DNA of 64,000 nt from Nitrosospira multiformis (GTDB lineage: Bacteria; Pseudomonadota; Gammaproteobacteria; Burkholderiales; Nitrosomonadaceae), in the NCBI RefSeq assembly GCF_003050865.1, contig NZ_QAOK01000012.1:1-64000 (forward strand), in the 5' to 3' direction. Below the pieces are notes generated by a model, which searched no databases, was not told the DNA's origin, and saw only the letters and a list, made by a program, of their open reading frames with translations. Both the position numbers and the translations under genes were made by a program. Positions 1-64,000 of this stretch are shown here, piece by piece; within the stretch, counting starts at the first letter, position 1; each line of letters begins with the position of its first letter.

Positions 1-96
1 GAGAATCACTTCGGCTTTGAAGGCGTCGCCTGGTACTGGCACTTCGTGGACGTCGTCTGGCTGGGCCTGTTCATATTTGTATACTGGCTGATATAA
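1..96 (+). CDS. coxC: Heme-copper (cytochrome c) oxidase subunit III, 3' end only
   Basis: Only the last 31 codons are in the window. They read as a final transmembrane helix preceded by the motif [14 protein letters not shown], which is the hallmark C-terminus of subunit III of aa3-type and related heme-copper oxidases. Subunit III is an integral inner-membrane protein that stabilises the catalytic core. The following genes (SURF1, heme O synthase, SCO) are oxidase assembly factors, which supports the call. The 5' part lies outside the window. Confidence 0.9.
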
Positions 97-135
97 GAAG
101 GGCAGCCAGATAACCAGGATGCAGAGCATCCTGGT

Positions 136-324
136 TCAAAGTGGAATAAAGCCGAAGTAGGTTCCAACCATCAGAAGGGTGAACAGAAAAAGCGACAATC
201 CAATACGCAAGGTCAGGGACTTGACAACACGTGTGTCATTTCCCTTGTCCTTGACCAGATAATAGAGCGCGGATCCCAGGCTGGCAAATATGAGAAACAG
301 AAGCAGTACGATAACGATTTTCAA
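136..324 (-). CDS. Small twin-transmembrane protein (DUF2909-like)
   Basis: A 62-residue protein with two hydrophobic helices, roughly residues 3-23 and 40-60, joined by a short charged loop rich in K, D and R. This architecture and its place between oxidase subunit III and SURF1, on the opposite strand, match the twin-transmembrane DUF2909 proteins found in betaproteobacterial cytochrome oxidase clusters. Its role is unknown; an accessory role in oxidase assembly is a guess from position. It is divergent from SURF1, so positions 325-387 must hold both promoters. Confidence 0.7.
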   Translation of the reverse strand: MKIVIVLLLFLIFASLGSALYYLVKDKGNDTRVVKSLTLRIGLSLFLFTLLMVGTYFGFIPL

Positions 325-387
325 GGCCTTATCCCGGAATTGTTAAGTCTTCAGGAAGAAGTTTAGCCGAGTTTCGCATCCTATCCA

Positions 388-1101
388 ATGACTATTTCAG
401 GCTGGCGTTTTACGCCACGATTATGGTCAACAGTAGCTGCAATAGCTGTGATAACGGTTATGGTGCAACTCGGTAACTGGCAGCTCTCGCGAGCGCAGGA
501 AAAGGAATCCCGGCAGGAGCGGCTCGACCGTCTTTCACAGGAGCCGGCAATTACGCTCCCTGATCACCCGGTAAAGCTTGAAGATTTTCAATATCATCAG
601 GTTGAAGCCCGGGGCGAATACGTACCGGGACACACGATTTATCTTGATAACAAGATATACAAGGGTATCGCGGGCTATCAGATTGTAACTCCATTGAGAA
701 TCGGCAACAGTGAGATGCACGTTCTGGTAAACCGGGGATGGATAGCGGCAAGCCGCGATCGGAGTAAATTGCCGGAAGTGGCTACACCAGGTGGAAAGAT
801 TTTCGTTTCGGGCATTGCAACGACAGCAATGCAAAAAACCCTGGAATTGTCTCCCGATCAGGTGGCAGGCCAGGTATGGGAAAATCTGGACCCCGAACGT
901 TATCGAAGCAGCACTGGCTTGAAACTACAGCCGGTGATGATCCTGCAGAAAGATCAAACGAATGATGGTTTGGTGCGGGAATGGGTTCGGCCTGATTCCG
1001 GCTCAGCCAAGAATATCGGGTATGCCTTCCAATGGTTTGCGATGGCTCTCGCCGTATTGATTATTTATCTGGTGCTAAGTGTCAAACGAGAGCGTTACTA
1101 G
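388..1101 (+). CDS. SURF1 family cytochrome oxidase assembly protein
   Basis: The 237-residue protein has an N-terminal transmembrane helix (about residues 12-30), a periplasmic domain, and a C-terminal helix (about 212-232), the typical SURF1 layout. Family features include the NWQLSRAQEK segment after helix 1, the LVNRGW motif in the middle, and GYAFQWFAMA just before the last helix. SURF1 proteins help deliver or insert heme into oxidase subunit I. The 3' end overlaps the next gene by 23 bases, indicating translational coupling within the oxidase assembly operon. Confidence 0.92.
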   Translation: MTISGWRFTPRLWSTVAAIAVITVMVQLGNWQLSRAQEKESRQERLDRLSQEPAITLPDHPVKLEDFQYHQVEARGEYVPGHTIYLDNKIYKGIAGYQIVTPLRIGNSEMHVLVNRGWIAASRDRSKLPEVATPGGKIFVSGIATTAMQKTLELSPDQVAGQVWENLDPERYRSSTGLKLQPVMILQKDQTNDGLVREWVRPDSGSAKNIGYAFQWFAMALAVLIIYLVLSVKRERY

Positions 1102-1684
1102 AAAGAATAGACGGACGCTGATACTGTTGGCGCTGGTATTGAGTGCGCCCTTTATAGCCTCCTATACACTGTACTTCTGGAATGTGCGGCCTCAGTCCGT
1201 AAATTACGGGGATCTGATCGAGGTCAGGCAATTGAAAGGGACAGGGCTGAACGACGCGGACCGGACAATTTTTCGCATGCGCGACCTTCGCGGCAAGTGG
1301 GTGCTGATGTCGATCGACTCGGGTGCGTGTGACAAGCAATGCCAGAAGAAGCTCTATTACATGCGTCAGGTGCGTACCTATCAAAACGCCGAAATGGATC
1401 GCATCGAGCGTTTGTGGCTGATCGATGACGAGCAGAAGCCTTCCCCCGAAGTACTGAGCGACTACGAGGGAATGCATGTCATCCTGGCGAAAAACAGTGA
1501 GTTGCTCAAGGAGGTTCCGGCCCCCGGTTCACAGCATGATCATATTTATCTGATAGACCCCATTGGAAACCTGATGATGCGGTTTCCAAAGGATCCCGAC
1601 CCTGGAAAGATGGCGAAAGACATCAAGCGGCTGCTCAAGGTATCCCAACTGGAACACGCAATGGGTACGGATATGAAACACTGA
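1079..1684 (+). CDS. Membrane-anchored thioredoxin-fold protein of the oxidase assembly cluster
   Basis: A 201-residue protein that starts with GTG inside the 3' end of SURF1. One N-terminal membrane anchor (about residues 12-34) is followed by a periplasmic domain. The segment GKWVLMSIDSGAC-DKQC gives a CxxxC pair placed like the copper-binding CxxxC of SCO proteins, and the later IDPIGNLMMRFP stretch resembles the end of a thioredoxin fold. Proteins of this kind commonly sit between SURF1 and heme synthase genes in betaproteobacteria. A copper or redox role in oxidase maturation is inferred, not shown. Confidence 0.7.
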   Translation: MSNESVTRKNRRTLILLALVLSAPFIASYTLYFWNVRPQSVNYGDLIEVRQLKGTGLNDADRTIFRMRDLRGKWVLMSIDSGACDKQCQKKLYYMRQVRTYQNAEMDRIERLWLIDDEQKPSPEVLSDYEGMHVILAKNSELLKEVPAPGSQHDHIYLIDPIGNLMMRFPKDPDPGKMAKDIKRLLKVSQLEHAMGTDMKH

Positions 1685-1812
1685 ATGAAAGATGCGGCAA
1701 CTGAATGGGTGTGAGCAGCAGAGACTGCTCTTGCACATAGACCAGTCGTGATTCACATTGATTTGTCGAAACGGCGGGCGCCGAACCCGCGATAATTAGG
1801 AGACGAAACGTT

Positions 1813-2709
1813 ATGGCTACAACGAGTATTGCTTGGCAGCAAACTGCTTCGCGTGTGCAGCAGTTTTACCGGTTAACCAAGCCGCGAGTTGTATCGCTTA
1901 TTGTTTTTACAGCCGTTATAGGCATGTTTCTGGCCGTTCCGGGCGTTGTACCCCTGGATACGCTCATCTTTGCCACCGTGGGGATAGCGTTCGTTGCCGG
2001 CGCTGCCGCAGCGGTCAACTGCCTTGTCGAGCAGAAAATCGATGCGGTCATGGCCCGCACGCGTGGGCGTCCGCTGCCTCGCGGCACCGTTACCTCGCCT
2101 GAAACCTTTGTGTTCCTGGCGCTTGTTGGCGGCGCGGGTCTGCTGATACTGCATCAACTGGTCAATCCGTTGACCATGTGGCTCACGCTTGGGACCTTTG
2201 TCGGCTATGCGATTATCTACACTGTGATCTTGAAGCCGATGACCCCGCAAAATATCGTCATCGGCGGCGCTTCCGGCGCAATGCCGCCAGTTCTGGGCTG
2301 GGCTGCGGTAACGGGTGAAGTGTCGGCTGACGCCCTGCTTTTATTTCTGATCATTTTTGCATGGACGCCGCCTCATTTCTGGGCGCTTGCACTCTATCGG
2401 AAACTGGAATACGCAAAGGTTGGCATGCCGATGCTGCCGGTAACCCACGGCGACAAATTTACGCGCCTGCATGTTCTGCTGTACACGCTGATACTCATCG
2501 CGGTGACATTGATGCCCTATGCCACCCAAATGAGCGGGCTTATCTATCTGGTCGGCGCGATAGTGCTGGATGCGATATTTTTATACTATGCAATAAAAAT
2601 CTACCTCAGCTACAGTGATCAATTGGCCCGAAGCGCGTTTCGCTACTCGATCATTTATCTGGCAGCGTTGTTTGCCGTACTGCTGGTAGACCATTACATA
2701 CGTTTCTAA
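1813..2709 (+). CDS. ctaB: Protoheme IX farnesyltransferase (heme O synthase)
   Basis: The 298-residue polytopic protein belongs to the UbiA prenyltransferase family. The first Asp-rich motif is NCLVEQKID starting at N69, followed by [11 protein letters not shown]; the HFWALALYR segment of the second conserved loop is near residue 195. The enzyme transfers farnesyl from farnesyl diphosphate to heme B to give heme O, in the inner membrane. An AGGAGA ribosome-binding site lies 9 bases before the ATG. The substrate could come from the ispA gene at 49.6 kb. The next gene, SCO, begins 9 bases downstream. Confidence 0.95.
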
Positions 2710-2718
2710 GGGGCATGC

Positions 2719-3336
2719 GTGAGGCATTGGCCGCACTATTACAAACTTGTAGTATGGTTGGCAGCGGCGCTACTGATGGCGCCGCTCCTTTCAGCATGTA
2801 GCAAGACGGAAAAGCCGGCGTTTCTTTCGACGGACATCACCGGCGCCGATTTCGGCAAGGATTTCAACCTCACCGATCACAACGGGAAGATGCGAGCCCT
2901 TGCCGACTTCAAGGGCCAGGTCGTCACGGTATTTTTCGGCTACACTCACTGTCCTGATGCCTGCCCTGCGACTATGGCCAATCTTGCGGCGGCGATGGAT
3001 ATGCTGGGCGCTGATGCAGCGCGTGTGCAGGTACTGTTTATTACAGTCGATCCCGAGCGCGACCGCCCTGAAGTTCTCCAGGCCTACCTGTCTGCCTTCA
3101 ATCCCAGCTTCCTCGGCCTGTATGGCGACGAACGTGCGATAAAGAAGACTGCCAAGGAATTTAACGTCGTCTACCAGAAACAGCAAGGCGGCGCCCACCA
3201 GCATGACAGCGTGGACCACTCCACCGGAACCTACATCTACGATACAAAGGGGAAATTGCGACTATACGTCAGCAATGACAAAGGCGCTGATGTCTTCGCA
3301 CATGATATCTCCCAACTTCTGAAAACTTCGGATTAG
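2719..3336 (+). CDS. SCO1/SenC family copper chaperone lipoprotein
   Basis: A 205-residue protein from a GTG start. The N-terminus is a lipoprotein signal ending in LLSAC (Cys27), so the protein is probably anchored in a membrane facing the periplasm. The thioredoxin-like domain carries the copper-binding CPDAC motif (Cys78 and Cys82) and the conserved ligand His167 in DHSTGTY, which together define a functional SCO protein. SCO proteins load copper into the CuA site of oxidase subunit II. It is last in the oxidase assembly operon and convergent with the FAD oxidase gene. Confidence 0.93.
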   Translation: MRHWPHYYKLVVWLAAALLMAPLLSACSKTEKPAFLSTDITGADFGKDFNLTDHNGKMRALADFKGQVVTVFFGYTHCPDACPATMANLAAAMDMLGADAARVQVLFITVDPERDRPEVLQAYLSAFNPSFLGLYGDERAIKKTAKEFNVVYQKQQGGAHQHDSVDHSTGTYIYDTKGKLRLYVSNDKGADVFAHDISQLLKTSD

Positions 3337-3417
3337 AAAGGCGCTTTGCTGATATCGAGTTGAATAATTGAACAAATACGGCGATGTTCTCGTTGCCGAT
3401 CCACAAGCCAGACATCC

Positions 3418-4788
3418 CTATGGAAACAATTTCCCGGGATTAAGAATGTTATTGGGATCAAACACGCGTTTGATTTCCTTCATGAGCTCCATGGTGGCAG
3501 GATCGATTTCTTTTCCGATATAAGCTCTTTTCTCGCTGCCCACACCGTGCTCTCCTGACAAGGTGCCATTGAGTTCGATTACAAGGTCGAATATCTCGTT
3601 CAGGCACATTTCCGCCCGCTGCATCTCGTCCGCGGACTCCGGATTCACCAACAGGTTGACATGAATATTGCCGTTTCCGGCATGACCAAAATTGACGTTG
3701 GAAAGGCGATGCTTCGCGCTCAATTTGGTGAGTCCCAGCAGAAACTCTGGCAGAGCCGAAACTGGCACGACTACGTCCTCATTGATTTTTTTTGGCGCAA
3801 TATCTCTCAATAACGGCGATAATGTTTTTCTGGCTCGCCACAGCGTTGCAGCATCTGCTGTTGGGGTGGCCTGAATTAATCCGTTGCCCCCGCAAGCCCT
3901 GAGAACAGCGTCACGTGACTCTACGACTGAGTGCTCGGTACCATCCACTTCGATCATCAGCATGGCCCGCGCATCTGCAGGAAGCATACCGGGGAAGCGC
4001 CCCCTGATCAGATTCAGGGAGCCGGCATCGAGAAACTCCAGCGCACTGGGAGTCTGCGAAAGCGCCATGATCCGGACAATGGCGTCAGTGCAGCCGGCAA
4101 GGTCGCTATAATAGGCTGTCACGCCTCCCAGTGCCTGGGGAAGCGGGGTGAGCTTGAGCGTTGCCTCGGTAATAACTGCCAGTGTACCTTCGGAGCCTAT
4201 CAGAAGCCGGGTGAGGTCGTACCCCACGACGCCCTTGGTCGTATAGCAACCCGTCCGGATCACTTCGCCCTTGCCGGTAACCGCCTTTACTCCCAGTACA
4301 TGATCGCGGGTAGTTCCATACTTTACCGCGTGCGGCCCACCGGCTGAGGTGGCAAGGTTTCCCCCTATACTCGAAAAAGCCGCACTGGAAGGATCCGGGG
4401 GCCAGAAGAAACCATGCGTTCTTGCAATATCCTGCACTGTCTGGTTTATAACCCCCGGCTCAGCAACGAGTACGCGATTGGCAGGATCAACCTTGATGAT
4501 GTGCATCATCCGTTCCATCGATAACGCAATTCCACCGGATTCCGGAAGGCTGCCGCCCGAGGTGCCGGTGCCTCGCCCCCGAGGTACAAGCGGGATCCTG
4601 GTCTCGTTACAGAATCTCACTGCTACCTGAATTTCCAGGGGAGACAACGGAAATACCACGGCATCGGGCGGAAAAACCTTCCGGGTATTATCGTACGCAT
4701 ACGCATAACAATCCACCGGATCGGTATAGACCCGATCTGGTGGAAACAGCTTGCCGAGCTGCGCAATATGTGTGGCAGAAAGCATCAA
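3418..4788 (-). CDS. FAD-linked oxidase, GlcD / D-lactate dehydrogenase type
   Basis: The 456-residue protein has the PCMH-type FAD-binding fold: PLVPRGRGTGTSGG near residue 86, the pyrophosphate-binding SSIGGNLATSAGG near 140, and the C-terminal NFGHAGNGNIHVNLL and SGEHGVG segments of the GlcD/DLD family. Members oxidise D-2-hydroxyacids such as glycolate or D-lactate and pass electrons to quinone or cytochrome c. Substrate cannot be decided from sequence. There is no GlcE or GlcF partner nearby, which favours a stand-alone D-lactate-type enzyme over a glycolate oxidase complex. Confidence 0.85.
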   Translation of the reverse strand: MMLSATHIAQLGKLFPPDRVYTDPVDCYAYAYDNTRKVFPPDAVVFPLSPLEIQVAVRFCNETRIPLVPRGRGTGTSGGSLPESGGIALSMERMMHIIKVDPANRVLVAEPGVINQTVQDIARTHGFFWPPDPSSAAFSSIGGNLATSAGGPHAVKYGTTRDHVLGVKAVTGKGEVIRTGCYTTKGVVGYDLTRLLIGSEGTLAVITEATLKLTPLPQALGGVTAYYSDLAGCTDAIVRIMALSQTPSALEFLDAGSLNLIRGRFPGMLPADARAMLMIEVDGTEHSVVESRDAVLRACGGNGLIQATPTADAATLWRARKTLSPLLRDIAPKKINEDVVVPVSALPEFLLGLTKLSAKHRLSNVNFGHAGNGNIHVNLLVNPESADEMQRAEMCLNEIFDLVIELNGTLSGEHGVGSEKRAYIGKEIDPATMELMKEIKRVFDPNNILNPGKLFP

Positions 4789-4869
4789 GGATGGGCGAAA
4801 AGACAGATCATTCCAAGGATACGGAACTGGAAAATCGCCTCGTCTTCTTCATTCAGCAAGGCCGGAAGC

Positions 4870-5457
4870 TTACTCCATGTACTCGAACACCTTCACCACC
4901 TTCTTGACACCGTCGACCCGCTTGGCCAGATCTTCAGCATTCTCCGCTTCCTCTCCCTTTACAAGTCCAAGCAAATAGACAATGCCGTCCTCGGTGACAA
5001 CCTTGACGTGGTTGGCCTGAAACCGACCCGAGTCCATAAAGTGCCCCTTCACCAAAGAAGTGATCAGTGTGTCATTGCCGCGGGAGGTAAACGAGCTTGG
5101 GCTGCCGACGGTAATTTCATTGGTTACCTCACGCACGTTTTCAACATTGCTCACGAGATTGCCAATTTCTTCTTTTATTGTTTCAGAAGGCACCTCGCCG
5201 GTGAGCAGGACGTTCCGGTTGAAACTGGTGATATTCACGTGAACGTCCGAGCTGAATTTCTCACTGATACGCTGACCGCTTCTAAACTCGATACTCTCAT
5301 CCTCTACAAACATACCACTTGTACGGCGGTCCTGCGACATTGCAACCCCGGTCCCGACCCCGGCTGCCATCCCCCCGGCGGCTATCAGGCCGCAGGCAGA
5401 CAAAAACGGAAGCAGGAAAAAAACCAGCAAGAGCGATTTCAATTCAAGATATTGCAT
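4870..5457 (-). CDS. BON-domain outer membrane lipoprotein (DolP/OsmY-like)
   Basis: From the ATG at 5457 the protein has 195 residues; this start has a GGGGAA ribosome-binding site and places a lipoprotein signal ending in LSAC right at the N-terminus, whereas the longer frame up to 5571 adds an unlikely leader. Two BON domains follow, each with the glycine-containing VLLTGEVPSE / VYLLGLVKGEE type core and a following alpha helix ending in the VREVTNEI / VKKVVKVFEY strand. Family members such as DolP bind phospholipid and support envelope integrity. Confidence 0.85.
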   Translation of the reverse strand: MQYLELKSLLLVFFLLPFLSACGLIAAGGMAAGVGTGVAMSQDRRTSGMFVEDESIEFRSGQRISEKFSSDVHVNITSFNRNVLLTGEVPSETIKEEIGNLVSNVENVREVTNEITVGSPSSFTSRGNDTLITSLVKGHFMDSGRFQANHVKVVTEDGIVYLLGLVKGEEAENAEDLAKRVDGVKKVVKVFEYME

Positions 5458-5674
5458 CGATTTCCCCAATAAACGATAAACGTACAATAATATGCATCTG
5501 CGCTGAAGATATATCGGATCCCGGTTATGGCAAGCGGTGTATCGAAAGTTCAGGGTCACGCACGCAGGCATCTCGGGAAACCAGTAAAATGATGCCTTTA
5601 AAAAAGGAATATTTCAAACGGAATGAGTACCCATGCCAGCGGGACCATGCATCAGTCCAAAGCGGCAACCAGTA

Positions 5675-6034
5675 TTACGGATAGTTACCATCAAAAGCAT
5701 TCCTGATCCATTCGATGTCGCGCCCATCATTGCCGGACAACAACACGGCGTCGAAGCGGCAACAGGGCTCGGTTCTCAGCGAGAGCAGATAATGCCGGGC
5801 TGCACGCACCACCTTGCGTTGTTTCGATAAAGTGATACTGGAGCCTGCGCCCCCAAAATTCCGGTTCGTACGCATCCGCACTTCGACAAACACGAGAGTT
5901 TCCCCATCGCGCATGATGAGATCAATTTCACCAAAACGGCACCGGTAGTTTCTTTGTACCAGCACAAGCTTGTGCCCGGCAAGAAACGCTTCCGCGTACC
6001 GCTCGGCCTGGTTCCCCTTCAACCTAAGGTTCAT
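5675..6034 (-). CDS. yraN: YraN family (UPF0102) endonuclease-like protein
   Basis: A 119-residue protein with the family core: GNQAERYAEAFL at the N-terminus, then NYRCRFGEIDLIM and VFVEVRMR, giving the GEIDLI...EVR pattern of a PD-(D/E)XK nuclease-like fold. The biochemical role of YraN proteins is not settled. Divergent pairing with rsmI, as seen here, is a widely conserved gene arrangement and strengthens both calls. Confidence 0.9.
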   Translation of the reverse strand: MNLRLKGNQAERYAEAFLAGHKLVLVQRNYRCRFGEIDLIMRDGETLVFVEVRMRTNRNFGGAGSSITLSKQRKVVRAARHYLLSLRTEPCCRFDAVLLSGNDGRDIEWIRNAFDGNYP

Positions 6035-6161
6035 TTCCCGCTATCCTTGCAAAACGCATCAATTCCCACCCCATTTTGCATGGGGAATCAAACGCCATGG
6101 ATATTTTAAAATCCAGTCATTGGTAATCATCCTCAGAACAGAGCCTGTGGAAATCGCTTGC

Positions 6162-7034
6162 ATGGACCAATCTAAAGCAACTGTAATCCCCGCTACGTTA
6201 TACGTCGTCGCCACACCTATAGGTAACCTGCGTGATATCACATTGAGAGCCCTCGATGTGCTTGCAGCGGTTGACGTCGTTGCGGCGGAGGACACCCGTA
6301 CGACAAAGCATCTGCTTACCCGCTACGCCATCTCAAAAACGCTATTCGCCCTGCACCGCCACAACGAAAGTGCGTTGTTTACAAAAATTGCCGGACTGCT
6401 TTCGCAAGGCAAAACGGTGGCCATAGTGACCGATGCGGGCACTCCGGCAATCTCGGATCCGGGTGGGCTTGTCGTCAGATTTGTAAGGGAGCAGGGTTTC
6501 AAAGTCGTGCCGATTCCAGGTTGCAACGCGGCAACATGCGCCCTGTCCGTTGCCGGCATATCCAATCCACATTTTCTGTTTTACGGTTTCCTTCCCACCA
6601 GCAGCGGCCCGCGGCGCCGTGCGCTTGCCAACCTGAAGCCGCATCCCTACAGCCTCATATTTTACGAAGCGCCACATCGTATTCTCGAGTGTATAGCGGA
6701 TATGACGGAGGTATTCGGAAGGGATCGCAGGATTATATTTGCCAGGGAACTGACAAAGGTGTTCGAGACCATTCATGGGTGCCCCCTGGGTGAGGCGCTT
6801 GCCTGGCTGGAGGCTGATTCCGATCGCCGCAAGGGCGAGTTTGTACTCATTTTGTCGGGGGCTGAGCCTTCGAAGGAAGCCGAGCTGAGCGAGCAGGCGC
6901 GCAGCACACTTCAGCTGTTGATGCACGAATTGCCCCTCAAGCAGGCGGTGAGGCTGACTGCGGAAATCAGCGGCGAAAGTAAAAACAGACTTTATTCACT
7001 GGCACTCTCACTTCAGCCTCATTCAAATTCCTGA
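6162..7034 (+). CDS. rsmI: 16S rRNA (cytidine-1402 2'-O)-methyltransferase RsmI
   Basis: The start is placed at the ATG at 6162 (290 residues), because the family N-terminus LYVVATPIGNLRDIT follows closely; the open frame extends upstream to 5970 but that part overlaps yraN and has no homology. AEDTRTT, DAGTPAISDPG and the FYEAPHRI segment are the SAM-binding and substrate regions of this tetrapyrrole-methylase-fold family. The enzyme 2'-O-methylates C1402 in the decoding centre of 16S rRNA. Confidence 0.95.
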   Translation: MDQSKATVIPATLYVVATPIGNLRDITLRALDVLAAVDVVAAEDTRTTKHLLTRYAISKTLFALHRHNESALFTKIAGLLSQGKTVAIVTDAGTPAISDPGGLVVRFVREQGFKVVPIPGCNAATCALSVAGISNPHFLFYGFLPTSSGPRRRALANLKPHPYSLIFYEAPHRILECIADMTEVFGRDRRIIFARELTKVFETIHGCPLGEALAWLEADSDRRKGEFVLILSGAEPSKEAELSEQARSTLQLLMHELPLKQAVRLTAEISGESKNRLYSLALSLQPHSNS

Positions 7035-7193
7035 AAGATGGATATGGTACAGTTGCTTCCGGCTCCTCAATGGGGGAGCGCTGGCACAAGGATGAGCCCG
7101 CGTTTATAATGTCGGGCTCGCATGGCCACCGTCATTGGTGGTGCGAGTGGGGGCAGTTCCCCATCGATATTTATTTTTTTGGAGAGATCGACT

Positions 7194-7433
7194 ATGAAAA
7201 CACCTGCTACCTTCTATCACGCTGGCTGTCCCGTATGTGTCGAGGCCGAGCATCAGATTGCTGAAGCCCTGGATCCCGATCGCTACGAGGTTGAACTCGT
7301 ACATCTTGGCGAGCAAAAGGACAAGATCGCGGCTGCCGAAGCGGCTGGCGTTAAGTCTGTTCCCGCCCTGGTAATCAACGGAGCACCTTTCCACATCAAC
7401 TTTGGCGCCCCCATGTCGGCGTTGAAGTCCTAA
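7194..7433 (+). CDS. Small thioredoxin/glutaredoxin-like protein
   Basis: A 79-residue protein starting at the ATG at 7194, which has a GGAGAG ribosome-binding site 8 bases upstream. The thioredoxin-fold active site is FYHAGCPVCVEAE (CPVC at about residues 11-14) and the cis-proline loop is SVPALVI near residue 58. This is a cytosolic single-domain thiol-disulfide protein; the redox partner is unknown. It stands alone after rsmI. The 159-base gap between them shows nothing recognisable apart from the ribosome-binding site. Confidence 0.8.
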   Translation: MKTPATFYHAGCPVCVEAEHQIAEALDPDRYEVELVHLGEQKDKIAAAEAAGVKSVPALVINGAPFHINFGAPMSALKS

Positions 7434-7744
7434 TCGAGAAGACGGCGGGCACTATGCCCGCCAACAAACCGCCCGCCCTATAGCTGCCGGTAACCCAGGG
7501 AGTAATATCTGCCACTCCCGTGTCTGTCCCGATTGGGTTCCGATCCGCGGCAATCGCCGCGTTACAATCAGTTCGTCAAACAACCGGTTCGCTTCGCCTC
7601 GCATTCCGCTTCGGTACGTGCCCAGGGGTGACGGTAACAGAACCTCATCTTGTTCTGATTCAGATGCTACTCCTGATATGAACGCGACAAGCACTGAATC
7701 TCCTCTATACTTCCAAATATTACAACAGCTCTCAGGAGAAGCTC
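7434..7744. other. Intergenic region with one G+C-rich hairpin
   Basis: This 311-base stretch between the thioredoxin gene and sixA holds an inverted repeat, GGCGGGC/GCCCGCC at 7444-7462 with a 5-base loop, just after the thioredoxin stop codon. It lacks a following T-run, so it may be a weak terminator or an RNA 3'-end stabiliser. Short open frames on either strand have no ribosome-binding site or recognisable domain. Confidence 0.5.
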
Positions 7745-8215
7745 ATGGAGCTCATATTGTGGCGTCATGCCGAGGCTGAAGATGGCATTCCCGATAGTGC
7801 ACGGGAACTTACCGATAAAGGGCGAAAACAGGCTGACCTCGTGGCCGCCTGGCTCAAGCCCAGACTGCCAAAGAACACGCGCATCATTGTCAGCCCAACC
7901 CAGCGTACCCAGCAGACGGCTTCCGCGCTCGACAAAGATTTTGAGACGGTCAGGGAAATCGGCCCCGGTGTTTCCCCGAAGGCGGTTTTGAAGGCAGCAG
8001 GATGGCCCGATGCGAAAGGTGCGGTGCTCGTGGTAGGTCATCAGCCTACGCTCGGGGAAGTCGCCGCTTTGCTCATGTCAGGTGATCCCGCGCAATGGAC
8101 CATCCGGAAAGGTTCGATATGGTGGTTCGCCCAGAAAAAAGGGAACCCCAATCTGGGGGAGTTACTGCTCCAGGCCGTCGTTTCTCCCGACACGCTGCAG
8201 GCAGGAGATCGATAA
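7745..8215 (+). CDS. sixA: Phosphohistidine phosphatase SixA
   Basis: A 156-residue histidine phosphatase superfamily protein. The catalytic RHA motif is in LILWRHAEAE (His8), SPTQRTQQTA carries the second conserved Arg, and VVGHQPTLGE supplies the distal catalytic His. SixA removes phosphate from His residues of phosphorelay proteins, including the PTS protein NPr in Escherichia coli. The PTS-type relay at 33.3-35.7 kb is a possible target in this organism, which is inference. An AGGAG ribosome-binding site precedes the start. Confidence 0.88.
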   Translation: MELILWRHAEAEDGIPDSARELTDKGRKQADLVAAWLKPRLPKNTRIIVSPTQRTQQTASALDKDFETVREIGPGVSPKAVLKAAGWPDAKGAVLVVGHQPTLGEVAALLMSGDPAQWTIRKGSIWWFAQKKGNPNLGELLLQAVVSPDTLQAGDR

Positions 8216-8666
8216 GCGTTCCGTCTTTTTAAGGTTTCGGTATTCTGCCCCGTACCGGCTCGGCCTTATCAATTGCGCCGTACTGCTCCGATGGAATTCC
8301 AGCGATCCCAAGCGCCATAATGGCTCCTGATCGGCCCAACCGGCAGCGCGAGCAGAATCAGCAGTATGCCCGCCGTGACGCTGGCTACCGCTCCCAAAAA
8401 GAGGTAGCTGCGGGGAATCAGCAGGACGCCGTCAAGGCTGCTTTTGCCATCAGCATGTGCAGGTCGTGTAAAATGTGCGCAAAGCTGTTTCCTGTCAATT
8501 GCAAATGCGGTATCACGGCTGTCGGAAAGATAGTAAATGCTCACGTTAAAGGATATGGGCTCCTGGCCTCTTTGCTAAAGGCCGAAAGAAGAAGCTCGTG
8601 GTTTTGCCAACCGCGAAGTATTTATCCTTTCTTCCAGCTGCTTGCCCCAAGGCAAGGGCTGAATCA
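8216..8666. other. Long leader / intergenic region upstream of kup
   Basis: A 451-base region without a convincing gene. A 91-codon minus-strand frame (8269-8544) has one hydrophobic stretch but no ribosome-binding site. GGCCT/AGGCC repeats occur near 8566-8584. The most definite element is the hairpin over the kup ribosome-binding site listed separately. The region could be a long 5' untranslated leader for kup. Confidence 0.4.
8635..8661 (+). promoter_or_regulatory. Hairpin enclosing the kup ribosome-binding site
   Basis: CTTGCC (8641-8646) pairs perfectly with GGCAAG (8651-8656) across a CCAA loop, and CAGC (8635-8638) can pair with GCTG (8658-8661). The AAGGGC Shine-Dalgarno sequence for the ATG at 8667 lies in the 3' arm, so the structure could limit translation of the potassium transporter. 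The pairing is seen; the regulatory role is inference. Confidence 0.4.
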
Positions 8667-10577
8667 ATGTTAATCAACATGACGAATCAACAGATGCCAT
8701 CGGGACATCCTCTCGAGCGCCAGCCTCTGGGTCTGCTGTGCCTTGCCGCGCTGGGAGTGGTTTACGGGGATATCGGAACAAGCCCGTTATACGTCATGAA
8801 GACGGTTTTCGACCCCATCCATGGACTTGCTGTCACCGAGAGCAACGTGATCGGTATCATTTCGCTCATTTTCTGGACGATCATGATCGTGGTGTCGCTC
8901 AAATACGTAACGTTGATCCTGCGGGCCGACAATCACGGTGAAGGCGGGATCATGGCGTTGCTATCGCTGGCCAGCTCATCCGTCACAGACCGTCCGCGGT
9001 TGCACAACATTCTGTTTCTCATCGGCGCATTCGGGGCAGCACTGTTTTTTGGCGATGGTGTTATCACGCCTGCCATTTCAGTATTGAGCGCAGTCGAGGG
9101 TCTTGAAGTTGCCACACCGCTGCTCCAGCCTTACGTGCTACCCATCACCGTGGCTGTGCTGATCGCGCTTTTCATGCTGCAACAGCGAGGAACGGGGGGA
9201 ATTGGCGCCTTGTTCGGGCCCGTCATGGTGATATGGTTCGTCAGCCTGGGACTTATAGGTTTGATCAATATCGCGGGCGCGCCACAGATCGTCGCGGCAT
9301 TCAATCCCATGTATGCCTTTGCCTTTTGTATCAGTAATGGCTGGCTGGCATTTATTGCCCTGGGAGCGGTGGTGCTGGCAGTGACAGGGGGCGAGGCGCT
9401 TTATGCGGATATGGGACACTTTGGCGCGAAGCCGATCCGGTTGGCCTGGTATGGAGGCGTTCTTCCCGCCCTTACATTGAACTATCTGGGGCAAGGCGCA
9501 CTGCTGCTGTCCAATCCATCCGCAATCTCTAATCCTTTCTTTCTGCTGTTTCCTTCATGGGCGCTTTATGGCGCGGTAGCTCTGGCGACTGCCGCCACCG
9601 TGATCGCCTCGCAGTCCGTCATCTCCGGTGTTTTCTCGGTGACCAGGCAAGCCATTCAGTTGGGCTTCCTGCCGCGCATGCAGATCCGGCACACCTCGGA
9701 ACGTAAGATCGGGCAGATATACATCCCGTTTGTCAACTGGACTCTGCTGTCGGTTGTCCTCATGGCGGTACTGGGCTTCGGTTCATCCTCCAATCTTGCC
9801 TCGGCATATGGGGTAGCGGTCACGACCACGATGGTTATCGAAACCACGCTCACTTTTTTCGTGCTCCGCTATGCCTGGAATTATCCATTCCTCCTGGGCA
9901 TCCTGGTAACTGCATTTTTCCTGACGATCGACAGTGCGTTCTTCTCCGCCACCATACTGAAAGTTGCCCAGGGGGGCTGGTTCCCGCTCGTAATCGGGTC
10001 CGTCATTTTTTTCATTATGATCACCTGGAGTCGTGGGCGGCAAATTCTGGTCGATCACCTGCGATCGGTTGCCATACCGCTCCAATCCTTCCTCGAATCG
10101 CTTATCGCACATCCCCCCACAAGGGTCGCCGGTACCTCGGTTTTCTTGACGGCCAATCCCGACGGTGTACCCCACGCCCTGTTGCATAATCTTGCCCATA
10201 ACCAGGTCCTGCATGAGCGTGTGGTTTTCCTCACGGTGGCATACCAGGAAACTCCCTGGGTGCCGGTAGAGCAGCGGGTCTCGATAAAACCCCTGATGGA
10301 AAACTGTTACCAGATCACGGTGCGGTACGGCTTCAAGGATGAGGCGAATCTGCCGTATGCACTCGAATTGTGCGAACCGCATGGCCTCGTGTTCGAACCC
10401 TTGAGGACCTCCTACTTCCTGAGCCGCGAGATCGTGGTGCCCAGTCCGGGTGCCGGCATGTCCCTGTGGCGTGAACGCCTGTTCGCGGCAATGGTGCGCA
10501 ACGCCAGCAATGCCGCGGAATACTTCAAACTGCCGGCAAACCGTGTACTTGAACTAGGGGCGAGAGTGGAGATTTAG
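8667..10577 (+). CDS. kup: Low-affinity potassium transport system protein Kup
   Basis: A 636-residue protein from the ATG at 8667 (an alternative ATG is at 8679). The N-terminal LGVVYGDIGTSPLYVMK and the following RADNHGEGG segment are diagnostic of KUP/HAK/KT transporters. About twelve hydrophobic helices fill residues 20-440, followed by a cytoplasmic C-terminal domain containing the YGFKDEANLP region. The protein takes up K+ with protons across the inner membrane. It is a single-gene unit with its own terminator downstream. Confidence 0.95.
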   Translation: MLINMTNQQMPSGHPLERQPLGLLCLAALGVVYGDIGTSPLYVMKTVFDPIHGLAVTESNVIGIISLIFWTIMIVVSLKYVTLILRADNHGEGGIMALLSLASSSVTDRPRLHNILFLIGAFGAALFFGDGVITPAISVLSAVEGLEVATPLLQPYVLPITVAVLIALFMLQQRGTGGIGALFGPVMVIWFVSLGLIGLINIAGAPQIVAAFNPMYAFAFCISNGWLAFIALGAVVLAVTGGEALYADMGHFGAKPIRLAWYGGVLPALTLNYLGQGALLLSNPSAISNPFFLLFPSWALYGAVALATAATVIASQSVISGVFSVTRQAIQLGFLPRMQIRHTSERKIGQIYIPFVNWTLLSVVLMAVLGFGSSSNLASAYGVAVTTTMVIETTLTFFVLRYAWNYPFLLGILVTAFFLTIDSAFFSATILKVAQGGWFPLVIGSVIFFIMITWSRGRQILVDHLRSVAIPLQSFLESLIAHPPTRVAGTSVFLTANPDGVPHALLHNLAHNQVLHERVVFLTVAYQETPWVPVEQRVSIKPLMENCYQITVRYGFKDEANLPYALELCEPHGLVFEPLRTSYFLSREIVVPSPGAGMSLWRERLFAAMVRNASNAAEYFKLPANRVLELGARVEI

Positions 10578-10640
10578 AGATGCTGTTCCTCCGCTTCAGT
10601 TACCTCTGCCTCGAGCGACGGTAACTGCCGCTTCCTCTCA

Positions 10641-10666
10641 AAACCCGCTTCGGCGGGTTTTTGTTT
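10641..10666 (+). terminator. Rho-independent terminator after kup
   Basis: AACCCGC and GCGGGTT form a 7-bp stem around a TTCG tetraloop, followed immediately by a T-rich run (TTTGTTT). It lies 64 bases after the kup stop codon and clearly ends that transcript. Confidence 0.88.
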
Positions 10667-10814
10667 AACCAGCTCGATATTTCTAACAAATCGACGGGCC
10701 GCGCAAAACGTAAAGCTTGGCATTTTTAGTATCCCTTATCCATTTATCCGTAAAACCCAATGTCGATTAGATTGCTAGCTTGAGGAATTTCAGCGTGACC
10801 ATTGAAGCATCAAC

Positions 10815-11129
10815 GTGAATGCGCTCCGAATAAACGAACGGTATCCAGGCATTCACGGTATCGGTTTCGCCAAATATATCCCCTCGTCACAGCTTGCCGT
10901 CCATACTGAAGAAGTACGTGCGGAAGGTTTCCCATCCTATAAAGTTCAGGAGCTGTGTAAGTTAGAATTTAGGGGACCGGTGAACCAATACTCCAGGTTT
11001 GAACACTCACAACCAGCAGAATTACCAGCAGAACTACCTGAGCCAGAAGATCTTCTGACCGATATCATGACACTCAAAAATTGGCGCGAGGAATACATGG
11101 AATGCTTCCTCCCTACAGCGGCTGGATAA
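10815..11129 (+). pseudogene. CHASE-domain remnant
   Basis: The first 42 codons read RINERYPGIHGIGFAKYIPS followed by VRAEGFPSYKV-like sequence, which matches the core of CHASE extracellular sensor domains of histidine kinases and diguanylate cyclases. The frame has no signal peptide, transmembrane helix or output domain; an in-frame stop lies just upstream at 10803, and the downstream part is a short Pro/Glu-rich stretch of unknown origin. It therefore looks like a relic of a larger sensor gene. It ends four bases before sbcD and might now be read through into it. Confidence 0.5.
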
Positions 11130-11133
11130 CAGC

Positions 11134-12363
11134 ATGAAACTCTTCCATACCTCCGACTGGCACATTGGCCGGACCCTATATGGCAGAAAACGGTACGAGG
11201 AATTCGAGGCATTTCTGACATGGCTGGCAGAGATGATTCAGAGGAACGAAATTGATGCCCTTCTGGTAGCCGGTGATATCTTTGATACCAGCGCTCCAAG
11301 CAATCGTGCCCAGGAACTCTATTATCGTTTTCTCTGGAAGGTAGCAGCTTCATCATGCCGCCATGTGATCATCGTCGCGGGTAATCACGATTCCCCTTCA
11401 TTTCTCAATGCACCCAAGGAGCTGCTCAAAGCCCTTGATGTCCATGTAATCGGTAGCACCTCCGAATCTCTTGAAGATGAAGTACTGGTGCTCCGAAATG
11501 AGCAAGATGTGTCCGAACTGATTGTCTGCGCTGTGCCGTATCTTCGTGACAAAGACATCCGCGTGGCGGAAGCCGGCGAGAGTGTCGAGGATAAGGAACG
11601 GAAGCTGCTCGCCGGTATTCGCGATCACTACGCTGCCATAGCCGCCCTGGCCGAACAGAAGCGCATGGAGCTTGGGGTAGATATTCCCATCGTTGCCACG
11701 GGCCACCTTTTCGCCGCTGGAGGGCAAACTATCGAGGGTGACGGTGTGCGGGACCTTTATGTCGGTTCGCTGGCTCATGTGAGCGCCGGGATTTTTCCTG
11801 CATCCTTCAGCTACCTGGCGCTTGGCCACCTCCATGTCCCGCAGAAGGTAAACGGTTCCGAAATCATACGATACAGTGGTTCTCCTCTACCCATGGGGTT
11901 CGGGGAGGCTAGACAACAGAAGAGCGTTTGCCAGGTTGAATTCCACAGTACTGCGGCGTCTGTTCAACTGATCGATGTGCCGGTGTTTCAGAAGCTCGAA
12001 CGTATCAAGGGAGACTGGGGCGGTATCTCCACCCAGATTCGTAAACTGTCAGCGACCGGCTCTCAAGCATGGCTCGAAGTCATCTACGAAGGTGAAGAAG
12101 TAATCGGCGATCTGCGCGAGCGTCTGGAAATCGCGATTACCGGCACTCAAATGGAAATTCTGCGGGTGAAGAACAATCATATTATCGATCGCGTCCTTGG
12201 AAAAATCCATGAAGAAGAAACACTGGACGATCTCAGTGTGAACGACGTATTCGAGCGATGCCTGACCGTACATGAAGTGCCTGAAGACCAGCGGCCAGAA
12301 TTACTTCGTGCTTATCAGGAAGCGCTTTCGTCTCTCTATGAGGACGACATGCAAGCGGAATAG
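11134..12363 (+). CDS. sbcD: Exonuclease SbcCD, subunit D (Mre11-like nuclease)
   Basis: A 409-residue calcineurin-like metallophosphoesterase. The motifs run in order: FHTSDWHIGRTL (D-x-H) at the N-terminus, LVAGDIFDT (GD), IVAGNHDSP (GNHD), ATGHLFAAGG, and LGHLHVPQ (GH-x-H), all metal ligands of the Mre11/SbcD family. With SbcC it cleaves DNA hairpins and protein-blocked ends and processes double-strand breaks. The gene is followed after 11 bases by sbcC, forming the usual two-gene operon. Confidence 0.96.
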   Translation: MKLFHTSDWHIGRTLYGRKRYEEFEAFLTWLAEMIQRNEIDALLVAGDIFDTSAPSNRAQELYYRFLWKVAASSCRHVIIVAGNHDSPSFLNAPKELLKALDVHVIGSTSESLEDEVLVLRNEQDVSELIVCAVPYLRDKDIRVAEAGESVEDKERKLLAGIRDHYAAIAALAEQKRMELGVDIPIVATGHLFAAGGQTIEGDGVRDLYVGSLAHVSAGIFPASFSYLALGHLHVPQKVNGSEIIRYSGSPLPMGFGEARQQKSVCQVEFHSTAASVQLIDVPVFQKLERIKGDWGGISTQIRKLSATGSQAWLEVIYEGEEVIGDLRERLEIAITGTQMEILRVKNNHIIDRVLGKIHEEETLDDLSVNDVFERCLTVHEVPEDQRPELLRAYQEALSSLYEDDMQAE

Positions 12364-12374
12364 AGAGGCTGTGG

Positions 12375-15300
12375 ATGAAGATATTGCAGGTACGATTCAA
12401 GAATCTGAATTCGCTGGTGGGTGAATGGGAAATCGACCTGACGCACCCGGCCTTTACCTCCGACGGTATTTTTGCCATCGCCGGTCCGACCGGTGCCGGC
12501 AAGACAACCATCCTCGATGCCATTTGCCTCGCTCTCTACGGGCGGACGCCCCGGCTGAGCAAGGTCACCAAAAGCGGAAACGAGATAATGTCTCGTCAGA
12601 TCGGCGAATGCTTTGCTGAAGTGACATTTGAAACTCAGGCCGGTCGTTTCCGTTGCCACTGGAGCCAGCACCGGGCACGTAAAAAACCGGATGGCGAACT
12701 TCAGGCTCCGAAACATGAGATTGCTCATGCCGATTCAGGGGAGATTTTGGAATCCAAGATCAAGGGGGTCGCCGACCAGATCGAGGCGGCTACCGGTATG
12801 GATTTTGACCAATTTACCCGATCCATGTTGCTGGCTCAGGGAGGCTTTGCCGCATTCCTGCAGGCGTTACCTGATGAGCGGGCGCCGATCCTGGAGCAGA
12901 TAACGGGCACGGAGATTTATAGCAAGATATCCATCCGCGTCCATGAGCGCCAGCGTGAAGAGCGGGAAAAACTGAATCTGTTTCAGGCTGAAACAGCCGG
13001 TATCGTGATTCTGGAGCAGGAACAGGAAAAGGATATTCAACAGGAACTCGAGTCAAAACAGAAAGAAGAGTCCGGTCTGACCAGAAAATTAATGGATACG
13101 GATAAAGCCATCACGTGGGTGAAGGCCGTAGATGGACTGAGGAAGGAAATCGACAACCTGACAGCGGAAGCGAGCAAACTGCAAGCCGACATCGGCATTT
13201 TTAAACCAGAGCGTGACAAACTCAGCCGGGCAATTCAGGCAGCGTCACTGGAGGGTTCCTACGCGACGCTGACCGCAATCCGAACACAACATGCGGATGA
13301 GCAGAAGGCACTGAAAACTGAGGAAGCAGCCCTTCCTGAACTGGCATCCTCTGCAAAGGCACAGGCCGAATCCCTGAAATCGACTGAGCAGCAGTCCACC
13401 GGAGCCAAAGCGGAGCTGGAAGTTGCTTTACCGCTCATCAGGAAGGTTCGTTCCCTCGATCAGACGCTTGCCGACCGGAAAAAGGCTATCTCGAAAGATG
13501 AAGACAGCTGCAGAAAGGACGCGATAAAGATCGATGCTGACAAACAGGCCAAGCTGAAAGAACAGGGAAAACGCGCCGATGCTGAAAAGAATCTGAAGGT
13601 TGCTGAAGATTATCTCAAGGAGAACGCTCAGGATGAGTGGCTGATAAGCGGTCTAGCCGGTGTTGAGGAACAACTGGACAATTTGCTCTCCAGGCAGAAG
13701 GAAATAGCTCAAAAAGAGGCCGATAAAGAGAAGGCAGTGACGGCTCTGGAACAGGCAACAAGAAAACTAGCTGCCTGCCGGAGGCAATGCGGGGCTCGGA
13801 AACAGGAGCTGGAGAACACATCAAAGAATCTCCAACAAGGCAAAGATAAATTAAGCCAGTTATTGGGTGACCGGCTGTTGCGTGAATACCGCACAGAAAA
13901 GGAAATCCTGCTTCGAGAAATGGTTCTTCTGAAAAAAATAGCGGAACTTGAAGATCACCGGGCTAAATTGGAAGATGGCAAACCATGCCCGCTTTGTGGC
14001 GCGACAGAGCATCCATTTGCGGAGGGCAACGTTCCCATTCCCGATGAAATCGAACGGAAGATTGAGGCGCTCGACAGACTGATAAGCAAGGCTGAGGATC
14101 ATGAAACCGCCATCAGACATTTTGAGGAAGCCGAAGGCACAGCCCGTAAAAATTTGATGGACGGTGAAAAACAGGAAATAACAGCGATTAATGACAAAAA
14201 AACTGCCGAGCAAGCCCTTGCCGAGCTGCAGGAATATCTGGAAAAACTCCAAACTGATATTACCGCGCTGAAGCAGGCTGTATCAGCCAAACTCCAACCA
14301 CTTGGCATTGCGGAAATTCTGGATTCCAATGTTTTGTCACTGCTGGAATCCCTTCGAGAGCGTGTTAAAGCATGGCAGATACAGGTCAAGAGAAAGACTG
14401 ATATCGAGAAGCAGATTGGAGATTTCGATAGCGAGTTGAAAAGGTTGGACGCAGTCATTGAAACTCAAAGCAATGCATTAAATGAAAAACGGGAATATCT
14501 GGAGTCCCTCAAAAAGGATTACGCCGCTGGATGTAAAGAGCGGAAAGAACTGTACGGTGATAAAGATCCTGATGATGAAGAACGCCGTTTGAACAGGGGT
14601 ATTTCCGTTTCAGAGGAGGTCGAAAGGAAGGCCAGAGTCCTGCATAATGATCTTCAGCAGAAATTGAATGCTGCCAAGACTCAAATTGAAGCTCTGAAAA
14701 AGCGCATTGGTCAAAGAGACCCGGAACTGAAGGAGCTGGAAGCCGAATTTGCAGAAGCATTTGGATTAGCCGGTTTTTCAGATGAAAAACAGTTTCTTGA
14801 AGCCAGACTCACGGTTGGGCAAAGGGATGCGCTATCTGCAAAGGCAAAGAATCTGGACGATCACCAAATAGATCTCAAGGCCAGACAAAAGGATCGAGAA
14901 GCGCGTTTGGACACGGAAGCTGCGAGGAAGATTACCGACAAATCTCTTGAGGAACTGGAACCGCAATTCAAGGATTACGAGGAGTCCCTGAGACAGCTAC
15001 GGGATACTATTACCCGTCTCAAACACAGACTGAGCGAGAATGCTGCTGCCAAAGAACGGCTGGAGGCAAAGCAAGCGGCTATCGAGGCTCAAAAAATAGA
15101 GTGCCGCCGCTGGGAAAATCTGCACGAATTGATTGGCTCAGCAGATGGAAAGAAATACCGGAATTTTGCCCAAGGGCTGACCTTTGAGATGATGATTAGC
15201 CATGCTAACCGGCAACTTCATAAAATGACCGATCGCTATCTGCTGGTTCGCGATGATACTCAGCCCTTGGAACTCAACGTTGTTGACAACTATCAGGCGG

Positions 15301-15641
15301 GTGGGATTCGATCCACGAAAAACCTTTCAGGTGGCGAGAGTTTCATCGTCAGTTTGTCGCTGGCGTTGGGGTTGTCTCACATGGCCAGCAAAAACGTTCG
15401 AGTGGATTCGCTTTTTCTGGATGAAGGCTTCGGCACGTTGGACGAAGAAGCACTGGATACTGCTCTGGAAACTCTTGCGAGCTTGCAGCAGGACGGTAAG
15501 TTGATTGGCGTGATCTCGCATGTCCCAACTCTCAAGGAGCGCATCAGCACACAGATTCTGGTAATTCCTCAAACCGGTGGAAGGAGCGAGATATCTGGAC
15601 CAGGCTGCAGAAGAAACATAACCGGTCAGACTTCTATTTAA
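12375..15641 (+). CDS. sbcC: Exonuclease SbcCD, subunit C (Rad50-like ATPase)
   Basis: A 1088-residue SMC-like protein. Walker A is GPTGAGKTT near residue 38; two long charged coiled coils follow, joined by the zinc-hook CPLCG near residue 538; the C-terminal half ends with the ABC signature NLSGGESF and Walker B SLFLDEGFGTLD near residue 1010. The ATPase controls access of DNA to the SbcD nuclease. Length and layout are typical. A 12-bp palindrome, AACCGTACGGTT, spans the stop codon region at 15640-15651. Confidence 0.96.
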   Translation: MKILQVRFKNLNSLVGEWEIDLTHPAFTSDGIFAIAGPTGAGKTTILDAICLALYGRTPRLSKVTKSGNEIMSRQIGECFAEVTFETQAGRFRCHWSQHRARKKPDGELQAPKHEIAHADSGEILESKIKGVADQIEAATGMDFDQFTRSMLLAQGGFAAFLQALPDERAPILEQITGTEIYSKISIRVHERQREEREKLNLFQAETAGIVILEQEQEKDIQQELESKQKEESGLTRKLMDTDKAITWVKAVDGLRKEIDNLTAEASKLQADIGIFKPERDKLSRAIQAASLEGSYATLTAIRTQHADEQKALKTEEAALPELASSAKAQAESLKSTEQQSTGAKAELEVALPLIRKVRSLDQTLADRKKAISKDEDSCRKDAIKIDADKQAKLKEQGKRADAEKNLKVAEDYLKENAQDEWLISGLAGVEEQLDNLLSRQKEIAQKEADKEKAVTALEQATRKLAACRRQCGARKQELENTSKNLQQGKDKLSQLLGDRLLREYRTEKEILLREMVLLKKIAELEDHRAKLEDGKPCPLCGATEHPFAEGNVPIPDEIERKIEALDRLISKAEDHETAIRHFEEAEGTARKNLMDGEKQEITAINDKKTAEQALAELQEYLEKLQTDITALKQAVSAKLQPLGIAEILDSNVLSLLESLRERVKAWQIQVKRKTDIEKQIGDFDSELKRLDAVIETQSNALNEKREYLESLKKDYAAGCKERKELYGDKDPDDEERRLNRGISVSEEVERKARVLHNDLQQKLNAAKTQIEALKKRIGQRDPELKELEAEFAEAFGLAGFSDEKQFLEARLTVGQRDALSAKAKNLDDHQIDLKARQKDREARLDTEAARKITDKSLEELEPQFKDYEESLRQLRDTITRLKHRLSENAAAKERLEAKQAAIEAQKIECRRWENLHELIGSADGKKYRNFAQGLTFEMMISHANRQLHKMTDRYLLVRDDTQPLELNVVDNYQAGGIRSTKNLSGGESFIVSLSLALGLSHMASKNVRVDSLFLDEGFGTLDEEALDTALETLASLQQDGKLIGVISHVPTLKERISTQILVIPQTGGRSEISGPGCRRNITGQTSI

Positions 15642-16081
15642 CCGTACGGTTTACATATTCCATCATGGCGTTTTGGTGAGCGCGGCTTGGCCTGATAAAT
15701 TTTTGCTTCAGGCTAGTCGTCCCGCCATTGCTTTTCCTTGTGATCGTGTCGAAAATATTTCCAAAAGCAGTTATTCATTCCATGCATATCTTTATAAGGT
15801 GATGAAAATTGGTCATTATTATAATAGGCATAGATTTTGCTTCCTAGAGATTAAGTGAGGAGCTCAAGTTATGCGAAAGCATGGAGGGCGCCGTGAGAAT
15901 TTCGACCTGCGAATTTTATCTTGACAAATAAAGATGGTTATAGTAGTTCGAACATATCCAGTATGTGCTATTGTTTCCTTCGAATTAGGTATACTGTTAT
16001 TTATCAATAAATGGCAAGTTCAGAAATTGATGAGTACAGCATATGGTTCAAACGCACTCTACATACGCGAGAGGCTATATC
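15642..16081. other. A+T-rich intergenic region upstream of the HPr-rel-A-type cassette
   Basis: About 440 bases, clearly more A+T-rich than the flanking genes. A consensus-like -35 element TTGACA lies at 15921-15926, with only poor -10 matches 12 to 17 bases on (TATAGT at 15939-15944). A second TATACT hexamer lies near 15990. A 61-codon frame at 15673-15858 shows no recognisable features. The change in composition at the sbcC boundary suggests the start of an acquired segment. Confidence 0.45.
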
Positions 16082-16525
16082 ATGTCTGAAAAGCAATCAA
16101 ATAAACAAGAATCAGAGCCACTCAGTTTGAAAGAACAAGCTGGCAATTTGCCTGAATCGAGCAGGAGGCGCTTACTCAAGGGTACGGTAGCCATTCCCAT
16201 AATCATGACCCTGCGCAGTGGTGCGGCACTGGCGCGTACGAGCAATCTCGTGGGACCTACTGAAGATATAAATAGCGCACAGAAGGATGAAAATGGGGAT
16301 TTATATTGTGTTCATCCAAGCTCAGAGGCATATACGGGCACTGGTCCTGTTGATCTTGGAGCCAGTCCAACCGCCACCGTCAATCCGATAAACGATGCAA
16401 ATGGCGTTACGGATCTGCAAGCTCAAGCTACAGCATGCCAAAACGGGGGTGGAGTTCTGATATCTGCAACTGCCTGGAGTTCTGTTCTGCCAAAGTTGAG
16501 CAGTATCTCAACCATCACGACGTAA
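16082..16525 (+). CDS. Tat-like signal precursor protein, putative substrate of the adjacent cassette
   Basis: A 147-residue protein from the ATG at 16082, chosen because a GAGAGG ribosome-binding site lies 7 bases upstream; the frame opens 39 bases earlier without one. Residues 27-51 form a signal with consecutive arginines (SSRRRLLKG) followed by a hydrophobic stretch and ALA at about 49-51, like a twin-arginine signal. The mature part is small, Ser/Thr/Ala/Asn-rich, and has two cysteines (in LYCVHP and TACQNG). No enzymatic domain is recognisable. It directly precedes PqqD-like, HPr-kinase-like and nucleotidyltransferase genes, so it is a plausible target of that system. Confidence 0.7.
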   Translation: MSEKQSNKQESEPLSLKEQAGNLPESSRRRLLKGTVAIPIIMTLRSGAALARTSNLVGPTEDINSAQKDENGDLYCVHPSSEAYTGTGPVDLGASPTATVNPINDANGVTDLQAQATACQNGGGVLISATAWSSVLPKLSSISTITT

Positions 16526-16565
16526 ATCGCATTGGTCCGATAGCGGACTCTCCAACACCAAGAGC

Positions 16566-16852
16566 GTGCCTTCAAAAGTTTGCTGGCGGTCGGTCAGCTT
16601 CTCATTCCTGCAGATCCAGGAATGGAATGAGGAATTCACCGTATTCCAACCTGATTCGGGGAAAACCCATTTTCTGAATCGGATGGGAATGCAGATTCTT
16701 TCGACTCTTGACAGTCTCCCGCGTCGGCAAATGATGTCTGCATTCTCCTGGCTGAGCAATTCCAGTTGCCGCAAGACCAGAATTTTTTCCAGCAGATCAT
16801 AAAGACTCTTCATCATCTTGACGAGCTTGGCCTGATTGAGAAGGCAGAATAG
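16566..16852 (+). pseudogene. PqqD-like peptide chaperone (HPr-rel-A type), interrupted by a frameshift
   Basis: Read from the GTG at 16566, the first 51 codons give a PqqD-like N-terminal half (EWNEEFTVFQPDSGKTHFLN, then a short helix ending in TLDSL). At the CCC run 16718-16720 the frame breaks: continuing there gives junk and a stop at 16800. Moving to the -1 frame at the CCC yields PASANDVCILLAEQF and a C-terminal helix ending LDELGLIEKAE with a stop at 16850-16852. Joined, the product is about 95 residues, the usual size for this family. The break is either a real one-base loss, a sequence error, or ribosomal frameshifting. PqqD-like proteins bind peptide substrates for modifying enzymes. 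Confidence 0.75.
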
Positions 16853-16863
16853 GAACCGTCGAT

Positions 16864-17772
16864 GTGATAGTGGGACAGATCCCGTTCAGCGAATTTTTCT
16901 CGTTGCTCTCAAACCAGGGGCTCAGGGTCAAGATGGGTCCCTTCAATGTGCAAATCCGCACAGCGTCTTCAACCCTTGCGGAGCATTTATACAGCCTCTA
17001 TGGGGATTACGAACTGGTGGAGCGTGATCTCGCCGAGTTTCACGTGCAGATTAGTCCAGTACGGCTCATAAAAAAGCCATTCTCTCCCCATGCCCGTTTT
17101 TTTCTTGATGGGCGCTCGTTATCTCCACCGTTTCCCGCGGAGCAAGCACTTGCAGCACTTGAATGGGGCATTAATCTCGCGATTGCGGCAAGGATCAATC
17201 ATTTATTATTATTCCATTCAGCCATAGTCGAGAGAAATGGTTACGCAGTAATACTTCCTGCATGGCCAGGCAGTGGCAAAACCACGTTATGTACAGCCTT
17301 GGTGCATCGGGGATATCGGTTGTTCTCGGATGAATTTGGACTGATGGATCCCGGTCGTGAAATTTTTTTACCTATTCCAAGACTGATGCCACTCAAGAAT
17401 GAGTCTATCCGTGCCATAAGAAATTACCTGCCGGAAGCAACTCTCGGACCTGAAATAAGAAATACGCACAAAGGTACAATTGCGTATGTTCGTCCTCCCA
17501 CTGAAAGTATCGCGCGCTCCGACGAAACTGCAAAGGCAAAGTGGATTATATTCCCCAAATGGATGTCTGATGCCCCGCTCAGATTGGAGACTCTTCCTGA
17601 CTCAGAAGCTTTTCTCCTTTTAGCCAGTAACTCATTCAATTATGAAGTTTTGGGCGATACGAGTTTCCAGGCTGTCACCCGCCTCATAAGAAGCTGCCGC
17701 TGCTATAAACTGATCTATTCGGATTTTGACGCCGCATTAACTGCTATAGATGCGTTGACTGATGACATATAA
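16864..17772 (+). CDS. HPr kinase/phosphorylase-related protein (HprK-related kinase A)
   Basis: A 302-residue protein from a GTG start. The HPr-kinase-like P-loop is PAWPGSGKTTL (residues 132-142), preceded by FHSAIVE (His118) and followed by LFSDEFGLMD near residues 153-162, which matches the acidic motif of HprK-like ATPases. It lacks the N-terminal domain of true HprK and is the size of the HPr-rel-A family, whose members occur beside PqqD-like and nucleotidyltransferase genes. The substrate is not known; related kinases phosphorylate lasso peptides. It starts 11 bases after the PqqD-like stop codon and overlaps the next gene by 11 bases. Confidence 0.85.
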   Translation: MIVGQIPFSEFFSLLSNQGLRVKMGPFNVQIRTASSTLAEHLYSLYGDYELVERDLAEFHVQISPVRLIKKPFSPHARFFLDGRSLSPPFPAEQALAALEWGINLAIAARINHLLLFHSAIVERNGYAVILPAWPGSGKTTLCTALVHRGYRLFSDEFGLMDPGREIFLPIPRLMPLKNESIRAIRNYLPEATLGPEIRNTHKGTIAYVRPPTESIARSDETAKAKWIIFPKWMSDAPLRLETLPDSEAFLLLASNSFNYEVLGDTSFQAVTRLIRSCRCYKLIYSDFDAALTAIDALTDDI

Positions 17773-18859
17773 GCCACCAGCGCACCACTCGCTGTTATTG
17801 AACGCGCTTATTAACCCAGCGTCTCTGGTTGAATATAATGCGACAAAATGGGAGCTATTATTACGATCGGCGAGAAAGGTGAAGCTACTGGGTCGCCTTG
17901 CGATAGAGCTCAAAAATAGAGGGCTTCTGGATCATATTCCATTACGGGCGGCAAATCTACTGCAATCCAGCCTCATTCAGGTAAAGAGACTACAGCAAAT
18001 CACACACTGGGAATTGAACCGGATTTCGTGGGCACTAAAGGATACGGGCGCACCGGTCGTCGCCCTGAAGGGGGTTGCTTATTCTCTTGCTGGAGTGCCT
18101 GAATCAGACGGTCGAATTTATGTTGATCTGGACATCATGGTTCCAAAAGATCGGTTATCAGACGTTGAATCAACACTGACGAAGAAAGGATGGGTGCATC
18201 ATCATAAGCTTTCCGCCTATGATGAACATTACTATCGTGCATGGAGCCATGAAATACCACCCCTGGTTCATTCTGAGCGAGAAACGGAAGTCGATATCCA
18301 TCACACGCTCTCCCCGCCGACAAGCAGGTTGGAAATAAATACCGGTTTGCTATTGAGTGCTGCTGTGGCAGTCGGCAATTCCGGCTACAGGATCCTCTGC
18401 CCGGTCGACATGGTGCTCCACTGCGCTGTTAACTTGTTCCAGAATAATGAGCTGGCAGATGATTTGCGCGATTTACTCGATATTCACGACCTATTGCTGT
18501 TTTTCAGTAAAAATGAAAAGGACTTCTGGAAAAAATTAATAGAACGTGCAAATCAGTTGAGTCTTGGCAGGTCTCTTTTTTATGGGCTGTACTTCAGCCG
18601 TTTCATTTTTCAAACGCCGATTCCTGAAAATTTGGAAAACGATCTGAATGAAAAGCCCAATCCGCTTTCACGAAGGATCATGCATTACCTCGTTCCACAA
18701 GCGTTATTCCCATTGCATCCGGACAAACATTCCAGGCATGCTCTGGTAGCTCGTTCATTGCTGTATCTGCGCAGTCACTGGATACGGATGCCAATTCACC
18801 TTTTAGTCCCGCATCTTGCGTATAAAACTTATTTATCAATATTCCCAGCAAAGCAGTAG
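17762..18859 (+). CDS. Nucleotidyltransferase family protein (PF14907-like)
   Basis: A 365-residue protein with the NTP_transf_5 pattern: ALKGVAYSLAG at residues 101-111, then IYVDLDIMVPKD with the acidic pair Asp122 and Asp124, and the C-terminal LHCAVNLFQN and LDIHDLLLFF helices. The family is predicted to transfer nucleotides but has no proven substrate. The 11-base overlap with the HprK-like gene shows tight coupling. It is the last gene of the cassette; the next feature is the tRNA-Arg gene on the other strand. Confidence 0.82.
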   Translation: MTYKPPAHHSLLLNALINPASLVEYNATKWELLLRSARKVKLLGRLAIELKNRGLLDHIPLRAANLLQSSLIQVKRLQQITHWELNRISWALKDTGAPVVALKGVAYSLAGVPESDGRIYVDLDIMVPKDRLSDVESTLTKKGWVHHHKLSAYDEHYYRAWSHEIPPLVHSERETEVDIHHTLSPPTSRLEINTGLLLSAAVAVGNSGYRILCPVDMVLHCAVNLFQNNELADDLRDLLDIHDLLLFFSKNEKDFWKKLIERANQLSLGRSLFYGLYFSRFIFQTPIPENLENDLNEKPNPLSRRIMHYLVPQALFPLHPDKHSRHALVARSLLYLRSHWIRMPIHLLVPHLAYKTYLSIFPAKQ

Positions 18860-19131
18860 GCGCCTCCGCTGAAAAGTTGATGCCGAACGATGAAACCCGC
18901 GAAGGTGAAATCCGGAGCGTGGAATTAAGCACGAATCGAGCGAACTACTGGACTGTACATTCGTCATTTTCTCAGTAGAGTTCCGCCGATTCGTTCTCAC
19001 CGATATATTTGGAGGTGAGGTAAACCAGATTATAGGAAGCATGCCGCAGCTGAACATTGGTGTTTCTCTGCTCATCTGCTTGACGGCTCTTCAAGGTCTT
19101 ACCGGATTTTTCTATGGGTGAAACAAGAAAA

Positions 19132-19208
19132 TGGCGCGCCCAACACGATTCGAACGTGTGACCCCCGCCTTCGGAGGGCGGTACTCTATCCAGCTGAGCT
19201 ATGGGCGC
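19132..19208 (-). tRNA. tRNA-Arg (CCG)
   Basis: The minus strand folds as a cloverleaf: acceptor arms GCGCCCA/TGGGCGC, D arm with AGCTCAGCTGGATAGAG, anticodon stem CCGCC/GGCGG around CTCCGAA (anticodon CCG, reading CGG), and T loop GTTCGAATC. CCA is encoded at 19132-19134. It lies at the end of the HPr-rel-A cassette, a location common for integration of foreign DNA. Confidence 0.95.
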
Positions 19209-19238
19209 GGATGAAAGGCATTTTTGAATCGGGCGCAT

Positions 19239-19268
19239 AGGATAACGCTTTTTAACCGCTCCGTCCAA
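19239..19268 (-). promoter_or_regulatory. Candidate promoter of tRNA-Arg(CCG)
   Basis: On the minus strand TTGGAC (complement of 19263-19268) and TATCCT (complement of 19239-19244) are separated by 18 bases. The tRNA begins 30 bases further on. Both hexamers match sigma-70 elements moderately well. Confidence 0.5.
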
Positions 19269-19309
19269 CCTGAATAAAACCGCTTTTGCTTGAATACGTG
19301 AATCTATAC

Positions 19310-19332
19310 AATAAACGTTTTTAACGTTTATT
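19310..19332. repeat. Perfect inverted repeat before the cytochrome c gene
   Basis: AATAAACGTT (19310-19319) and AACGTTTATT (19323-19332) are exact reverse complements around a TTT spacer. The repeat ends 14 bases before the GTG start and abuts the GGGGAG ribosome-binding site, so it could be an operator or an mRNA hairpin acting on translation. Confidence 0.6.
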
Positions 19333-19346
19333 ACTGGGGAGTTATT

Positions 19347-19901
19347 GTGAGCGACGTTGAAGATGAAGGACATTCCACGCCTATCCAGACACCGGGCCAG
19401 TTGATTGTTGTCGTCCTGGCCGCTTTCATAGTTCCAGTCGTTGTTTTATCACTCATCGGACGATTTGCCGTTGAAAGCTCGGTGGATCCAAACAGTCCTG
19501 CTTTTTCGGAAGAAGCCGTAGCGAAGCGTCTTCATCCGGTGGGCAAGCTGGTGATTGCAGGCGATTCCACCCAACCCCAGGCGCAAGCAGGGGAAGGCGC
19601 AGTCTTGGCTGCGACCGCTCCGGCAACCGCCAGCGCCGCTCCTGCGGCGGAAGGCCCGGCGGAAAAAGCCAAGACAATTTACACCGCTAGTTGCGCCGCC
19701 TGTCACGCCACCGGCGCCGCCGGTGCCCCCAAAGTGGGAGACAATGCAGCATGGGCGCCCCGCATCAAGACAGGCACGGAGACGCTTTATACCAGCGCAT
19801 TGAAAGGCAAGAATGCCATGCCGCCCAAAGGTGGAAACGCGGGACTGTCTGATGACGACGTCAAAGCCGTGGTCGACTACATGGTCAGCCAGTCCAAATG
19901 A
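19347..19901 (+). CDS. Membrane-anchored c-type cytochrome (cytochrome c5-like)
   Basis: The 184-residue protein starts with GTG behind a GGGGAG ribosome-binding site. One N-terminal transmembrane helix lies at about residues 18-38, then an Ala/Pro-rich linker (about 85-105), then a class I cytochrome domain with CAACH at residues 116-120 and the axial Met158 in AMPPKGG. It is likely held in the inner membrane with its heme in the periplasm, carrying electrons between respiratory complexes. A strong terminator follows. Confidence 0.9.
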   Translation: MSDVEDEGHSTPIQTPGQLIVVVLAAFIVPVVVLSLIGRFAVESSVDPNSPAFSEEAVAKRLHPVGKLVIAGDSTQPQAQAGEGAVLAATAPATASAAPAAEGPAEKAKTIYTASCAACHATGAAGAPKVGDNAAWAPRIKTGTETLYTSALKGKNAMPPKGGNAGLSDDDVKAVVDYMVSQSK

Positions 19902-19936
19902 CCTGCTGAGAAGTTGAAGGTGGAGCGGGATGCGGC

Positions 19937-19972
19937 GGGCGATAGGGAGAATTTCATATCGCCCTTGTTTTT
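19937..19972 (+). terminator. Rho-independent terminator after the cytochrome c gene
   Basis: GGGCGATA (19937-19944) pairs with TATCGCCC (19957-19964) across a 12-base loop and is followed by TTGTTTTTC. Confidence 0.8.
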
Positions 19973-20032
19973 CTCAAGGTAACTCAGTTTATTTCGTTGC
20001 CTTCAGCCTGTTGGCAATCGTCTTTCCATCTC

Positions 20033-20860
20033 ATGGCCATTTACGCAATCGGTGACTTGCAAGGTTGCTATCGGGAATTCCGGGAACTCCTCGACCTGGT
20101 CCGTTTCGACGAAACGAAAGACAAGCTGTGGCTGGTGGGAGACCTGGTCAACCGCGGTCCGGACTCGCTCTCGGTATTGCGCTTCATAAAAGAGCTGAAC
20201 GATTCCGCAATAATGGTACTGGGCAATCATGATCTGCATCTGCTCATGGTTGCGGAAGGGTGCGCGGAGCTAAACCGAAGCGATACCTTGCAGAACATCC
20301 TCGATGCACCCGATCGGGATGAACTGCTCGATTGGCTGCGGCAACAGAAGCTGTTGCATGTGGACGGAAACTACGTCATGGTGCACGCTGGCCTGTTGCC
20401 TTCCTGGAGTGTCGAACAGGCGCAAGCGCTTGCTGCGCTGGTAGAGAGCGCCTTACGGGGAAGCGAATTCCATGAATTTTGCCGTCAGATGTACGGGAAC
20501 CGGCCGGATCATTGGAATGAAACCCTCAACGGGTATGAACGGCTGCGTGTAATCGTCAATGCCATGACACGCATGCGAGTCTGTACTCCCCATGGAAGAA
20601 TGGATTTTGCCCATAAGGGTTCGGTCAAGGACATTCCTCCCGGCTATTTGCCCTGGTTCGATGCCCCGGAGCGAGCCAGCCGGAAGGCAACCGTCATCTG
20701 CGGTCACTGGTCAGCACTGGGTCTTGAGATCAGGAGCAATCTGATGGCCCTCGATACCGGGTGCTTATGGGGAGGCAGCCTTACGGCTGTTCGTCTAGAG
20801 GATCGGAAGGTTTTCCAGACGGCTTGTGGGGCAGGGGGAGCGACAAGGCGTTGGCAATAG
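20033..20860 (+). CDS. apaH: Bis(5'-nucleosyl)-tetraphosphatase, symmetrical
   Basis: From the ATG at 20033 the protein has 275 residues and begins MAIYAIGDLQGCYREF; the open frame upstream to 19997 adds no homology. Motifs of the metallophosphatase are GDLQGCY, GDLVNRGPDS and GNHDLHLL, with a later GHWSALG. It splits Ap4A into two ADP. The 3' end overlaps the convergent acyltransferase gene by 80 bases. Confidence 0.94.
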   Translation: MAIYAIGDLQGCYREFRELLDLVRFDETKDKLWLVGDLVNRGPDSLSVLRFIKELNDSAIMVLGNHDLHLLMVAEGCAELNRSDTLQNILDAPDRDELLDWLRQQKLLHVDGNYVMVHAGLLPSWSVEQAQALAALVESALRGSEFHEFCRQMYGNRPDHWNETLNGYERLRVIVNAMTRMRVCTPHGRMDFAHKGSVKDIPPGYLPWFDAPERASRKATVICGHWSALGLEIRSNLMALDTGCLWGGSLTAVRLEDRKVFQTACGAGGATRRWQ

Positions 20861-21596
20861 CGTGCTCCGCGCTTCGTGCAAGCTCGCGGCGATTTTTCCC
20901 ATGACTATCGATCGCCTCCGTAAAGACGAGTTCGACATCGATGTGCGGCTGACTCAATACTTGCCTTACCGATTCAAGTAATGAAATACGAAAGTATGCC
21001 GCAGCCTTGCTGATGTTACCGGCCATGTCGGTATAGCGGATTGCCACCGGATGCAGCATCGCCGACACGCTCACCGCAGGTTGCAGCAACGAGGCATGGA
21101 AATGATGGAGTATGGTGCCGTCGCTGGTGCCACCCTCAGGAAATACCGCTACCCGATCGCCATTGTTGAGCGCCTCTGCAATGTGGTCGTTTATTCTGGC
21201 CGTGTCTCTGCGCTTCGTGCGCTCGATGAACAAGGTACCCACATTATTGCTCAGCCAACCAAACAGGGGCCAGCCCCGGATTTCAGATTTTGCGACAAAC
21301 CGGGCCGGGCATACGCTGATAATCGAATACACATCCAGCCAGGATACATGATTGGCCGCCAGCATTACGCGCTGTGTTTCCGCGACAGGCAATATGCCTT
21401 GATGGCGCACTCTGACTCCCAGAATTGAAAGAAGCCGCGCTGACCATTTTTGCGCCATGCATCTCTGGGTCCTTTGACCGACATGCGGATAGATCGCGGA
21501 TTGAATCAATCCGGAAGCGATGTGAAGCAGAAGGCGAATCCAGCGTACTGCTCTTGTCAGCTGGCTGGCGGTGAGACTGGTTGTAACGTTGGGCAT
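20781..21596 (-). CDS. Lysophospholipid (1-acylglycerol-3-phosphate) acyltransferase
   Basis: A 271-residue PlsC-family protein. The catalytic H-x4-D motif is NHVSWLD (His83, Asp88), the substrate-binding region includes KSEIRGWPLFG, and VFPEGGTSDG (about residues 151-160) is the third block. An N-terminal amphipathic or membrane helix is at about 15-35. It makes phosphatidic acid from lysophosphatidic acid at the inner membrane. It is the last gene in the minus-strand run starting at gcvT, but 84 bases separate it from the preceding lipoprotein gene, so it may be independent. Confidence 0.88.
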   Translation of the reverse strand: MPNVTTSLTASQLTRAVRWIRLLLHIASGLIQSAIYPHVGQRTQRCMAQKWSARLLSILGVRVRHQGILPVAETQRVMLAANHVSWLDVYSIISVCPARFVAKSEIRGWPLFGWLSNNVGTLFIERTKRRDTARINDHIAEALNNGDRVAVFPEGGTSDGTILHHFHASLLQPAVSVSAMLHPVAIRYTDMAGNISKAAAYFRISLLESVRQVLSQPHIDVELVFTEAIDSHGKNRRELARSAEHAIANALSLPLPHKPSGKPSDPLDEQP

Positions 21597-21680
21597 GCCG
21601 TAATATTAGCGCATTCCGGACACGGGAATCCAAGCAACCGGAAGCTGGGGTTCACATCTCTTGCCTAGTACCAAGGTCAT

Positions 21681-22139
21681 CTAATGGGTAACGCGGGAGA
21701 CTCCGCCACCCGATAAAATCCTTACCCGTTCGCCAGGCCTGAATTCTTCGTCGGCTGCCTGCATGATGGCAACAAGGGAACCGTTGTCGAGTCTCACCGT
21801 AATTTCAACTCCCTTCCGGCCGGTTACACCTTCCTCCGCCACCTGGCCGAGCAGACCTCCGCCCACTGCTCCGGCAAGGGCTCCCAGGGCGCCGAGCCAC
21901 CCATGTGCAATCTGAGCGCCACCGATTCCACCGGCGACACCCCCTGCTACTGTCCCGAGGCCGCTACGCGTGCCTTCCAGTCTTACTTCACGCACGCTTT
22001 CGACCACACCCGTTCGCACGCTCTGCTCCTGCCGCGCCTCGCCGCGAGCATAGTCGCTTCCCCCTTGTCCTGCAACGCAGCCGTTCAAAAGCACCGCACC
22101 TGAGCAGAGGAAGGTTATGGCTAAAATGTGCTGTTTCAT
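21681..22139 (-). CDS. Glycine-zipper outer membrane lipoprotein (SlyB/Pcp-like)
   Basis: A 152-residue lipoprotein with the lipobox LLNGC at about residues 17-21. The middle part carries repeated GxxxG patterns (GTVAGGVAGGIGG and GAVGGGLLG), the glycine-zipper 2TM domain, followed by a small C-terminal domain with ITVRLDNG. Members span or line the outer membrane and support its integrity. It begins 14 bases after the PfkB kinase gene on the same strand and so is probably in the same transcript. Confidence 0.88.
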   Translation of the reverse strand: MKQHILAITFLCSGAVLLNGCVAGQGGSDYARGEARQEQSVRTGVVESVREVRLEGTRSGLGTVAGGVAGGIGGAQIAHGWLGALGALAGAVGGGLLGQVAEEGVTGRKGVEITVRLDNGSLVAIMQAADEEFRPGERVRILSGGGVSRVTH

Positions 22140-22153
22140 TGCGACCTCTCATT

Positions 22154-23089
22154 CTATAGAATGCGATTGCCGAAAACCTCAAAGTAGCGCTGGTCGATCT
22201 CATCCCGGGTGAAGCGGTGGTTCTGTCCCCCACGCTGGCCAATTTTCAGTGCCCCCATGAGTGAACCGAGCTGCCCAGCACTTTGCCAATCCATTCCCTT
22301 GGCGATTCCATAAAGCAAGCCTGCCCGATATGCATCGCCACAACCGGTGGGGTCGACCACTCTATCCGGCTTAACGCACGGGATCTCGATCTGTTGACCG
22401 TCCGCGTAAACTGTCGATCCTTGTGCGCCCTTTGTGACAATCAATCCCTTTACAAGTTTCGCCAGCGCCTCCATCGTGAGGCCGGTTCGTTCCTGCAGCA
22501 ACTGCCCCTCATAATCGTTGGTGGCGACATAGTCCGCCTTATGGATGAAATCGATCAACTCCTCGCCATTGAACATGGGCAGTCCCTGGCCAGGGTCGAA
22601 CATGAAGGGAACACCTGCTTCATGAAACTCGCGTGCATGCTGCAACATGCCGTCACGCCCGTCGGGCGCCACGATGCCGAGGCTCACGTTTTCCGCAGCA
22701 GCGATGTGATTTTCATGCGAACTGTTCATTGCTCCCGGATGAAAAGCGGTTATCTGGTTGTCGGCCAGATCCGTGGTGATGAACGCCTGGGCAGTGAATG
22801 AGCCTTGCACGTGCCGTATATGTGTTTGCGCCAGATTCAGACCTGAAAGGCGTTCCGCATACGGCTGATAATCATCCCCCACCGTTGCCATAATGAGGGG
22901 AGAACCTCCCATCATCTGTAAATTGTAGGCGATATTGCCGGCACAGCCGCCAAATTCCCTGCGCATATCCGGCACCAGGAAAGCAACGTTCAGTATATGA
23001 ATTTTTTCCGGCAGGATATGGTTCCTGAAATGATCGCCGAACACCATAATGGTGTCATAGGCGATGGAGCCGCAAATGAGTGTATGCAT
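22154..23089 (-). CDS. PfkB family carbohydrate/nucleoside kinase
   Basis: A 311-residue ribokinase-fold protein. The N-terminal CGSIAYDTI strand, the GGCAGNIAYNL substrate-binding segment, and the C-terminal anion-hole motif VVDPTGCGDAYRAGLL with the catalytic Asp are all present. The closest type by eye is the adenosine-kinase-like group common in betaproteobacteria; the substrate is not certain. It starts 26 bases after gcvPB and is likely cotranscribed with the glycine cleavage genes. Confidence 0.85.
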   Translation of the reverse strand: MHTLICGSIAYDTIMVFGDHFRNHILPEKIHILNVAFLVPDMRREFGGCAGNIAYNLQMMGGSPLIMATVGDDYQPYAERLSGLNLAQTHIRHVQGSFTAQAFITTDLADNQITAFHPGAMNSSHENHIAAAENVSLGIVAPDGRDGMLQHAREFHEAGVPFMFDPGQGLPMFNGEELIDFIHKADYVATNDYEGQLLQERTGLTMEALAKLVKGLIVTKGAQGSTVYADGQQIEIPCVKPDRVVDPTGCGDAYRAGLLYGIAKGMDWQSAGQLGSLMGALKIGQRGGQNHRFTRDEIDQRYFEVFGNRIL

Positions 23090-23115
23090 GGGAAGCGCCC
23101 GGAAAGTCTGAATCG

Positions 23116-24624
23116 TTAAGCTACGCTTACGCTTGGGATTGCGGTGAGGGTTTCAGTCCTGGTTACGCTTATGTTGCGCGTGGGTGCTTTCCAGGCCAGA
23201 TCCGGCTCGCGCGCGGCCTTTACGTCATCCAGCCGGCGGACGGGCGTGGTATGAGGGGCGTTTTTCACCAAGTCCGGCTGCGTATGGGCTTCCTCCAGGA
23301 TTTCCTTCATTGCTGTTACGAAGGCGTCCAGCGTCTCCTTCGATTCGGTTTCGGCCGGTTCAATCAGCAGGCATTCCGGCACGAGGAGCGGAAAATAGGT
23401 CGTTGGGGCATGGTAACCCTTATCAAGCAGACGCTTGGCGAGGTTCATCGCGGTGATGCCGGTTTTTTCCTTCAGATCCTTCAGGGTAACGATAAATTCA
23501 TGGCTGGCCCTGCGGTTGGGATAGGCGATCTCGAAACCCGCCTTTCGCAGTTCCGCCATGAGGTAGTTGGCGTTGAGCGCCGCAAACTCGGCCACTCGAT
23601 GCATGCCTTCCGCCCCGAGCAGGCGTACGTACACATAGGCGCGCAACAGAACGCCTGCGTTCCCCATGTGCGCCGAAAGTCTTCCGATCGATTGAGGTAT
23701 CTCCTTCTCCGTTTGCCAGCGATAGGTCCCGTTTTCAAATGCCACGATAGGCACAGGCATAAACGGCAACAGTCGCGGGGCGACCCCCACCGGAGCCGAG
23801 CCGGGGCCTCCGCCGCCATGCGGGGTGGAAAACGTCTTGTGAAGATTGATGTGAATGACGTCAAAGCCCATGTCGCCTGGCTTGACCTTGCCAAGTATGG
23901 CGTTCAGGTTTGCGCCATCGTAATAGAGCAATCCACCTGCTTGATGAACAATCCTGCTCATCTCGGCGACATTCTCTTCAAATACACCGAGCGTGGAAGG
24001 GTTGGTCAGCATCAGCCCGGCTGTCTTCGGACCGACCGCTGCTTTCAGGGCAGCCATGTCCACATTACCTTCCTTGTCGGTGGCAATCTCCACGACCTTG
24101 TAGCCGCACATGACCGCTGTGGCAGGATTAGTGCCATGCGCCGCGTCCGGAACGATGATTTCGGTTCGGGCGGTGTCCCCCCGCGACTCATGATAGGCGC
24201 GTATCATCGCGATCCCGATCAGCTCGCCCTGTGCGCCCGCCATTGGCGTAAGGCTTACCCCGGCCATACCGGTTACATCTTTCAGAATTTCCTGCAGCTC
24301 GTACATGCACGCAAGAAATCCTTGACCTGTGCTTTCCGGCGATCTGGGATGGCGGGCCAGAAACTGGGGCAGCATCGCAAGTGAATTGCACGCCCTCGGG
24401 TTGTACTTCATCGTGCAGGAACCCAACGGATAAAAATGCGTGTCTATCGAAAAATTCTTTTGCGACAGCCGTGTGTAGTGGCGCACCGCGTCCATCTCGG
24501 ACACTTCCGGCAGCAGCGGCAGGGTTTTGCGCAACAGCTTCTCCGGAATATCCATTGCTTCCGCAGCTTTCGGAGATTGGGAATAATTGCGCCGGCCAGG
24601 GCGAGAATGTTCAAATATCAGCAT
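23116..24624 (-). CDS. gcvPB: Glycine dehydrogenase (decarboxylating), subunit 2
   Basis: A 502-residue protein forming the C-terminal half of glycine decarboxylase (P-protein) in organisms with a split enzyme. Features include [14 protein letters not shown], the pyridoxal-phosphate region [16 protein letters not shown], and GVAPRLLPF. It decarboxylates glycine and hands the aminomethyl group to lipoylated GcvH, together with GcvPA. In this operon the two halves are separated by tpx. Confidence 0.95.
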
Positions 24625-24791
24625 GGGTTCAATCCGGTGTTTGCTAAGTGAATGTGGTGAAAGATATTGACAGGCAGGCGTCGCCTTCCTGTACCTCAGA
24701 GCTTGGGAGAAGGAAGGCGCCGCGCATTCCGCAGGCGCCGGATACCGATATCATCGACTGTCGCGACACGCATTCCATGTGCCTGTCCTGC

Positions 24792-25289
24792 TCAGGATTC
24801 CAGTGCCTTCAGCGCCGCGTCATAATCCGGCTCGTCCTTGATTTCCGGCACGAGCTGCGCATGGATGACCTTGTCGTTTTTATCCAGGACCACGACAGCC
24901 CGGGCCGTGATACCCGCAAGAGGGCTGTCCGTAATCGCCACCCCATAGTTTTCCATGAATTCCGAGCCGCGCATCGTGGAAAGCGGTACCACCTTGTCGA
25001 GTCCTTCCATGTCGCAAAAGCGGCTCATCGCGAAGGGCAGATCGGCAGCAATGATCAACACCACCGTGTTTTCCATGTTGCTGGCCTGCTCGTTGAACTT
25101 GCGCGTGGACATGGCGCAGACCGGGGTATCAAGACTGGGAACAATGTTGAGCACTTTTTTCTTGCCCGCAAAATCGGCCAGGGTGACATCTTTCAAATCC
25201 CTGTTTACCAGAGAAAAATCGGGTGCCTTGTCGCCTACCTTGGGAAAGGTTCCTTCAACTTTGATGGGGTTGCCGGCTAGAGTGACCAT
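24792..25289 (-). CDS. tpx: Thiol peroxidase
   Basis: A 165-residue atypical 2-Cys peroxiredoxin. The peroxidatic cysteine is Cys58 in [11 protein letters not shown] and the resolving cysteine is Cys92 in SRFCDMEGL, spaced as in Tpx. It reduces hydrogen and organic peroxides using thioredoxin. Its placement between gcvPA (55 bases upstream) and gcvPB (167 bases downstream), all on the same strand, puts a peroxidase inside the glycine cleavage operon. Confidence 0.95.
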
Positions 25290-25344
25290 ACTGTTTCTCC
25301 TTTATGATATGGGATGGGTGTTAAACGTCGATGGAAAATGGGTG

Positions 25345-26703
25345 CTATGAATTTCTGATGACATCGCCCAGTTGCGTGACGTAATTCTCCATGTCCGCAG
25401 ACGTCTTCGTTTCGGTTGCGCATACCAGCACGGCATCTCCCAGTTCCGGATAGTACTCCCTGAGATTGAGTCCACCCAATATCCGCCGGGCCTCGAGCGC
25501 CTGCAATACGCTGGCAGCGGGACGGGGCAGGGAGATAACCGCTTCATGGAACAGAGGGCCGTTGAACATTCTTTTCACCCCCTTCAGCCTTTCGAGTTTT
25601 TCCAGTAACGCTGCCGTGTTTGCATGCGATTGGGCAGCAGTCCGGCGCAAGCCTTCCGGACCCAGCAAGGCCAGATAGATGGTAGCCGCCGTGACCATGA
25701 GTCCCTGATTGGTACAAATATTGGAGGTGGCCTTGGACCGCCGGATGTGCTGTTCCCGCGCCTGGAGCGTAAGCACGAAGCCATCGCTGCCCTCCTGATC
25801 CGTCGTGCGACCGATAATGCGGCCCGGCATCTGGCGCACCAGGGGCTGCTTGCAGGCCATAAAACCGAAATACGGTCCCCCGCTGGACAAGGGAATGCCC
25901 AATGGCTGTCCTTCGCCGACGGCAATGTCTGCCCCTTTCTCCCCCCATTCGCCGGGCGGAGTCAGCATTGCCAGCGCCATGGGGTTTACAACGGCAATGG
26001 CAAAAGCATCTCTGCTCTGAGCCCAGTGGGTGAGGGTATCGACATCTTCGAGCACGCCGAAAAAGTTCGGCTGGGGAATCACGAGCGCTGCAAATTCTTC
26101 GCTGCCGAAGTTTTTCAGTCCGTCCAGGGAAGTCTGTCCGGACAGCTTGTCGTAGGGAATCTCCACCACCTCGATTCCCTGGTTTTTGACAATGGCGCGA
26201 ACCACGCTGCGATAGACCGGGTGAACGGTCTGCGGGATCAGAATCCGCCGCGAGGTCCGGTGCGAACGCACGGCCATCAGGGCGGCTTCCGCCAGGGCCG
26301 AAGCGCCGTCGTACATGCTGGCGTTGGAAACATCCATCCCCGTCAGCGACGCCATCATGGTCTGGTACTCATACAGCAATTGCAGGGTGCCCTGGCTGGC
26401 CTCCGCCTGATAGGGCGTATAAGAGGAGTAAAACTCCCCACGCGTGGCAATCTGCCAGACAGCCGCAGGAATATGGTGCTCATAAGCGCCCGCGCCGATG
26501 AAGTTCAGGTAGCGCCCATCCTGCTCGGCGCGCTCCAGCATCAAACGCGATATTTCCATTTCGCTCAAACCGGGCGGCACCCGCTTCAAGCTGCCGGTTT
26601 TCAGCGCAGGTGGAATCTCATCGAACAGCTCATCGATGCTGTTTGCGCCGATGCTCGCGAGCATGGCTTGTATATCTTCTTCAGTATGTGGAATGAACGG
26701 CAT
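25345..26703 (-). CDS. gcvPA: Glycine dehydrogenase (decarboxylating), subunit 1
   Basis: A 452-residue protein equal to the N-terminal half of the P-protein. It begins with the typical [15 protein letters not shown] and contains [25 protein letters not shown], and the SGGPYFGF and MPGRIIG segments. It pairs with GcvPB to form the active decarboxylase. The gene follows gcvH by 92 bases. Confidence 0.95.
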
Positions 26704-26795
26704 GATTTGTTCCGTGAATCATCGGTGAGGCGTAAAAGGCAGGCGAAATGACGGCGGGAGAAACAGTCCCGTTTCATTTCCCTCAAGTGATTTGA

Positions 26796-27185
26796 TTAAT
26801 GATCTTCGCTTTCGAGCAGTTTCTGGTATCCGGCGGAATCGAGCAATTTTTCCAGGTCAGCGGTGTTTGCCGGCTTCAGTCTGAAAAGCCAGGCGGCATA
26901 AGCATCCTGGTTGATTTTTTCCGGAGCGGAGGCGAGCTCCTGATTGGCGGCAGTGACTTCCCCCGTAATCGGCGCGTAAACATCGGCCGCCGCCTTTACC
27001 GATTCAACTACGGCACATTCATCGCCTTGCTTGAGTTGGCGACCGACTGCGGGAGTTTCAACGAATACCATGTCCCCAAGCAACTCCTGAGCATGCGGGG
27101 TAATACCGATAGTTGCCGTGCCGTCATCTTCGAGACGCACCCATTCGTGAGATTTCGTGTATTTCAAATCATTCGGAATACTCAT
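26796..27185 (-). CDS. gcvH: Glycine cleavage system H protein
   Basis: A 129-residue lipoyl carrier. The lipoylation site is Lys64 in [15 protein letters not shown]; the N-terminal [12 protein letters not shown] and the [15 protein letters not shown] region are standard. It shuttles the aminomethyl group from the P-protein to the T-protein. It sits 41 bases after gcvT. Confidence 0.97.
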
Positions 27186-27226
27186 GTTTTTGCTCCAGAA
27201 TTAAATGATATTGCTTTGCCGTTTCA

Positions 27227-28309
27227 TCAAACGAGAATCTTGCCATTGCGGACGAAAGGATATTTCACGACCTTCGCTTTCAACTGTTTATCCCGAACGA
27301 CGACCTGAACTTCGTCTCCTGGAGATACCGCCAGGGGGAGGCGCGCCAGAGCGATCGACTGATTGAGTGTGGGCGAAAAGCCTCCGCTGGTAATTTCGCC
27401 CTCGCCTCCGCCGTTTTGTGTAACCACCTTCTGATGGCTGCGCAATACTCCGCGATCCAGCAACACCAGGCCGGTCAGCTGCTGGATGGCCGGCTTGTCC
27501 AGAAGCGCCTGCTTGCCGATGAAGTCCCGATCGCTCTTCAAATCCACCGTCCAGCCCAGCCCTGCTTCCAGGGGATTGATGGTTTCGTCCATATCCTGCC
27601 CGTAAAGGTTCATGCCTGCTTCGAGCCGTAAGGTATCTCTTGCACCCAGGCCCGCGGGGGCCACTCCCGCCGCGTGGAGCTTATTCCAGAAACTCGCGGC
27701 GTCGACTGCCGGAAGCGTAATCTCAAAACCATCTTCGCCGGTGTAGCCTGTGCGGGCAATAAAATACTTGTCAAAAAAGGCCGCCTGGAACAGCTTCAGA
27801 TTCTCAGTATCCGTCTGCGAGCCGGGAAGTACCTGCCACACCTTGGCGCGGGCATTGGGGCCTTGCACTGCGATCATCGCCAGATCCCTGCGCGGCGTGA
27901 TTTCGAGACCGGGGGCTATCCGGTCGCGTTGCAAAAGCATCCATGCCATATCCTTATCGGCGGTTCCTGCATTGACCACCATCCGGAAATGCGATTCCGT
28001 CAGAAAATAGATAATAAGATCATCTATTACTCCGCCATCGGGGTTGAGCATGCAGGAGTAAAGCGCCTTGCCTGGCTGCGTCAGTTTGTCTATATTGTTG
28101 GCGACCAGTTGCCGCAGGAATGCGCGTGCGTCCCCCCCTTCGATGTCGACGGCGAGCATATGGGACACATCGAACATTCCCACATCGCTGCGCACCTTGT
28201 GGTGCTCATCAAGCTGCGAACCGTAATGCAGGGGCATGTCCCAGCCGCCAAAATCCACCATCTTGGCGTTCATATCGCGGTGGGTTTGATTTAGAGGAGT
28301 TGTTTTCAC
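27227..28309 (-). CDS. gcvT: Glycine cleavage system T protein (aminomethyltransferase)
   Basis: I place the start at the GTG at 28309 (360 residues), giving the family N-terminus [12 protein letters not shown] and [11 protein letters not shown]. The longer frame to 28357 begins inside the terminator hairpin of the riboswitch and cannot be the translated start. Other family segments are [24 protein letters not shown] and [16 protein letters not shown]. The enzyme makes 5,10-methylene-tetrahydrofolate and ammonia from the aminomethyl carrier. It is the first gene after the glycine riboswitch. Confidence 0.95.
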
Positions 28310-28322
28310 AGATCGATGTCCC

Positions 28323-28358
28323 AAAAAAAAAGGTGAGGTCACGCCTGATGACCTCACC
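28323..28358 (-). terminator. Intrinsic terminator of the glycine riboswitch
   Basis: On the minus strand GGTGAGGTCA (complement of 28349-28358) pairs with TGACCTCACC (complement of 28332-28341) across a 7-base loop and is followed by nine T residues. The 5' arm directly abuts the 3' end of the second aptamer (GGACAGAGGGG), so ligand binding can compete with terminator formation. gcvT starts 14 bases beyond the T-run. Confidence 0.85.
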
Positions 28359-28562
28359 CCTCTGTCCTTTTTACCTGAGAGATTACGGACAGGGTTTCCC
28401 CTGCTCCGTCTGCCCCTTCGGTGGCCAGCCCAATGCCGGCACTCTCCAGATTGCCTTTTCGCAAGCGGTTATCAGGGATCAAGATCGACATGATCTGCGC
28501 CTGAGCGATTCCGGGGGGTTGCGCCTTCGGCGGCGACGATTAGTTCGCGCTCTTCCGCTTGG
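28355..28562 (-). promoter_or_regulatory. Tandem glycine riboswitch
   Basis: Two aptamers are visible on the minus strand. The first has GCCGCCGAAGGCGCAA and GGAATCGCTCAGGC; the second has GGCCACCGAAGGGGCA and AATCTCTCAGGTAAAAAGGA followed by CAGAG. The two lie next to each other with a short linker (AAAAGGCAATCTGGAGAG). Aptamer 1 differs in that CTCAGGC is followed by about 22 extra bases able to form a GATCA/TGATC hairpin before the closing CCGCTT, which pairs with AAGCGG at the 5' end. Glycine binding is expected to turn on the downstream cleavage genes. Confidence 0.92.
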
Positions 28563-28586
28563 ATATATATAAATGGCGAAATTCGA

Positions 28587-28616
28587 ACTATACCCTAGCA
28601 CGCGGGATCAATACAA
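28587..28616 (-). promoter_or_regulatory. Candidate sigma-70 promoter of the glycine operon
   Basis: On the minus strand TTGTAT (complement of 28611-28616) and TATAGT (complement of 28587-28592) are 18 bases apart. The predicted transcript would begin about 15-20 bases before the first aptamer, the right place to drive the riboswitch leader. Confidence 0.55.
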
Positions 28617-28950
28617 GGTTTAAAGCGCCTTTGGAACTCCTTTAGAAGCTAAGCTCCCGGATGGTTTCGTTCAGGTTTGTATAGATGGGGTATCTGGTTC
28701 ATCAAGGAATTTTATGCTCCATAGTGTATCTTATTCAGAATCCTTGATTAGAGTTCCTGACAGCAGCAAGCGACCCATTGAGTCAGCGGGCAAACAGTAA
28801 GTACAAACGTCATGCCGGCGGAAGCAGGTATCCAGTAACGTTCAAAGCACGCCATTATTGGTTTGGCCCGGAATGACGGGATTCATAGTATTTTCTGACC
28901 GGATCAATTACGAAACACATCCTCCAGGCGGATCGGACAACGAGGCACCC
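28617..28950. other. Intergenic region between the glycine operon and the ATPase gene
   Basis: About 330 bases with no gene. It contains the dispersed-repeat-like element at 28808-28878 listed separately. The open frame of the ATPase gene extends through its last 90 bases but without recognisable protein features. Confidence 0.5.
28808..28878. repeat. Intergenic inverted-repeat element
   Basis: The element starts CGTCATGCC and ends GGAATGACG, so its ends are near-perfect inverted repeats, with GCCGGCGGAAGCAGG inside. This ATTCCC/GTCATGCC style is typical of short dispersed intergenic repeats in proteobacterial genomes. No second copy was seen in this window, so its repeated nature rests on resemblance alone. 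Confidence 0.45.
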
Positions 28951-30663
28951 ATGTATCTTGATCATTTCGGTTTATCCAGGCAGCCATTTTCTCAATCGTC
29001 AGGCACTGATGGTGACTGTTTCTATGAAGGAGGAGGGCGAGGCGCAACTCTGGATGCCCTTATCTATGTATTGACGCACGGCGAAGGTGAAGAGGGCATG
29101 ATTGCTCTCACAGGCGAATCGGGTAGCGGGAAAACGGTACTATGCCAGGCGTTGATGAAATGGCTGTCTGATAGCACGCGGGTTATTTATTCTGCAAAGA
29201 AAGATTCGTCGAAGAAAGCTTTAATGAATTCCATAATGGACGAATTGAAGTTTCAATCGGAGAAAGAAGGCCTGGTCCTTCCACCAGCGCCCGCTGATGC
29301 CGATGAGTTTCAGGAAATTCTCGCCGCCGTGCAGGCTGGCGACAGACAAGTCGTGTTGCTGATAGATGAGGCGCATACTCTGCCAACAGAAACGCTGGAA
29401 GCACTGTGGCTGCTATACGAGCAGGCATCGTCCCACCATAAATTGCTGCAGATCGTTCTGGTGGGTGAGCCGGAATTGGAGCGCACACTGGCTTCACAGC
29501 AGTTTACCCAGATCAGAAAAACGGTTCGCCATCGATATGTTTTGCAGCTACTGGATTGCGAAGCCGCGAGTGAATATCTGCTCTATCGGATGAGGACGAT
29601 CACGGGCTATGAAGGGCCAGACATTTTTTCACCTGCTGCGCTGCGATTGATCGACGTTGCCGCCGGTGGACTGTTGCGCCAGCTGAATATGATCGCCGAG
29701 AAGTCGCTGATAGCAGCGTTTCTTGCGCAAGCTTCGAGCGTGGAGGCGGTTCATGTCAGAAAAGTGATAACGGATCTCGGGCTCAAACCGCATCTCGATT
29801 GGAGGGACAAGCGCAATCGCCCCGATTTCGTGGGACATCTGATAGCCGGCGCGGGCGCCGCATCCTGTGCGGCAGTCGTAATAGTGCTGGGTGTCGCGGG
29901 TTGGCAGGTCTCGCACCCTCAACTGGCACGCATCGGCAATGCCTCTGCTTCCTTGCCGCTTGAAGCGGCGGCGCCGGGGACATTGTCTGCTCCCGCTGCC
30001 ACGATTTATCCCACAACGATCGCGACCACTCCCCCAAGCGTTCTCGCGAATGCTCCATCTTCCTCTTCCATTTCCGCCGTCACTCCGCTTCCCCCCGGCG
30101 GGAGCAACAAGGAGGCCGGGGGAAAGATGCCACCTGCCAGCAACACCACCGCCAAGACCGCTACGGATAAGACTGCTGCGGACAAGGCAAATAAGGAAAC
30201 TGCCGCCAAGATCGGAACTGATAAAACACCCTCCGGAAGCGGAAAGGCAGCGGCGACAGACACGGCTGCACGAAGCGGGCTTTCTGCCGAAGGCCAGCCC
30301 CCCGGAGATGCAGCAAACACTATTGCAGGAGTCGATCTGGCGGAGTACAAGTTGCTGAAACAACGGGTTGAGGCGACCCTTGGAGCTTTCTCCAAGGCAG
30401 ATCGGAATCTGTACACCATCCTCCTATACATCACCAGCAATGCTCAGCCCGATCGCATGGAACGGTTTCTGGGGCGAGCCCGCGCGCTCGTCGATTTGTC
30501 GAATATTTATGTTTATCCCTTCCCCAGGGACAAGACCAGGTTTGTCGTCACCTACGGCCTATATCCGGACGAGTACGAAGCGAGCATGGCGGTGGCTGGA
30601 CTTCCCGAGAAATACCAGACCGCTTTCGATCCGGAGTTGCGTACCCTGGGTGAACTGAAATAA
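28951..30663 (+). CDS. ExeA/MshM-type AAA ATPase with membrane anchor and SPOR-like C-terminus
   Basis: From the ATG at 28951 the protein has 570 residues and the standard start MYLDHFGLSRQPFSQS. The AAA domain has Walker A GESGSGKT near residue 54, Walker B VVLLIDEAH near 140 and an arginine-rich sensor region. A transmembrane helix lies at about 300-320, then a long Ala/Pro/Thr/Lys-rich linker, and a C-terminal domain (about 470-570) ending with repeated FVVTYGLYPDEYEA-type strands that resembles SPOR/DamX peptidoglycan-binding modules. This order matches DamX-like cell division proteins. No secretion genes are adjacent, so a septal role is more likely than a type II secretion role. Confidence 0.75.
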   Translation: MYLDHFGLSRQPFSQSSGTDGDCFYEGGGRGATLDALIYVLTHGEGEEGMIALTGESGSGKTVLCQALMKWLSDSTRVIYSAKKDSSKKALMNSIMDELKFQSEKEGLVLPPAPADADEFQEILAAVQAGDRQVVLLIDEAHTLPTETLEALWLLYEQASSHHKLLQIVLVGEPELERTLASQQFTQIRKTVRHRYVLQLLDCEAASEYLLYRMRTITGYEGPDIFSPAALRLIDVAAGGLLRQLNMIAEKSLIAAFLAQASSVEAVHVRKVITDLGLKPHLDWRDKRNRPDFVGHLIAGAGAASCAAVVIVLGVAGWQVSHPQLARIGNASASLPLEAAAPGTLSAPAATIYPTTIATTPPSVLANAPSSSSISAVTPLPPGGSNKEAGGKMPPASNTTAKTATDKTAADKANKETAAKIGTDKTPSGSGKAAATDTAARSGLSAEGQPPGDAANTIAGVDLAEYKLLKQRVEATLGAFSKADRNLYTILLYITSNAQPDRMERFLGRARALVDLSNIYVYPFPRDKTRFVVTYGLYPDEYEASMAVAGLPEKYQTAFDPELRTLGELK

Positions 30664-30777
30664 TTTGCGCCAAACATTGCCCCATTGTCCAGACGCCGCA
30701 GCTTTGTGGGAGGAGCGGCTTATTCCCTGCTTTCCTGATGTTACAATCGCCGTTTCCTGTTGATACCCGCTTTCTTC

Positions 30778-32073
30778 ATGCCTACGCCCCATCTTGATAC
30801 TGCCCTGAGCGGTCCCATTCTTGATCTTGAAAAATGCATCCTCAATGCCATGCCTTCGATCGAGCAATGGTTGCGCAATGAATGGCAGACGCATGCGGCG
30901 CCTTTTTACTGCTCCGTGGATTTGCGCAATAGCGGGTTCAAGCTGGCGCCCGTCGATACCAACCTGTTCCCCGGAGGCTTCAATAATCTCAACCGCGAAT
31001 TCATGCCTTTATGCGTCCAGGCGATGATGGCGGCCATCGATAAAATCTGTACTGGCGCACGCAGCGTGCTGCTGATTCCAGAAAGTCACACGCGCAATAT
31101 TTTTTATTTGCAAAATCTGGCGACCTTGCACGCAATCATGCGGCACGCCGGCATTCACGTCCGTATCGGTACGCTGCTTCCTGAGATCACCGCACCCACT
31201 GCGCTCGATCTCCCAGATGGAAACAAACTCACGCTCGAACCGATCCAGCGGAAGGGCAATCGGGTCGTTCTGGAAGATTTCGATCCCTGCGTCGTGCTTC
31301 TCAACAACGACCTTTCCACCGGCACACCGGCTATCCTGCGGAATCTTGAGCAGACGGTCATTCCTCCCCTGTATGCGGGATGGACCAGCCGGCGGAAATC
31401 ACATCACTTCACCGCCTATGATAATGTCTCGCAGCAGTTTGCGAGCCTGATCGGTATTGACCCGTGGCTTATCAATCCTTATTTCGCTTCCTGCGGAAAA
31501 ATCAACTTTCGCGAAAAAAAGGGTGAAGACTGCGTGGCCAATACAGTGGATGAGATCCTGGGCCAGATCCGGGAGAAATATGCCGAGTATGGAGTCAGAA
31601 AAGATCCCTTCGTGATTGTGAAGGCCAATGCCGGTACATACGGAATGGGGATAATGACCGTAAAAGATGGCGCAGAAGTGCGCACGCTCAGCCGGAAACA
31701 GCGCAACAAGATGGCGGTCGTAAAAGAAGGATTGCAGGTGACCGACATCATGGTGCAGGAAGGGGTTTATACGTTTGAGAATGTCAGCGACGCCGTAGCG
31801 GAGCCCGTCATCTATATGATCGACCGCTATGTCGTCGGTGGTTTCTATCGGGTGCATACCGAGCGGGGCGTCGACGAGAACCTCAATGCTCCCGGTATGC
31901 ACTTTGTACCGCTGGCATTCGAAGATACCTGCCTTCTGCCGGACCGGGAAGCGCAGCCGGGTTGCAGCGCCAACCGGTTTTATGCTTATGGCGTCATAGC
32001 CCGGCTGGCCTTGCTGGCTGCTGCACAAGAACTGGAAAAAAGTGAGGTGAGAACCGAAGCCATCGTGGCTTAG
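30778..32073 (+). CDS. gshA: Glutamate-cysteine ligase, Acidithiobacillus-type
   Basis: A 431-residue protein from the ATG at 30778 (the frame extends to a TTG at 30760). The N-terminal VDLRNSGFKLAPVDTNLFPG and later FVIVKANAGTYGMGI segments identify the gshA family first recognised in Acidithiobacillus ferrooxidans, which is unrelated in length to the E. coli enzyme. It joins glutamate and cysteine, the first step of glutathione synthesis. It is followed 264 bases later by gshB. Confidence 0.92.
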   Translation: MPTPHLDTALSGPILDLEKCILNAMPSIEQWLRNEWQTHAAPFYCSVDLRNSGFKLAPVDTNLFPGGFNNLNREFMPLCVQAMMAAIDKICTGARSVLLIPESHTRNIFYLQNLATLHAIMRHAGIHVRIGTLLPEITAPTALDLPDGNKLTLEPIQRKGNRVVLEDFDPCVVLLNNDLSTGTPAILRNLEQTVIPPLYAGWTSRRKSHHFTAYDNVSQQFASLIGIDPWLINPYFASCGKINFREKKGEDCVANTVDEILGQIREKYAEYGVRKDPFVIVKANAGTYGMGIMTVKDGAEVRTLSRKQRNKMAVVKEGLQVTDIMVQEGVYTFENVSDAVAEPVIYMIDRYVVGGFYRVHTERGVDENLNAPGMHFVPLAFEDTCLLPDREAQPGCSANRFYAYGVIARLALLAAAQELEKSEVRTEAIVA

Positions 32074-32337
32074 TGCAGCTTCATCCATTTATTCTCTCCG
32101 GATTTTCCTTGGGAAGTTTCCCTTAAAACGAATCCCGAAAATGGACAGCGGCTCATCTGCAGGGGTGAGCCCGTTAAAAACCACACGGCTTGATGAAAGA
32201 GGCAAGCAATCTGCCCCAGATGCTATGCTGATAACAGCCTCCCGCACATTTTGGATTGATAACGCGCGTTTTGTTCACTCTCCCACCTCTGATGCCTCAT
32301 CTTCATTCCATTCTCCATATAATCCCCCTGATAACTC

Positions 32338-33288
32338 ATGAGACTTGCCTTTGTTCTTGATCACCTCGATTCAATCAAAACGCGCAAGGATTCGAGCGTT
32401 GCCATCATGCGCGAGGCGGCAGCAAGGGGTCACACGTTATTCTCTATGCAACAGGGAGACCTGGCCTGGCAGCGAGGGGATACGGTCGGTTTCGCGCGCA
32501 CACTCGAATTGACCGGCGAGGATCCTCAGGGACGGCTGTGGTACCGGGTGGACGAGCCGGAAGAAATGCCACTACAGGAATTCGATGCCGTACTGATGCG
32601 CAAAGATCCGCCGTTTGATATGGAGTATATCTACAGCACTTACTTGCTGGAACTGGCTGAAACGCGCGGTGCCCGTGTCATCAACAGCGCGAGCGCAATC
32701 CGGGACCATAACGAGAAGCTCGCGGTGGCGAAGTTTCCCGAATATGCCGTGGAAACGCTGGTGACGCGAAGCGAAAGCCTGCTTCGTCATTTTCTTGCAG
32801 AGCACGACGACATCATTCTCAAGCCGCTTGACGGCATGGGCGGAGCAAGCGTGTTTCGCGTTCACCAGGGGGACCACAATATCGGGGTGATAATAGAAAC
32901 ATTGACGCACTATGGCACAAAGACCATCATGGCTCAACGGTATATCCACGAAATCACCGAGGGGGACAAGCGCATCCTGTTGATCGCGGGGGAGCCAGTC
33001 CCTTATACACTTGCCCGCATCCCGCGGCCCGGAGAATTCCGGGGTAATCTGAATGTGGGTGCTACCGGCATCGCTCAGTCACTCAGCCCGCGGGATCGTG
33101 AAATTGCCGAAGCACTCGGTCCCACATTGTTCAATGAAGGTTTGATGCTGGTGGGACTGGATGTCATCGGGGATTATCTTACCGAGATTAATGTCACCAG
33201 TCCTACTGGTATGAGGGAAATTTCAGACCAGACCGGCTTCAATGTGGCGGGAATGATGGTGGATGCCCTTGAAAAGATGCCGCGTTGA
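32338..33288 (+). CDS. gshB: Glutathione synthetase
   Basis: A 316-residue ATP-grasp enzyme. Family segments include the N-terminal FVLDHLDSIKTRKDSS, VLMRKDPPFDMEYIYSTYLL, IILKPLDGMGGASVF and the C-terminal EINVTSPTGMREI. It adds glycine to gamma-glutamylcysteine. It is followed by the PTS relay genes, a conserved betaproteobacterial order. Confidence 0.97.
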   Translation: MRLAFVLDHLDSIKTRKDSSVAIMREAAARGHTLFSMQQGDLAWQRGDTVGFARTLELTGEDPQGRLWYRVDEPEEMPLQEFDAVLMRKDPPFDMEYIYSTYLLELAETRGARVINSASAIRDHNEKLAVAKFPEYAVETLVTRSESLLRHFLAEHDDIILKPLDGMGGASVFRVHQGDHNIGVIIETLTHYGTKTIMAQRYIHEITEGDKRILLIAGEPVPYTLARIPRPGEFRGNLNVGATGIAQSLSPRDREIAEALGPTLFNEGLMLVGLDVIGDYLTEINVTSPTGMREISDQTGFNVAGMMVDALEKMPR

Positions 33289-33342
33289 TCCATTCCATTG
33301 CCTTCTTGTTGCCTTCTTTGTTGTCTGGGTGCTGACAATACC

Positions 33343-33735
33343 ATGATCGGGATTTTGATTATTTCTCACGGCAATCTGGGCGAAAGCCTCGTCGAGAGCG
33401 CCAACCACGTGATGGGAAAGAAATTGCCGGATCTGGCACACATTGCCATTCACCCTCAGGATGATCCTGACGTTATCCTTTCAAAAGCAGTGGAATCGGT
33501 AAGAGAGCTGGATAGCGGCGAGGGTGCGCTGGTATTGAGCGACATCTGCGGCGCAACCCCGTGCAATATAGCCACCCGGCTCGCTGTTTCCAGAGAACGG
33601 GTGATATGCCTTGCGGGAGTGAATCTGCCCATGCTGGTGCGGGCGCTTACTTATCGCGCCGAGCCGTTGGAATCGGTGGCGGAGAAGGCGCTGGCAGGCG
33701 GACGGGACGGCGTTTTTCGTATAAGCCCAGGTTGA
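33343..33735 (+). CDS. PTS mannose-family IIA component
   Basis: A 130-residue protein from the ATG at 33343. The phosphorylatable histidine is His9 in IISHGNLGES, and the DICGATPCNIA segment is typical of the EIIA-Man fold. No IIB, IIC or IID permease genes are nearby, so this IIA is likely the end point of a regulatory phosphorelay with HPr and EI rather than a sugar transporter. It starts 54 bases after gshB. Confidence 0.92.
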   Translation: MIGILIISHGNLGESLVESANHVMGKKLPDLAHIAIHPQDDPDVILSKAVESVRELDSGEGALVLSDICGATPCNIATRLAVSRERVICLAGVNLPMLVRALTYRAEPLESVAEKALAGGRDGVFRISPG

Positions 33736-33738
33736 TAA

Positions 33739-34008
33739 ATGCAATATAAAGAGATCAAGATCCTGAACAAACTGGGGATGCACGCTCGTGCCTCCGCCAA
33801 ATTCACCCAGTTGGCCAGTCGATACCGGAGCGACGTATGGTTGACCCGAAACGATCGCAAAGTCAACGCAAAAAGTATCATGGGCGTCATGATGCTGGCG
33901 GCGAACCAGGGTGCGACCCTGGTCATCGAAACCACGGGTGAGGACGAGATGGAGGCAATGCAGGCCTTGATACAACTGATCGAGGATCGCTTCGGAGAAA
34001 GCGAATGA
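33739..34008 (+). CDS. ptsH: Phosphocarrier protein HPr
   Basis: An 89-residue HPr. His15 in KLGMHARASA is the site phosphorylated by enzyme I, and Ser46 in NAKSIMGVMML is the site used by HPr kinase. The gene starts 3 bases after the IIA stop codon and overlaps ptsI by 4 bases. Retention of Ser46 suggests control by an HprK, whose true gene is not in the window. Confidence 0.96.
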   Translation: MQYKEIKILNKLGMHARASAKFTQLASRYRSDVWLTRNDRKVNAKSIMGVMMLAANQGATLVIETTGEDEMEAMQALIQLIEDRFGESE

Positions 34009-35732
34009 GCTTTGTACTGCATGGCGTGGGCGTTTCGGAAGGTATCGCCATAGGCCATGCTCATCTTGCGTCTCATGCCGCGCTCGAGGTCGCCCATCAC
34101 GTCGTGCCCGAGGATCAGGTCACCCATGAAATCTCCCGGCTAGACACCGCTTTCACAACCGTTCGCGAAGAGCTTCAGGCATTGCACGACACGATCGTCA
34201 GCGGACCTGCGTCCGCCGAATATGAAGCGTTCCTCGATCTGCACCGGATGATTCTGGATGATCCCACGCTCTCGACTGCGGCAAAAGCGTCCATTGCTCA
34301 GAATCAGTGCAATGCCGAATGGGCCATTACCCAGCAGATGGGGGTATTGATGGCGCAGTTCGAGGAAATAGAAGATCCCTATCTGCGCGAACGTAAAACG
34401 GACGTCATCCAGGTGGTGGAGCGCGTTCTCAAGGTATTGCTGGGGCATCCCGGATATATCCCCCCTTCGCAAAAGCTGGATGGCAACAGTGTCCTGGTAG
34501 CGCACGACTTGAGTCCGGCCGATGTGCTTCAATACAAACAGCATTCGTTTACTGCATTCCTGACGGATCTTGGCGGCCTGACTTCGCATACGGCCATTGT
34601 CGCCCGCAGCCTGAACATCCCCTCTGTCGTCGCGCTTCACCATGCCCGCCGAATTATCCGGGAAAATGACGTTCTGATCGTGGATGGCAAACAGGGTGTG
34701 GTCATCGTGGATCCGGACGAGCATGTGCTTGCGGAATATCGACTGCGCCAGAGCGAACTGGAACTGGAAAAACAGAAGCTCAAACGCTTGAGGACGACGA
34801 TAGCGGCGACGCTGGATGGTACGGTAGTGGAGTTGTATGCAAATATCGAGTTGCCGCAGGACGTCGATCAGGTAAAAGAAAATGGAGCGACCGGCGTCGG
34901 CCTGTTTCGGAGCGAATTCCTGTTCCTCAATCGGGATAGCTTGCCCGACGAGGAAGAGCAATTCGAAGCTTATCGAACCGTGGCGCGAAAAATGCGGGGA
35001 ATGCCGGTAACGGTGCGCACGTTCGATCTTGGCGCGGACAAGAACCTGGATCATGCCAAACGGGTAGCCGCAAATCCCGCTCTGGGACTGCGCGCCATCC
35101 GGCTGAGCCTAGCCGAACCCCAGATGTTCAATATCCAGCTGCGCGCTATTCTACGCGCCTCGCGCTATGGGCAGATCCGGATTCTGGTGCCGATGCTTTC
35201 CAACGTGGCTGAAATAACGCAGACGCTGCATTTGATCGAGAGTGCCAAACAAAGCCTGCGCAATGAAAAAATTCCTTTTGACGAAAAAGTGCAGGTGGGA
35301 GGAATGATAGAAATTCCAGCCGCTGCGCTGAGTCTTGACATTTTCATGCGCAAGCTCGATTTCCTGTCAATCGGCACCAATGATCTCATTCAGTATACGC
35401 TGGCGATAGATCGCGCCGATGACAGTGTTGCGCATCTCTATGACTCGCTGCATCCTGCAGTGCTGCGGTTGGTAGCGCATGTCATACGCAGTGCCAACCG
35501 GGTGGGCATACCCGTGTCCGTGTGCGGCGAGATCGCAGGGGATGTGGTATTTACCCGTCTGCTGCTCGGTTTCGGCTTACGGGTATTTTCCATGCACCCC
35601 GCCCAACTGCTGACCGTAAAACGTGAAGTCTTGCGCGCAAATCTGCCCGACCTCATTCCGATCACGCAAAAAATACTGAAAACCGCTGATCCGGAGAAAA
35701 TTCACGTACTGCTGGCGAAGCTCAACGGTTGA
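34005..35732 (+). CDS. ptsI: Phosphoenolpyruvate-protein phosphotransferase (enzyme I)
   Basis: A 575-residue enzyme I. The active-site histidine is in GGLTSHTAIVARSLNIP near residue 190; GVGLFRSEFLF, RTFDLGADK and SIGTNDLIQYT belong to the PEP-binding barrel, and the C-terminal SVCGEIAGD carries the catalytic cysteine. It transfers phosphate from PEP to HPr His15. It completes the IIA-HPr-EI relay. Confidence 0.96.
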   Translation: MSFVLHGVGVSEGIAIGHAHLASHAALEVAHHVVPEDQVTHEISRLDTAFTTVREELQALHDTIVSGPASAEYEAFLDLHRMILDDPTLSTAAKASIAQNQCNAEWAITQQMGVLMAQFEEIEDPYLRERKTDVIQVVERVLKVLLGHPGYIPPSQKLDGNSVLVAHDLSPADVLQYKQHSFTAFLTDLGGLTSHTAIVARSLNIPSVVALHHARRIIRENDVLIVDGKQGVVIVDPDEHVLAEYRLRQSELELEKQKLKRLRTTIAATLDGTVVELYANIELPQDVDQVKENGATGVGLFRSEFLFLNRDSLPDEEEQFEAYRTVARKMRGMPVTVRTFDLGADKNLDHAKRVAANPALGLRAIRLSLAEPQMFNIQLRAILRASRYGQIRILVPMLSNVAEITQTLHLIESAKQSLRNEKIPFDEKVQVGGMIEIPAAALSLDIFMRKLDFLSIGTNDLIQYTLAIDRADDSVAHLYDSLHPAVLRLVAHVIRSANRVGIPVSVCGEIAGDVVFTRLLLGFGLRVFSMHPAQLLTVKREVLRANLPDLIPITQKILKTADPEKIHVLLAKLNG

Positions 35733-35924
35733 ACGATCGGTTCCCTGCGCCATTTCACAGAATGCCAATGCATATGAGCAGCGTGTACGACTATAATTGC
35801 CGGTTACAATCAGGCGATGCAATTATTTGGCAGAATGGGAATTCCTGCACAAAGCCGGTTTTAATTTTCTGGAGACCGGGCTCGGGAAGGAACCAATCGT
35901 GACATCAGCCTCCTGACCTTTTTC

Positions 35925-37058
35925 ATGCTCATGCAAGATTCGAATTCATTCAGTACTGTTACTCCGCAGGTGGTGCGTTTTGACACGCCTTTGCATTTGA
36001 AGAGCGGTGCGGTGCTCGACAGCTACGAGCTGGTGTACGAAACATACGGGGAGCTCAACGCGGCGCGGTCGAATGCCGTACTGGTATGTCACGCCCTATC
36101 CGGGAACCATCATCTGGCAGGTCTTTACGACGATAACCCCAAGAGTGCCGGCTGGTGGAACAATATGATCGGGCCGGGCAAATCGATCGATACCCAGAAA
36201 TTTTTCGTAATCGGGGTAAACAATCTGGGCGGTTGTCATGGATCCACCGGTCCGGCGAGTATCGATGCCAGGGGCGGAAAGTGTTACGGCCCGAATTTTC
36301 CGGTTGTGACAGTGGAAGACTGGATACAGACACAGGTCCGCCTTGCGGATTATCTGGGCATCGACCAGTTTGCCGCTGTGGCCGGCGGCAGTCTTGGCGG
36401 AATGCAGGCTTTGCAGTGGACACTTGATTTTCCCGAGAGGGTGCGCCACGCGCTGGTCATCGCCGCGGCTGCAAAATTGACTGCGCAGAACATCGCATTC
36501 AATGACGTGGCCCGCCAGGCTATCATTACCGATCCTGATTTTCACGGCGGCGACTATTATTCACACGGCGTCATTCCGCGGAGAGGATTACGTCTGGCGC
36601 GAATGCTGGGACATATCACCTACCTTTCGGACGACTCGATGGCCGCCAAATTCGGCCGGGAACTGCGGAACGGGGCACTTGCCTTCGGCTACGAGGTGGA
36701 GTTCGAAATCGAATCGTATCTTCGTTATCAGGGAGATAAATTCGCCAGCCAGTTCGATGCAAATACCTATCTGCTGATGACGAAGGCATTGGACTATTTT
36801 GACCCGGCCTTCCCGCACAACAACGACCTGAGCGCCGCGTTCCGATTCGCCAAGGCGAATTTCCTGGTACTGTCCTTTACTACCGACTGGCGTTTTTCCC
36901 CGGAGCGTTCGCGCGCCATCGTAAGGGCACTGCTGGACAACGAACTGAACGTCAGTTATGCCGAAATTACATCCAGCCACGGCCACGACTCGTTCCTCAT
37001 GGAGGATCGCCATTATCACAGGTTGGTGCGGGCTTACATGGATAACATTGTCGTATGA
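35925..37058 (+). CDS. metX: Homoserine O-acyltransferase (MetX family)
   Basis: A 377-residue alpha/beta hydrolase. The nucleophile elbow is [13 protein letters not shown] (Ser near residue 148), and the C-terminal [11 protein letters not shown] supplies the catalytic His. The family activates homoserine with acetyl-CoA or succinyl-CoA for methionine synthesis; proteobacterial MetX enzymes paired with MetW often use succinyl-CoA, so the acyl donor is left open. The gene overlaps metW by 4 bases. Confidence 0.94.
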
Positions 37059-37675
37059 CGAAATCCCCTGGCATGAATTCATCGTTTAAGGTTGCCCGGC
37101 CCGATTTTGCCCTGATTGCAGCATGGGTCAAACCGGGGTCCAAGGTGCTCGATCTGGGTTGCGGCGACGGTTCGCTTATACGTTTTTTGCGGGATTCCCG
37201 GGGGTCGCGTGGCTACGGGGTGGAAATTGATGATGTCAACGTCCTGGCCTGTTTCAATAATGGTGTGAATGTGATCCAGAGCGACCTGGAGTCCGGTTTG
37301 CAGAGTTTTGAATCGGGATCGTTTGATTACGTGGTGCTCTCGCAAACCCTGCAGGCTGTAAAAAATACCGAGAATATCATCAAGGAAATGCTTCGTGTAA
37401 GCAAGGAAGGCATCGTGTCATTTCCCAATTTCGGTTACTGGAAGAACCGTTTGCAGGTGCTTTCCGGCCATATGCCGGTTTCCGAAGCCCTGCCTTACCA
37501 ATGGTTCGATACTCCCAATATTCATAACTGCACTCTGGGCGATTTCGAGGAATTCTGCGGCCAGCACGGGGCACGTATTCTCGAACGCAGGGTAATGAGT
37601 GGAAATTACCAGATCACGTTCATGCCCAATTTGCTGGGAATGCTAGCCTTTTACCGGTTTGAGCAGCAGAAATAG
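37055..37675 (+). CDS. metW: Methionine biosynthesis protein MetW
   Basis: A 206-residue protein with a class I methyltransferase fold: [15 protein letters not shown] near residue 32, then YGVEIDD and [11 protein letters not shown]. MetW forms a functional pair with MetX, and the ATGA overlap here matches that. Its exact enzymatic role in the pathway is not established. Confidence 0.95.
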
Positions 37676-37709
37676 CTATTTTTGCGAGAGCTGTTTCCCC
37701 GGAAAAGCC

Positions 37710-39089
37710 TCAATCTTCTGGTTCTGCGCGCTCGAATCTTGCACGGCCAGCCAGCCAGACCAGAACCAGCACCGGGAGGCCGAGCAGCGCCGTGCCGGTA
37801 AAGAAGCTGGCATAACCGTACGCATCCACGAAGTCTCCGCTGAATCCGGCGATAAATTTCGGTAACAACAGCATTACTGAACTGAATAGCGCATATTGAG
37901 TAGCGGAATAGGCGGAATTGGTCAGGCCGGAAAGATAAGCGATAAAAGCGGAGGACGCTATCCCGGCTGAGAGATTGTCCGCCGATACCGTGAAGATCAG
38001 GCCCGTCAAGTCATGCCCGCGTCCTGCCAGCCAGACAAACAGCAGGTTGGTTACCGCGGACAAAACCGCTCCCAGAAACAGCGTGCGCATAATGCCGATT
38101 TTGGCTGTCAGAATGCCCCCCAGCGCTGCGCCTGCGATCGTCATGAGGACGCCATAGACCTTGGAAACCGTTGCCACTTCATCTTTCGTATAACCCATGT
38201 CGACGTAGAAAGGATTGCTCATGACACCCATTACTACGTCGGAAATGCGGTAGACCGCGATCAGGGCGAGAATCAGCAAGGCTTGTCCACCATAACGGAC
38301 AATGAAGTCGCGGAAAGGGGCGATTACGGCTCCATACAGCCACGCCAGCATCTGCTTGAGCGTCGTGCTGATTGGCCAATGTGCAATGGCGGCCCTCGCG
38401 CGATCCTCATTTTCTGAAATCAGGCGGGTGAGAGGAACCTCCGGTTCGCGGATGATGAGCGTAGTAATGATCCCTACAGACATGCAGGCAGCCATGCTCA
38501 GGTAAGCGATACGCCAGGTCACGTAGTCGTAGATATCTGCTGATGAGCCTGCGGCGGCGGCTATCCACAGCGCACCTGCGGAAGCCAGAATCATCGCCAG
38601 ACGATATCCTGCCTGATAGGTGGCGGCCATCGCCCCCTGGAGCCTGGGCGCGACCGCCTCGATCCGGTATGCATCCAGAGCGATGTCCTGGGTTGCGGAA
38701 GCGAAGGCCGCTGCCAGGGCAAAAAAGACTGTATGCGAAAGATTCTGGAGTGGATCGGTAAACGCGATGCCGACGAGGGCAAGCGCGATAACGATTTGTG
38801 ACAGTAAAAGCCATGAGCGGCGCCGGCCCAGCCATCGTGTCAATAATGGCAGAGGCAGGCGATCCACCAGGGGAGACCACATCCATTTGAACCCGTAAGC
38901 CAGGCCGATCCAGCTCAGGTGGCCTATGGTGGAACGGTCGATTCCCGCTTCCCGCAGCCAGAAGGAAAGTGTGCCCATCACCAGGAGCAGGGGCAATCCC
39001 GCCGAGAAGCCAAGAGACAGCATGCCCAGCACTCTTGGATGGGTATAAATGCGAAAAGCGTGCAGCCAACTCGAAAGGATAGCTGGCAT
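37710..39089 (-). CDS. ampG: AmpG-like muropeptide permease (MFS)
   Basis: A 459-residue major facilitator protein with about 12 hydrophobic helices. The N-terminal GFSAGLPLLLVMGTLSFWL and FKWMWSPLVDRL segments are characteristic of AmpG, which imports anhydro-muropeptides for peptidoglycan recycling. The gene is convergent with metW and divergent from nothing; xth lies upstream on the same strand, 68 bases away. Confidence 0.88.
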   Translation of the reverse strand: MPAILSSWLHAFRIYTHPRVLGMLSLGFSAGLPLLLVMGTLSFWLREAGIDRSTIGHLSWIGLAYGFKWMWSPLVDRLPLPLLTRWLGRRRSWLLLSQIVIALALVGIAFTDPLQNLSHTVFFALAAAFASATQDIALDAYRIEAVAPRLQGAMAATYQAGYRLAMILASAGALWIAAAAGSSADIYDYVTWRIAYLSMAACMSVGIITTLIIREPEVPLTRLISENEDRARAAIAHWPISTTLKQMLAWLYGAVIAPFRDFIVRYGGQALLILALIAVYRISDVVMGVMSNPFYVDMGYTKDEVATVSKVYGVLMTIAGAALGGILTAKIGIMRTLFLGAVLSAVTNLLFVWLAGRGHDLTGLIFTVSADNLSAGIASSAFIAYLSGLTNSAYSATQYALFSSVMLLLPKFIAGFSGDFVDAYGYASFFTGTALLGLPVLVLVWLAGRARFERAEPED

Positions 39090-39157
39090 TATTCTGGATC
39101 AGTCATTCTGGCGGGCCATTTCCGGACATTATCGGCGGTTCGCGGCAAATTACCGGA

Positions 39158-39937
39158 TCAGGCGGATAAGCTGTAATCGTAGTCAATGATAAGTGGGGAA
39201 TGATCAGAAAAACGCTCGGTCTTGTAAATCGAAACCGCCTTGGCCTTGGCTGCGATACCGGGGGTGGCGATCTGATAATCGATGCGCCAGCCGACGTTCT
39301 TCGCCCAGGCCTGCCCGCGATTGGACCACCAGGTATACTGGTCCGGGTCCGGATTTATCTGGCGGAAGACATCTACGAATCCAAGCTCCTGAAATACATC
39401 GGTAAGCCAGGCGCGCTCCTGCGGCAGGAAGCCGGAATTCTTCTGGTTGGAACGCCAGTTTCTGAGATCGATTTCCTTGTGGGCGATGTTCCAGTCTCCG
39501 CACAAAATAATCTCGCTGCCGCATGCTGCCAATTTCTTAAGCATGGGAAAAAATTGCTCCATGAAGAAATATTTGACGGCCTGCCGATGTTCACCCGCGG
39601 AACCGGATGGAAAATAGATCGATATGACGCTCAGTTGCCCGAAATCGAGGCGCAGGTAACGTCCCTCCGCATCGATCTCCGGCATGCCGACGCCCTCGGT
39701 CACGTTGTCCGGCTCATGCCGTGTGTAAATGCCTACTCCACTGTATCCTCTTTTTTCAGCGCAGTGGAAGTGGCCGTGGTAGTCATCAGGGGAGAGCACT
39801 TCCCCGGTAATATCGCTCACCTGAGCCTTGAGTTCCTGTACACAGACGATATCTGCATCCTGCAAAGGCAGCCAGCGGAAAAAACCCTTGCTGGCAGCGG
39901 AGCGTATTCCGTTGAGGTTAAGCGTTATAATTCGCAC
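39158..39937 (-). CDS. xth: Exodeoxyribonuclease III
   Basis: A 259-residue endonuclease/exonuclease/phosphatase-fold protein. [24 protein letters not shown] (metal-binding Glu), [12 protein letters not shown] and the terminal [10 protein letters not shown] (catalytic Asp-His) are in order. It repairs abasic sites and degrades 3' ends. It is divergent from pyrE with only 23 bases between them, so the two promoters must lie within or close to the coding ends. Confidence 0.95.
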
Positions 39938-39960
39938 GTCAATTTCCCGAAGCCATTATC

Positions 39961-40647
39961 ATGCCCGATTTCCGAAAGGAGTTCATCGAGTTCGCCATCA
40001 GCCGGAATGTCCTGTGCTTTGGCGAATTCCAGACCAAAGCAGGACGTCTTTCACCCTACTTTTTTAATGCGGGACTGTTCAACGATGGGGAATCTCTCGG
40101 AAAGCTGGGGCAATTTTACGCCAAAGCCATTCTTGCTGCCCAGCTTCCGTTTGACATGCTTTTCGGTCCCGCCTACAAAGGTATTCCGCTCGTAAGTTCC
40201 ATTGCCATTGCCCTGGCTGCCGAGGGCAACAACTACCCTTTCTGTTTCAACCGCAAAGAGGCGAAAGACCATGGAGAAGGAGGGAATCTCGTGGGCGCGC
40301 CTCTTGCCGGGCGCGTGCTGATTGTGGATGATGTGATTTCCGCCGGCACGTCGGTGCGGGAATCGGTCGAGTATATTCATGCTGCAGGTGCCACTCCCGC
40401 GGGGGTGGCCATCGCCCTGGACCGCATGGAGCGGGGTAAGGGCGAGCTTTCCGCCGTGCAGGAAGTGCGCCGCATGTATGGAATTCCTGTCATGAGCATC
40501 GTCAACCTGGAAAGCATCGTCGATTACCTGCGCCAGAGTCAGGATCTGGCAAATCACCTCCTGGCAGTGGAAGAATATCGCACCCGGTATTCGGCCAGAA
40601 TGATAGAACCGATTGAACGCGGCGGCGGCATTCATCGCGTTGGCTGA
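39961..40647 (+). CDS. pyrE: Orotate phosphoribosyltransferase
   Basis: A 228-residue enzyme. The PRPP-binding motif is [17 protein letters not shown] near residue 121; [10 protein letters not shown] and the flexible-loop [13 protein letters not shown] are also diagnostic. It converts orotate and PRPP to OMP in pyrimidine synthesis. It is convergent with the LEA-like lipoprotein gene, 6 bases apart. Confidence 0.96.
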
Positions 40648-40653
40648 AGTGTT

Positions 40654-41127
40654 TTACCGGGCCTCCTCCGCCGGCAGGTTGGGGAGTGTGATTTCACCCT
40701 TTGCATCAAAATAGCGCCCAATGGCAAAGCCTGGGGCACCCAGCTGACCACGCAGTTCGTAGTCGGTCCTTCCATGATCCCCCGTGGTCAGGCGGAATAC
40801 ATGCCGGATGATTGCGCTGGCAGGAACCGTTACCGGAACAATGATGACCGTTTCGCCAAAGCGGGGAATCGTGCCTTGCTGATCGCTCACTCCGCTGGCA
40901 AAGCTCATTCCACGCAGGTCCAGGTCGAGCGCAACGCCATCATAGTCCAGCGGAATCGGGCCATGGTTCTGGATTCTCAGGCTGACTGCAAAACGGGCCT
41001 CCATGCCTTTTCCTTCAAGCGGCTCAAGCCCGGCAACGGAAATTCGCAACGGCTCCTGCGGCCTGAGAGCCGCACACGCGGAAAGGAAAAAAATCAGGGC
41101 GGATATGACCAGTACGCTTCGTCTCAT
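40654..41127 (-). CDS. LEA type 2 family lipoprotein
   Basis: From the ATG at 41127 the protein has 157 residues, starting MRRSVLVISALIFFLSAC, a lipoprotein signal with the cysteine at position 18. The frame upstream to 41193 lacks a matching leader. The mature part is a single WHy/LEA-2 beta-sandwich, recognisable by VAGLEPLEGKGMEARFAVSL, RIQNHGPIPLDYDG and the DLRG strand. Such lipoproteins are found near envelope genes; function is unknown. Confidence 0.82.
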   Translation of the reverse strand: MRRSVLVISALIFFLSACAALRPQEPLRISVAGLEPLEGKGMEARFAVSLRIQNHGPIPLDYDGVALDLDLRGMSFASGVSDQQGTIPRFGETVIIVPVTVPASAIIRHVFRLTTGDHGRTDYELRGQLGAPGFAIGRYFDAKGEITLPNLPAEEAR

Positions 41128-41249
41128 GATTTCACCGGTGGCAACGGGGAGATCATACCCGAATATTTCATTTTGCGAGTTCACTGCCTGCATCCATTTT
41201 TATTCTGTTTTGTTGAGCGTGGTCATTGGTGGTAGGGGAGTGCGGAGGT

Positions 41250-41279
41250 TTGCGGTGCAGCCGGGCTTTAGGCTATCAT
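41250..41279 (+). promoter_or_regulatory. Candidate rnpB promoter
   Basis: TTGCGG (41250-41255) and TATCAT (41274-41279) are 18 bases apart, and the RNase P RNA begins 7 bases after the -10 hexamer, the right distance for a transcription start. Confidence 0.6.
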
Positions 41280-41285
41280 TGGGCC

Positions 41286-41582
41286 GAAGCTGGCCAGGCA
41301 GTCGCTGCCTGTCCTCGATGACGAGGGCAGGGAGAGGAAAGTCCGGGCTCCGCAGAGCAGGATGCCGGTTAACGGCCGGCCGCCGTAAGGCGAGGAACAG
41401 GGCCACAGAGACGAGCGTATTAAGTTACGGTGAAACGCGGTAACCTCCATCCGGAGCAAGACCAAATAGGCAGGCGATGATGCTGCTCGCTGAGCCTGCG
41501 GGTAGGTTGCTTGAGCGTGCGGGTGACTGCACGCCTAGAGGAATGACTGTCCTTGACAGAACCCGGCTTATCGGCCAGCTTC
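41286..41582 (+). ncRNA. rnpB: RNase P RNA, bacterial type A
   Basis: The ends GAAGCTGGCC and GGCCAGCTTC form helix P1. Between them lie the conserved GAGAGGAAAGTCCGGGCTCC (P4 5' part), CCACAGAGACGAG, GGTGAAACGCGGTAACCTCC, AGCAAGACCAAATAGG, GGGTAGGTTGCTTGAG, and the P4 3' strand ACAGAACCCGGCTTAT, in the order of type A RNase P RNA. At about 297 bases it is compact for a type A molecule. It matures tRNA 5' ends. Confidence 0.95.
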
Positions 41583-41814
41583 TTCTCTTCTGAATTATGA
41601 TTCCATAAAGGTGAAAGCGACGCCATGCCGATCGCAGCCGTCCGCACTCTCGGAACAGGATAAAGCGCAAAAATAGACCTCTTGCTGCTCTTCCGTAGCC
41701 TGTTGCATGAATATTCTCTGTTTCCTTTTCCAGACAGGTTTGTTATACAATCGAAAATTGTTCCCGCTCGCGCGGGGCGACAGATTAAATTGCGGACACA
41801 AAACCGGAGATATT

Positions 41815-42411
41815 ATGAAGAAAATTTTTGAGTGGGTTGCCGGGCTGGCAACGGCTGCGTTGATAGCTTTCGCGGCTGCCCCCATCCATGCACAACTCAT
41901 GCTTGCGCATGAAGGCCACCATTCAGGCGACTGCGCCATCAAATCGGGCGCCTTTCCTGTATCCTTCACTGCCTATGAGAAGCCCAAGGGCGAGCTTCCA
42001 CCCACTCATGCCTATTGCGACCATGTTCCTGAGACCGGCGAGCTGTATTTCACGGTGGATCTGACCGATCCTGAATCCCGCGAAATTCCCATCGCGATGC
42101 GTCTGGTGATGGAAGGTCATGGAGAGGGAGAGCATGAAATCATGTCAATACCCGCCAAACCCTATCCTTCCGGAAGCATTACATTTGCCGTAAATTTGGA
42201 AGAACTGGGGCAGTACGCGTTGCTGCTGGAAACCGAGAAGGACGGCAAGATGACTCCGGCGGTACGCATTCCGGTACACGTAGGCGGAGGTGGCGGCCAT
42301 GATGGACACGGTGGTGGTATCGGCATGACAGAGATTGCGCTGATACTGGGTGTAGGTGGCGTAGCAGCCTTCTTTCTGCTGCGTCGGCGGACGAGCGCCA
42401 AAATGTCCTGA
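41815..42411 (+). CDS. Secreted His/Gly-rich protein with a C-terminal anchor, function unknown
   Basis: A 198-residue protein from the ATG at 41815, which has CGGAGA upstream. The N-terminus is a cleavable signal (hydrophobic run ending in AHA-like sequence near residue 25). The mature protein is His-rich (HEGHHSGD; GHGEGEHE), with a possible beta-sandwich domain, then a Gly/His linker (GGGGGHDGHGGG), a transmembrane helix and a basic RRR tail. This tripartite tail looks like GlyGly-CTERM-type sorting signals. The His-rich segments suggest metal binding. I do not recognise the family. Confidence 0.7.
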   Translation: MKKIFEWVAGLATAALIAFAAAPIHAQLMLAHEGHHSGDCAIKSGAFPVSFTAYEKPKGELPPTHAYCDHVPETGELYFTVDLTDPESREIPIAMRLVMEGHGEGEHEIMSIPAKPYPSGSITFAVNLEELGQYALLLETEKDGKMTPAVRIPVHVGGGGGHDGHGGGIGMTEIALILGVGGVAAFFLLRRRTSAKMS

Positions 42412-42493
42412 CCAACGTCTGAGCAGAATCAGCGCTATTCAACTCTCGATTCGCGAAATCAAAAGCACGCACTTCCGCGAATCCTCCTGAACG

Positions 42494-42554
42494 AACGGCG
42501 CCGGGTTTTAAGGGATTGTCCATTTTCCCTTCTTGACCCGGCGCCGTTTCTTTT
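42494..42554 (+). terminator. Strong rho-independent terminator
   Basis: AACGGCGCCGGGT and ACCCGGCGCCGTT form a 13-bp stem enclosing a second small stem (AAGGG/CCCTT), and are followed by TCTTTT. It sits about 80 bases after the His/Gly-rich protein gene. The perfect stem may also act on the convergent minus-strand operon. Confidence 0.8.
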
Positions 42555-42700
42555 ATTCGTCATTGGGTCTGCTCCGGACCTTACAGTATACTCCTGTGAC
42601 TACCGTAACGTGGAGTGGGCGATGTAAGGCAGGGTAGCAAGGCGAGAATCCTCCTCTCCAGGCCGGCTTTCAACGCGAATGCGTCAGAGAAACGAAATCC

Positions 42701-43888
42701 TTACTGGAAAATAATCTCGCGCAACTTGGCGAAAGTTTTGCCGACATGATTCATCTGTTCGCTCGTATGAACAGCGCTTACACTGCAACGCACCAACGAA
42801 TGGCCCTCCGGCGTTGCGGGTGGCAAAACCAGATTCACATAGATACCATGTTCAAGCAGTCCTTTCCACAGTGCCAGCGCCTGTTGCGGCGTTTCAAGGA
42901 TTGTTGCGATAACAGGGCTGGGCTCCGGTCCCAGTCGATAACCCAGTTCCTTGAGTTGCGAGTAGAGCTGGTGCACATTCTTCCAGAGCTGCCGGCGTAA
43001 TTCGACCCCCTCCCTCAGCAGCCTGAGAGCTGCACGGGTTGAGGCGATGGTGGCAGGCGTAGGTGAGGCAGTAAAAATATAAGGCCGGCTCACGTAGCGC
43101 AACTGATCCAGTTGTGGATGATTGCTCACACAGTAGCCGCCGATCCCGCCCAGGCTTTTACTGAAGGTGCCTGTGATGAAGTCTACTCTATCGAGGAGGC
43201 CGGTTTCTTCTACCAGACCTTGTCCGGTTTCACCCAGCACCCCCAGGGAATGCGCTTCATCAAGAAGAAGCATGCTGTTATACGCATCCTTTACCTTGAC
43301 GATATCCGCCAGCGGCGCGCGGTCTCCAAGCATACTGTAGATGCCCTCGGCAATGATGAGGGTGGAGCGCGATCGTTCTCCCAGGCGGCGGAGACGTTTC
43401 TCCAGATCTGCTGCATCATTATGTCTGAAGCGGATTATTTCGGCGCCGCTCAAACGGCAGCCATCGTAGATGCTTGCGTGGGAATCGCCATCAATAAGAA
43501 CGATGTCGCCGGGCCCGGCCAGGCCTGAGATGGTCGCAAGGTTGGCCTGATACCCTGTGGTAAATACGATGCAGGACCGGTATTGATAAAACTCGGCAAA
43601 CTCGCGCTCGAGGGCACGATGACCACTGTAACTGCCATTGGCCATGCGCGAGCCGGTTGTACCCGTACCTTCGCTGTGAATCGCTTCCTGCGCTGCATCC
43701 CGGCACTCCTGCGCGAAGGTAAGTCCCAGATAATTATTTGTTCCCAGAAACAATATCCGGTGATCCCCGATCCTGGCCTCGGTCGAGGAATAAACTTCTT
43801 CTATGGGCGTTCCAAAAACCTCAACGCCCTCAGGCAGCAAGGCTTTTCTCGCTGCCGCCACGGCATCCAGCTTATCTAGCAAACTCAT
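42701..43888 (-). CDS. Alpha-oxoamine synthase, probable serine palmitoyltransferase
   Basis: A 395-residue fold-type I PLP enzyme. FLGTNNYLGLT, the GSRMANGSYSGHRALE region, LLLDEAHSLGVLG with the PLP-binding Asp, and TGTFSKSLGGIGGY with the Schiff-base lysine match the KBL/AONS/SPT family. Family members condense an amino acid with an acyl thioester. The ACP gene just upstream (4-base overlap), the epimerase-type reductase and the acyl ligase favour serine palmitoyltransferase over 8-amino-7-oxononanoate synthase or KBL. Confidence 0.82.
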   Translation of the reverse strand: MSLLDKLDAVAAARKALLPEGVEVFGTPIEEVYSSTEARIGDHRILFLGTNNYLGLTFAQECRDAAQEAIHSEGTGTTGSRMANGSYSGHRALEREFAEFYQYRSCIVFTTGYQANLATISGLAGPGDIVLIDGDSHASIYDGCRLSGAEIIRFRHNDAADLEKRLRRLGERSRSTLIIAEGIYSMLGDRAPLADIVKVKDAYNSMLLLDEAHSLGVLGETGQGLVEETGLLDRVDFITGTFSKSLGGIGGYCVSNHPQLDQLRYVSRPYIFTASPTPATIASTRAALRLLREGVELRRQLWKNVHQLYSQLKELGYRLGPEPSPVIATILETPQQALALWKGLLEHGIYVNLVLPPATPEGHSLVRCSVSAVHTSEQMNHVGKTFAKLREIIFQ

Positions 43889-44139
43889 TGTTTTTGAGAC
43901 TTTATCTGGTGGATCAAGTTGGCGAGCTCATGAACGGTCTGTACATCCGCAAGAGCATTGATTGGTACGGAAATGTCGAACTCGTCCTCGATTTCCATGA
44001 TCAGGTTCAGCAATTTTACAGAATCGATTGCCAGCTCATTAATAAGATCGGTCTGCGGTGTGATTTCCACCTCCGCACCGGCAAGCTGTTTGAGGTGATG
44101 GCAAAGTTTTTGCAGAACGTCGTTATAATCGTTCAACAT
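43885..44139 (-). CDS. Acyl carrier protein
   Basis: An 84-residue ACP. The phosphopantetheine site is the serine of LAIDSVKLLNLI near residue 40, and the rest is acidic with the four-helix pattern. It overlaps the oxoamine synthase gene by 4 bases and is likely its dedicated acyl donor, as AcpR is in the Caulobacter ceramide cluster. Confidence 0.92.
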   Translation of the reverse strand: MLNDYNDVLQKLCHHLKQLAGAEVEITPQTDLINELAIDSVKLLNLIMEIEDEFDISVPINALADVQTVHELANLIHQIKSQKQ

Positions 44140-44168
44140 CTGGATTCAAAATGATTCGATGATTGAAA

Positions 44169-45083
44169 TTAGACCGCTTGTGGCAAAGCGTCGCGAAGGT
44201 GGATGCAGGGTCGCCAATCAGGGAGCGCCCGGGTCAGGGGATCAATATCACAAACCCAGTCGGGGTGGCGCAATTCTCTCACTTTTCCCGGTGTCAGCAT
44301 AGGTGAATAGCTTAGCAATCTGGCAGACCACAAGTTGACGTTTGCGATCAATGAAACCAGTGGCGCGGGGAAAAAGACGCAGTGTACGGGGCGTTTCCAC
44401 ACTTCCTGCGCAATAGTGGCTACCGCCCGGCTGTCGTAACCTCCCGGCCTGCCATCATCAAGCTCGTAGGTGCCTTGTACAGGCACCGCAGTTGAAAGCC
44501 AGCAGATGATGGCTGCTACCAGATCAGCGACATGCAGTAATCCAAACCGCATGTCAGGTTGTCCCACCATTGGCAAGATACCGCGGCGCGTTATCCTGAA
44601 AAGGGGGCTCATTTCCTTATCTCCGGGGCCATAAACGGCCGTTGGGCGAAAAATGGCACAGGCCATACCAGCCGAACGCTCATTTATCACCCGTTCAGCC
44701 CTGTGCTTGCTCATGGCATACCAGGAAAGCTGGGGTTGCCGGGCGGCCAGAGAAGAAATCAGCAGGAAACGTGGAGGCGGGTTTTGTTCCAGAGAAGCCT
44801 GCATCAGGTTGCTCGTACCTTCCACATTGGTACGGACAAAGCTCTCGAGAGAACTTCCCCGAACCTGACCGGCGCAATGTACAACAGCGGAGACGCCGAT
44901 TACGAGCTTTCGCAATGCATCGAGGTTATGTAAATCGCCTTCTATCCATTGCGTGGACTCGTCATCGACTCGCCTGCGTCTTGTCAGAGCCCTGACTTTC
45001 CATCCTTCCTTTATCAGGGACTGTAACAACGCCTTCCCGATAAAGCCAGTGGCGCCGGTAACGGCGACCCAGGACTCCGACAT
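44169..45083 (-). CDS. NAD(P)-dependent epimerase-type reductase, CerR-like
   Basis: A 304-residue extended short-chain dehydrogenase. The Rossmann motif is TGATGFIGKALL at residues 10-21, and the catalytic YAMSK motif is in the SWYAMSKHRAERV segment near residue 121. Members act on sugar nucleotides or, in the ceramide cluster, reduce 3-ketosphinganine-type intermediates. The neighbouring acyl ligase, ACP and oxoamine synthase support the second role. It lies between them, 7 bases after the ligase gene. Confidence 0.75.
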   Translation of the reverse strand: MSESWVAVTGATGFIGKALLQSLIKEGWKVRALTRRRRVDDESTQWIEGDLHNLDALRKLVIGVSAVVHCAGQVRGSSLESFVRTNVEGTSNLMQASLEQNPPPRFLLISSLAARQPQLSWYAMSKHRAERVINERSAGMACAIFRPTAVYGPGDKEMSPLFRITRRGILPMVGQPDMRFGLLHVADLVAAIICWLSTAVPVQGTYELDDGRPGGYDSRAVATIAQEVWKRPVHCVFFPAPLVSLIANVNLWSARLLSYSPMLTPGKVRELRHPDWVCDIDPLTRALPDWRPCIHLRDALPQAV

Positions 45084-45090
45084 ACGCCGA

Positions 45091-46953
45091 TTATTTGTCC
45101 CCGGACTCGGCAGATAACTGGTCTGTCAACTGTGTTCGCTGGATGAAGCCTTGGCGTGCAGCAAAACGGGACAGTTTTCCAGAGGAAGTACGCGGCAGGG
45201 TGTGCGGTGGAACCAGCTCCACCAGACAATTCACGCCAAACGCCATGTAGACCAGCCGTTGCAGGCGACTGGTAAGGGACTGGCGATCCGTGACCGAGGT
45301 AAGTCGGCATTCGATGACCAGGACAATGGTCGTAACGTCATTGGCGTCAGTAATCCCGAAGGCAGACGCTTCACGCGTTCTCACCTCGGGTTGCTGTTCG
45401 GCAAGCTCCTCGATATCTTGGGCGCGGATATTACGCCCATTGACGATGATTACATCGGTGCGACGCCCGGTGATGTATAGATCACCTTCAAAGAGGAATC
45501 CCAGGTCACCTGTGTCCAGCCAGTTTCCAGGTTTGAGCGTCTTGCAGGTATCTTCCGGATTGTTGAAATAACCTGTCATGATACTGCTGCCCTGCACGAG
45601 TACGCTGCCTACGCGCAAATCAGGGAGTTGCTGGCCGGCCTCGTCGACCACCTTGACGGTATGCCCCGGCAACGGGCGGCCGCAGTTGACGAATTCACTG
45701 TACTTCCGGCCTTCCACCTGTAGCCGTACTGCCATTTTCCTGTCAACGAGGGTTGCCGCGTCGACTCGCAAACTCTGAAAGCCTTCGCCAACCTGGGAGA
45801 AAGTAACGGCGAGCGTCGACTCAGCCAGCCCATAGCAGGGGAGGAATGCGCGCGCGTCAAAACCGGCGGGCGCAAATTTTTCCGCAAAATTCCTCAAAGT
45901 ATCCGGGCGGATCATTTCCGCGCCGACTCCCGCTGCACGCCAACTGCTGAGATCAAGATCCTCCAGGTCGGAATCGCGTACGCGAAGCGTGCAGAGCTTG
46001 AGCCCGAAGGGTTGACTGAACGCGACGGTGGCGCGATTTCTGCTGATCAGGCGCAGCCATTGCAACGGCCTGATTGCAAAATCACGGGTAGCCAGATAAT
46101 CGACGGAAACCTGCGCCACCATGGGTGCCATTACCATGCCGACCAGACCCATGTCATGATAAAACGGCAGCCAGGACGCACAGCGGTCTCCTGTCCGAAT
46201 ATTCAGGCCGTGACGGACAATGCCCTGGAGATTGCTCATCAGTGCGCCTTCGGTAATTACCACTCCACGTGGCATGCGCGTGCTTCCCGAAGTAAATTGC
46301 AGGTACGCGATTTCATCCGGACTATTTGCCGCGAGCTCGGTGTTCAGCGCCGGCAGTTCCCCGAGCTGCTCCGGCGTTCCCACCCAGCGCAGATATTGCG
46401 ACCCCTCGGCTGCCTCTTTCAAAAACCCGACATAGTCAACGTTCGCCAGGGCAGCGCTTGCCTGACCCGCCTCCAGCATTCCGCGCAGCTGCCGAACATA
46501 AACCGCATGGCTGCCGAGGTTGACAGGGACAGGCATTGCATAAGGTACCAGTCCTGCGTAGCGGCATGCATAAAAGATTTCCACGAACTCCGGCGTCGTG
46601 TCGGCAATAACCGCAACACGGTCCCCTCTCGCCAATCCAAGCCCGAGCAACTGACGCGCCGCTGCTTGGGCATTTTGCCTTAATGCCTGATAGGAAAGAA
46701 CGGAGCGGAGATTACCCTTGGCATCATAAAAGTTATACCCGGCTGTACCGGCCGCGGCATACTCGAGTGCAGCGATCAAGGTGTCGAAGTCGGCTAATCT
46801 CTGAGCTTGAGTGTTATACGTGGGTGTGGGGATCGCAGTTGCCGGCTGCTCGCTTGATAATAATTGAGGGTTAAACGCTTGCGTTAGCGGAGCGTTCAAC
46901 TTCGCTATTGTTGAACTCAAGGTCTTCCCCTCCAAATTAATCGTACTAGTCAT
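45091..46953 (-). CDS. Fatty acyl-AMP ligase / acyl-ACP synthetase
   Basis: From the ATG at 46953 the protein has 620 residues; the frame also opens at a TTG at 46986. ANL-superfamily motifs are YLQFTSGSTRMPRGVVIT, CYGLAESTLAVTFS, and LDTGDLGFLFEGDLYITGRRTDVI. The family activates long-chain fatty acids as adenylates and loads them onto an ACP, here presumably the ACP encoded two genes downstream. It is the first gene of the four-gene operon. Confidence 0.85.
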   Translation of the reverse strand: MTSTINLEGKTLSSTIAKLNAPLTQAFNPQLLSSEQPATAIPTPTYNTQAQRLADFDTLIAALEYAAAGTAGYNFYDAKGNLRSVLSYQALRQNAQAAARQLLGLGLARGDRVAVIADTTPEFVEIFYACRYAGLVPYAMPVPVNLGSHAVYVRQLRGMLEAGQASAALANVDYVGFLKEAAEGSQYLRWVGTPEQLGELPALNTELAANSPDEIAYLQFTSGSTRMPRGVVITEGALMSNLQGIVRHGLNIRTGDRCASWLPFYHDMGLVGMVMAPMVAQVSVDYLATRDFAIRPLQWLRLISRNRATVAFSQPFGLKLCTLRVRDSDLEDLDLSSWRAAGVGAEMIRPDTLRNFAEKFAPAGFDARAFLPCYGLAESTLAVTFSQVGEGFQSLRVDAATLVDRKMAVRLQVEGRKYSEFVNCGRPLPGHTVKVVDEAGQQLPDLRVGSVLVQGSSIMTGYFNNPEDTCKTLKPGNWLDTGDLGFLFEGDLYITGRRTDVIIVNGRNIRAQDIEELAEQQPEVRTREASAFGITDANDVTTIVLVIECRLTSVTDRQSLTSRLQRLVYMAFGVNCLVELVPPHTLPRTSSGKLSRFAARQGFIQRTQLTDQLSAESGDK

Positions 46954-47593
46954 CTTTTTATAATATAAAGGATTCCAGTCGGGCAATCGTTGTTTTGGCC
47001 GTCATCCGCTGTCGCGTCGTTCGAGTTGCTGCTTGAAAATATCGACTCTACCTGGCTCCCGGTAAAGGCAGTAGCTCGAAAAACAAAAAATAAATGCGCT
47101 AATCCGTGAAATTAACGAACCTTCTTATATTCAGCTCTCATTATCGTAACAGGGCATGTACTTCGGCATTACCGGATCACGCTCCTTTCACGTGCAAGAG
47201 GCTGTTTCTCGCGCTTGCAGTCTGCTTTCGATACTTACAGGATAGGCGATAAGCTCCATTCTGTACGAGTTGGCAGACGATATAAAGAGGTTTTGGAGAA
47301 TGGAAGGGAAATGTGTGTCTTTTTTGCAACACTTGCCGGAACCGGACCCTTCAGCTTTGCGTTAGATCTGGTCTCAATCTCTTTCGCAGCCGCGCGACAT
47401 TTTACAGGAATCCCTCTCTCGAGGGATCAACTCTTCTTTTATTTTCGAAGCAGATTATTGCAGGGCCCGAGCGCTCTTCCGGAATCACACTATACACCAT
47501 ACGGAATCCTTGAAAAAATTCCTCCCCTGGAATGGGGCTTCCGCTGACGTCGAAGGCGCAAGGCCCGATTTACACTCACTCAGTACCGTCACT
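46954..47593. other. Intergenic region upstream of the acyl ligase operon
   Basis: About 640 bases. A 110-codon plus-strand frame at 47215-47547 starts with TTG, has a poorly spaced AAGAGG upstream and no recognisable domain, so it is not called. An A+T-rich stretch just before the ligase start (46954-46975) could hold a promoter, but no clear -35/-10 pair is seen. Confidence 0.4.
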
Positions 47594-47938
47594 TCATGCC
47601 TCGAGCCATGCCGTTGCCTCAGCATAATCCCGAAATACCCGTATATCGGCATTGACAAATAGATTGGATACCCAGGCCGCCCAGGCGCGCCACTGGTTTT
47701 CAGTGATTATCGCGATGCGGTTGAATTCGCTGCCGTGTTCCCGCACGAATTTGATGTCCTCCCAAGCGACATCGATGGTGTAGCTCAGCATATCCCGCCA
47801 ATCGAACAGTACGTTCACCTTGCCGCCGGGGGCAGCCTTGCGAAGTACCTTGTCCTCGAATTCGCGGTAATCGGCCAATGTGAATTCACCGAAAACAGCG
47901 ATACTGATCAGATTTTCTGTTTCCTCAATGGTTATCAT
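47594..47938 (-). CDS. SpoIIAA-like (STAS-type) protein
   Basis: A 114-residue protein with the SpoIIAA-like fold: ISIAVFGEFTLADYREFEDKV, NVLFDWRDM and the C-terminal VFRDYAEATAWL. These small proteins are widespread in proteobacteria and have been linked to membrane or lipid binding rather than to anti-sigma control. It stands alone on the minus strand. Confidence 0.8.
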   Translation of the reverse strand: MITIEETENLISIAVFGEFTLADYREFEDKVLRKAAPGGKVNVLFDWRDMLSYTIDVAWEDIKFVREHGSEFNRIAIITENQWRAWAAWVSNLFVNADIRVFRDYAEATAWLEA

Positions 47939-48045
47939 GTGTTACCCACAATATAAAATTGCGCGGGCAGGGAAAAAATCCGGGTAGCCCAAAAAATTCG
48001 GGCTACCGAAGAAAATACGTTCAGCAAAAGGATATCACTTATCGC

Positions 48046-49143
48046 TCAGATGTGCGGTTCAATTTCTCGCCGCAGAAACTTGTGGAAGTGCACCATGCCA
48101 TCTTCCATCGGTGATTGGTACGGTCCGGCCTCGCTCACGCCTTGTCTGCACAGCGCACGCCGCCCTTCTGTCATCAGCTTGCAGATTTCATCATCCTCAG
48201 CAGCGGTTTCACGATAGGCGGCCTGTTCCGCTTCAATGAATTCACGCTCAAACAAAGCGATATCTTCAGGATAATAGAACTCCACTACGTTGGTGCAACG
48301 CTCCGCTCCGGCAGGAAGCACCGTGCTGATGACCAATACATGGGGGTACCATTCCATCATGATGTTGGGATAGTACAGCATCCAGATTGCACCATGCCTC
48401 GGTATTTCGCCCGCCGTCTGCAGCAACAGTTGCTCGTGCCATTTTGCATAGACGGGCGTCCCCGGGCGGGTCAGGGCGTTATTGATCCCCACAGTCTGAA
48501 CGTTGTACCACTCCCCGAACTCCCATTCTAGCGCAGCCGTGTCAACGAAGTTGCCCAGGCCCGGATGGTACGGCTCGACGTGGTAGTCCTCCAGATAAAC
48601 CTCTATGAAGGTTTTCCAGTTGCAGGCGTATTCATCTATCTGAAGGCGTTCCAGCACATGACCCGAGAAGTCGAAATTCTTCAGGATTTGCAAGTTGCCC
48701 AGATCGCGGGCAACATTCCGCCTGCCTTGAAACAGGAGTCCGTTCCAGCTCTGCAAAGGCGTATTGGAAAGATTGAGGCAAGGGTTTTCGGGGAAATGGG
48801 GCGCACCGAGCAGCGTGCCCTTCAAGTCATACGTCCAGCGATGTACGGGACAAACGATGTTTCTGGTGTTGCCACTCCCTTTGAGCAGCAGCGACTGCCT
48901 GTGGCGGCAGACGTTGGACAGCAGCTCGATACCATCCTTATTGCGCACCAGCATTTTCGCGTTATCCATCCATTCAGGCACATAATAGTCGCCAATGTTT
49001 GGCACCATGATCTCATGGCCGACATAGCCCGGTCCCTGGTCGAACAGAATGCGTTTTTCCAGTTCAAGGATTTGAGAGTCGAGATACCAGTCAACCGGCA
49101 GTTGCGTTGGAGCCGATTGGCAAACATCAATCAGATCGACCAT
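48046..49143 (-). CDS. Rieske non-heme iron oxygenase, alpha subunit
   Basis: A 365-residue protein. The Rieske cluster ligands are C-x-H (CRHR near residue 80) and C-x2-H (CPVHRW near residue 99). The mononuclear iron site begins with DYHVEPYHPG near residue 184, giving the two histidines spaced by four residues. The family hydroxylates aromatic or other compounds using electrons from a separate reductase, which is not nearby. The substrate is unknown. It is divergent from xseB. Confidence 0.85.
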   Translation of the reverse strand: MVDLIDVCQSAPTQLPVDWYLDSQILELEKRILFDQGPGYVGHEIMVPNIGDYYVPEWMDNAKMLVRNKDGIELLSNVCRHRQSLLLKGSGNTRNIVCPVHRWTYDLKGTLLGAPHFPENPCLNLSNTPLQSWNGLLFQGRRNVARDLGNLQILKNFDFSGHVLERLQIDEYACNWKTFIEVYLEDYHVEPYHPGLGNFVDTAALEWEFGEWYNVQTVGINNALTRPGTPVYAKWHEQLLLQTAGEIPRHGAIWMLYYPNIMMEWYPHVLVISTVLPAGAERCTNVVEFYYPEDIALFEREFIEAEQAAYRETAAEDDEICKLMTEGRRALCRQGVSEAGPYQSPMEDGMVHFHKFLRREIEPHI

Positions 49144-49375
49144 ATGCTACTTTTCACCTTTCAAATAAAGATGGCTGGATTATCAAAACCGGGAACGGCA
49201 GTCAAGACAAGGAAGAGAATAAGCATGTCCTCATGTCCTTGCCCTGAAACGCTTATAATCCGACTAAGAAACCTCTTTCGTGAGAAAGTTTCGTGGATTT
49301 AATTGACCTGACACCACTTATTGCGTTATTTTTGCCGTTTGTCCGCAATACACCCATTCTGACAGCGTGTTTATC

Positions 49376-49630
49376 ATGACAAAGCCCGCCGATCCCGTCA
49401 AATTTTCCCCTCCGGAAGGTTTTGAAGCTGCGCTGGCTGAGCTGGAAAGCATCGTTCTGGAAATGGAAACAGGGCAGATGCCGCTTGAAGAATCCCTCGA
49501 GGCTCACAAACGTGGGACGGAATTGCTACAATATTGCCACTCCAAGCTGCAGGATGCGCAGCAACAGGTACGCCTCCTTGAAGCCAGCACGCTGAAAAAT
49601 TTCTCCCCCTCCGGTATTGATGACCGCTGA
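49376..49630 (+). CDS. xseB: Exodeoxyribonuclease VII small subunit
   Basis: An 84-residue protein from the ATG at 49376 (a GTG at 49367 is in frame). FEAALAELESIVLEMETGQMPLEESL is the family signature region, followed by a helix ending CHSKLQDAQQQVRLLE. The large subunit XseA is encoded elsewhere. The 3' end overlaps ispA by 11 bases, the usual xseB-ispA-dxs order. Confidence 0.93.
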   Translation: MTKPADPVKFSPPEGFEAALAELESIVLEMETGQMPLEESLEAHKRGTELLQYCHSKLQDAQQQVRLLEASTLKNFSPSGIDDR

Positions 49631-50513
49631 TTTCCAGGATTGGGCGAGAAGCCACCAGGTACGCATCGAAAATTCTCTGCAGACCCTGCTTCCCGTCACA
49701 GACATCGCGCCTGAGCGCTTGCATGAAGCGATGCGCTACACCGTTCTGGGTGGGGGCAAGCGCGTACGGCCTTTGCTCGCTTTTGCGGCCGGCGAGCTGA
49801 ACAATGCGAATGAGGAGAGGGTAACGATTGCTGCTGTCGCAGTGGAACTCATTCATGCCTATTCACTCGTGCACGATGATTTGCCCTGCATGGATGACGA
49901 TGTATTGCGTCGGGGAAAACCCACCTGTCATATCGAGTATGGAGAGGCAATCGCGCTACTGACGGGCGACAGCTTGCAGAGCCTCGCTTTTCAGTTGCTG
50001 GCCGAATATTCCCTCGCTGACACTCCGAAGATGCAACTCGAAATGATCAGGCGTCTGGCGCAAGCGGCCGGTTCACGCGGCATGGCGGGAGGGCAGGCTG
50101 TCGATCTTGCTAGTGTCGGCAGGGCATTAAGTCTCCCCGAACTGGAATTCATGCATATTCACAAGACGGGCGCGCTTATTCGAGCCGCGGTAATGCTGGG
50201 TGCCTATTGTGGCAGCAGGTTGGGCGAAGCCCAGTTGGCAGCCCTTGATCATTTTGCCAAATGCATCGGTCTTGCATTTCAGGTTGTCGATGACGTTCTC
50301 GACGCCGAGGCAACCACTGCCACCCTCGGCAAGACCGCCGGCAAGGATGCCGAAAACAATAAGCCTACCTATGTGAGTATTCTGGGGAGCAAACGGGCGC
50401 GCGAGCTCGCGGAGGAGTTGCGGCGGGAGGCATATGCATCCCTGAAGATGTTTGAGGCAGCCGCGGGACGATTGAGGCAGGTAACTGATTTTATCATTCA
50501 CCGGGAATTTTGA
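49620..50513 (+). CDS. ispA: Farnesyl diphosphate synthase
   Basis: A 297-residue polyprenyl synthase from the ATG at 49620. The first Asp-rich motif is HDDLPCMDDD near residue 85 and the second is VVDDVLD near residue 222; GGKRVRPLL is near residue 41. It makes farnesyl diphosphate, which also feeds heme O synthesis by CtaB. It lies between xseB and dxs. Confidence 0.95.
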   Translation: MTADFQDWARSHQVRIENSLQTLLPVTDIAPERLHEAMRYTVLGGGKRVRPLLAFAAGELNNANEERVTIAAVAVELIHAYSLVHDDLPCMDDDVLRRGKPTCHIEYGEAIALLTGDSLQSLAFQLLAEYSLADTPKMQLEMIRRLAQAAGSRGMAGGQAVDLASVGRALSLPELEFMHIHKTGALIRAAVMLGAYCGSRLGEAQLAALDHFAKCIGLAFQVVDDVLDAEATTATLGKTAGKDAENNKPTYVSILGSKRARELAEELRREAYASLKMFEAAAGRLRQVTDFIIHREF

Positions 50514-50562
50514 AGGCCGGCGTGTTTCCCGGAAAAAGGATTTTGTAATTTTCAAGGTTTAA

Positions 50563-52407
50563 ATGCACCCATTGCTCAATACCATTACCGATCCTGCCAA
50601 GCTGCGGACACTGGAACGCAAGTTGCTGCCACAGCTTGCAGACGAGTTGCGCCAATTCCTGGTTGAATCGGTAGCCAAGACCGGCGGTCATCTGTCCTCC
50701 AATCTGGGCACGGTCGAACTGACCATCGCATTGCACTACGTTTTCAATACACCCTACGACCGCCTGGTTTGGGATGTGGGCCACCAGACCTATGTCCATA
50801 AGATTCTGACCGGACGGCGCGAAGGCATGGGCAAATTGCGCATGCGCGGCGGTATCGCCGGCTTTCCGCGCCGGGATGAAAGTGAATATGACGCTTTCGG
50901 CACCGCCCACTCCAGCACCTCCATCAGCGCTGCGCTTGGGATGGCAGTAGCATCGCAGCGGGAGGGCAAGAAGCGGTCCGTGGTCGCAGTGATCGGTGAT
51001 GGCGCGATGAGCGCCGGCATGGCGTTCGAGGCCTTGAATAATGCCGGTGCCATGGATACCAACCTGCTGGTCATTCTGAACGACAACGATATGTCGATTT
51101 CCCGGCCAGTGGGAGCGCTCAACAATTATCTGGCGCGGCTCATGTCCGGCCAGTTCTATGCGACCGCGCGCCGCGCCGGCGAGAAAATGCTGGGAGTGGT
51201 TCCACATGTGCTGGAACTTGCCAAGCGTGCCGAGGAGCATGTAAAAGGCATGGTGACGCCAAGCACGCTGTTTGAAGAATTCGGTTTCAATTATATCGGG
51301 CCTATTGATGGCCATGATCTTGACGTGCTTGTCAGCACGCTCAACAACATCAGGCATCTTCCCGGTCCCCAGTTTCTGCACGTGGTCACCCGTAAAGGAG
51401 CGGGATACAAGGCGGCGGAAGACGATCCGATTCTTTATCACGGCGTAACCAGGTTCAATCCCGATGCGGGCATCATTCCCAAAGCTTCAGCCAAACCGTC
51501 CTATACCCAGATTTTCGGGGACTGGTTGTGCGATATGGCGGCCTTGGACCAGCGTCTGGTAGGGATCACTCCAGCCATGCGGGAGGGATCTGGTATGGTG
51601 AGGTTTTCCCACGAGTATCCCGATCGTTATTTTGACGTGGGTATCGCCGAGCAGCATGCCGTCACCTTTGCAGCCGGCCTCGCGTGCGACGGGCTGAAGC
51701 CGGTGGTGGCGATCTATTCGACCTTTCTCCAACGCGCATATGACCAGCTGATTCATGACGTCGCCATTCAGAATCTTCCTGTCGTGTTTGCCATAGACCG
51801 TGCCGGACTGGTGGGAGCAGACGGACCTACCCATGCGGGTAGTTTCGATCTGACTTACCTGCGCTGTATTCCGAACATTACCGTAATGGCCCCTGCGGAT
51901 GAGAACGAGTGCCGCCAGATGCTGTACACCGCTTTTCAGATGAATACACCTGCCGCTGTGCGCTACCCTCGGGGTTCAGGTAGCGGTGGGGCGCCGCAGA
52001 AAGAGATGCAGATGCTGCCGATCGGGCGTGGTGAAATACGGCGGGAGGGAGCAAAAATTGCACTGCTCGCGTTCGGCAGCATGCTCCAGCCTTGCCTTGA
52101 GGCAGCGGAAGAATTGAATGCGACAGTTGCCAATATGCGTTTTGTCAAACCGCTGGACGATGATCTCATCGCATCGCTGGCAGCCAATCACGAATTGCTC
52201 GTTACGGTGGAGGAAAACACTGTCATGGGCGGCGCAGGCAGCGCGGTTCTGGAATCGCTATCTGCACGAGGTCGCGCAGTTCCAGTATTGCAGCTGGGCC
52301 TGCCGGACACTTTTCTCGACCAGGGCGACCCCTCTCAGATGTTGAGCGAGTGCGGACTGGATAGGGAAGGTATCGTACGCTCCGTAAGAGCGAGATTCCC
52401 GAAGTAA
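50563..52407 (+). CDS. dxs: 1-Deoxy-D-xylulose-5-phosphate synthase
   Basis: A 614-residue thiamine diphosphate enzyme. The TPP-binding motif is [20 protein letters not shown] near residue 146; [21 protein letters not shown] is at the N-terminus and [18 protein letters not shown] in the transketolase-like middle. It makes DXP from pyruvate and glyceraldehyde-3-phosphate, the first step of the non-mevalonate isoprenoid pathway. The gene follows ispA by 49 bases. Confidence 0.97.
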
Positions 52408-52421
52408 ACCGCTCACTTTTG

Positions 52422-52446
52422 CATTGCATGCCTTTGATATGCAATG
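52422..52446. repeat. Perfect inverted repeat upstream of folE2
   Basis: CATTGCAT (52422-52429) and ATGCAATG (52439-52446) are exact reverse complements with a 9-base spacer. The repeat lies 14 bases after dxs and ends 22 bases before the folE2 ATG. It has no following T-run, so it is more like an operator than a terminator. Confidence 0.55.
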
Positions 52447-52468
52447 TTCTTCCTTGCAACGGTACACA

Positions 52469-53263
52469 ATGAACGAAACGCTCATTGCAGATGTGCAAAG
52501 TGTGGCCGATACGCGACGCATTGCCATCGACAAGGCGGGAATCAGGGCAATCCGCCATCCGGTAAGGGTAATGGATAAGGCTCGCGTTGTTCAGCATACA
52601 GTTGCCGTGTCCAACATGTATGTAAACCTGCCGCATCACCTCAAAGGCGTGCACATGTCCCGTTTTGTCGAGATGCTGAATGAGCATGATTTGGAGATCT
52701 CTGTTGAAACGTTTGAAAAGCTGCTGGTTTCGATGGTGAAGAAGCTCGAGGCGGAATCCGGCGATATCGAAATGCGCTTTCCGTATTTCATCGGTAAAAC
52801 CGCGCCGGTTTCCGGAATAAAGAGTCTGATGGACTATGATGTTACGTTCATCGGGCAAATCAGAAACGGAGAATACCGCTTCACTTTGAAAGTGGTCGTG
52901 CCCGTAACGAGTCTTTGCCCATGCTCCAAACAGGTATCGGACTATGGGGCACACAACCAGCGATCCCATATGTCCATATCAATCCGGATAAATCATTTTG
53001 TATGGATAGAAGATCTGATCCGCATCGCGGAAGACCAGGCATCCTGTGAGCTCTATGGATTGCTTAAACGCTCAGATGAAAAGTATGTCACCGAGAAGGC
53101 TTACGGTAATCCCAAGTTCGTCGAGGATGCAGTGCGGGATATCGCATCAGTGCTCAATCGTGACGAGCGGATAGATGCTTACACGGTGGAAGCGGAGAAT
53201 TTCGAGTCCATTCATAATCATTCCGCATATGCACTGATCGAGTGCGACAAATTGAAGAATTGA
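52469..53263 (+). CDS. folE2: GTP cyclohydrolase FolE2
   Basis: A 264-residue protein from the ATG at 52469, which gives the family start NETLIADVQ; the frame extends upstream to 52424 across the inverted repeat. [20 protein letters not shown] near residue 150 contains the conserved Cys and His residues of the type IB enzyme. It converts GTP to dihydroneopterin triphosphate for folate synthesis and is less dependent on zinc than FolE. In many bacteria folE2 is induced on zinc shortage. Confidence 0.93.
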
Positions 53264-53387
53264 GCTCCCTCCCGTCTCGATCTGTTTCCTGCGCCCGGCT
53301 CCTTGATCCAGTGTCCCCGCTTCGGGGATAAGGTACAGTAATAAGCGCAATCCTACGCTCGATCTGATTTTTCCCAGGGAACCAAAA

Positions 53388-53416
53388 TTGACCTTTTAGC
53401 GGCGGAAAGGTATATT
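53388..53416 (+). promoter_or_regulatory. Promoter of the tRNA-Pro gene cluster
   Basis: TTGACC (53388-53393) and TATATT (53411-53416) are 17 bases apart, both close to the sigma-70 consensus. The tRNA-Pro gene starts 12 bases later, and the three tRNA genes are probably one transcript. Confidence 0.7.
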
Positions 53417-53427
53417 ATCGCCCTTTC

Positions 53428-53504
53428 CGGGGTGTAGCGTAGCCTGGTAGCGCGCCTGGTTTGGGACCAGGATGTCGGGAGTTCAAATCTCTCCACCCCG
53501 ACCA
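53428..53504 (+). tRNA. tRNA-Pro (TGG)
   Basis: Acceptor arms CGGGGTG/CACCCCG, anticodon stem CCTGG/CCAGG around TTTGGGA (anticodon TGG), T loop GTTCAAATC, and encoded CCA at 53502-53504. Confidence 0.96.
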
Positions 53505-53539
53505 TTCATGCTAATTCGAGGCGAAATCCGATTTGAGTG

Positions 53540-53616
53540 GTGCCCGTAGCTCAACCGGATAGAGCACCAGCCTTCTAAGCTGGGGGTTACAGGTTCGATT
53601 CCTGTCGGGCACGCCA
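53540..53616 (+). tRNA. tRNA-Arg (TCT)
   Basis: Acceptor arms GTGCCCG/CGGGCAC, anticodon stem CCAGC/GCTGG around CTTCTAA (anticodon TCT, reading AGA), T loop GTTCGATTC, and encoded CCA at 53614-53616. Confidence 0.96.
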
Positions 53617-53680
53617 CAAGCTACCTCTCATCGTAGCCTTGCGGCAGGTTTCGGAATTGTGTATTGCGATTTTCTCGGAT

Positions 53681-53756
53681 GGTGGCTGTAGCTCAGTGGT
53701 AGAGTCCCGGATTGTGATTCCGGTTGTCGTGGGTTCGATCCCCATCAGCCACCCCA
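53681..53756 (+). tRNA. tRNA-His (GTG)
   Basis: Acceptor arms GTGGCTG/CAGCCAC with the extra G at -1 (53681) facing C73, as needed for tRNA-His. The anticodon stem CCGGA/TCCGG encloses TTGTGAT (anticodon GTG). CCA is encoded at 53754-53756. Confidence 0.96.
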
Positions 53757-54113
53757 AAACATCTACCCATCTATTTCATTCAGTGCGAGACTTTGCGCAC
53801 CGCGAGATCCTCGCTATTTGAACTTACCCTGCGCAGCGTGAAGTAAACGGCATAACCCATATGTCCACCAGTTGTGCACAGCATGACGTACACAATCTTT
53901 CAGTTTGAAATCTTTTGTAGTAGAGTTTTAAAAGCGGGTGGGCTATGGGTAAAGTGCGACGAAACAAGGAACTTTATCAGAGTCAGGATTCACCCTTTTT
54001 CTGCTTGGGAGTCAAAAGCCTCCTCTCCTATGCTACCTCCCCGTAAATTCACATCATGATTCCTTCACAACTGCCGGGTCTGCTTCTATTGTCAGCAATT
54101 TTGCATAACAGGC
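53757..54113. other. Intergenic region after the tRNA cluster
   Basis: About 357 bases, A+T-rich, with no supported gene, RNA or repeat. The short open frames have no ribosome-binding sites or recognisable domains. Confidence 0.5.
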
Positions 54114-54329
54114 TTATGTCCGCGGCAGCGCAAGAGGGTCCGTCCTTAGCCGGTACGCCTGGTTTTTACCCGGCTGCCAGCCTGCACGCTTGAGAAGCAT
54201 ATGGATTTGCCGGTAGCAGCCCATAAAACGGTCCTCTGTCCGGGAAATCTCCCGCATATGCTCTTCGTCATACCTGTTTCGGGTCTTGACGTTCCGATTA
54301 TCAAATTCCCTCCCGAGCGGCAAATTCAT
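54114..54329 (-). pseudogene. IS3-family transposase fragment
   Basis: A 71-codon minus-strand frame. Its centre, HMREISRTEDRF followed by GCYRQIHMLLKRAGW, matches the N-terminal HTH/helix block of IS3-family OrfB transposases (usual form: RYGYRRIHVLLRREGW). The remainder is eroded, and no DDE domain or terminal inverted repeats were found nearby. It is a relic lying between the tRNA cluster and the eps locus. Confidence 0.6.
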
Positions 54330-54800
54330 ATTTATTGAAGTTATGTGAATTAGCGAACAGACAGCATTTTTATTACCGGTAATATTTGGTCCTTAGCCTA
54401 TTGTGTTGTTCTCGTTCTCGTTTTTGCTCTTTTGCAGGTAGCAGTCGTTAGCAGGGAAGACTTTTCACCTGTTATCCCTAATATTGATGGTAGCGGTCGA
54501 AATACTTTGGTAACAGTAGTAAGCCATTATTTGTAGTGAGTGTAGTGAGTCATTATTTCAAATACTCCCGATAAAGCTAAAGCGGAAGCCAAAATGAAGC
54601 ACAGTGTCGAGCAGAACTCACAGCGTCCAACATTGGAAAGACTGAGGGGGAAACCAGGGGCGTTTGGGCTGTATCAGAGAAAGAACAATCAACTACGGAA
54701 TGTAACGGCAGCCTCCGCCCACAATTTACATACGTTTTATCGCTAGTATCAAAGCCTGAGTTATTTAACCCATTCAATAAACCAATTACTCACAAATAAA
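54330..54800. other. Upstream region of the eps locus, with a 14-bp palindrome
   Basis: A 471-base A+T-rich region before epsA. TATTACCGGTAATA at 54371-54384 is a perfect 14-bp palindrome, a plausible operator. A 9-base unit (TGTAGTGAG) is repeated twice in tandem near 54533-54550. A 66-codon minus-strand frame (54577-54777) shows no recognisable features. Confidence 0.5.
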
Positions 54801-55604
54801 ATGGGTTTCTTCCCTCCGTTCACTGATGATCATCTTCAGCGTTACTTTCGCATCATTCAGGAAGGAACAGCAGTTCGTCGCCATTTTGATCTACTAAAAT
54901 GGCTGCAAGGGGAGGTGCAGCATTATTTGCCCCATGAGATCCTGCTTGCGGCTTGGGGCGATTTCGGCTCGAACAATATTCGATACGACATCATTTCCCC
55001 GCTACCCGGTCTCAGAACGGCGCAATTGCAGTTGGACCGGCTTTCTCCATTGCTGAGCGTATCCTACAACCGGTGGATTGAGAGGGGACGCATTCCTTGT
55101 GCATCCAGGGTTTGCGAGGCGCAGTTAGGCGTGTCGGAGATTCTTCAGGGGGATGGGGCGGCGCACTGCTCTTTCGGAAGAGCGTTACGCAACATGCGCT
55201 CGTCACTGTTCCATGGTATCAGTGATGAGCGCGGACACCATGACTGCCTTTATGTTGTCTTCAGTTCGAAGGATAAGCTTGACGATTCAACATTGATCGC
55301 AATGGAAATTCTGCTGCCCTACCTTGATACGGCTTTGCGCCGCGTAACACCCTTGCCGCAGCACTCCTGCAGGCCCTCCCTCCTCACAGATGCGCCGGAG
55401 TTCGATATCCGTGGGTTGAGCGAGCGAGAGGCCGAAATAATGACCTGGGTAAGAAAGGGCAAAACAAATGCCGAAATCGGCAGTATCCTGCGCATCAGTT
55501 CTTACACTGTCAAAAACCACCTGCACCAGATATTCCGGAAACTCGATGTCTACAACCGGGTGCAAGCCATTTCCAAAATTGAGCAACGTGTTGGTCATGG
55601 CTGA
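54801..55604 (+). CDS. epsA: LuxR-family regulator EpsA of the XrtB exopolysaccharide locus
   Basis: A 267-residue protein. The C-terminal LuxR HTH begins with IRGLSEREAEIMTWV and continues through NAEIGSILRISSYTVKNHL to about residue 260. The N-terminal part is a GAF-like sensor region with no clear ligand pocket. This architecture and its position before epsB match the transcriptional regulator of exosortase-B-linked polysaccharide loci. The 3' end overlaps epsB by 8 bases. Confidence 0.85.
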   Translation: MGFFPPFTDDHLQRYFRIIQEGTAVRRHFDLLKWLQGEVQHYLPHEILLAAWGDFGSNNIRYDIISPLPGLRTAQLQLDRLSPLLSVSYNRWIERGRIPCASRVCEAQLGVSEILQGDGAAHCSFGRALRNMRSSLFHGISDERGHHDCLYVVFSSKDKLDDSTLIAMEILLPYLDTALRRVTPLPQHSCRPSLLTDAPEFDIRGLSEREAEIMTWVRKGKTNAEIGSILRISSYTVKNHLHQIFRKLDVYNRVQAISKIEQRVGHG

Positions 55605-57015
55605 GGCAAATCCCACATTTTCCGCTTCAACTGTTACCACGCGCCAGACGAAAGGCCCGCTGGCTAACAATATGCTGAGCGCGGTCGAGTCAGTGCTTGA
55701 TCCGGCAATACTGACACTTTCGTTATGGCTGATAAGCACCAGTTTTGAAGGCGAGTTGCTCCCGCCTTACTTGATCCTGTCGGTGATCGTATTCTCTATC
55801 TCCTTTCCAGGTGCGTCACATCTCCGGTCATCCGTCAAAGTCCTTATCTTCGACGTGCTCTACACCTGGTTCTGGATGGCTTTACTACTGTTTTTTCTCG
55901 GTTTTGCCACCGGTTATATCGCACAATTCTCCAGCCAGGTGCTCATCACATGGCTATGGGCTGCGCCCTTAAGTCAAATCGGCGTCCATCTGCTGTTCCG
56001 TATCGCTGCACCCTATCTCCTCATGCTCCAGGGTCCGCCACAGCGCGCCATCATCGTTGGCATGAACGAGCAGGGGGCAGCGTTCGCCAGTCGTATCCAT
56101 GAAACGCGTTATTCCAATATGGAACTGGCCGGTTTTTTTGATGATCGGAATGAGAGCCGACTTCCACACACGCGCCATAATCCCTTGCTCGGAAGACTTC
56201 GAGAACTCCCTGAATTTGTCAAGGAGCACCGCATTCAGTTCATTTATCTGTCGTTGCCGATGGCCTCGCAGCCACGCATTCTGCATGTTCTCGACGAGCT
56301 GAAGGATACGACTGCTTCAATCTATTTCGTGCCTGACATGTTTATTACTGATCTTATCCAGGCGCGAAGCGGGACGGTGTGCGGTACGCCGGTTATCGCC
56401 GTCTGCGAATCCCCCTTTGCGGGTTCCAATGGGATCATTAAGCGGGCCAGCGACATTATCCTCTCGCTGCTGATCCTTCTACTCATATCGCCACTTCTGC
56501 TGCTCATCGCGACTGCCATCCGCTTGGATTCGCCAGGCCCCATTATTTTCAAGCAGCGACGCTATGGGCTGGACGGCGAGGAAATTCTCGTTTACAAGTT
56601 TCGATCGATGAGCGTCTGCGAAGATGGGAATACCATCCGGCAAGCACAAAGGGATGATTCCCGCATAACCCGCATCGGCGCTTTCCTGCGGAAGAATTCC
56701 CTGGACGAATTGCCGCAGTTCATCAATGTATTGCAGGGGCGCATGAGCATTGTCGGTCCCAGGCCTCATGCAGTGGCGCACAACGAGATATATCGCAATC
56801 TTATAAAAGGCTACATGATCCGGCACAAGGTAAAGCCGGGAATTACGGGTTGGGCGCAGGTCAATGGCTACCGCGGAGAGACAAGGACTCTGGACAAGAT
56901 GCAGGCGCGCATCGATCATGATCTCGATTATTTACGCAACTGGTCGTTGCGGCTCGATTTGCACATCATCTGCAAGACTATTCTGGTAGTACTGAAAGAT
57001 CGGGCTGCATATTAA
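55597..57015 (+). CDS. epsB: Undecaprenyl-phosphate glucose phosphotransferase (EpsB)
   Basis: A 472-residue protein from the ATG at 55597 (the frame opens at 55468 within epsA). Four N-terminal membrane helices are followed by a Rossmann-like domain and a fifth helix near 295-315, then the bacterial sugar transferase domain with KQRRYGLDGEEILVYKFRSM, RIGAFLRKNSLDELPQ and SIVGPRPHA. It starts polysaccharide repeat synthesis by adding glucose-phosphate to undecaprenyl phosphate. Confidence 0.92.
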   Translation: MAEANPTFSASTVTTRQTKGPLANNMLSAVESVLDPAILTLSLWLISTSFEGELLPPYLILSVIVFSISFPGASHLRSSVKVLIFDVLYTWFWMALLLFFLGFATGYIAQFSSQVLITWLWAAPLSQIGVHLLFRIAAPYLLMLQGPPQRAIIVGMNEQGAAFASRIHETRYSNMELAGFFDDRNESRLPHTRHNPLLGRLRELPEFVKEHRIQFIYLSLPMASQPRILHVLDELKDTTASIYFVPDMFITDLIQARSGTVCGTPVIAVCESPFAGSNGIIKRASDIILSLLILLLISPLLLLIATAIRLDSPGPIIFKQRRYGLDGEEILVYKFRSMSVCEDGNTIRQAQRDDSRITRIGAFLRKNSLDELPQFINVLQGRMSIVGPRPHAVAHNEIYRNLIKGYMIRHKVKPGITGWAQVNGYRGETRTLDKMQARIDHDLDYLRNWSLRLDLHIICKTILVVLKDRAAY

Positions 57016-57144
57016 ATGCTTCCCTCCATGCGCCGCAAAGCCTCTCAGCACCCGTTAACACGAATACCACTTCCGCTATCCTCCCGTTAGTCAAGGTGAT
57101 ACTCTTGCAGCCTTCTTTGTATCGGAAAGATAGAGATATCTAAA

Positions 57145-58467
57145 ATGAAAAAAAGATTGCCGTTAAATCTTTCCCTTGGTCGCCGTCGTTGGATCGCAGT
57201 AATTGCTCCTTTATTAGGTTTTTTTTTGTTGGATGCGCAACAGGTAATGGCTCAACAGTCGATACCGCATCCCCCTAGGATGGTTCCCGACAAGACTTTC
57301 AGTGTGACCGCAGGCACCACGTTTACGTACGACAGCAATGTCTTTCGTTTGTCTTCCCTTGTTGACCCGGTTGCTTTTACCGGCCAACCACGTAGAGCCG
57401 ATCAGATCATTATCACGTCTGCAACTCTGGGGTTTAATAAAAGATATTCCATGCAACGCTTCGAGGTAACCGGCACCTTGATTGATAATCGTTACATGAA
57501 CTTTGATTTTCTTGATTTTCTCGGAAAAAATTACAGCGCGGCCTGGTATTGGTATGTAACCCCTTATCTGTATGGCAGATTGACTAGCCGTCACAGTGAA
57601 GCGCTTAACAATTTTGCAAACCTCTCCGGTTTTGTGAATGCTACGAACCGCAACCTGCGCACCAATGACAACTATCATTTCGACGGGGTTCTTGAGCTTA
57701 ACAGGGCTTGGCATCTCATTGGGGGCCTGGACCATAGCGTCATGAAGAACAGCCGCCTGACCATTCAGGATTTTAATAATAAGGTTTCCTCGGTGGAGGG
57801 GGGAATACGCTATGTCTCAAGTTCCGGTGGCTCGCTTACTTACAAAGTGAGAAGCGGGCGCGGAGAGTTCATCGATCGACCGGAGCCCCGTGCCGACGTT
57901 CTCTTTGATACCCGTTTCGATGAAATGGAGCACGAGCTCCGCATGCGTTGGCCCATCACGGTCAAGACCTCCATAGAGGGACGAGTTGGCTACCTCGATC
58001 GTCAGCATGCTCATTTTCCCCAGCGCGACTTCGCCGGCTTCGTGGGCGATCTCAATATAAGTTGGATGCCGACCAGCAAAGTGCAAGTGGTGGGGGGATG
58101 GTCCAGACAATTATCCAATTATCAGACTGCACCATTTGCCTTTCAGCATTCTATCTTTGAGCGTTTCTCGAGTAGTTACATTGCCACCAATCGCTTCTCG
58201 ATTGCCCCGACGTGGCAAATCACGGAAAAGACTGCATTGCGGGTGCGCTATGATTATGTTCTAAGTGATTTTCATGGCGCTGTTATTCCCCTTCCTACAG
58301 AGAGTCGGAGCGATCAAATGCATTCCGGTTTGGTTGCTCTTGATTGGCGGCCACTTAACACACTCTATTTAAGCGCCGCTTTTCATCGGGATCATCGCAG
58401 TTCCAACCATCGCGGCTTTGATTTTGACAGCACCGCAGGAAGTGTTTCGGCCACGCTTAATTTCTGA
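57145..58467 (+). CDS. epsL: Outer membrane beta-barrel exopolysaccharide protein EpsL
   Basis: A 440-residue protein with a signal peptide (residues 1-32, ending in VMA). The rest alternates aromatic and polar residues in amphipathic strands (RYMNFDFLDF, HLIGGLDHSV, KVQVVGGWSRQL), ending with SVSATLNF, the terminal aromatic of an outer membrane barrel. Size and position match EpsL of exosortase-B loci, thought to export polysaccharide or help secretion. Confidence 0.85.
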   Translation: MKKRLPLNLSLGRRRWIAVIAPLLGFFLLDAQQVMAQQSIPHPPRMVPDKTFSVTAGTTFTYDSNVFRLSSLVDPVAFTGQPRRADQIIITSATLGFNKRYSMQRFEVTGTLIDNRYMNFDFLDFLGKNYSAAWYWYVTPYLYGRLTSRHSEALNNFANLSGFVNATNRNLRTNDNYHFDGVLELNRAWHLIGGLDHSVMKNSRLTIQDFNNKVSSVEGGIRYVSSSGGSLTYKVRSGRGEFIDRPEPRADVLFDTRFDEMEHELRMRWPITVKTSIEGRVGYLDRQHAHFPQRDFAGFVGDLNISWMPTSKVQVVGGWSRQLSNYQTAPFAFQHSIFERFSSSYIATNRFSIAPTWQITEKTALRVRYDYVLSDFHGAVIPLPTESRSDQMHSGLVALDWRPLNTLYLSAAFHRDHRSSNHRGFDFDSTAGSVSATLNF

Positions 58468-58728
58468 TGATCAAGCAACCATGTTTCGCTATTATTACTA
58501 CTGAGGAGTGGGGAGAAGGTGATTTACAATGAGAGTCTGATAGTACGAACGGACTATTGCGGCCAAATACCACCTCGGCTACCGTGGTTGTCAAGTACCT
58601 GAATTACACGACCGTATTGATGAGAATCTGTACTGACGGGAAGTTTAAAATACTTGAAACACCGAATTGTTTTAAATTATTTGTCCTATTCTTTAACCGA
58701 AAGCCAATGGCTCAACAAATTTGATCAT

Positions 58729-59700
58729 ATGAAAATGAATCGTCAGAAATTCATAACGCCACTATTACTCCCGTTGCTTGCTTTAGGATTCGTGGCCTGC
58801 GACAAAAAAGAATCACAACAACCGGCCAGTCAGGTAGCGGCCAAAGTAAATTCCGGCGAAATCTCCGTGCATCAGCTCAATTATGTTCTGGCTAGAGCTA
58901 CGCGCAATAGCGCAAGTTCTCCGGAAAACGCATCCAGAATTCGGCAGGAAGTTCTTGACCGCCTGGTCGATCAGGAGCTTGCGGTAGAACAGGCTATCAA
59001 TAAAAAACTTGACCGTTCACCGGAGGTTCTCATGGCCCTGGATAACGCTCGTAGAGAGATTCTTGCACGTGCCTATCTCGAGCAGATCACTGCGGCCACC
59101 CCAAAGCCAACCGTCGAAGAAGCAGAAACCTACTATTCGGAGCATCCTCAGCTTTTCGCGGAACGCCGCATTTATAACATACAGGAAATTGTCCTTCCTT
59201 CATCAGCCGGTATCACGGACGAACTGCGGCAAATGCTCGACTCGGGCAAGCCCATGGAAGACATTGCAAAGTGGCTGAAAGGCAAGGAGATAAAGTTTGC
59301 CGCTGGCAGCGCAACACGTTCTGCCGAGCAGATTCCTCTCGAGCTCCTGCCCAAGATACATCCACTGAAACCCGGCCAGGGCTTGCTCATCCAGGGTCCG
59401 CAATCGATTACCCTCATGCGCATTGCCGCCGCACAAACAGTGCCGATTACCGAAGCAGCGGCGTTACCGCGTATCCAGCAGTTTCTTGGAAATCAGCGTG
59501 CAACAGAAGCTGCGAGGGGGGAAATAAAAGCTCTCAAGGCAAAAGCCAATATCACCTATATGGGCGAATTCGCTGCTCCGGATAAAAATGTATCCGGCGG
59601 AGAACATTCCGCTCCGTCAGTCGCCAGTACTACGGATACGAATTCACCGCAAGTCGATAATACCGGCCTTGAAAAGGGTGCGGCTGGTTTGTTGAGATAA
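58729..59700 (+). CDS. epsD: EpsD-family peptidyl-prolyl isomerase lipoprotein
   Basis: A 323-residue protein from the ATG at 58729 (an ATG at 58735 is also possible; the frame opens at 58654). The lipoprotein signal ends in LALGFVAC. A SurA-like N-terminal domain with QEVLDRLVDQELAVEQAI is followed by a parvulin-type region with RRIYNIQEIV. The C-terminal tail is Ser/Asp-rich and unstructured. The family is specific to EpsH/XrtB polysaccharide loci and probably helps fold outer membrane components. Confidence 0.85.
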   Translation: MKMNRQKFITPLLLPLLALGFVACDKKESQQPASQVAAKVNSGEISVHQLNYVLARATRNSASSPENASRIRQEVLDRLVDQELAVEQAINKKLDRSPEVLMALDNARREILARAYLEQITAATPKPTVEEAETYYSEHPQLFAERRIYNIQEIVLPSSAGITDELRQMLDSGKPMEDIAKWLKGKEIKFAAGSATRSAEQIPLELLPKIHPLKPGQGLLIQGPQSITLMRIAAAQTVPITEAAALPRIQQFLGNQRATEAARGEIKALKAKANITYMGEFAAPDKNVSGGEHSAPSVASTTDTNSPQVDNTGLEKGAAGLLR

Positions 59701-59728
59701 CGCAATTATCAAGAGGAAGTTCGACAAT

Positions 59729-60523
59729 ATGTTCCAAATTTTGGTTCGTACCTTGATCCTTTTATCAATGTTGTCTTCGGCTAAGGCTTTTGCCGAGAGC
59801 CCTGACTACCCGCTGGGTCCGGGTGATATCCTGCGCGTTCAGGTTTTTCAAAACCCCGACCTTACTACTGAAACCCGAGTTTCCGAAAGTGGTTCCATCA
59901 CGTTTCCACTGGTTGGCGCTCTCGAGGTCGGAGGGCTTTCTGTTGCTTCTGCCGAAAATAAGCTTGCAGCCGCCCTTAAAAAGGGTGGTTTCATAAAGCA
60001 ACCCCAGGTAACCATTGTCCTCCTGCAGATGCGAGGCAATCAGGTGAGTGTGCTTGGCCAGGTCAACCGGCCGGGCCGTTTTCCCTTGGAAACACTCAGC
60101 AGGGTGAGTGATATGCTAGCTGCCGCCGGTGGTACTACCGCGCTTGGTGATGACTACGCCATTGTTACCGGTACACGCAACGGACAGGCCTTCCGAAAGG
60201 TGATCGATATTCCTGCTCTCTATCTGGACGAAAGATCAGAGGAGGATATCATTCTTGCCGGAGGGGATACGATTTATGTCCATCGCGCGCCGGTTTTTTA
60301 CATTTATGGGGAGGCGCAACGACCTGGGGCCTATCGTATCGAACGGGGCATGACTGTTATGCAGGCCTTGGCTCAGGGTGGCGGTCCTACTCCCCGAGGT
60401 AGCGAATGGTGGCTGCGTCTTCATCGGAGAAACGCGGAAGGAGTCGTAGAGAAGCTTTCACCCGAAATGACCGACGCTGTCCAGCCCAATGACATAATCT
60501 ATGTGCGTGAAAGCATTTTCTGA
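59729..60523 (+). CDS. epsE: Polysaccharide export protein EpsE (Wza-like)
   Basis: A 264-residue protein with a signal peptide (about residues 1-22). YPLGPGDILRVQVFQNPDLT and ETRVSESGSITFPLVGAL form the poly-export domain, and VNRPGRFPLE and GEAQRPGAYRIERG are two SLBB repeats. Unlike Wza there is no lipobox cysteine. It forms the periplasmic/outer membrane export channel. AGAGGAAG precedes the ATG. Confidence 0.92.
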   Translation: MFQILVRTLILLSMLSSAKAFAESPDYPLGPGDILRVQVFQNPDLTTETRVSESGSITFPLVGALEVGGLSVASAENKLAAALKKGGFIKQPQVTIVLLQMRGNQVSVLGQVNRPGRFPLETLSRVSDMLAAAGGTTALGDDYAIVTGTRNGQAFRKVIDIPALYLDERSEEDIILAGGDTIYVHRAPVFYIYGEAQRPGAYRIERGMTVMQALAQGGGPTPRGSEWWLRLHRRNAEGVVEKLSPEMTDAVQPNDIIYVRESIF

Positions 60524-60535
60524 CGCTGACATAAT

Positions 60536-61924
60536 ATGACCTTTCATCAATTCCTGCTTATCCTTCGAGCGCGTCACAAAGTGGTGTTCTTCACTTTGCT
60601 GTTTGTCGTTCTAGCGACACTCCTGGTCAGCTTGCTGCTGCCGAAGCAATATACAGCAACTGCCGCAGTAGTGGTGGATATCAAATCCCCTGATCCGGTC
60701 GCCGGCATGGTTCTGCCGGCTTTGGCTGCTCCTGCATACATGGCCACCCAGGTCGACATCATTAATAGCGACCGTGTAGCCCGACGTGTTGTGAAAATGC
60801 TGCGAATGGATGAGAACCCGCTTATCAAAGAGCAATGGGTCGAGGATGGTGAAAAGGGCGATCTCGTAGCCGGGTTGGCAGACTTGCTTAAACAGAAACT
60901 GGACGTTAAACCGTCACGCGAAAGCAACGTCATACAAATAGAGTACACCGGAAACGAACCAAACTTTGCGGCAGCTGTTGCAAACGCCTTCGCTCAGGCA
61001 TATATCGACGTCAACCTCGATCTGAAAGTTGCTCCCGCTCGCCAATATGCCGAGTGGTTTAAAGATCAGACCCGGGCGATGCGTGACAGACTCGAGAAAG
61101 CCAAGGGAGCGCTCTCGGCTTATCAGCAGAATACCGGTCTGGTTGGTACCGATGAACGTCTTGATTATGAAATTGCGAAGCTCAACGATCTTTCTACCCA
61201 ACTTACCCTCATCCAGGCACAGACATCCGACAGCAGCAGCAAACGGAAAGGGAGAGAGGATCCGGAAACGTTAGCGGAGGTAATCCAGAATCCGCTCGTA
61301 AATGGTCTCAAGGCAGACATTGCCCGGCTCGAGGCCAAACTTCAGGAAGCCAGTGTTAACCTCGGAGCAAATCACCCCCAGACGAAGCGCTCTCAGACCG
61401 AACTCGCATCGCTAAGGAACAAGTTGGCAGCTGAGATAAGCAAAATACACGGCAGTATTGGTACATCCTATGAGGTGGGGAAGAGAAAAGAAGAAGAATT
61501 GCTGGAAGCAATGGAGAAGCAGAAAGAGCGGGTGCTTGAACTCAACAGGCAACGTGACCAGTTGAGTGTTCTTAAGGGCGATGTCGAAGCCGCCCAGCGT
61601 GATTTCGAGGGCGTGAGCCAACGCTCGGCTCTAACCCGGCTCGAGAGCCTCTCAGTGCAAACCAACATTGCCACACTAAATCCCGCTACGATACCGATAA
61701 GCCACTCCAAGCCCAAGATACTGCTCAATATGTTGATTGCTACTTTTCTTGGCACGCTGCTCGGTGTCGGAGTAGCTTTGATGCTGGAAATCATGAATCG
61801 CCGGGTGCGCTCTGCGGATGATTTACTTGAGGTTATGGAGGTACCCGTCCTCGCAGTTCTATCAGGCCCACCTCGAAAACTTCCCAAGCGGATTCCGAAG
61901 CTACTCAAAGCGGAATCGAGCTGA
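60536..61924 (+). CDS. epsF: Chain length determinant protein EpsF (Wzz-like)
   Basis: A 462-residue polysaccharide co-polymerase. Transmembrane helices at about residues 15-35 and 400-420 flank a periplasmic domain with the long coiled coil around residues 170-360. PATIPISHSKPKI before the second helix is the Wzz signature. It controls polymer length together with the EpsG kinase encoded next. It lies 12 bases after epsE. Confidence 0.92.
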   Translation: MTFHQFLLILRARHKVVFFTLLFVVLATLLVSLLLPKQYTATAAVVVDIKSPDPVAGMVLPALAAPAYMATQVDIINSDRVARRVVKMLRMDENPLIKEQWVEDGEKGDLVAGLADLLKQKLDVKPSRESNVIQIEYTGNEPNFAAAVANAFAQAYIDVNLDLKVAPARQYAEWFKDQTRAMRDRLEKAKGALSAYQQNTGLVGTDERLDYEIAKLNDLSTQLTLIQAQTSDSSSKRKGREDPETLAEVIQNPLVNGLKADIARLEAKLQEASVNLGANHPQTKRSQTELASLRNKLAAEISKIHGSIGTSYEVGKRKEEELLEAMEKQKERVLELNRQRDQLSVLKGDVEAAQRDFEGVSQRSALTRLESLSVQTNIATLNPATIPISHSKPKILLNMLIATFLGTLLGVGVALMLEIMNRRVRSADDLLEVMEVPVLAVLSGPPRKLPKRIPKLLKAESS

Positions 61925-61946
61925 TATCTCAAACGGAAATTAAGCC

Positions 61947-62876
61947 ATGAATCCTGTCAGCGCAAGTCTACCCACTATTAAACGCAGTCATACCTCAAAC
62001 CCGCGGGAACCATTCCTGACCGGACGAACCCAAACTGTGGGGAACGGCAGTTCGATTGGAGCGATTCTCATAGGTGCGGGGAGGTTATCCGAAGAAAATA
62101 TAAGCCGCATATTGGAGGTCCAGGCGGAGCAGGGGCAACGCTTTGGAGAAGTTGCCGTTAACCTCGGTTTTCTTACGGAGGATGATGTACGTTTTGCTCT
62201 CTCTCGTCAGTTTAACAATCTCTATCTCCCCGCAGGAGACGAGAGTCTCAGTCATCATTTACTCGCGGCCTACAAGCCATTCAGTCCTGTCGTTGAGCAC
62301 CTGCGGGGTCTGCGTAGCCAACTTATGCTACGCTGGTTTCATCCTGATGCTGATCAGAACGTGCTTGCCATCGTAAGCCCGGGTGCTGGCGAAGGCCGCA
62401 GCTTTATAGCTGCGAATCTGGCCATTATTTTTTCGCAGTTGGGCAAGAGCACCCTCCTTATTGACGCAAATCTTCGTGCCCCTCGTCAACAGGAGTTTTT
62501 TAAGACACGTGCCGGAACGGGTTTATCCGGCTTTCTCGCAGGCCGGGGTGGCCTGGATTGTATTATCAGGATTCCATCATTACTCGGGCTTTCCCTATTG
62601 CCAGCGGGTGCAGTGCCGCCAAACCCGCAGGAACTGATCGGCCGTCCCGTTTTCTCTAATTTATTGCAATCGCTCGGTGCTGAGTTCGATATTGTTATTT
62701 TGGATACACCGGCAGCAGGCGCATATGCAGAAGCGCAAATCATAGCAACCGAAGCTTCCACTGCTTTGATCGTAGTTCGCAAAGACCATACACCGGTATC
62801 GCGAGCAGCCGAACTTGCGGGGCGCTTCCAGCAGACAGGTGTTTCAATGGTGGGATCAGTGTTGAATGAATTCTGA
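61947..62876 (+). CDS. epsG: Chain length regulator / BY-type kinase EpsG
   Basis: A 309-residue protein. Residues 25-100 form a GspE/MshEN N-terminal-like domain (ILIGAGRLSEENISRILEVQ). The ATPase domain has the P-loop SPGAGEGRSFIAANLA (GEGR where most BY kinases have GEGK), Walker A' LLIDANLR and IVILDTPAAG as Walker B. There is no C-terminal tyrosine cluster. The R in place of K is, as far as I recall, common in EpsG proteins of this locus. It acts with EpsF on polymer length. Confidence 0.85.
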   Translation: MNPVSASLPTIKRSHTSNPREPFLTGRTQTVGNGSSIGAILIGAGRLSEENISRILEVQAEQGQRFGEVAVNLGFLTEDDVRFALSRQFNNLYLPAGDESLSHHLLAAYKPFSPVVEHLRGLRSQLMLRWFHPDADQNVLAIVSPGAGEGRSFIAANLAIIFSQLGKSTLLIDANLRAPRQQEFFKTRAGTGLSGFLAGRGGLDCIIRIPSLLGLSLLPAGAVPPNPQELIGRPVFSNLLQSLGAEFDIVILDTPAAGAYAEAQIIATEASTALIVVRKDHTPVSRAAELAGRFQQTGVSMVGSVLNEF

Positions 62877-63105
62877 TAATTAAAGCACTGATATGCACTT
62901 GGTAGTACTACGATAACTGAGCGCGACTCTAATTCAATGGAGGGTCCGTAAACGTAAAAACTGCGTCGGAACGCGTGGCGCTGGTATCTATTCGAAGATT
63001 GATCTCGAATTCACGAAAAAAGAACGGTTTGGGGTAATCTATTCAAGCAAAATCCCAGCATTAGCGACATCTCTCTAGTGCAAAAGATGCGAAATAATCC
63101 GCAAG

Positions 63106-64000
63106 ATGGCTATTAATTCTTCAATTATCTTAACTAAAAAGAACCTGCTTGGGGGATCGCGTGACCCTCTGCTCTTGTGGCTGCCTATCATTATCGGGTT
63201 AACCGTACTTTATCTACCTAGCCTGGTTGACCTATTTCGAGGTATCTGGTCTACTGATCAGCAAGCTCATGGCCCGATTGTTCTCAGCATCGCCTGTTGG
63301 CTTATTTACCGGAAGTGGCCACTAATGTGGCAACGAAGTGCGAACCAGTCCTCGGCCCCTGCCGGGTGGCTGATCTTTATAATTGGACTAGTGCTCTACG
63401 TCATCGGGCGCTCTCAAGAAATCCTATTGCTCGAGATAGGCTCGGTAATCTGGCTGCTTGCCTCTATCCTCTTGCTTGTGTGTGGAACAACTGCGCTCAG
63501 GATGCAGTGGTTTCCGCTCTTTTTCATGTTATTCATGATTCCTCTTCCGTCGGCTCTCGTTGATGCCGTGACAATGCCGATGAAAATGGCAGTTTCCTAT
63601 GTGGCGGAAACTATTCTTTTCTGGTTCAACTATCCTATCGCCCGTACCGGCGTTATCCTGCAAATCGGGCAATACAAGCTACTCGTCGCCGATGCGTGTG
63701 CCGGGCTGCACACCCTCTTTACACTCGAAGCACTGGGACTGCTCTACCTTAATCTGATTCGTCACGACTCGTTATTCAGAAATATCGCCTTGGCAATTTT
63801 TATTGTTCCGATATCCTTTACCGCCAACGTTATTCGCGTAATGGTATTAACGCTTATCACTTATCATTTTGGGGACGAGGCTGGCCAGGGCTTCTTACAC
63901 GGATTTGCGGGTATGGTACTTTTCCTTAGTGCCCTGCTTCTGATCATAGGTACCGATTCCCTGCTACAACTGCTGGTCAAGCTGCGGGGTGTTCGGAGTA
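63106..64000 (+). CDS. xrtB: Exosortase B (XrtB/EpsH), 3' end outside the window
   Basis: The ATG at 63106 opens a frame still open at the window edge (298 codons seen). It encodes a polytopic membrane protein. The exosortase active site is LLVADACAGLHTLFTLE (catalytic Cys), NVIRVMVLT (Arg) and FLHGFAGM (His), with the N-terminal DQQAHGPIVL motif typical of the family. Exosortases cleave PEP-CTERM sorting signals and attach the proteins for export with polysaccharide. Position after epsG identifies the B type. Confidence 0.93.
   Translation, partial: MAINSSIILTKKNLLGGSRDPLLLWLPIIIGLTVLYLPSLVDLFRGIWSTDQQAHGPIVLSIACWLIYRKWPLMWQRSANQSSAPAGWLIFIIGLVLYVIGRSQEILLLEIGSVIWLLASILLLVCGTTALRMQWFPLFFMLFMIPLPSALVDAVTMPMKMAVSYVAETILFWFNYPIARTGVILQIGQYKLLVADACAGLHTLFTLEALGLLYLNLIRHDSLFRNIALAIFIVPISFTANVIRVMVLTLITYHFGDEAGQGFLHGFAGMVLFLSALLLIIGTDSLLQLLVKLRGVRS

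Follow-up and report, generated by a model that had tools for sequence, protein, structure and literature searches.

A four-gene cassette of Nitrosospira multiformis as a candidate system for modifying a secreted protein with a Tat-like leader

In a 64,000-nucleotide stretch of the Nitrosospira multiformis genome (the window), we describe a cassette of four genes encoding a small protein with a Tat-like leader, a PqqD-like protein, an HprK-related kinase and a nucleotidyltransferase. The recurrence of this gene order in other genomes is beyond chance. The four genes probably form a system that modifies the small protein at a conserved serine following its leader, the nucleotidyltransferase elaborating the phosphate and the Tat pathway exporting the product, a chemistry that we infer. 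The features are as follows.

15726..19089, strand not assigned: gain/loss unit holding the four genes, with the same edges as in locus L215
16082..16525, + strand: precursor and candidate substrate, 147 aa, with a Tat-like leader (R28-R29 ... A51) followed by a mature part of about 96 aa
16163..16234, + strand: leader core, R28 to A51, RRRLLKG...IPIIMTLRSGAALA, the region common to precursor classes
16241..16243, + strand: Ser54, +3 from the predicted AxA cleavage site, favoured candidate phosphorylation site
16481..16483, + strand: Ser134, in a conserved C-terminal motif, second candidate site
16566..16852, + strand: PqqD-like (RRE) gene, broken; two pieces match consecutive TIGR04353 parts, and the gene was aligned with intact relatives
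16864..17772, + strand: HprK-related kinase A (TIGR04352), 302 aa, assigned by profile score and invariant residues
17762..18859, + strand: nucleotidyltransferase of family PF14907 (365 aa), in which D122-x-D124 and D178 are invariant

Results

Recurrence of the cassette

All four genes lie on the same strand at close spacing, the kinase and nucleotidyltransferase genes overlapping by 11 bases, just as an earlier note on this DNA had described (one direction, tight spacing, an overlap). Where there was room on both sides, the four-gene order was found in 67 of 75 named loci; the corresponding values are 25 of 28 for class-level and 22 of 23 for family-level loci, and 53 of 61 outside Nitrosomonas (L074-L139). 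To the earlier note, lack of the precursor beside the cassette in nearly all other genomes would have spoken against its idea. A leader-bearing precursor is located upstream in 68 of the 75 named, 27 of the 28 class-level and 22 of the 23 family-level loci with room. Loci were found by their kinase, and the PqqD-like gene accompanies it in 73 and the nucleotidyltransferase gene in 74 of the 75 named loci. No precursor was seen in three of these 75 (L092, L098 and L106), and L098 is devoid of the PqqD-like gene as well. The 80 named loci kept come mainly from Pseudomonadota.

The four genes are present or absent as one unit: two genomes of the same genus have an empty site, the whole unit missing between sbcC and tRNA-Arg(CCG). 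Of 125 flanking ORFs from 36 loci, 6 at most belong to any one family, as judged from a listing of the 25 commoner of 132 families. Polysaccharide genes were noticed in a few flanks (Bac_transf 3, VanZ 3 and Poly_export 2 of 125, values that have no control set).

The enzymes

The HPr-kinase-related ATPase recognised in the earlier note is a full member of TIGR04352, with 336.4 bits (cut-off 200) over profile positions 2-280 of 280. A better score to another P-loop family would have counted against this assignment; the next best family reaches 18.8 bits. In an alignment of 15 rows, H118, P135-G136, G138-K139 and S155-D156-E157 are invariant. Aligned to HprK at the H, P-loop and D-D positions, the kinase keeps H118, K139 and D156, and the second Asp of HprK is Glu157 in all 15 rows.

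The assignment of the last gene to a PF14907-like nucleotidyltransferase is likewise confirmed (170.3 bits, gathering cut-off 31.2). Residues D122, D124 and D178, which judging by the fold we take to be the catalytic triad, are invariant across 39 aligned nucleotidyltransferases. The closest solved folds to its structural model (pLDDT 94.2) are nucleotidyltransferases; the search of its sequence against PDB chains was unproductive. Comparison with a single relative, the closest one, gave dN/dS values of 0.19 for the kinase, 0.17 for the nucleotidyltransferase and 0.32 for the precursor.

The second gene had been read as a PqqD-like chaperone. Its resemblance to TIGR04353 is in two pieces; what had been overlooked is a one-base frameshift, so that the gene is not one open frame. 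Scored separately against a cut-off of 35, the first part, starting at 16566, reaches 34.4 bits and the second, in another frame and ending at 16852, reaches 20.1. Alignment with two relatives of the same genus, in which the gene is intact (open for 95 and 100 codons), revealed a single-base deletion near 16.71 kb. The sequence is compatible both with a genuine mutation and with a fault of the assembly; unless the latter applies, the system may be inactive in the window's strain.

The precursor and its leader

The first gene indeed encodes, as previously noted, a small protein carrying SSRRRLLKG and two cysteines in its mature part (147 aa; C76 and C119). Among 27 aligned precursors of type (class) B, to which it belongs, R28, R29, P39, T43, L44, S46, A49 and A51 of the leader are invariant, as are S54, N55, C76, D91, G93, C119 and S134 further on. 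A Pfam search with this precursor at E 1 returned no family, and in NCBIfam only formate_TAT was hit, with 12.8 bits against a cut-off of 48.45; none of nine precursors scanned exceeded a cut-off in either collection. The mature domain is predicted to fold, in blocks from residue 61 with pLDDT 75-92. Compared by fold with PDB structures, the precursor model gave no useful match (best E 0.47).

The leader displays features of a Tat signal: RRxLLK, a hydrophobic stretch and AxA. Since it is not among the matches of the generic Tat model TIGR01409 at E 0.05, use of the Tat pathway rests on motif resemblance. TatC was found in 40 of 41 cassette genomes.

A search of 339 genomes with a model of the leader yielded 39 matches in 35 genomes, 37 of them at most 3 kb from an HprK-related kinase (31 by a kinase over the cut-off, 6 by a weaker HprK relative). 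The remaining two lie elsewhere, in genomes which also hold an HprK-related kinase, and the window's own genome gives a single match. Ten of 41 over-cut-off kinases from a sample of 369 genomes have no leader match in the 339-genome search, a value to be read with the two samples being different draws of the class, between which misses are not exactly countable. At least one of these ten, that of G206, was in the leader sample, and its locus (L039) possesses a precursor with a degenerate leader. The highest score among 24 control Tat-type ORFs, chosen by a motif rule out of 30 loci, several mutually homologous and at least two (L183 and L201) not Tat-like, was 10.7 bits. These low control scores, together with the near confinement of the leader to the vicinity of these kinases, lead us to reject a generic Tat substrate merely adjoining the cassette.

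Conserved serines and precursor classes

Precursors of the SG type have a serine about three residues past the predicted signal cleavage site (+2/+3) in 49 of 50 cases, and in all 28 from outside Nitrosomonadaceae, against a background of 52 of 543 residue pairs; the '+3' depends on anchoring the cleavage site at the SG motif, and a naive earliest-AxA rule scatters the conserved serine, mostly over +5 to +7. A C-terminal serine motif has the same frequency in the SG type, 49 of 50 (shuffling gave a mean of 10.8 and a maximum of 21). The other leader group shows this motif in 2 of its 54 precursors (shuffled mean 3.1) and SxNxS in 43 (shuffled mean 1.5, maximum 6); both patterns were set after viewing the sequences, the C-terminal one being rewritten once before counting. 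As the SG group conserves a C-terminal serine no less than Ser54, the site of modification is ambiguous.

Mature parts of different classes share no similarity at E 1e-3, the mislabelled L016 excepted, and the common serines are therefore not due to overall similarity. Size of the mature part ranges from about a dozen residues (L053) to more than 200. Kinase lineage and precursor class agree: when precursor class is mapped on a 94-row tree of the kinase, 2 changes suffice, the minimum, compared with a shuffled mean of 35.6. Patterns supplied the class labels, apart from those of L040, L055 and L090, which were given manually after inspection of the precursors; 7 uncertain rows were counted in class A and 14 rows, including L016, were omitted.

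Relation to known systems

The nearest characterised relatives are the linear polyphosphorylated peptides (LPP) of Bacillota, made by LppA/B/K/N/S/D, in which LppK phosphorylates core Ser3 and the S3A change abolishes phosphorylation (PMC13381572). LPP systems likewise bring together an RRE, an HprK-like kinase and a nucleotidyltransferase. Their precursor similarly has a conserved N-terminal leader and a highly variable C-terminal part, with a conserved serine three residues past the leader cleavage site (Asn adjoins it in the window), and their distribution is also patchy, with a few copies near polysaccharide genes. The leader, however, is Tat-like in our cassette and YxxPxVLxHQxIxFETxxS in LPP; among 108 precursors, YxxPx[LVIAFY] and FETxxS were both found in 0 and [YW]xxP in 5. 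Neither the SipW-like peptidase nor the MsbA-like exporter of LPP was found in the window's cassette or among the 25 commoner flank families, and, in contrast to LPP, the cargo varies in length between some dozen and more than 200 residues and the hosts are mainly Pseudomonadota. Because leader motif, peptidase and exporter all fail to appear, we reject a plain LPP system. Deletion of lppN caused no visible change in the LPP study, which makes the role of the nucleotidyltransferase in the cassette less certain.

Phosphorylated lasso peptides resemble the cassette in having an HprK-like kinase and an RRE B1 protein, joined in some cases by a nucleotidyltransferase that uses the serine phosphate. 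Examples are the kinases PadeK (paeninodin), ThcoK and SyanK, and pseudomycoidin, whose lasso serine is phosphorylated by PsmK and hexosylated by PsmN (PMC9266682; such kinases are termed HprK-like in PMC13381572). A lasso cyclase or B2 protease, in contrast, was seen neither beside the window's genes nor among the 25 commoner flank families, and a lasso peptide cluster is rejected on this account. The ORF list and scans of selected genes between sbcC and the cytochrome gene contained no peptidase, exporter, lasso cyclase or B2 protease.

The cassette shares with HPr-rel-A its kinase, as a full member, and a piecewise match of its PqqD-like gene to TIGR04353; the HPr-rel-A model descriptions name the kinase and a PqqD 'peptide chaperone' and no substrate. 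SynChlorMet (ScmC/ScmD) also combines HprK-like and PqqD-like proteins. Matches to it are weak, the kinase scoring only 18.8 bits to ScmC against a cut-off of 125. The Scm cassette includes radical SAM enzymes; no gene in the ORF list between sbcC and the cytochrome gene was taken as one. Literature searches found no paper describing the cassette, none on HPr-rel-A, TIGR04352, TIGR04353 or PF14907, and, judged by title and abstract opening, nothing related on Tat plus RiPP phosphorylation.

Discussion

The earlier note had considered a peptide modification system acting on the precursor possible. Near confinement of the leader to the kinases' vicinity (37 of 39 matches) and agreement of the kinase tree with precursor class support this idea, as does the similar enzyme trio shown to phosphorylate a precursor serine (PMC13381572); the modification itself we infer. 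The first gene would provide the substrate, a secreted protein whose Tat-like signal doubles as leader. The PqqD-like protein, acting as RRE, would bind this leader and present the precursor to the HprK-related kinase, which would phosphorylate the conserved serine just past the leader, presumably Ser54 here. The nucleotidyltransferase would then elaborate the phosphate by transfer of a nucleotidyl or sugar group. Finally, the general Tat system would export the modified precursor and ordinary signal peptidase would cleave it, making a dedicated exporter or protease unnecessary.

As with phosphorylated lasso peptides, the kinase might instead act near the C-terminus, on the serine of the Ser134 motif, leaving the N-terminal serine to signal cleavage or recognition. 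The motif's presence in 49 of 50 SG-type precursors, the invariance of S134 in the 27 type-B rows and the C-terminal Ser used by lasso kinases (PMC9266682) agree with such a target, yet we consider it rather unlikely: the other group has the motif in just 2 of its 54 precursors, though the kinase family is the same, and in LPP, the closest linear system with known chemistry, Ser3 is the target (PMC13381572). It is improbable that phosphorylation or nucleotidylation is mere activation, turning the serine into dehydroalanine or linking it to a cysteine or cell-surface sugar with no free phosphate at the end. Although the first cysteine lies 1-5 residues past the conserved serine in 19 of 20 class C/D SG-type precursors (the mislabelled L016 being among the 20) and the few flanking polysaccharide genes would suit a sugar link, in class B, that of the window, this cysteine is 18-30 residues away. 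Moreover, no lyase, cyclase or ligase is among the families in at least 3 of 125 flanking ORFs, and the cysteines may just form a disulfide.

Synthesis by the kinase and nucleotidyltransferase of a small molecule or cofactor, carried by the exported protein with no covalent modification of the precursor, appears highly improbable to us. Co-occurrence of the genes alone would fit it, as would the window's mature domain, predicted to fold from residue 61; but mature parts dissimilar between classes, and sometimes as short as in L053, offer little to bind a common cofactor, and what the classes do share is the leader and the serine motifs.

Returning to modification of Ser54, we tentatively suggest, as a possibility somewhat short of even, that the cassette is a general 'label, then export' machine of Gram-negative bacteria, in which the PqqD-like protein is both RRE and Tat proofreading chaperone. 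It would hold the twin-arginine signal until the two enzymes, kinase and nucleotidyltransferase, had attached a phosphate-linked group to the near-N-terminal serine, and only afterwards release the precursor to Tat. The leader would be an exchangeable tag on cargoes without detectable similarity, each class being served by its own kinase lineage.

The models of this kinase family name no substrate; our analysis proposes a specific candidate, with residues pinpointed. If it is correct, the reach of RRE-guided serine phosphorylation would grow from lasso peptides and Bacillota LPP to many Pseudomonadota, and a Tat-type signal would be coupled to enzymatic tagging. Since the leader alone locates the system in genomes, many unannotated secreted proteins could be listed by it.

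Genes of the cassette

The window carries a cassette of four genes transcribed in one direction:

within 16082-18859, plus strand: precursor, 147 aa
within 16082-18859, plus strand: PqqD-like gene
within 16082-18859, plus strand: HprK-related kinase
within 16082-18859, plus strand: nucleotidyltransferase

The kinase matches TIGR04352 with 336.4 bits (cut-off 200; second family 18.8) and the nucleotidyltransferase matches PF14907 with 170.3 bits (gathering threshold 31.2). The earlier note described four genes lying in one direction. Kinase, nucleotidyltransferase and precursor are indeed present, but the PqqD-like gene is broken: it is spread over two frames, whose products match TIGR04353 positions 1-34 and 39-74 (34.4 and 20.1 bits), with a one-base deletion near 16.71 kb relative to the intact gene of two same-genus relatives. 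Judging from dN/dS against the closest relative (precursor 0.32, kinase 0.19, nucleotidyltransferase 0.17), the remaining three genes look to be under purifying selection. The host genome measures 3.29 Mb. Among the matches listed, from which the window's genome or those nearest to it are perhaps missing, the closest named kinase relatives belong to Nitrosomonas.

Putative catalytic residues of both enzymes are conserved. Across 15 kinases there is no variation at H118, the P-loop Lys, Asp156 or Glu157, and a weak alignment (E 0.044) places these residues on the His, P-loop and Asp-Asp of solved HprK; a His-Lys-Asp-Asp motif is described for lasso kinases in PMC9266682. D122, D124 and D178 are invariant across 39 nucleotidyltransferases, and the model of this protein (pLDDT 94.2) resembles JHP933 (E 8e-4), TM1012 and ANT(2'')-Ia. 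For the precursor, the confidence of the model (mean pLDDT 72.5) is concentrated in the mature part, and the comparison with solved folds gave no match (best E 0.47).

Association of precursors with the cassette

Twenty precursors, from the window and loci L001-L059, served to build a first leader model, with which all loci were scanned. The named loci considered are the best 80 of 457 relatives, and 75 of them offer 1100 bases or more on either side. A leader-bearing precursor lies upstream in 68 of these 75, PqqD is found in 73, a downstream nucleotidyltransferase in 74 and the complete set in 67. Removal of 14 Nitrosomonas loci, which overlap in part with the family loci, leaves the complete set in 53/61. 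The corresponding counts for class (25/28) and family loci (22/23) are partly circular, since these loci supplied seeds of the leader model. As for the eight exceptions among the 75, L120 has a precursor with divergent leader, L122 falls slightly below threshold, the leader match is downstream of the kinase in L091 and L133, and the nucleotidyltransferase signal of L103 is solely on the opposite strand; no precursor was seen in L092, L098 and L106. At L098:8001-8921, kinase and nucleotidyltransferase are accompanied by neither PqqD nor leader precursor within 8 kb upstream.

The leader is nearly confined to loci with an HprK-related kinase. A separate leader profile, A2, finds a single site in the window's genome, the precursor gene itself. 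Among 339 class genomes, 35 contain sites, 39 in all. Thirty-one of these 39 are located no more than 3 kb from an over-cut-off kinase, six near a weaker HprK relative, and the other two elsewhere, in genomes that also carry such a kinase. Conversely, 10/41 over-cut-off kinases have no A2 match, a number to be read with the differing kinase and leader samples in mind, so that some of these ten genomes were perhaps unsearched (G206 was searched). Six of the ten (L036, L044, L048, L050, L052, L058) are matched by the first leader model, and L039, from G206, has a degenerate leader recognised by eye. With the first model, none of the control Tat-type ORFs of relatives (24 from 30 loci) exceeds 10.7 bits. 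TatC is present in 40/41 cassette genomes. At E 0.05 the window precursor is absent from the hits of the generic TIGR01409 model. "Tat" is accordingly an interpretation of the motif, and the precursor may be exported by this route.

Distribution within the genus

A full-length kinase occurs in 3/23 same-genus genomes, the window's own included, and a fragment at a contig end in one more. The gene beside the cassette is sbcC (window 14901-15638), whose cassette-side, C-terminal part was detected in just 6/23 of these genomes, three with and three without cassette. Two of the latter keep both flanks: matches to window 14901-15725 and 19090-20900 are separated by 38 bases in L215; in L216, where the matches stop at 15715 and restart at 19108, the gap measures 63 bases. 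The right flank of the third, L217, was unmatched in the stretch fetched. The absent stretch comprises the four genes with margins and adjoins tRNA-Arg(CCG). The cassette is present or absent as a single module. Its left edge in L178 (G046) has about 650 additional bases compared with the window.

Diversity of precursors and conserved serines

Of 125 leader-bearing precursors, 108 remain once redundancy is removed at 90% similarity. The leader ends in an SG-type motif (RSGAALA) in 50 of them and lacks it in 58. BLASTP of 107 mature parts gave no between-class pair at E 1e-3 apart from 17, all involving L016, a type-B protein wrongly labelled by the class pattern; even within class C/D just five pairs are similar.

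A serine stands 7-8 residues past the S of SG, at +2/+3 from the predicted AxA, in 49/50 SG-type precursors and in 28/28 of those outside Nitrosomonadaceae (background 52/543 residue pairs). L006, the sole miss, has an identical TSN following a short insertion. Two further patterns were picked by eye and their statistics are therefore descriptive: [ACGS][AFYWSCLGI]xS[LIFVMC] within the last 30 residues, in 49/50 SG-type precursors (shuffled mean 10.8, maximum 21) and 2/54 of the other group (shuffled mean 3.1), and SxNxS near the start of the mature part, in 43/54 non-SG precursors (shuffled mean 1.5, maximum 6; L040, L055, L090 and L128 left out). Ser54 may be phosphorylated, and a second modification may also occur. 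In the 74-aa precursor L053:787-1011, with a mature part of about a dozen residues, N-terminal serine and C-terminal motif almost meet, offering a minimal substrate for bench work.

Three precursor classes, assigned from precursors alone, were mapped onto a kinase tree with 94 members, from which 14 rows (13 from Nitrosomonadaceae) had been omitted. Class changes twice, the minimum (shuffled mean 35.6), and the split of class A from the rest has SH-aLRT 100, with 45/91 inner branches below 80. Since both genes are inherited together among relatives, this demonstrates stable pairing and does not prove coevolution.

HprK relatives under the TIGR04352 cut-off form a sister group in L170 (G384), L171 (G417), L173 (G200) and L174 (G283). 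They adjoin short precursors (ORFs of 57-87 aa, up to three per locus) with the leader SRRxFxKKxxYxAPVVLTL or similar and GS soon after the signal; no nucleotidyltransferase match was found in these four stretches. A secreted-looking protein, L173:543-1043, adjoins one such locus, and its C-terminus resembles a PEP-CTERM sorting signal.

Comparison with known systems

No publication in the open-licence literature searched was recognised as describing this cassette, and a term search of PMC12710340 and PMC7470986 found neither HPr nor kinase. According to PMC13381572, clusters for linear polyphosphorylated peptides (LPP) comprise RRE, HprK-like kinase, NTP transferase, SipW-like peptidase and MsbA-like exporter. 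Core Ser3 of AQSNWK is reported there as the residue that the kinase polyphosphorylates, S3A abolishing this; deletion of the NTP transferase causes no visible change, and LPP and paeninodins are described as Bacillota-restricted. According to PMC9266682, hexoses on phosphoserine made by PsmK require PsmN.

Among 125 flanking ORFs from 36 loci, no family exceeds six members (25 commonest of 132 families listed). Some cassettes of L060-L139 lie near polysaccharide genes (Bac_transf, VanZ, Poly_export, glycosyltransferases; 2-3/125 ORFs per family, no control set), as is reported for LPP loci.

The present cassettes share with LPP the enzyme trio and the serine position (R-T-S-N after predicted cleavage), but not the LPP leader, and neither an LPP-type peptidase nor such an exporter turned up beside the window cassette or among the flank families listed. 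We therefore term the cassette a Tat-type analogue, not LPP. Genomic evidence gives good support to the precursor being the substrate of a dedicated modification system, in line with the proposal of the earlier note that a peptide modification system may act on it.
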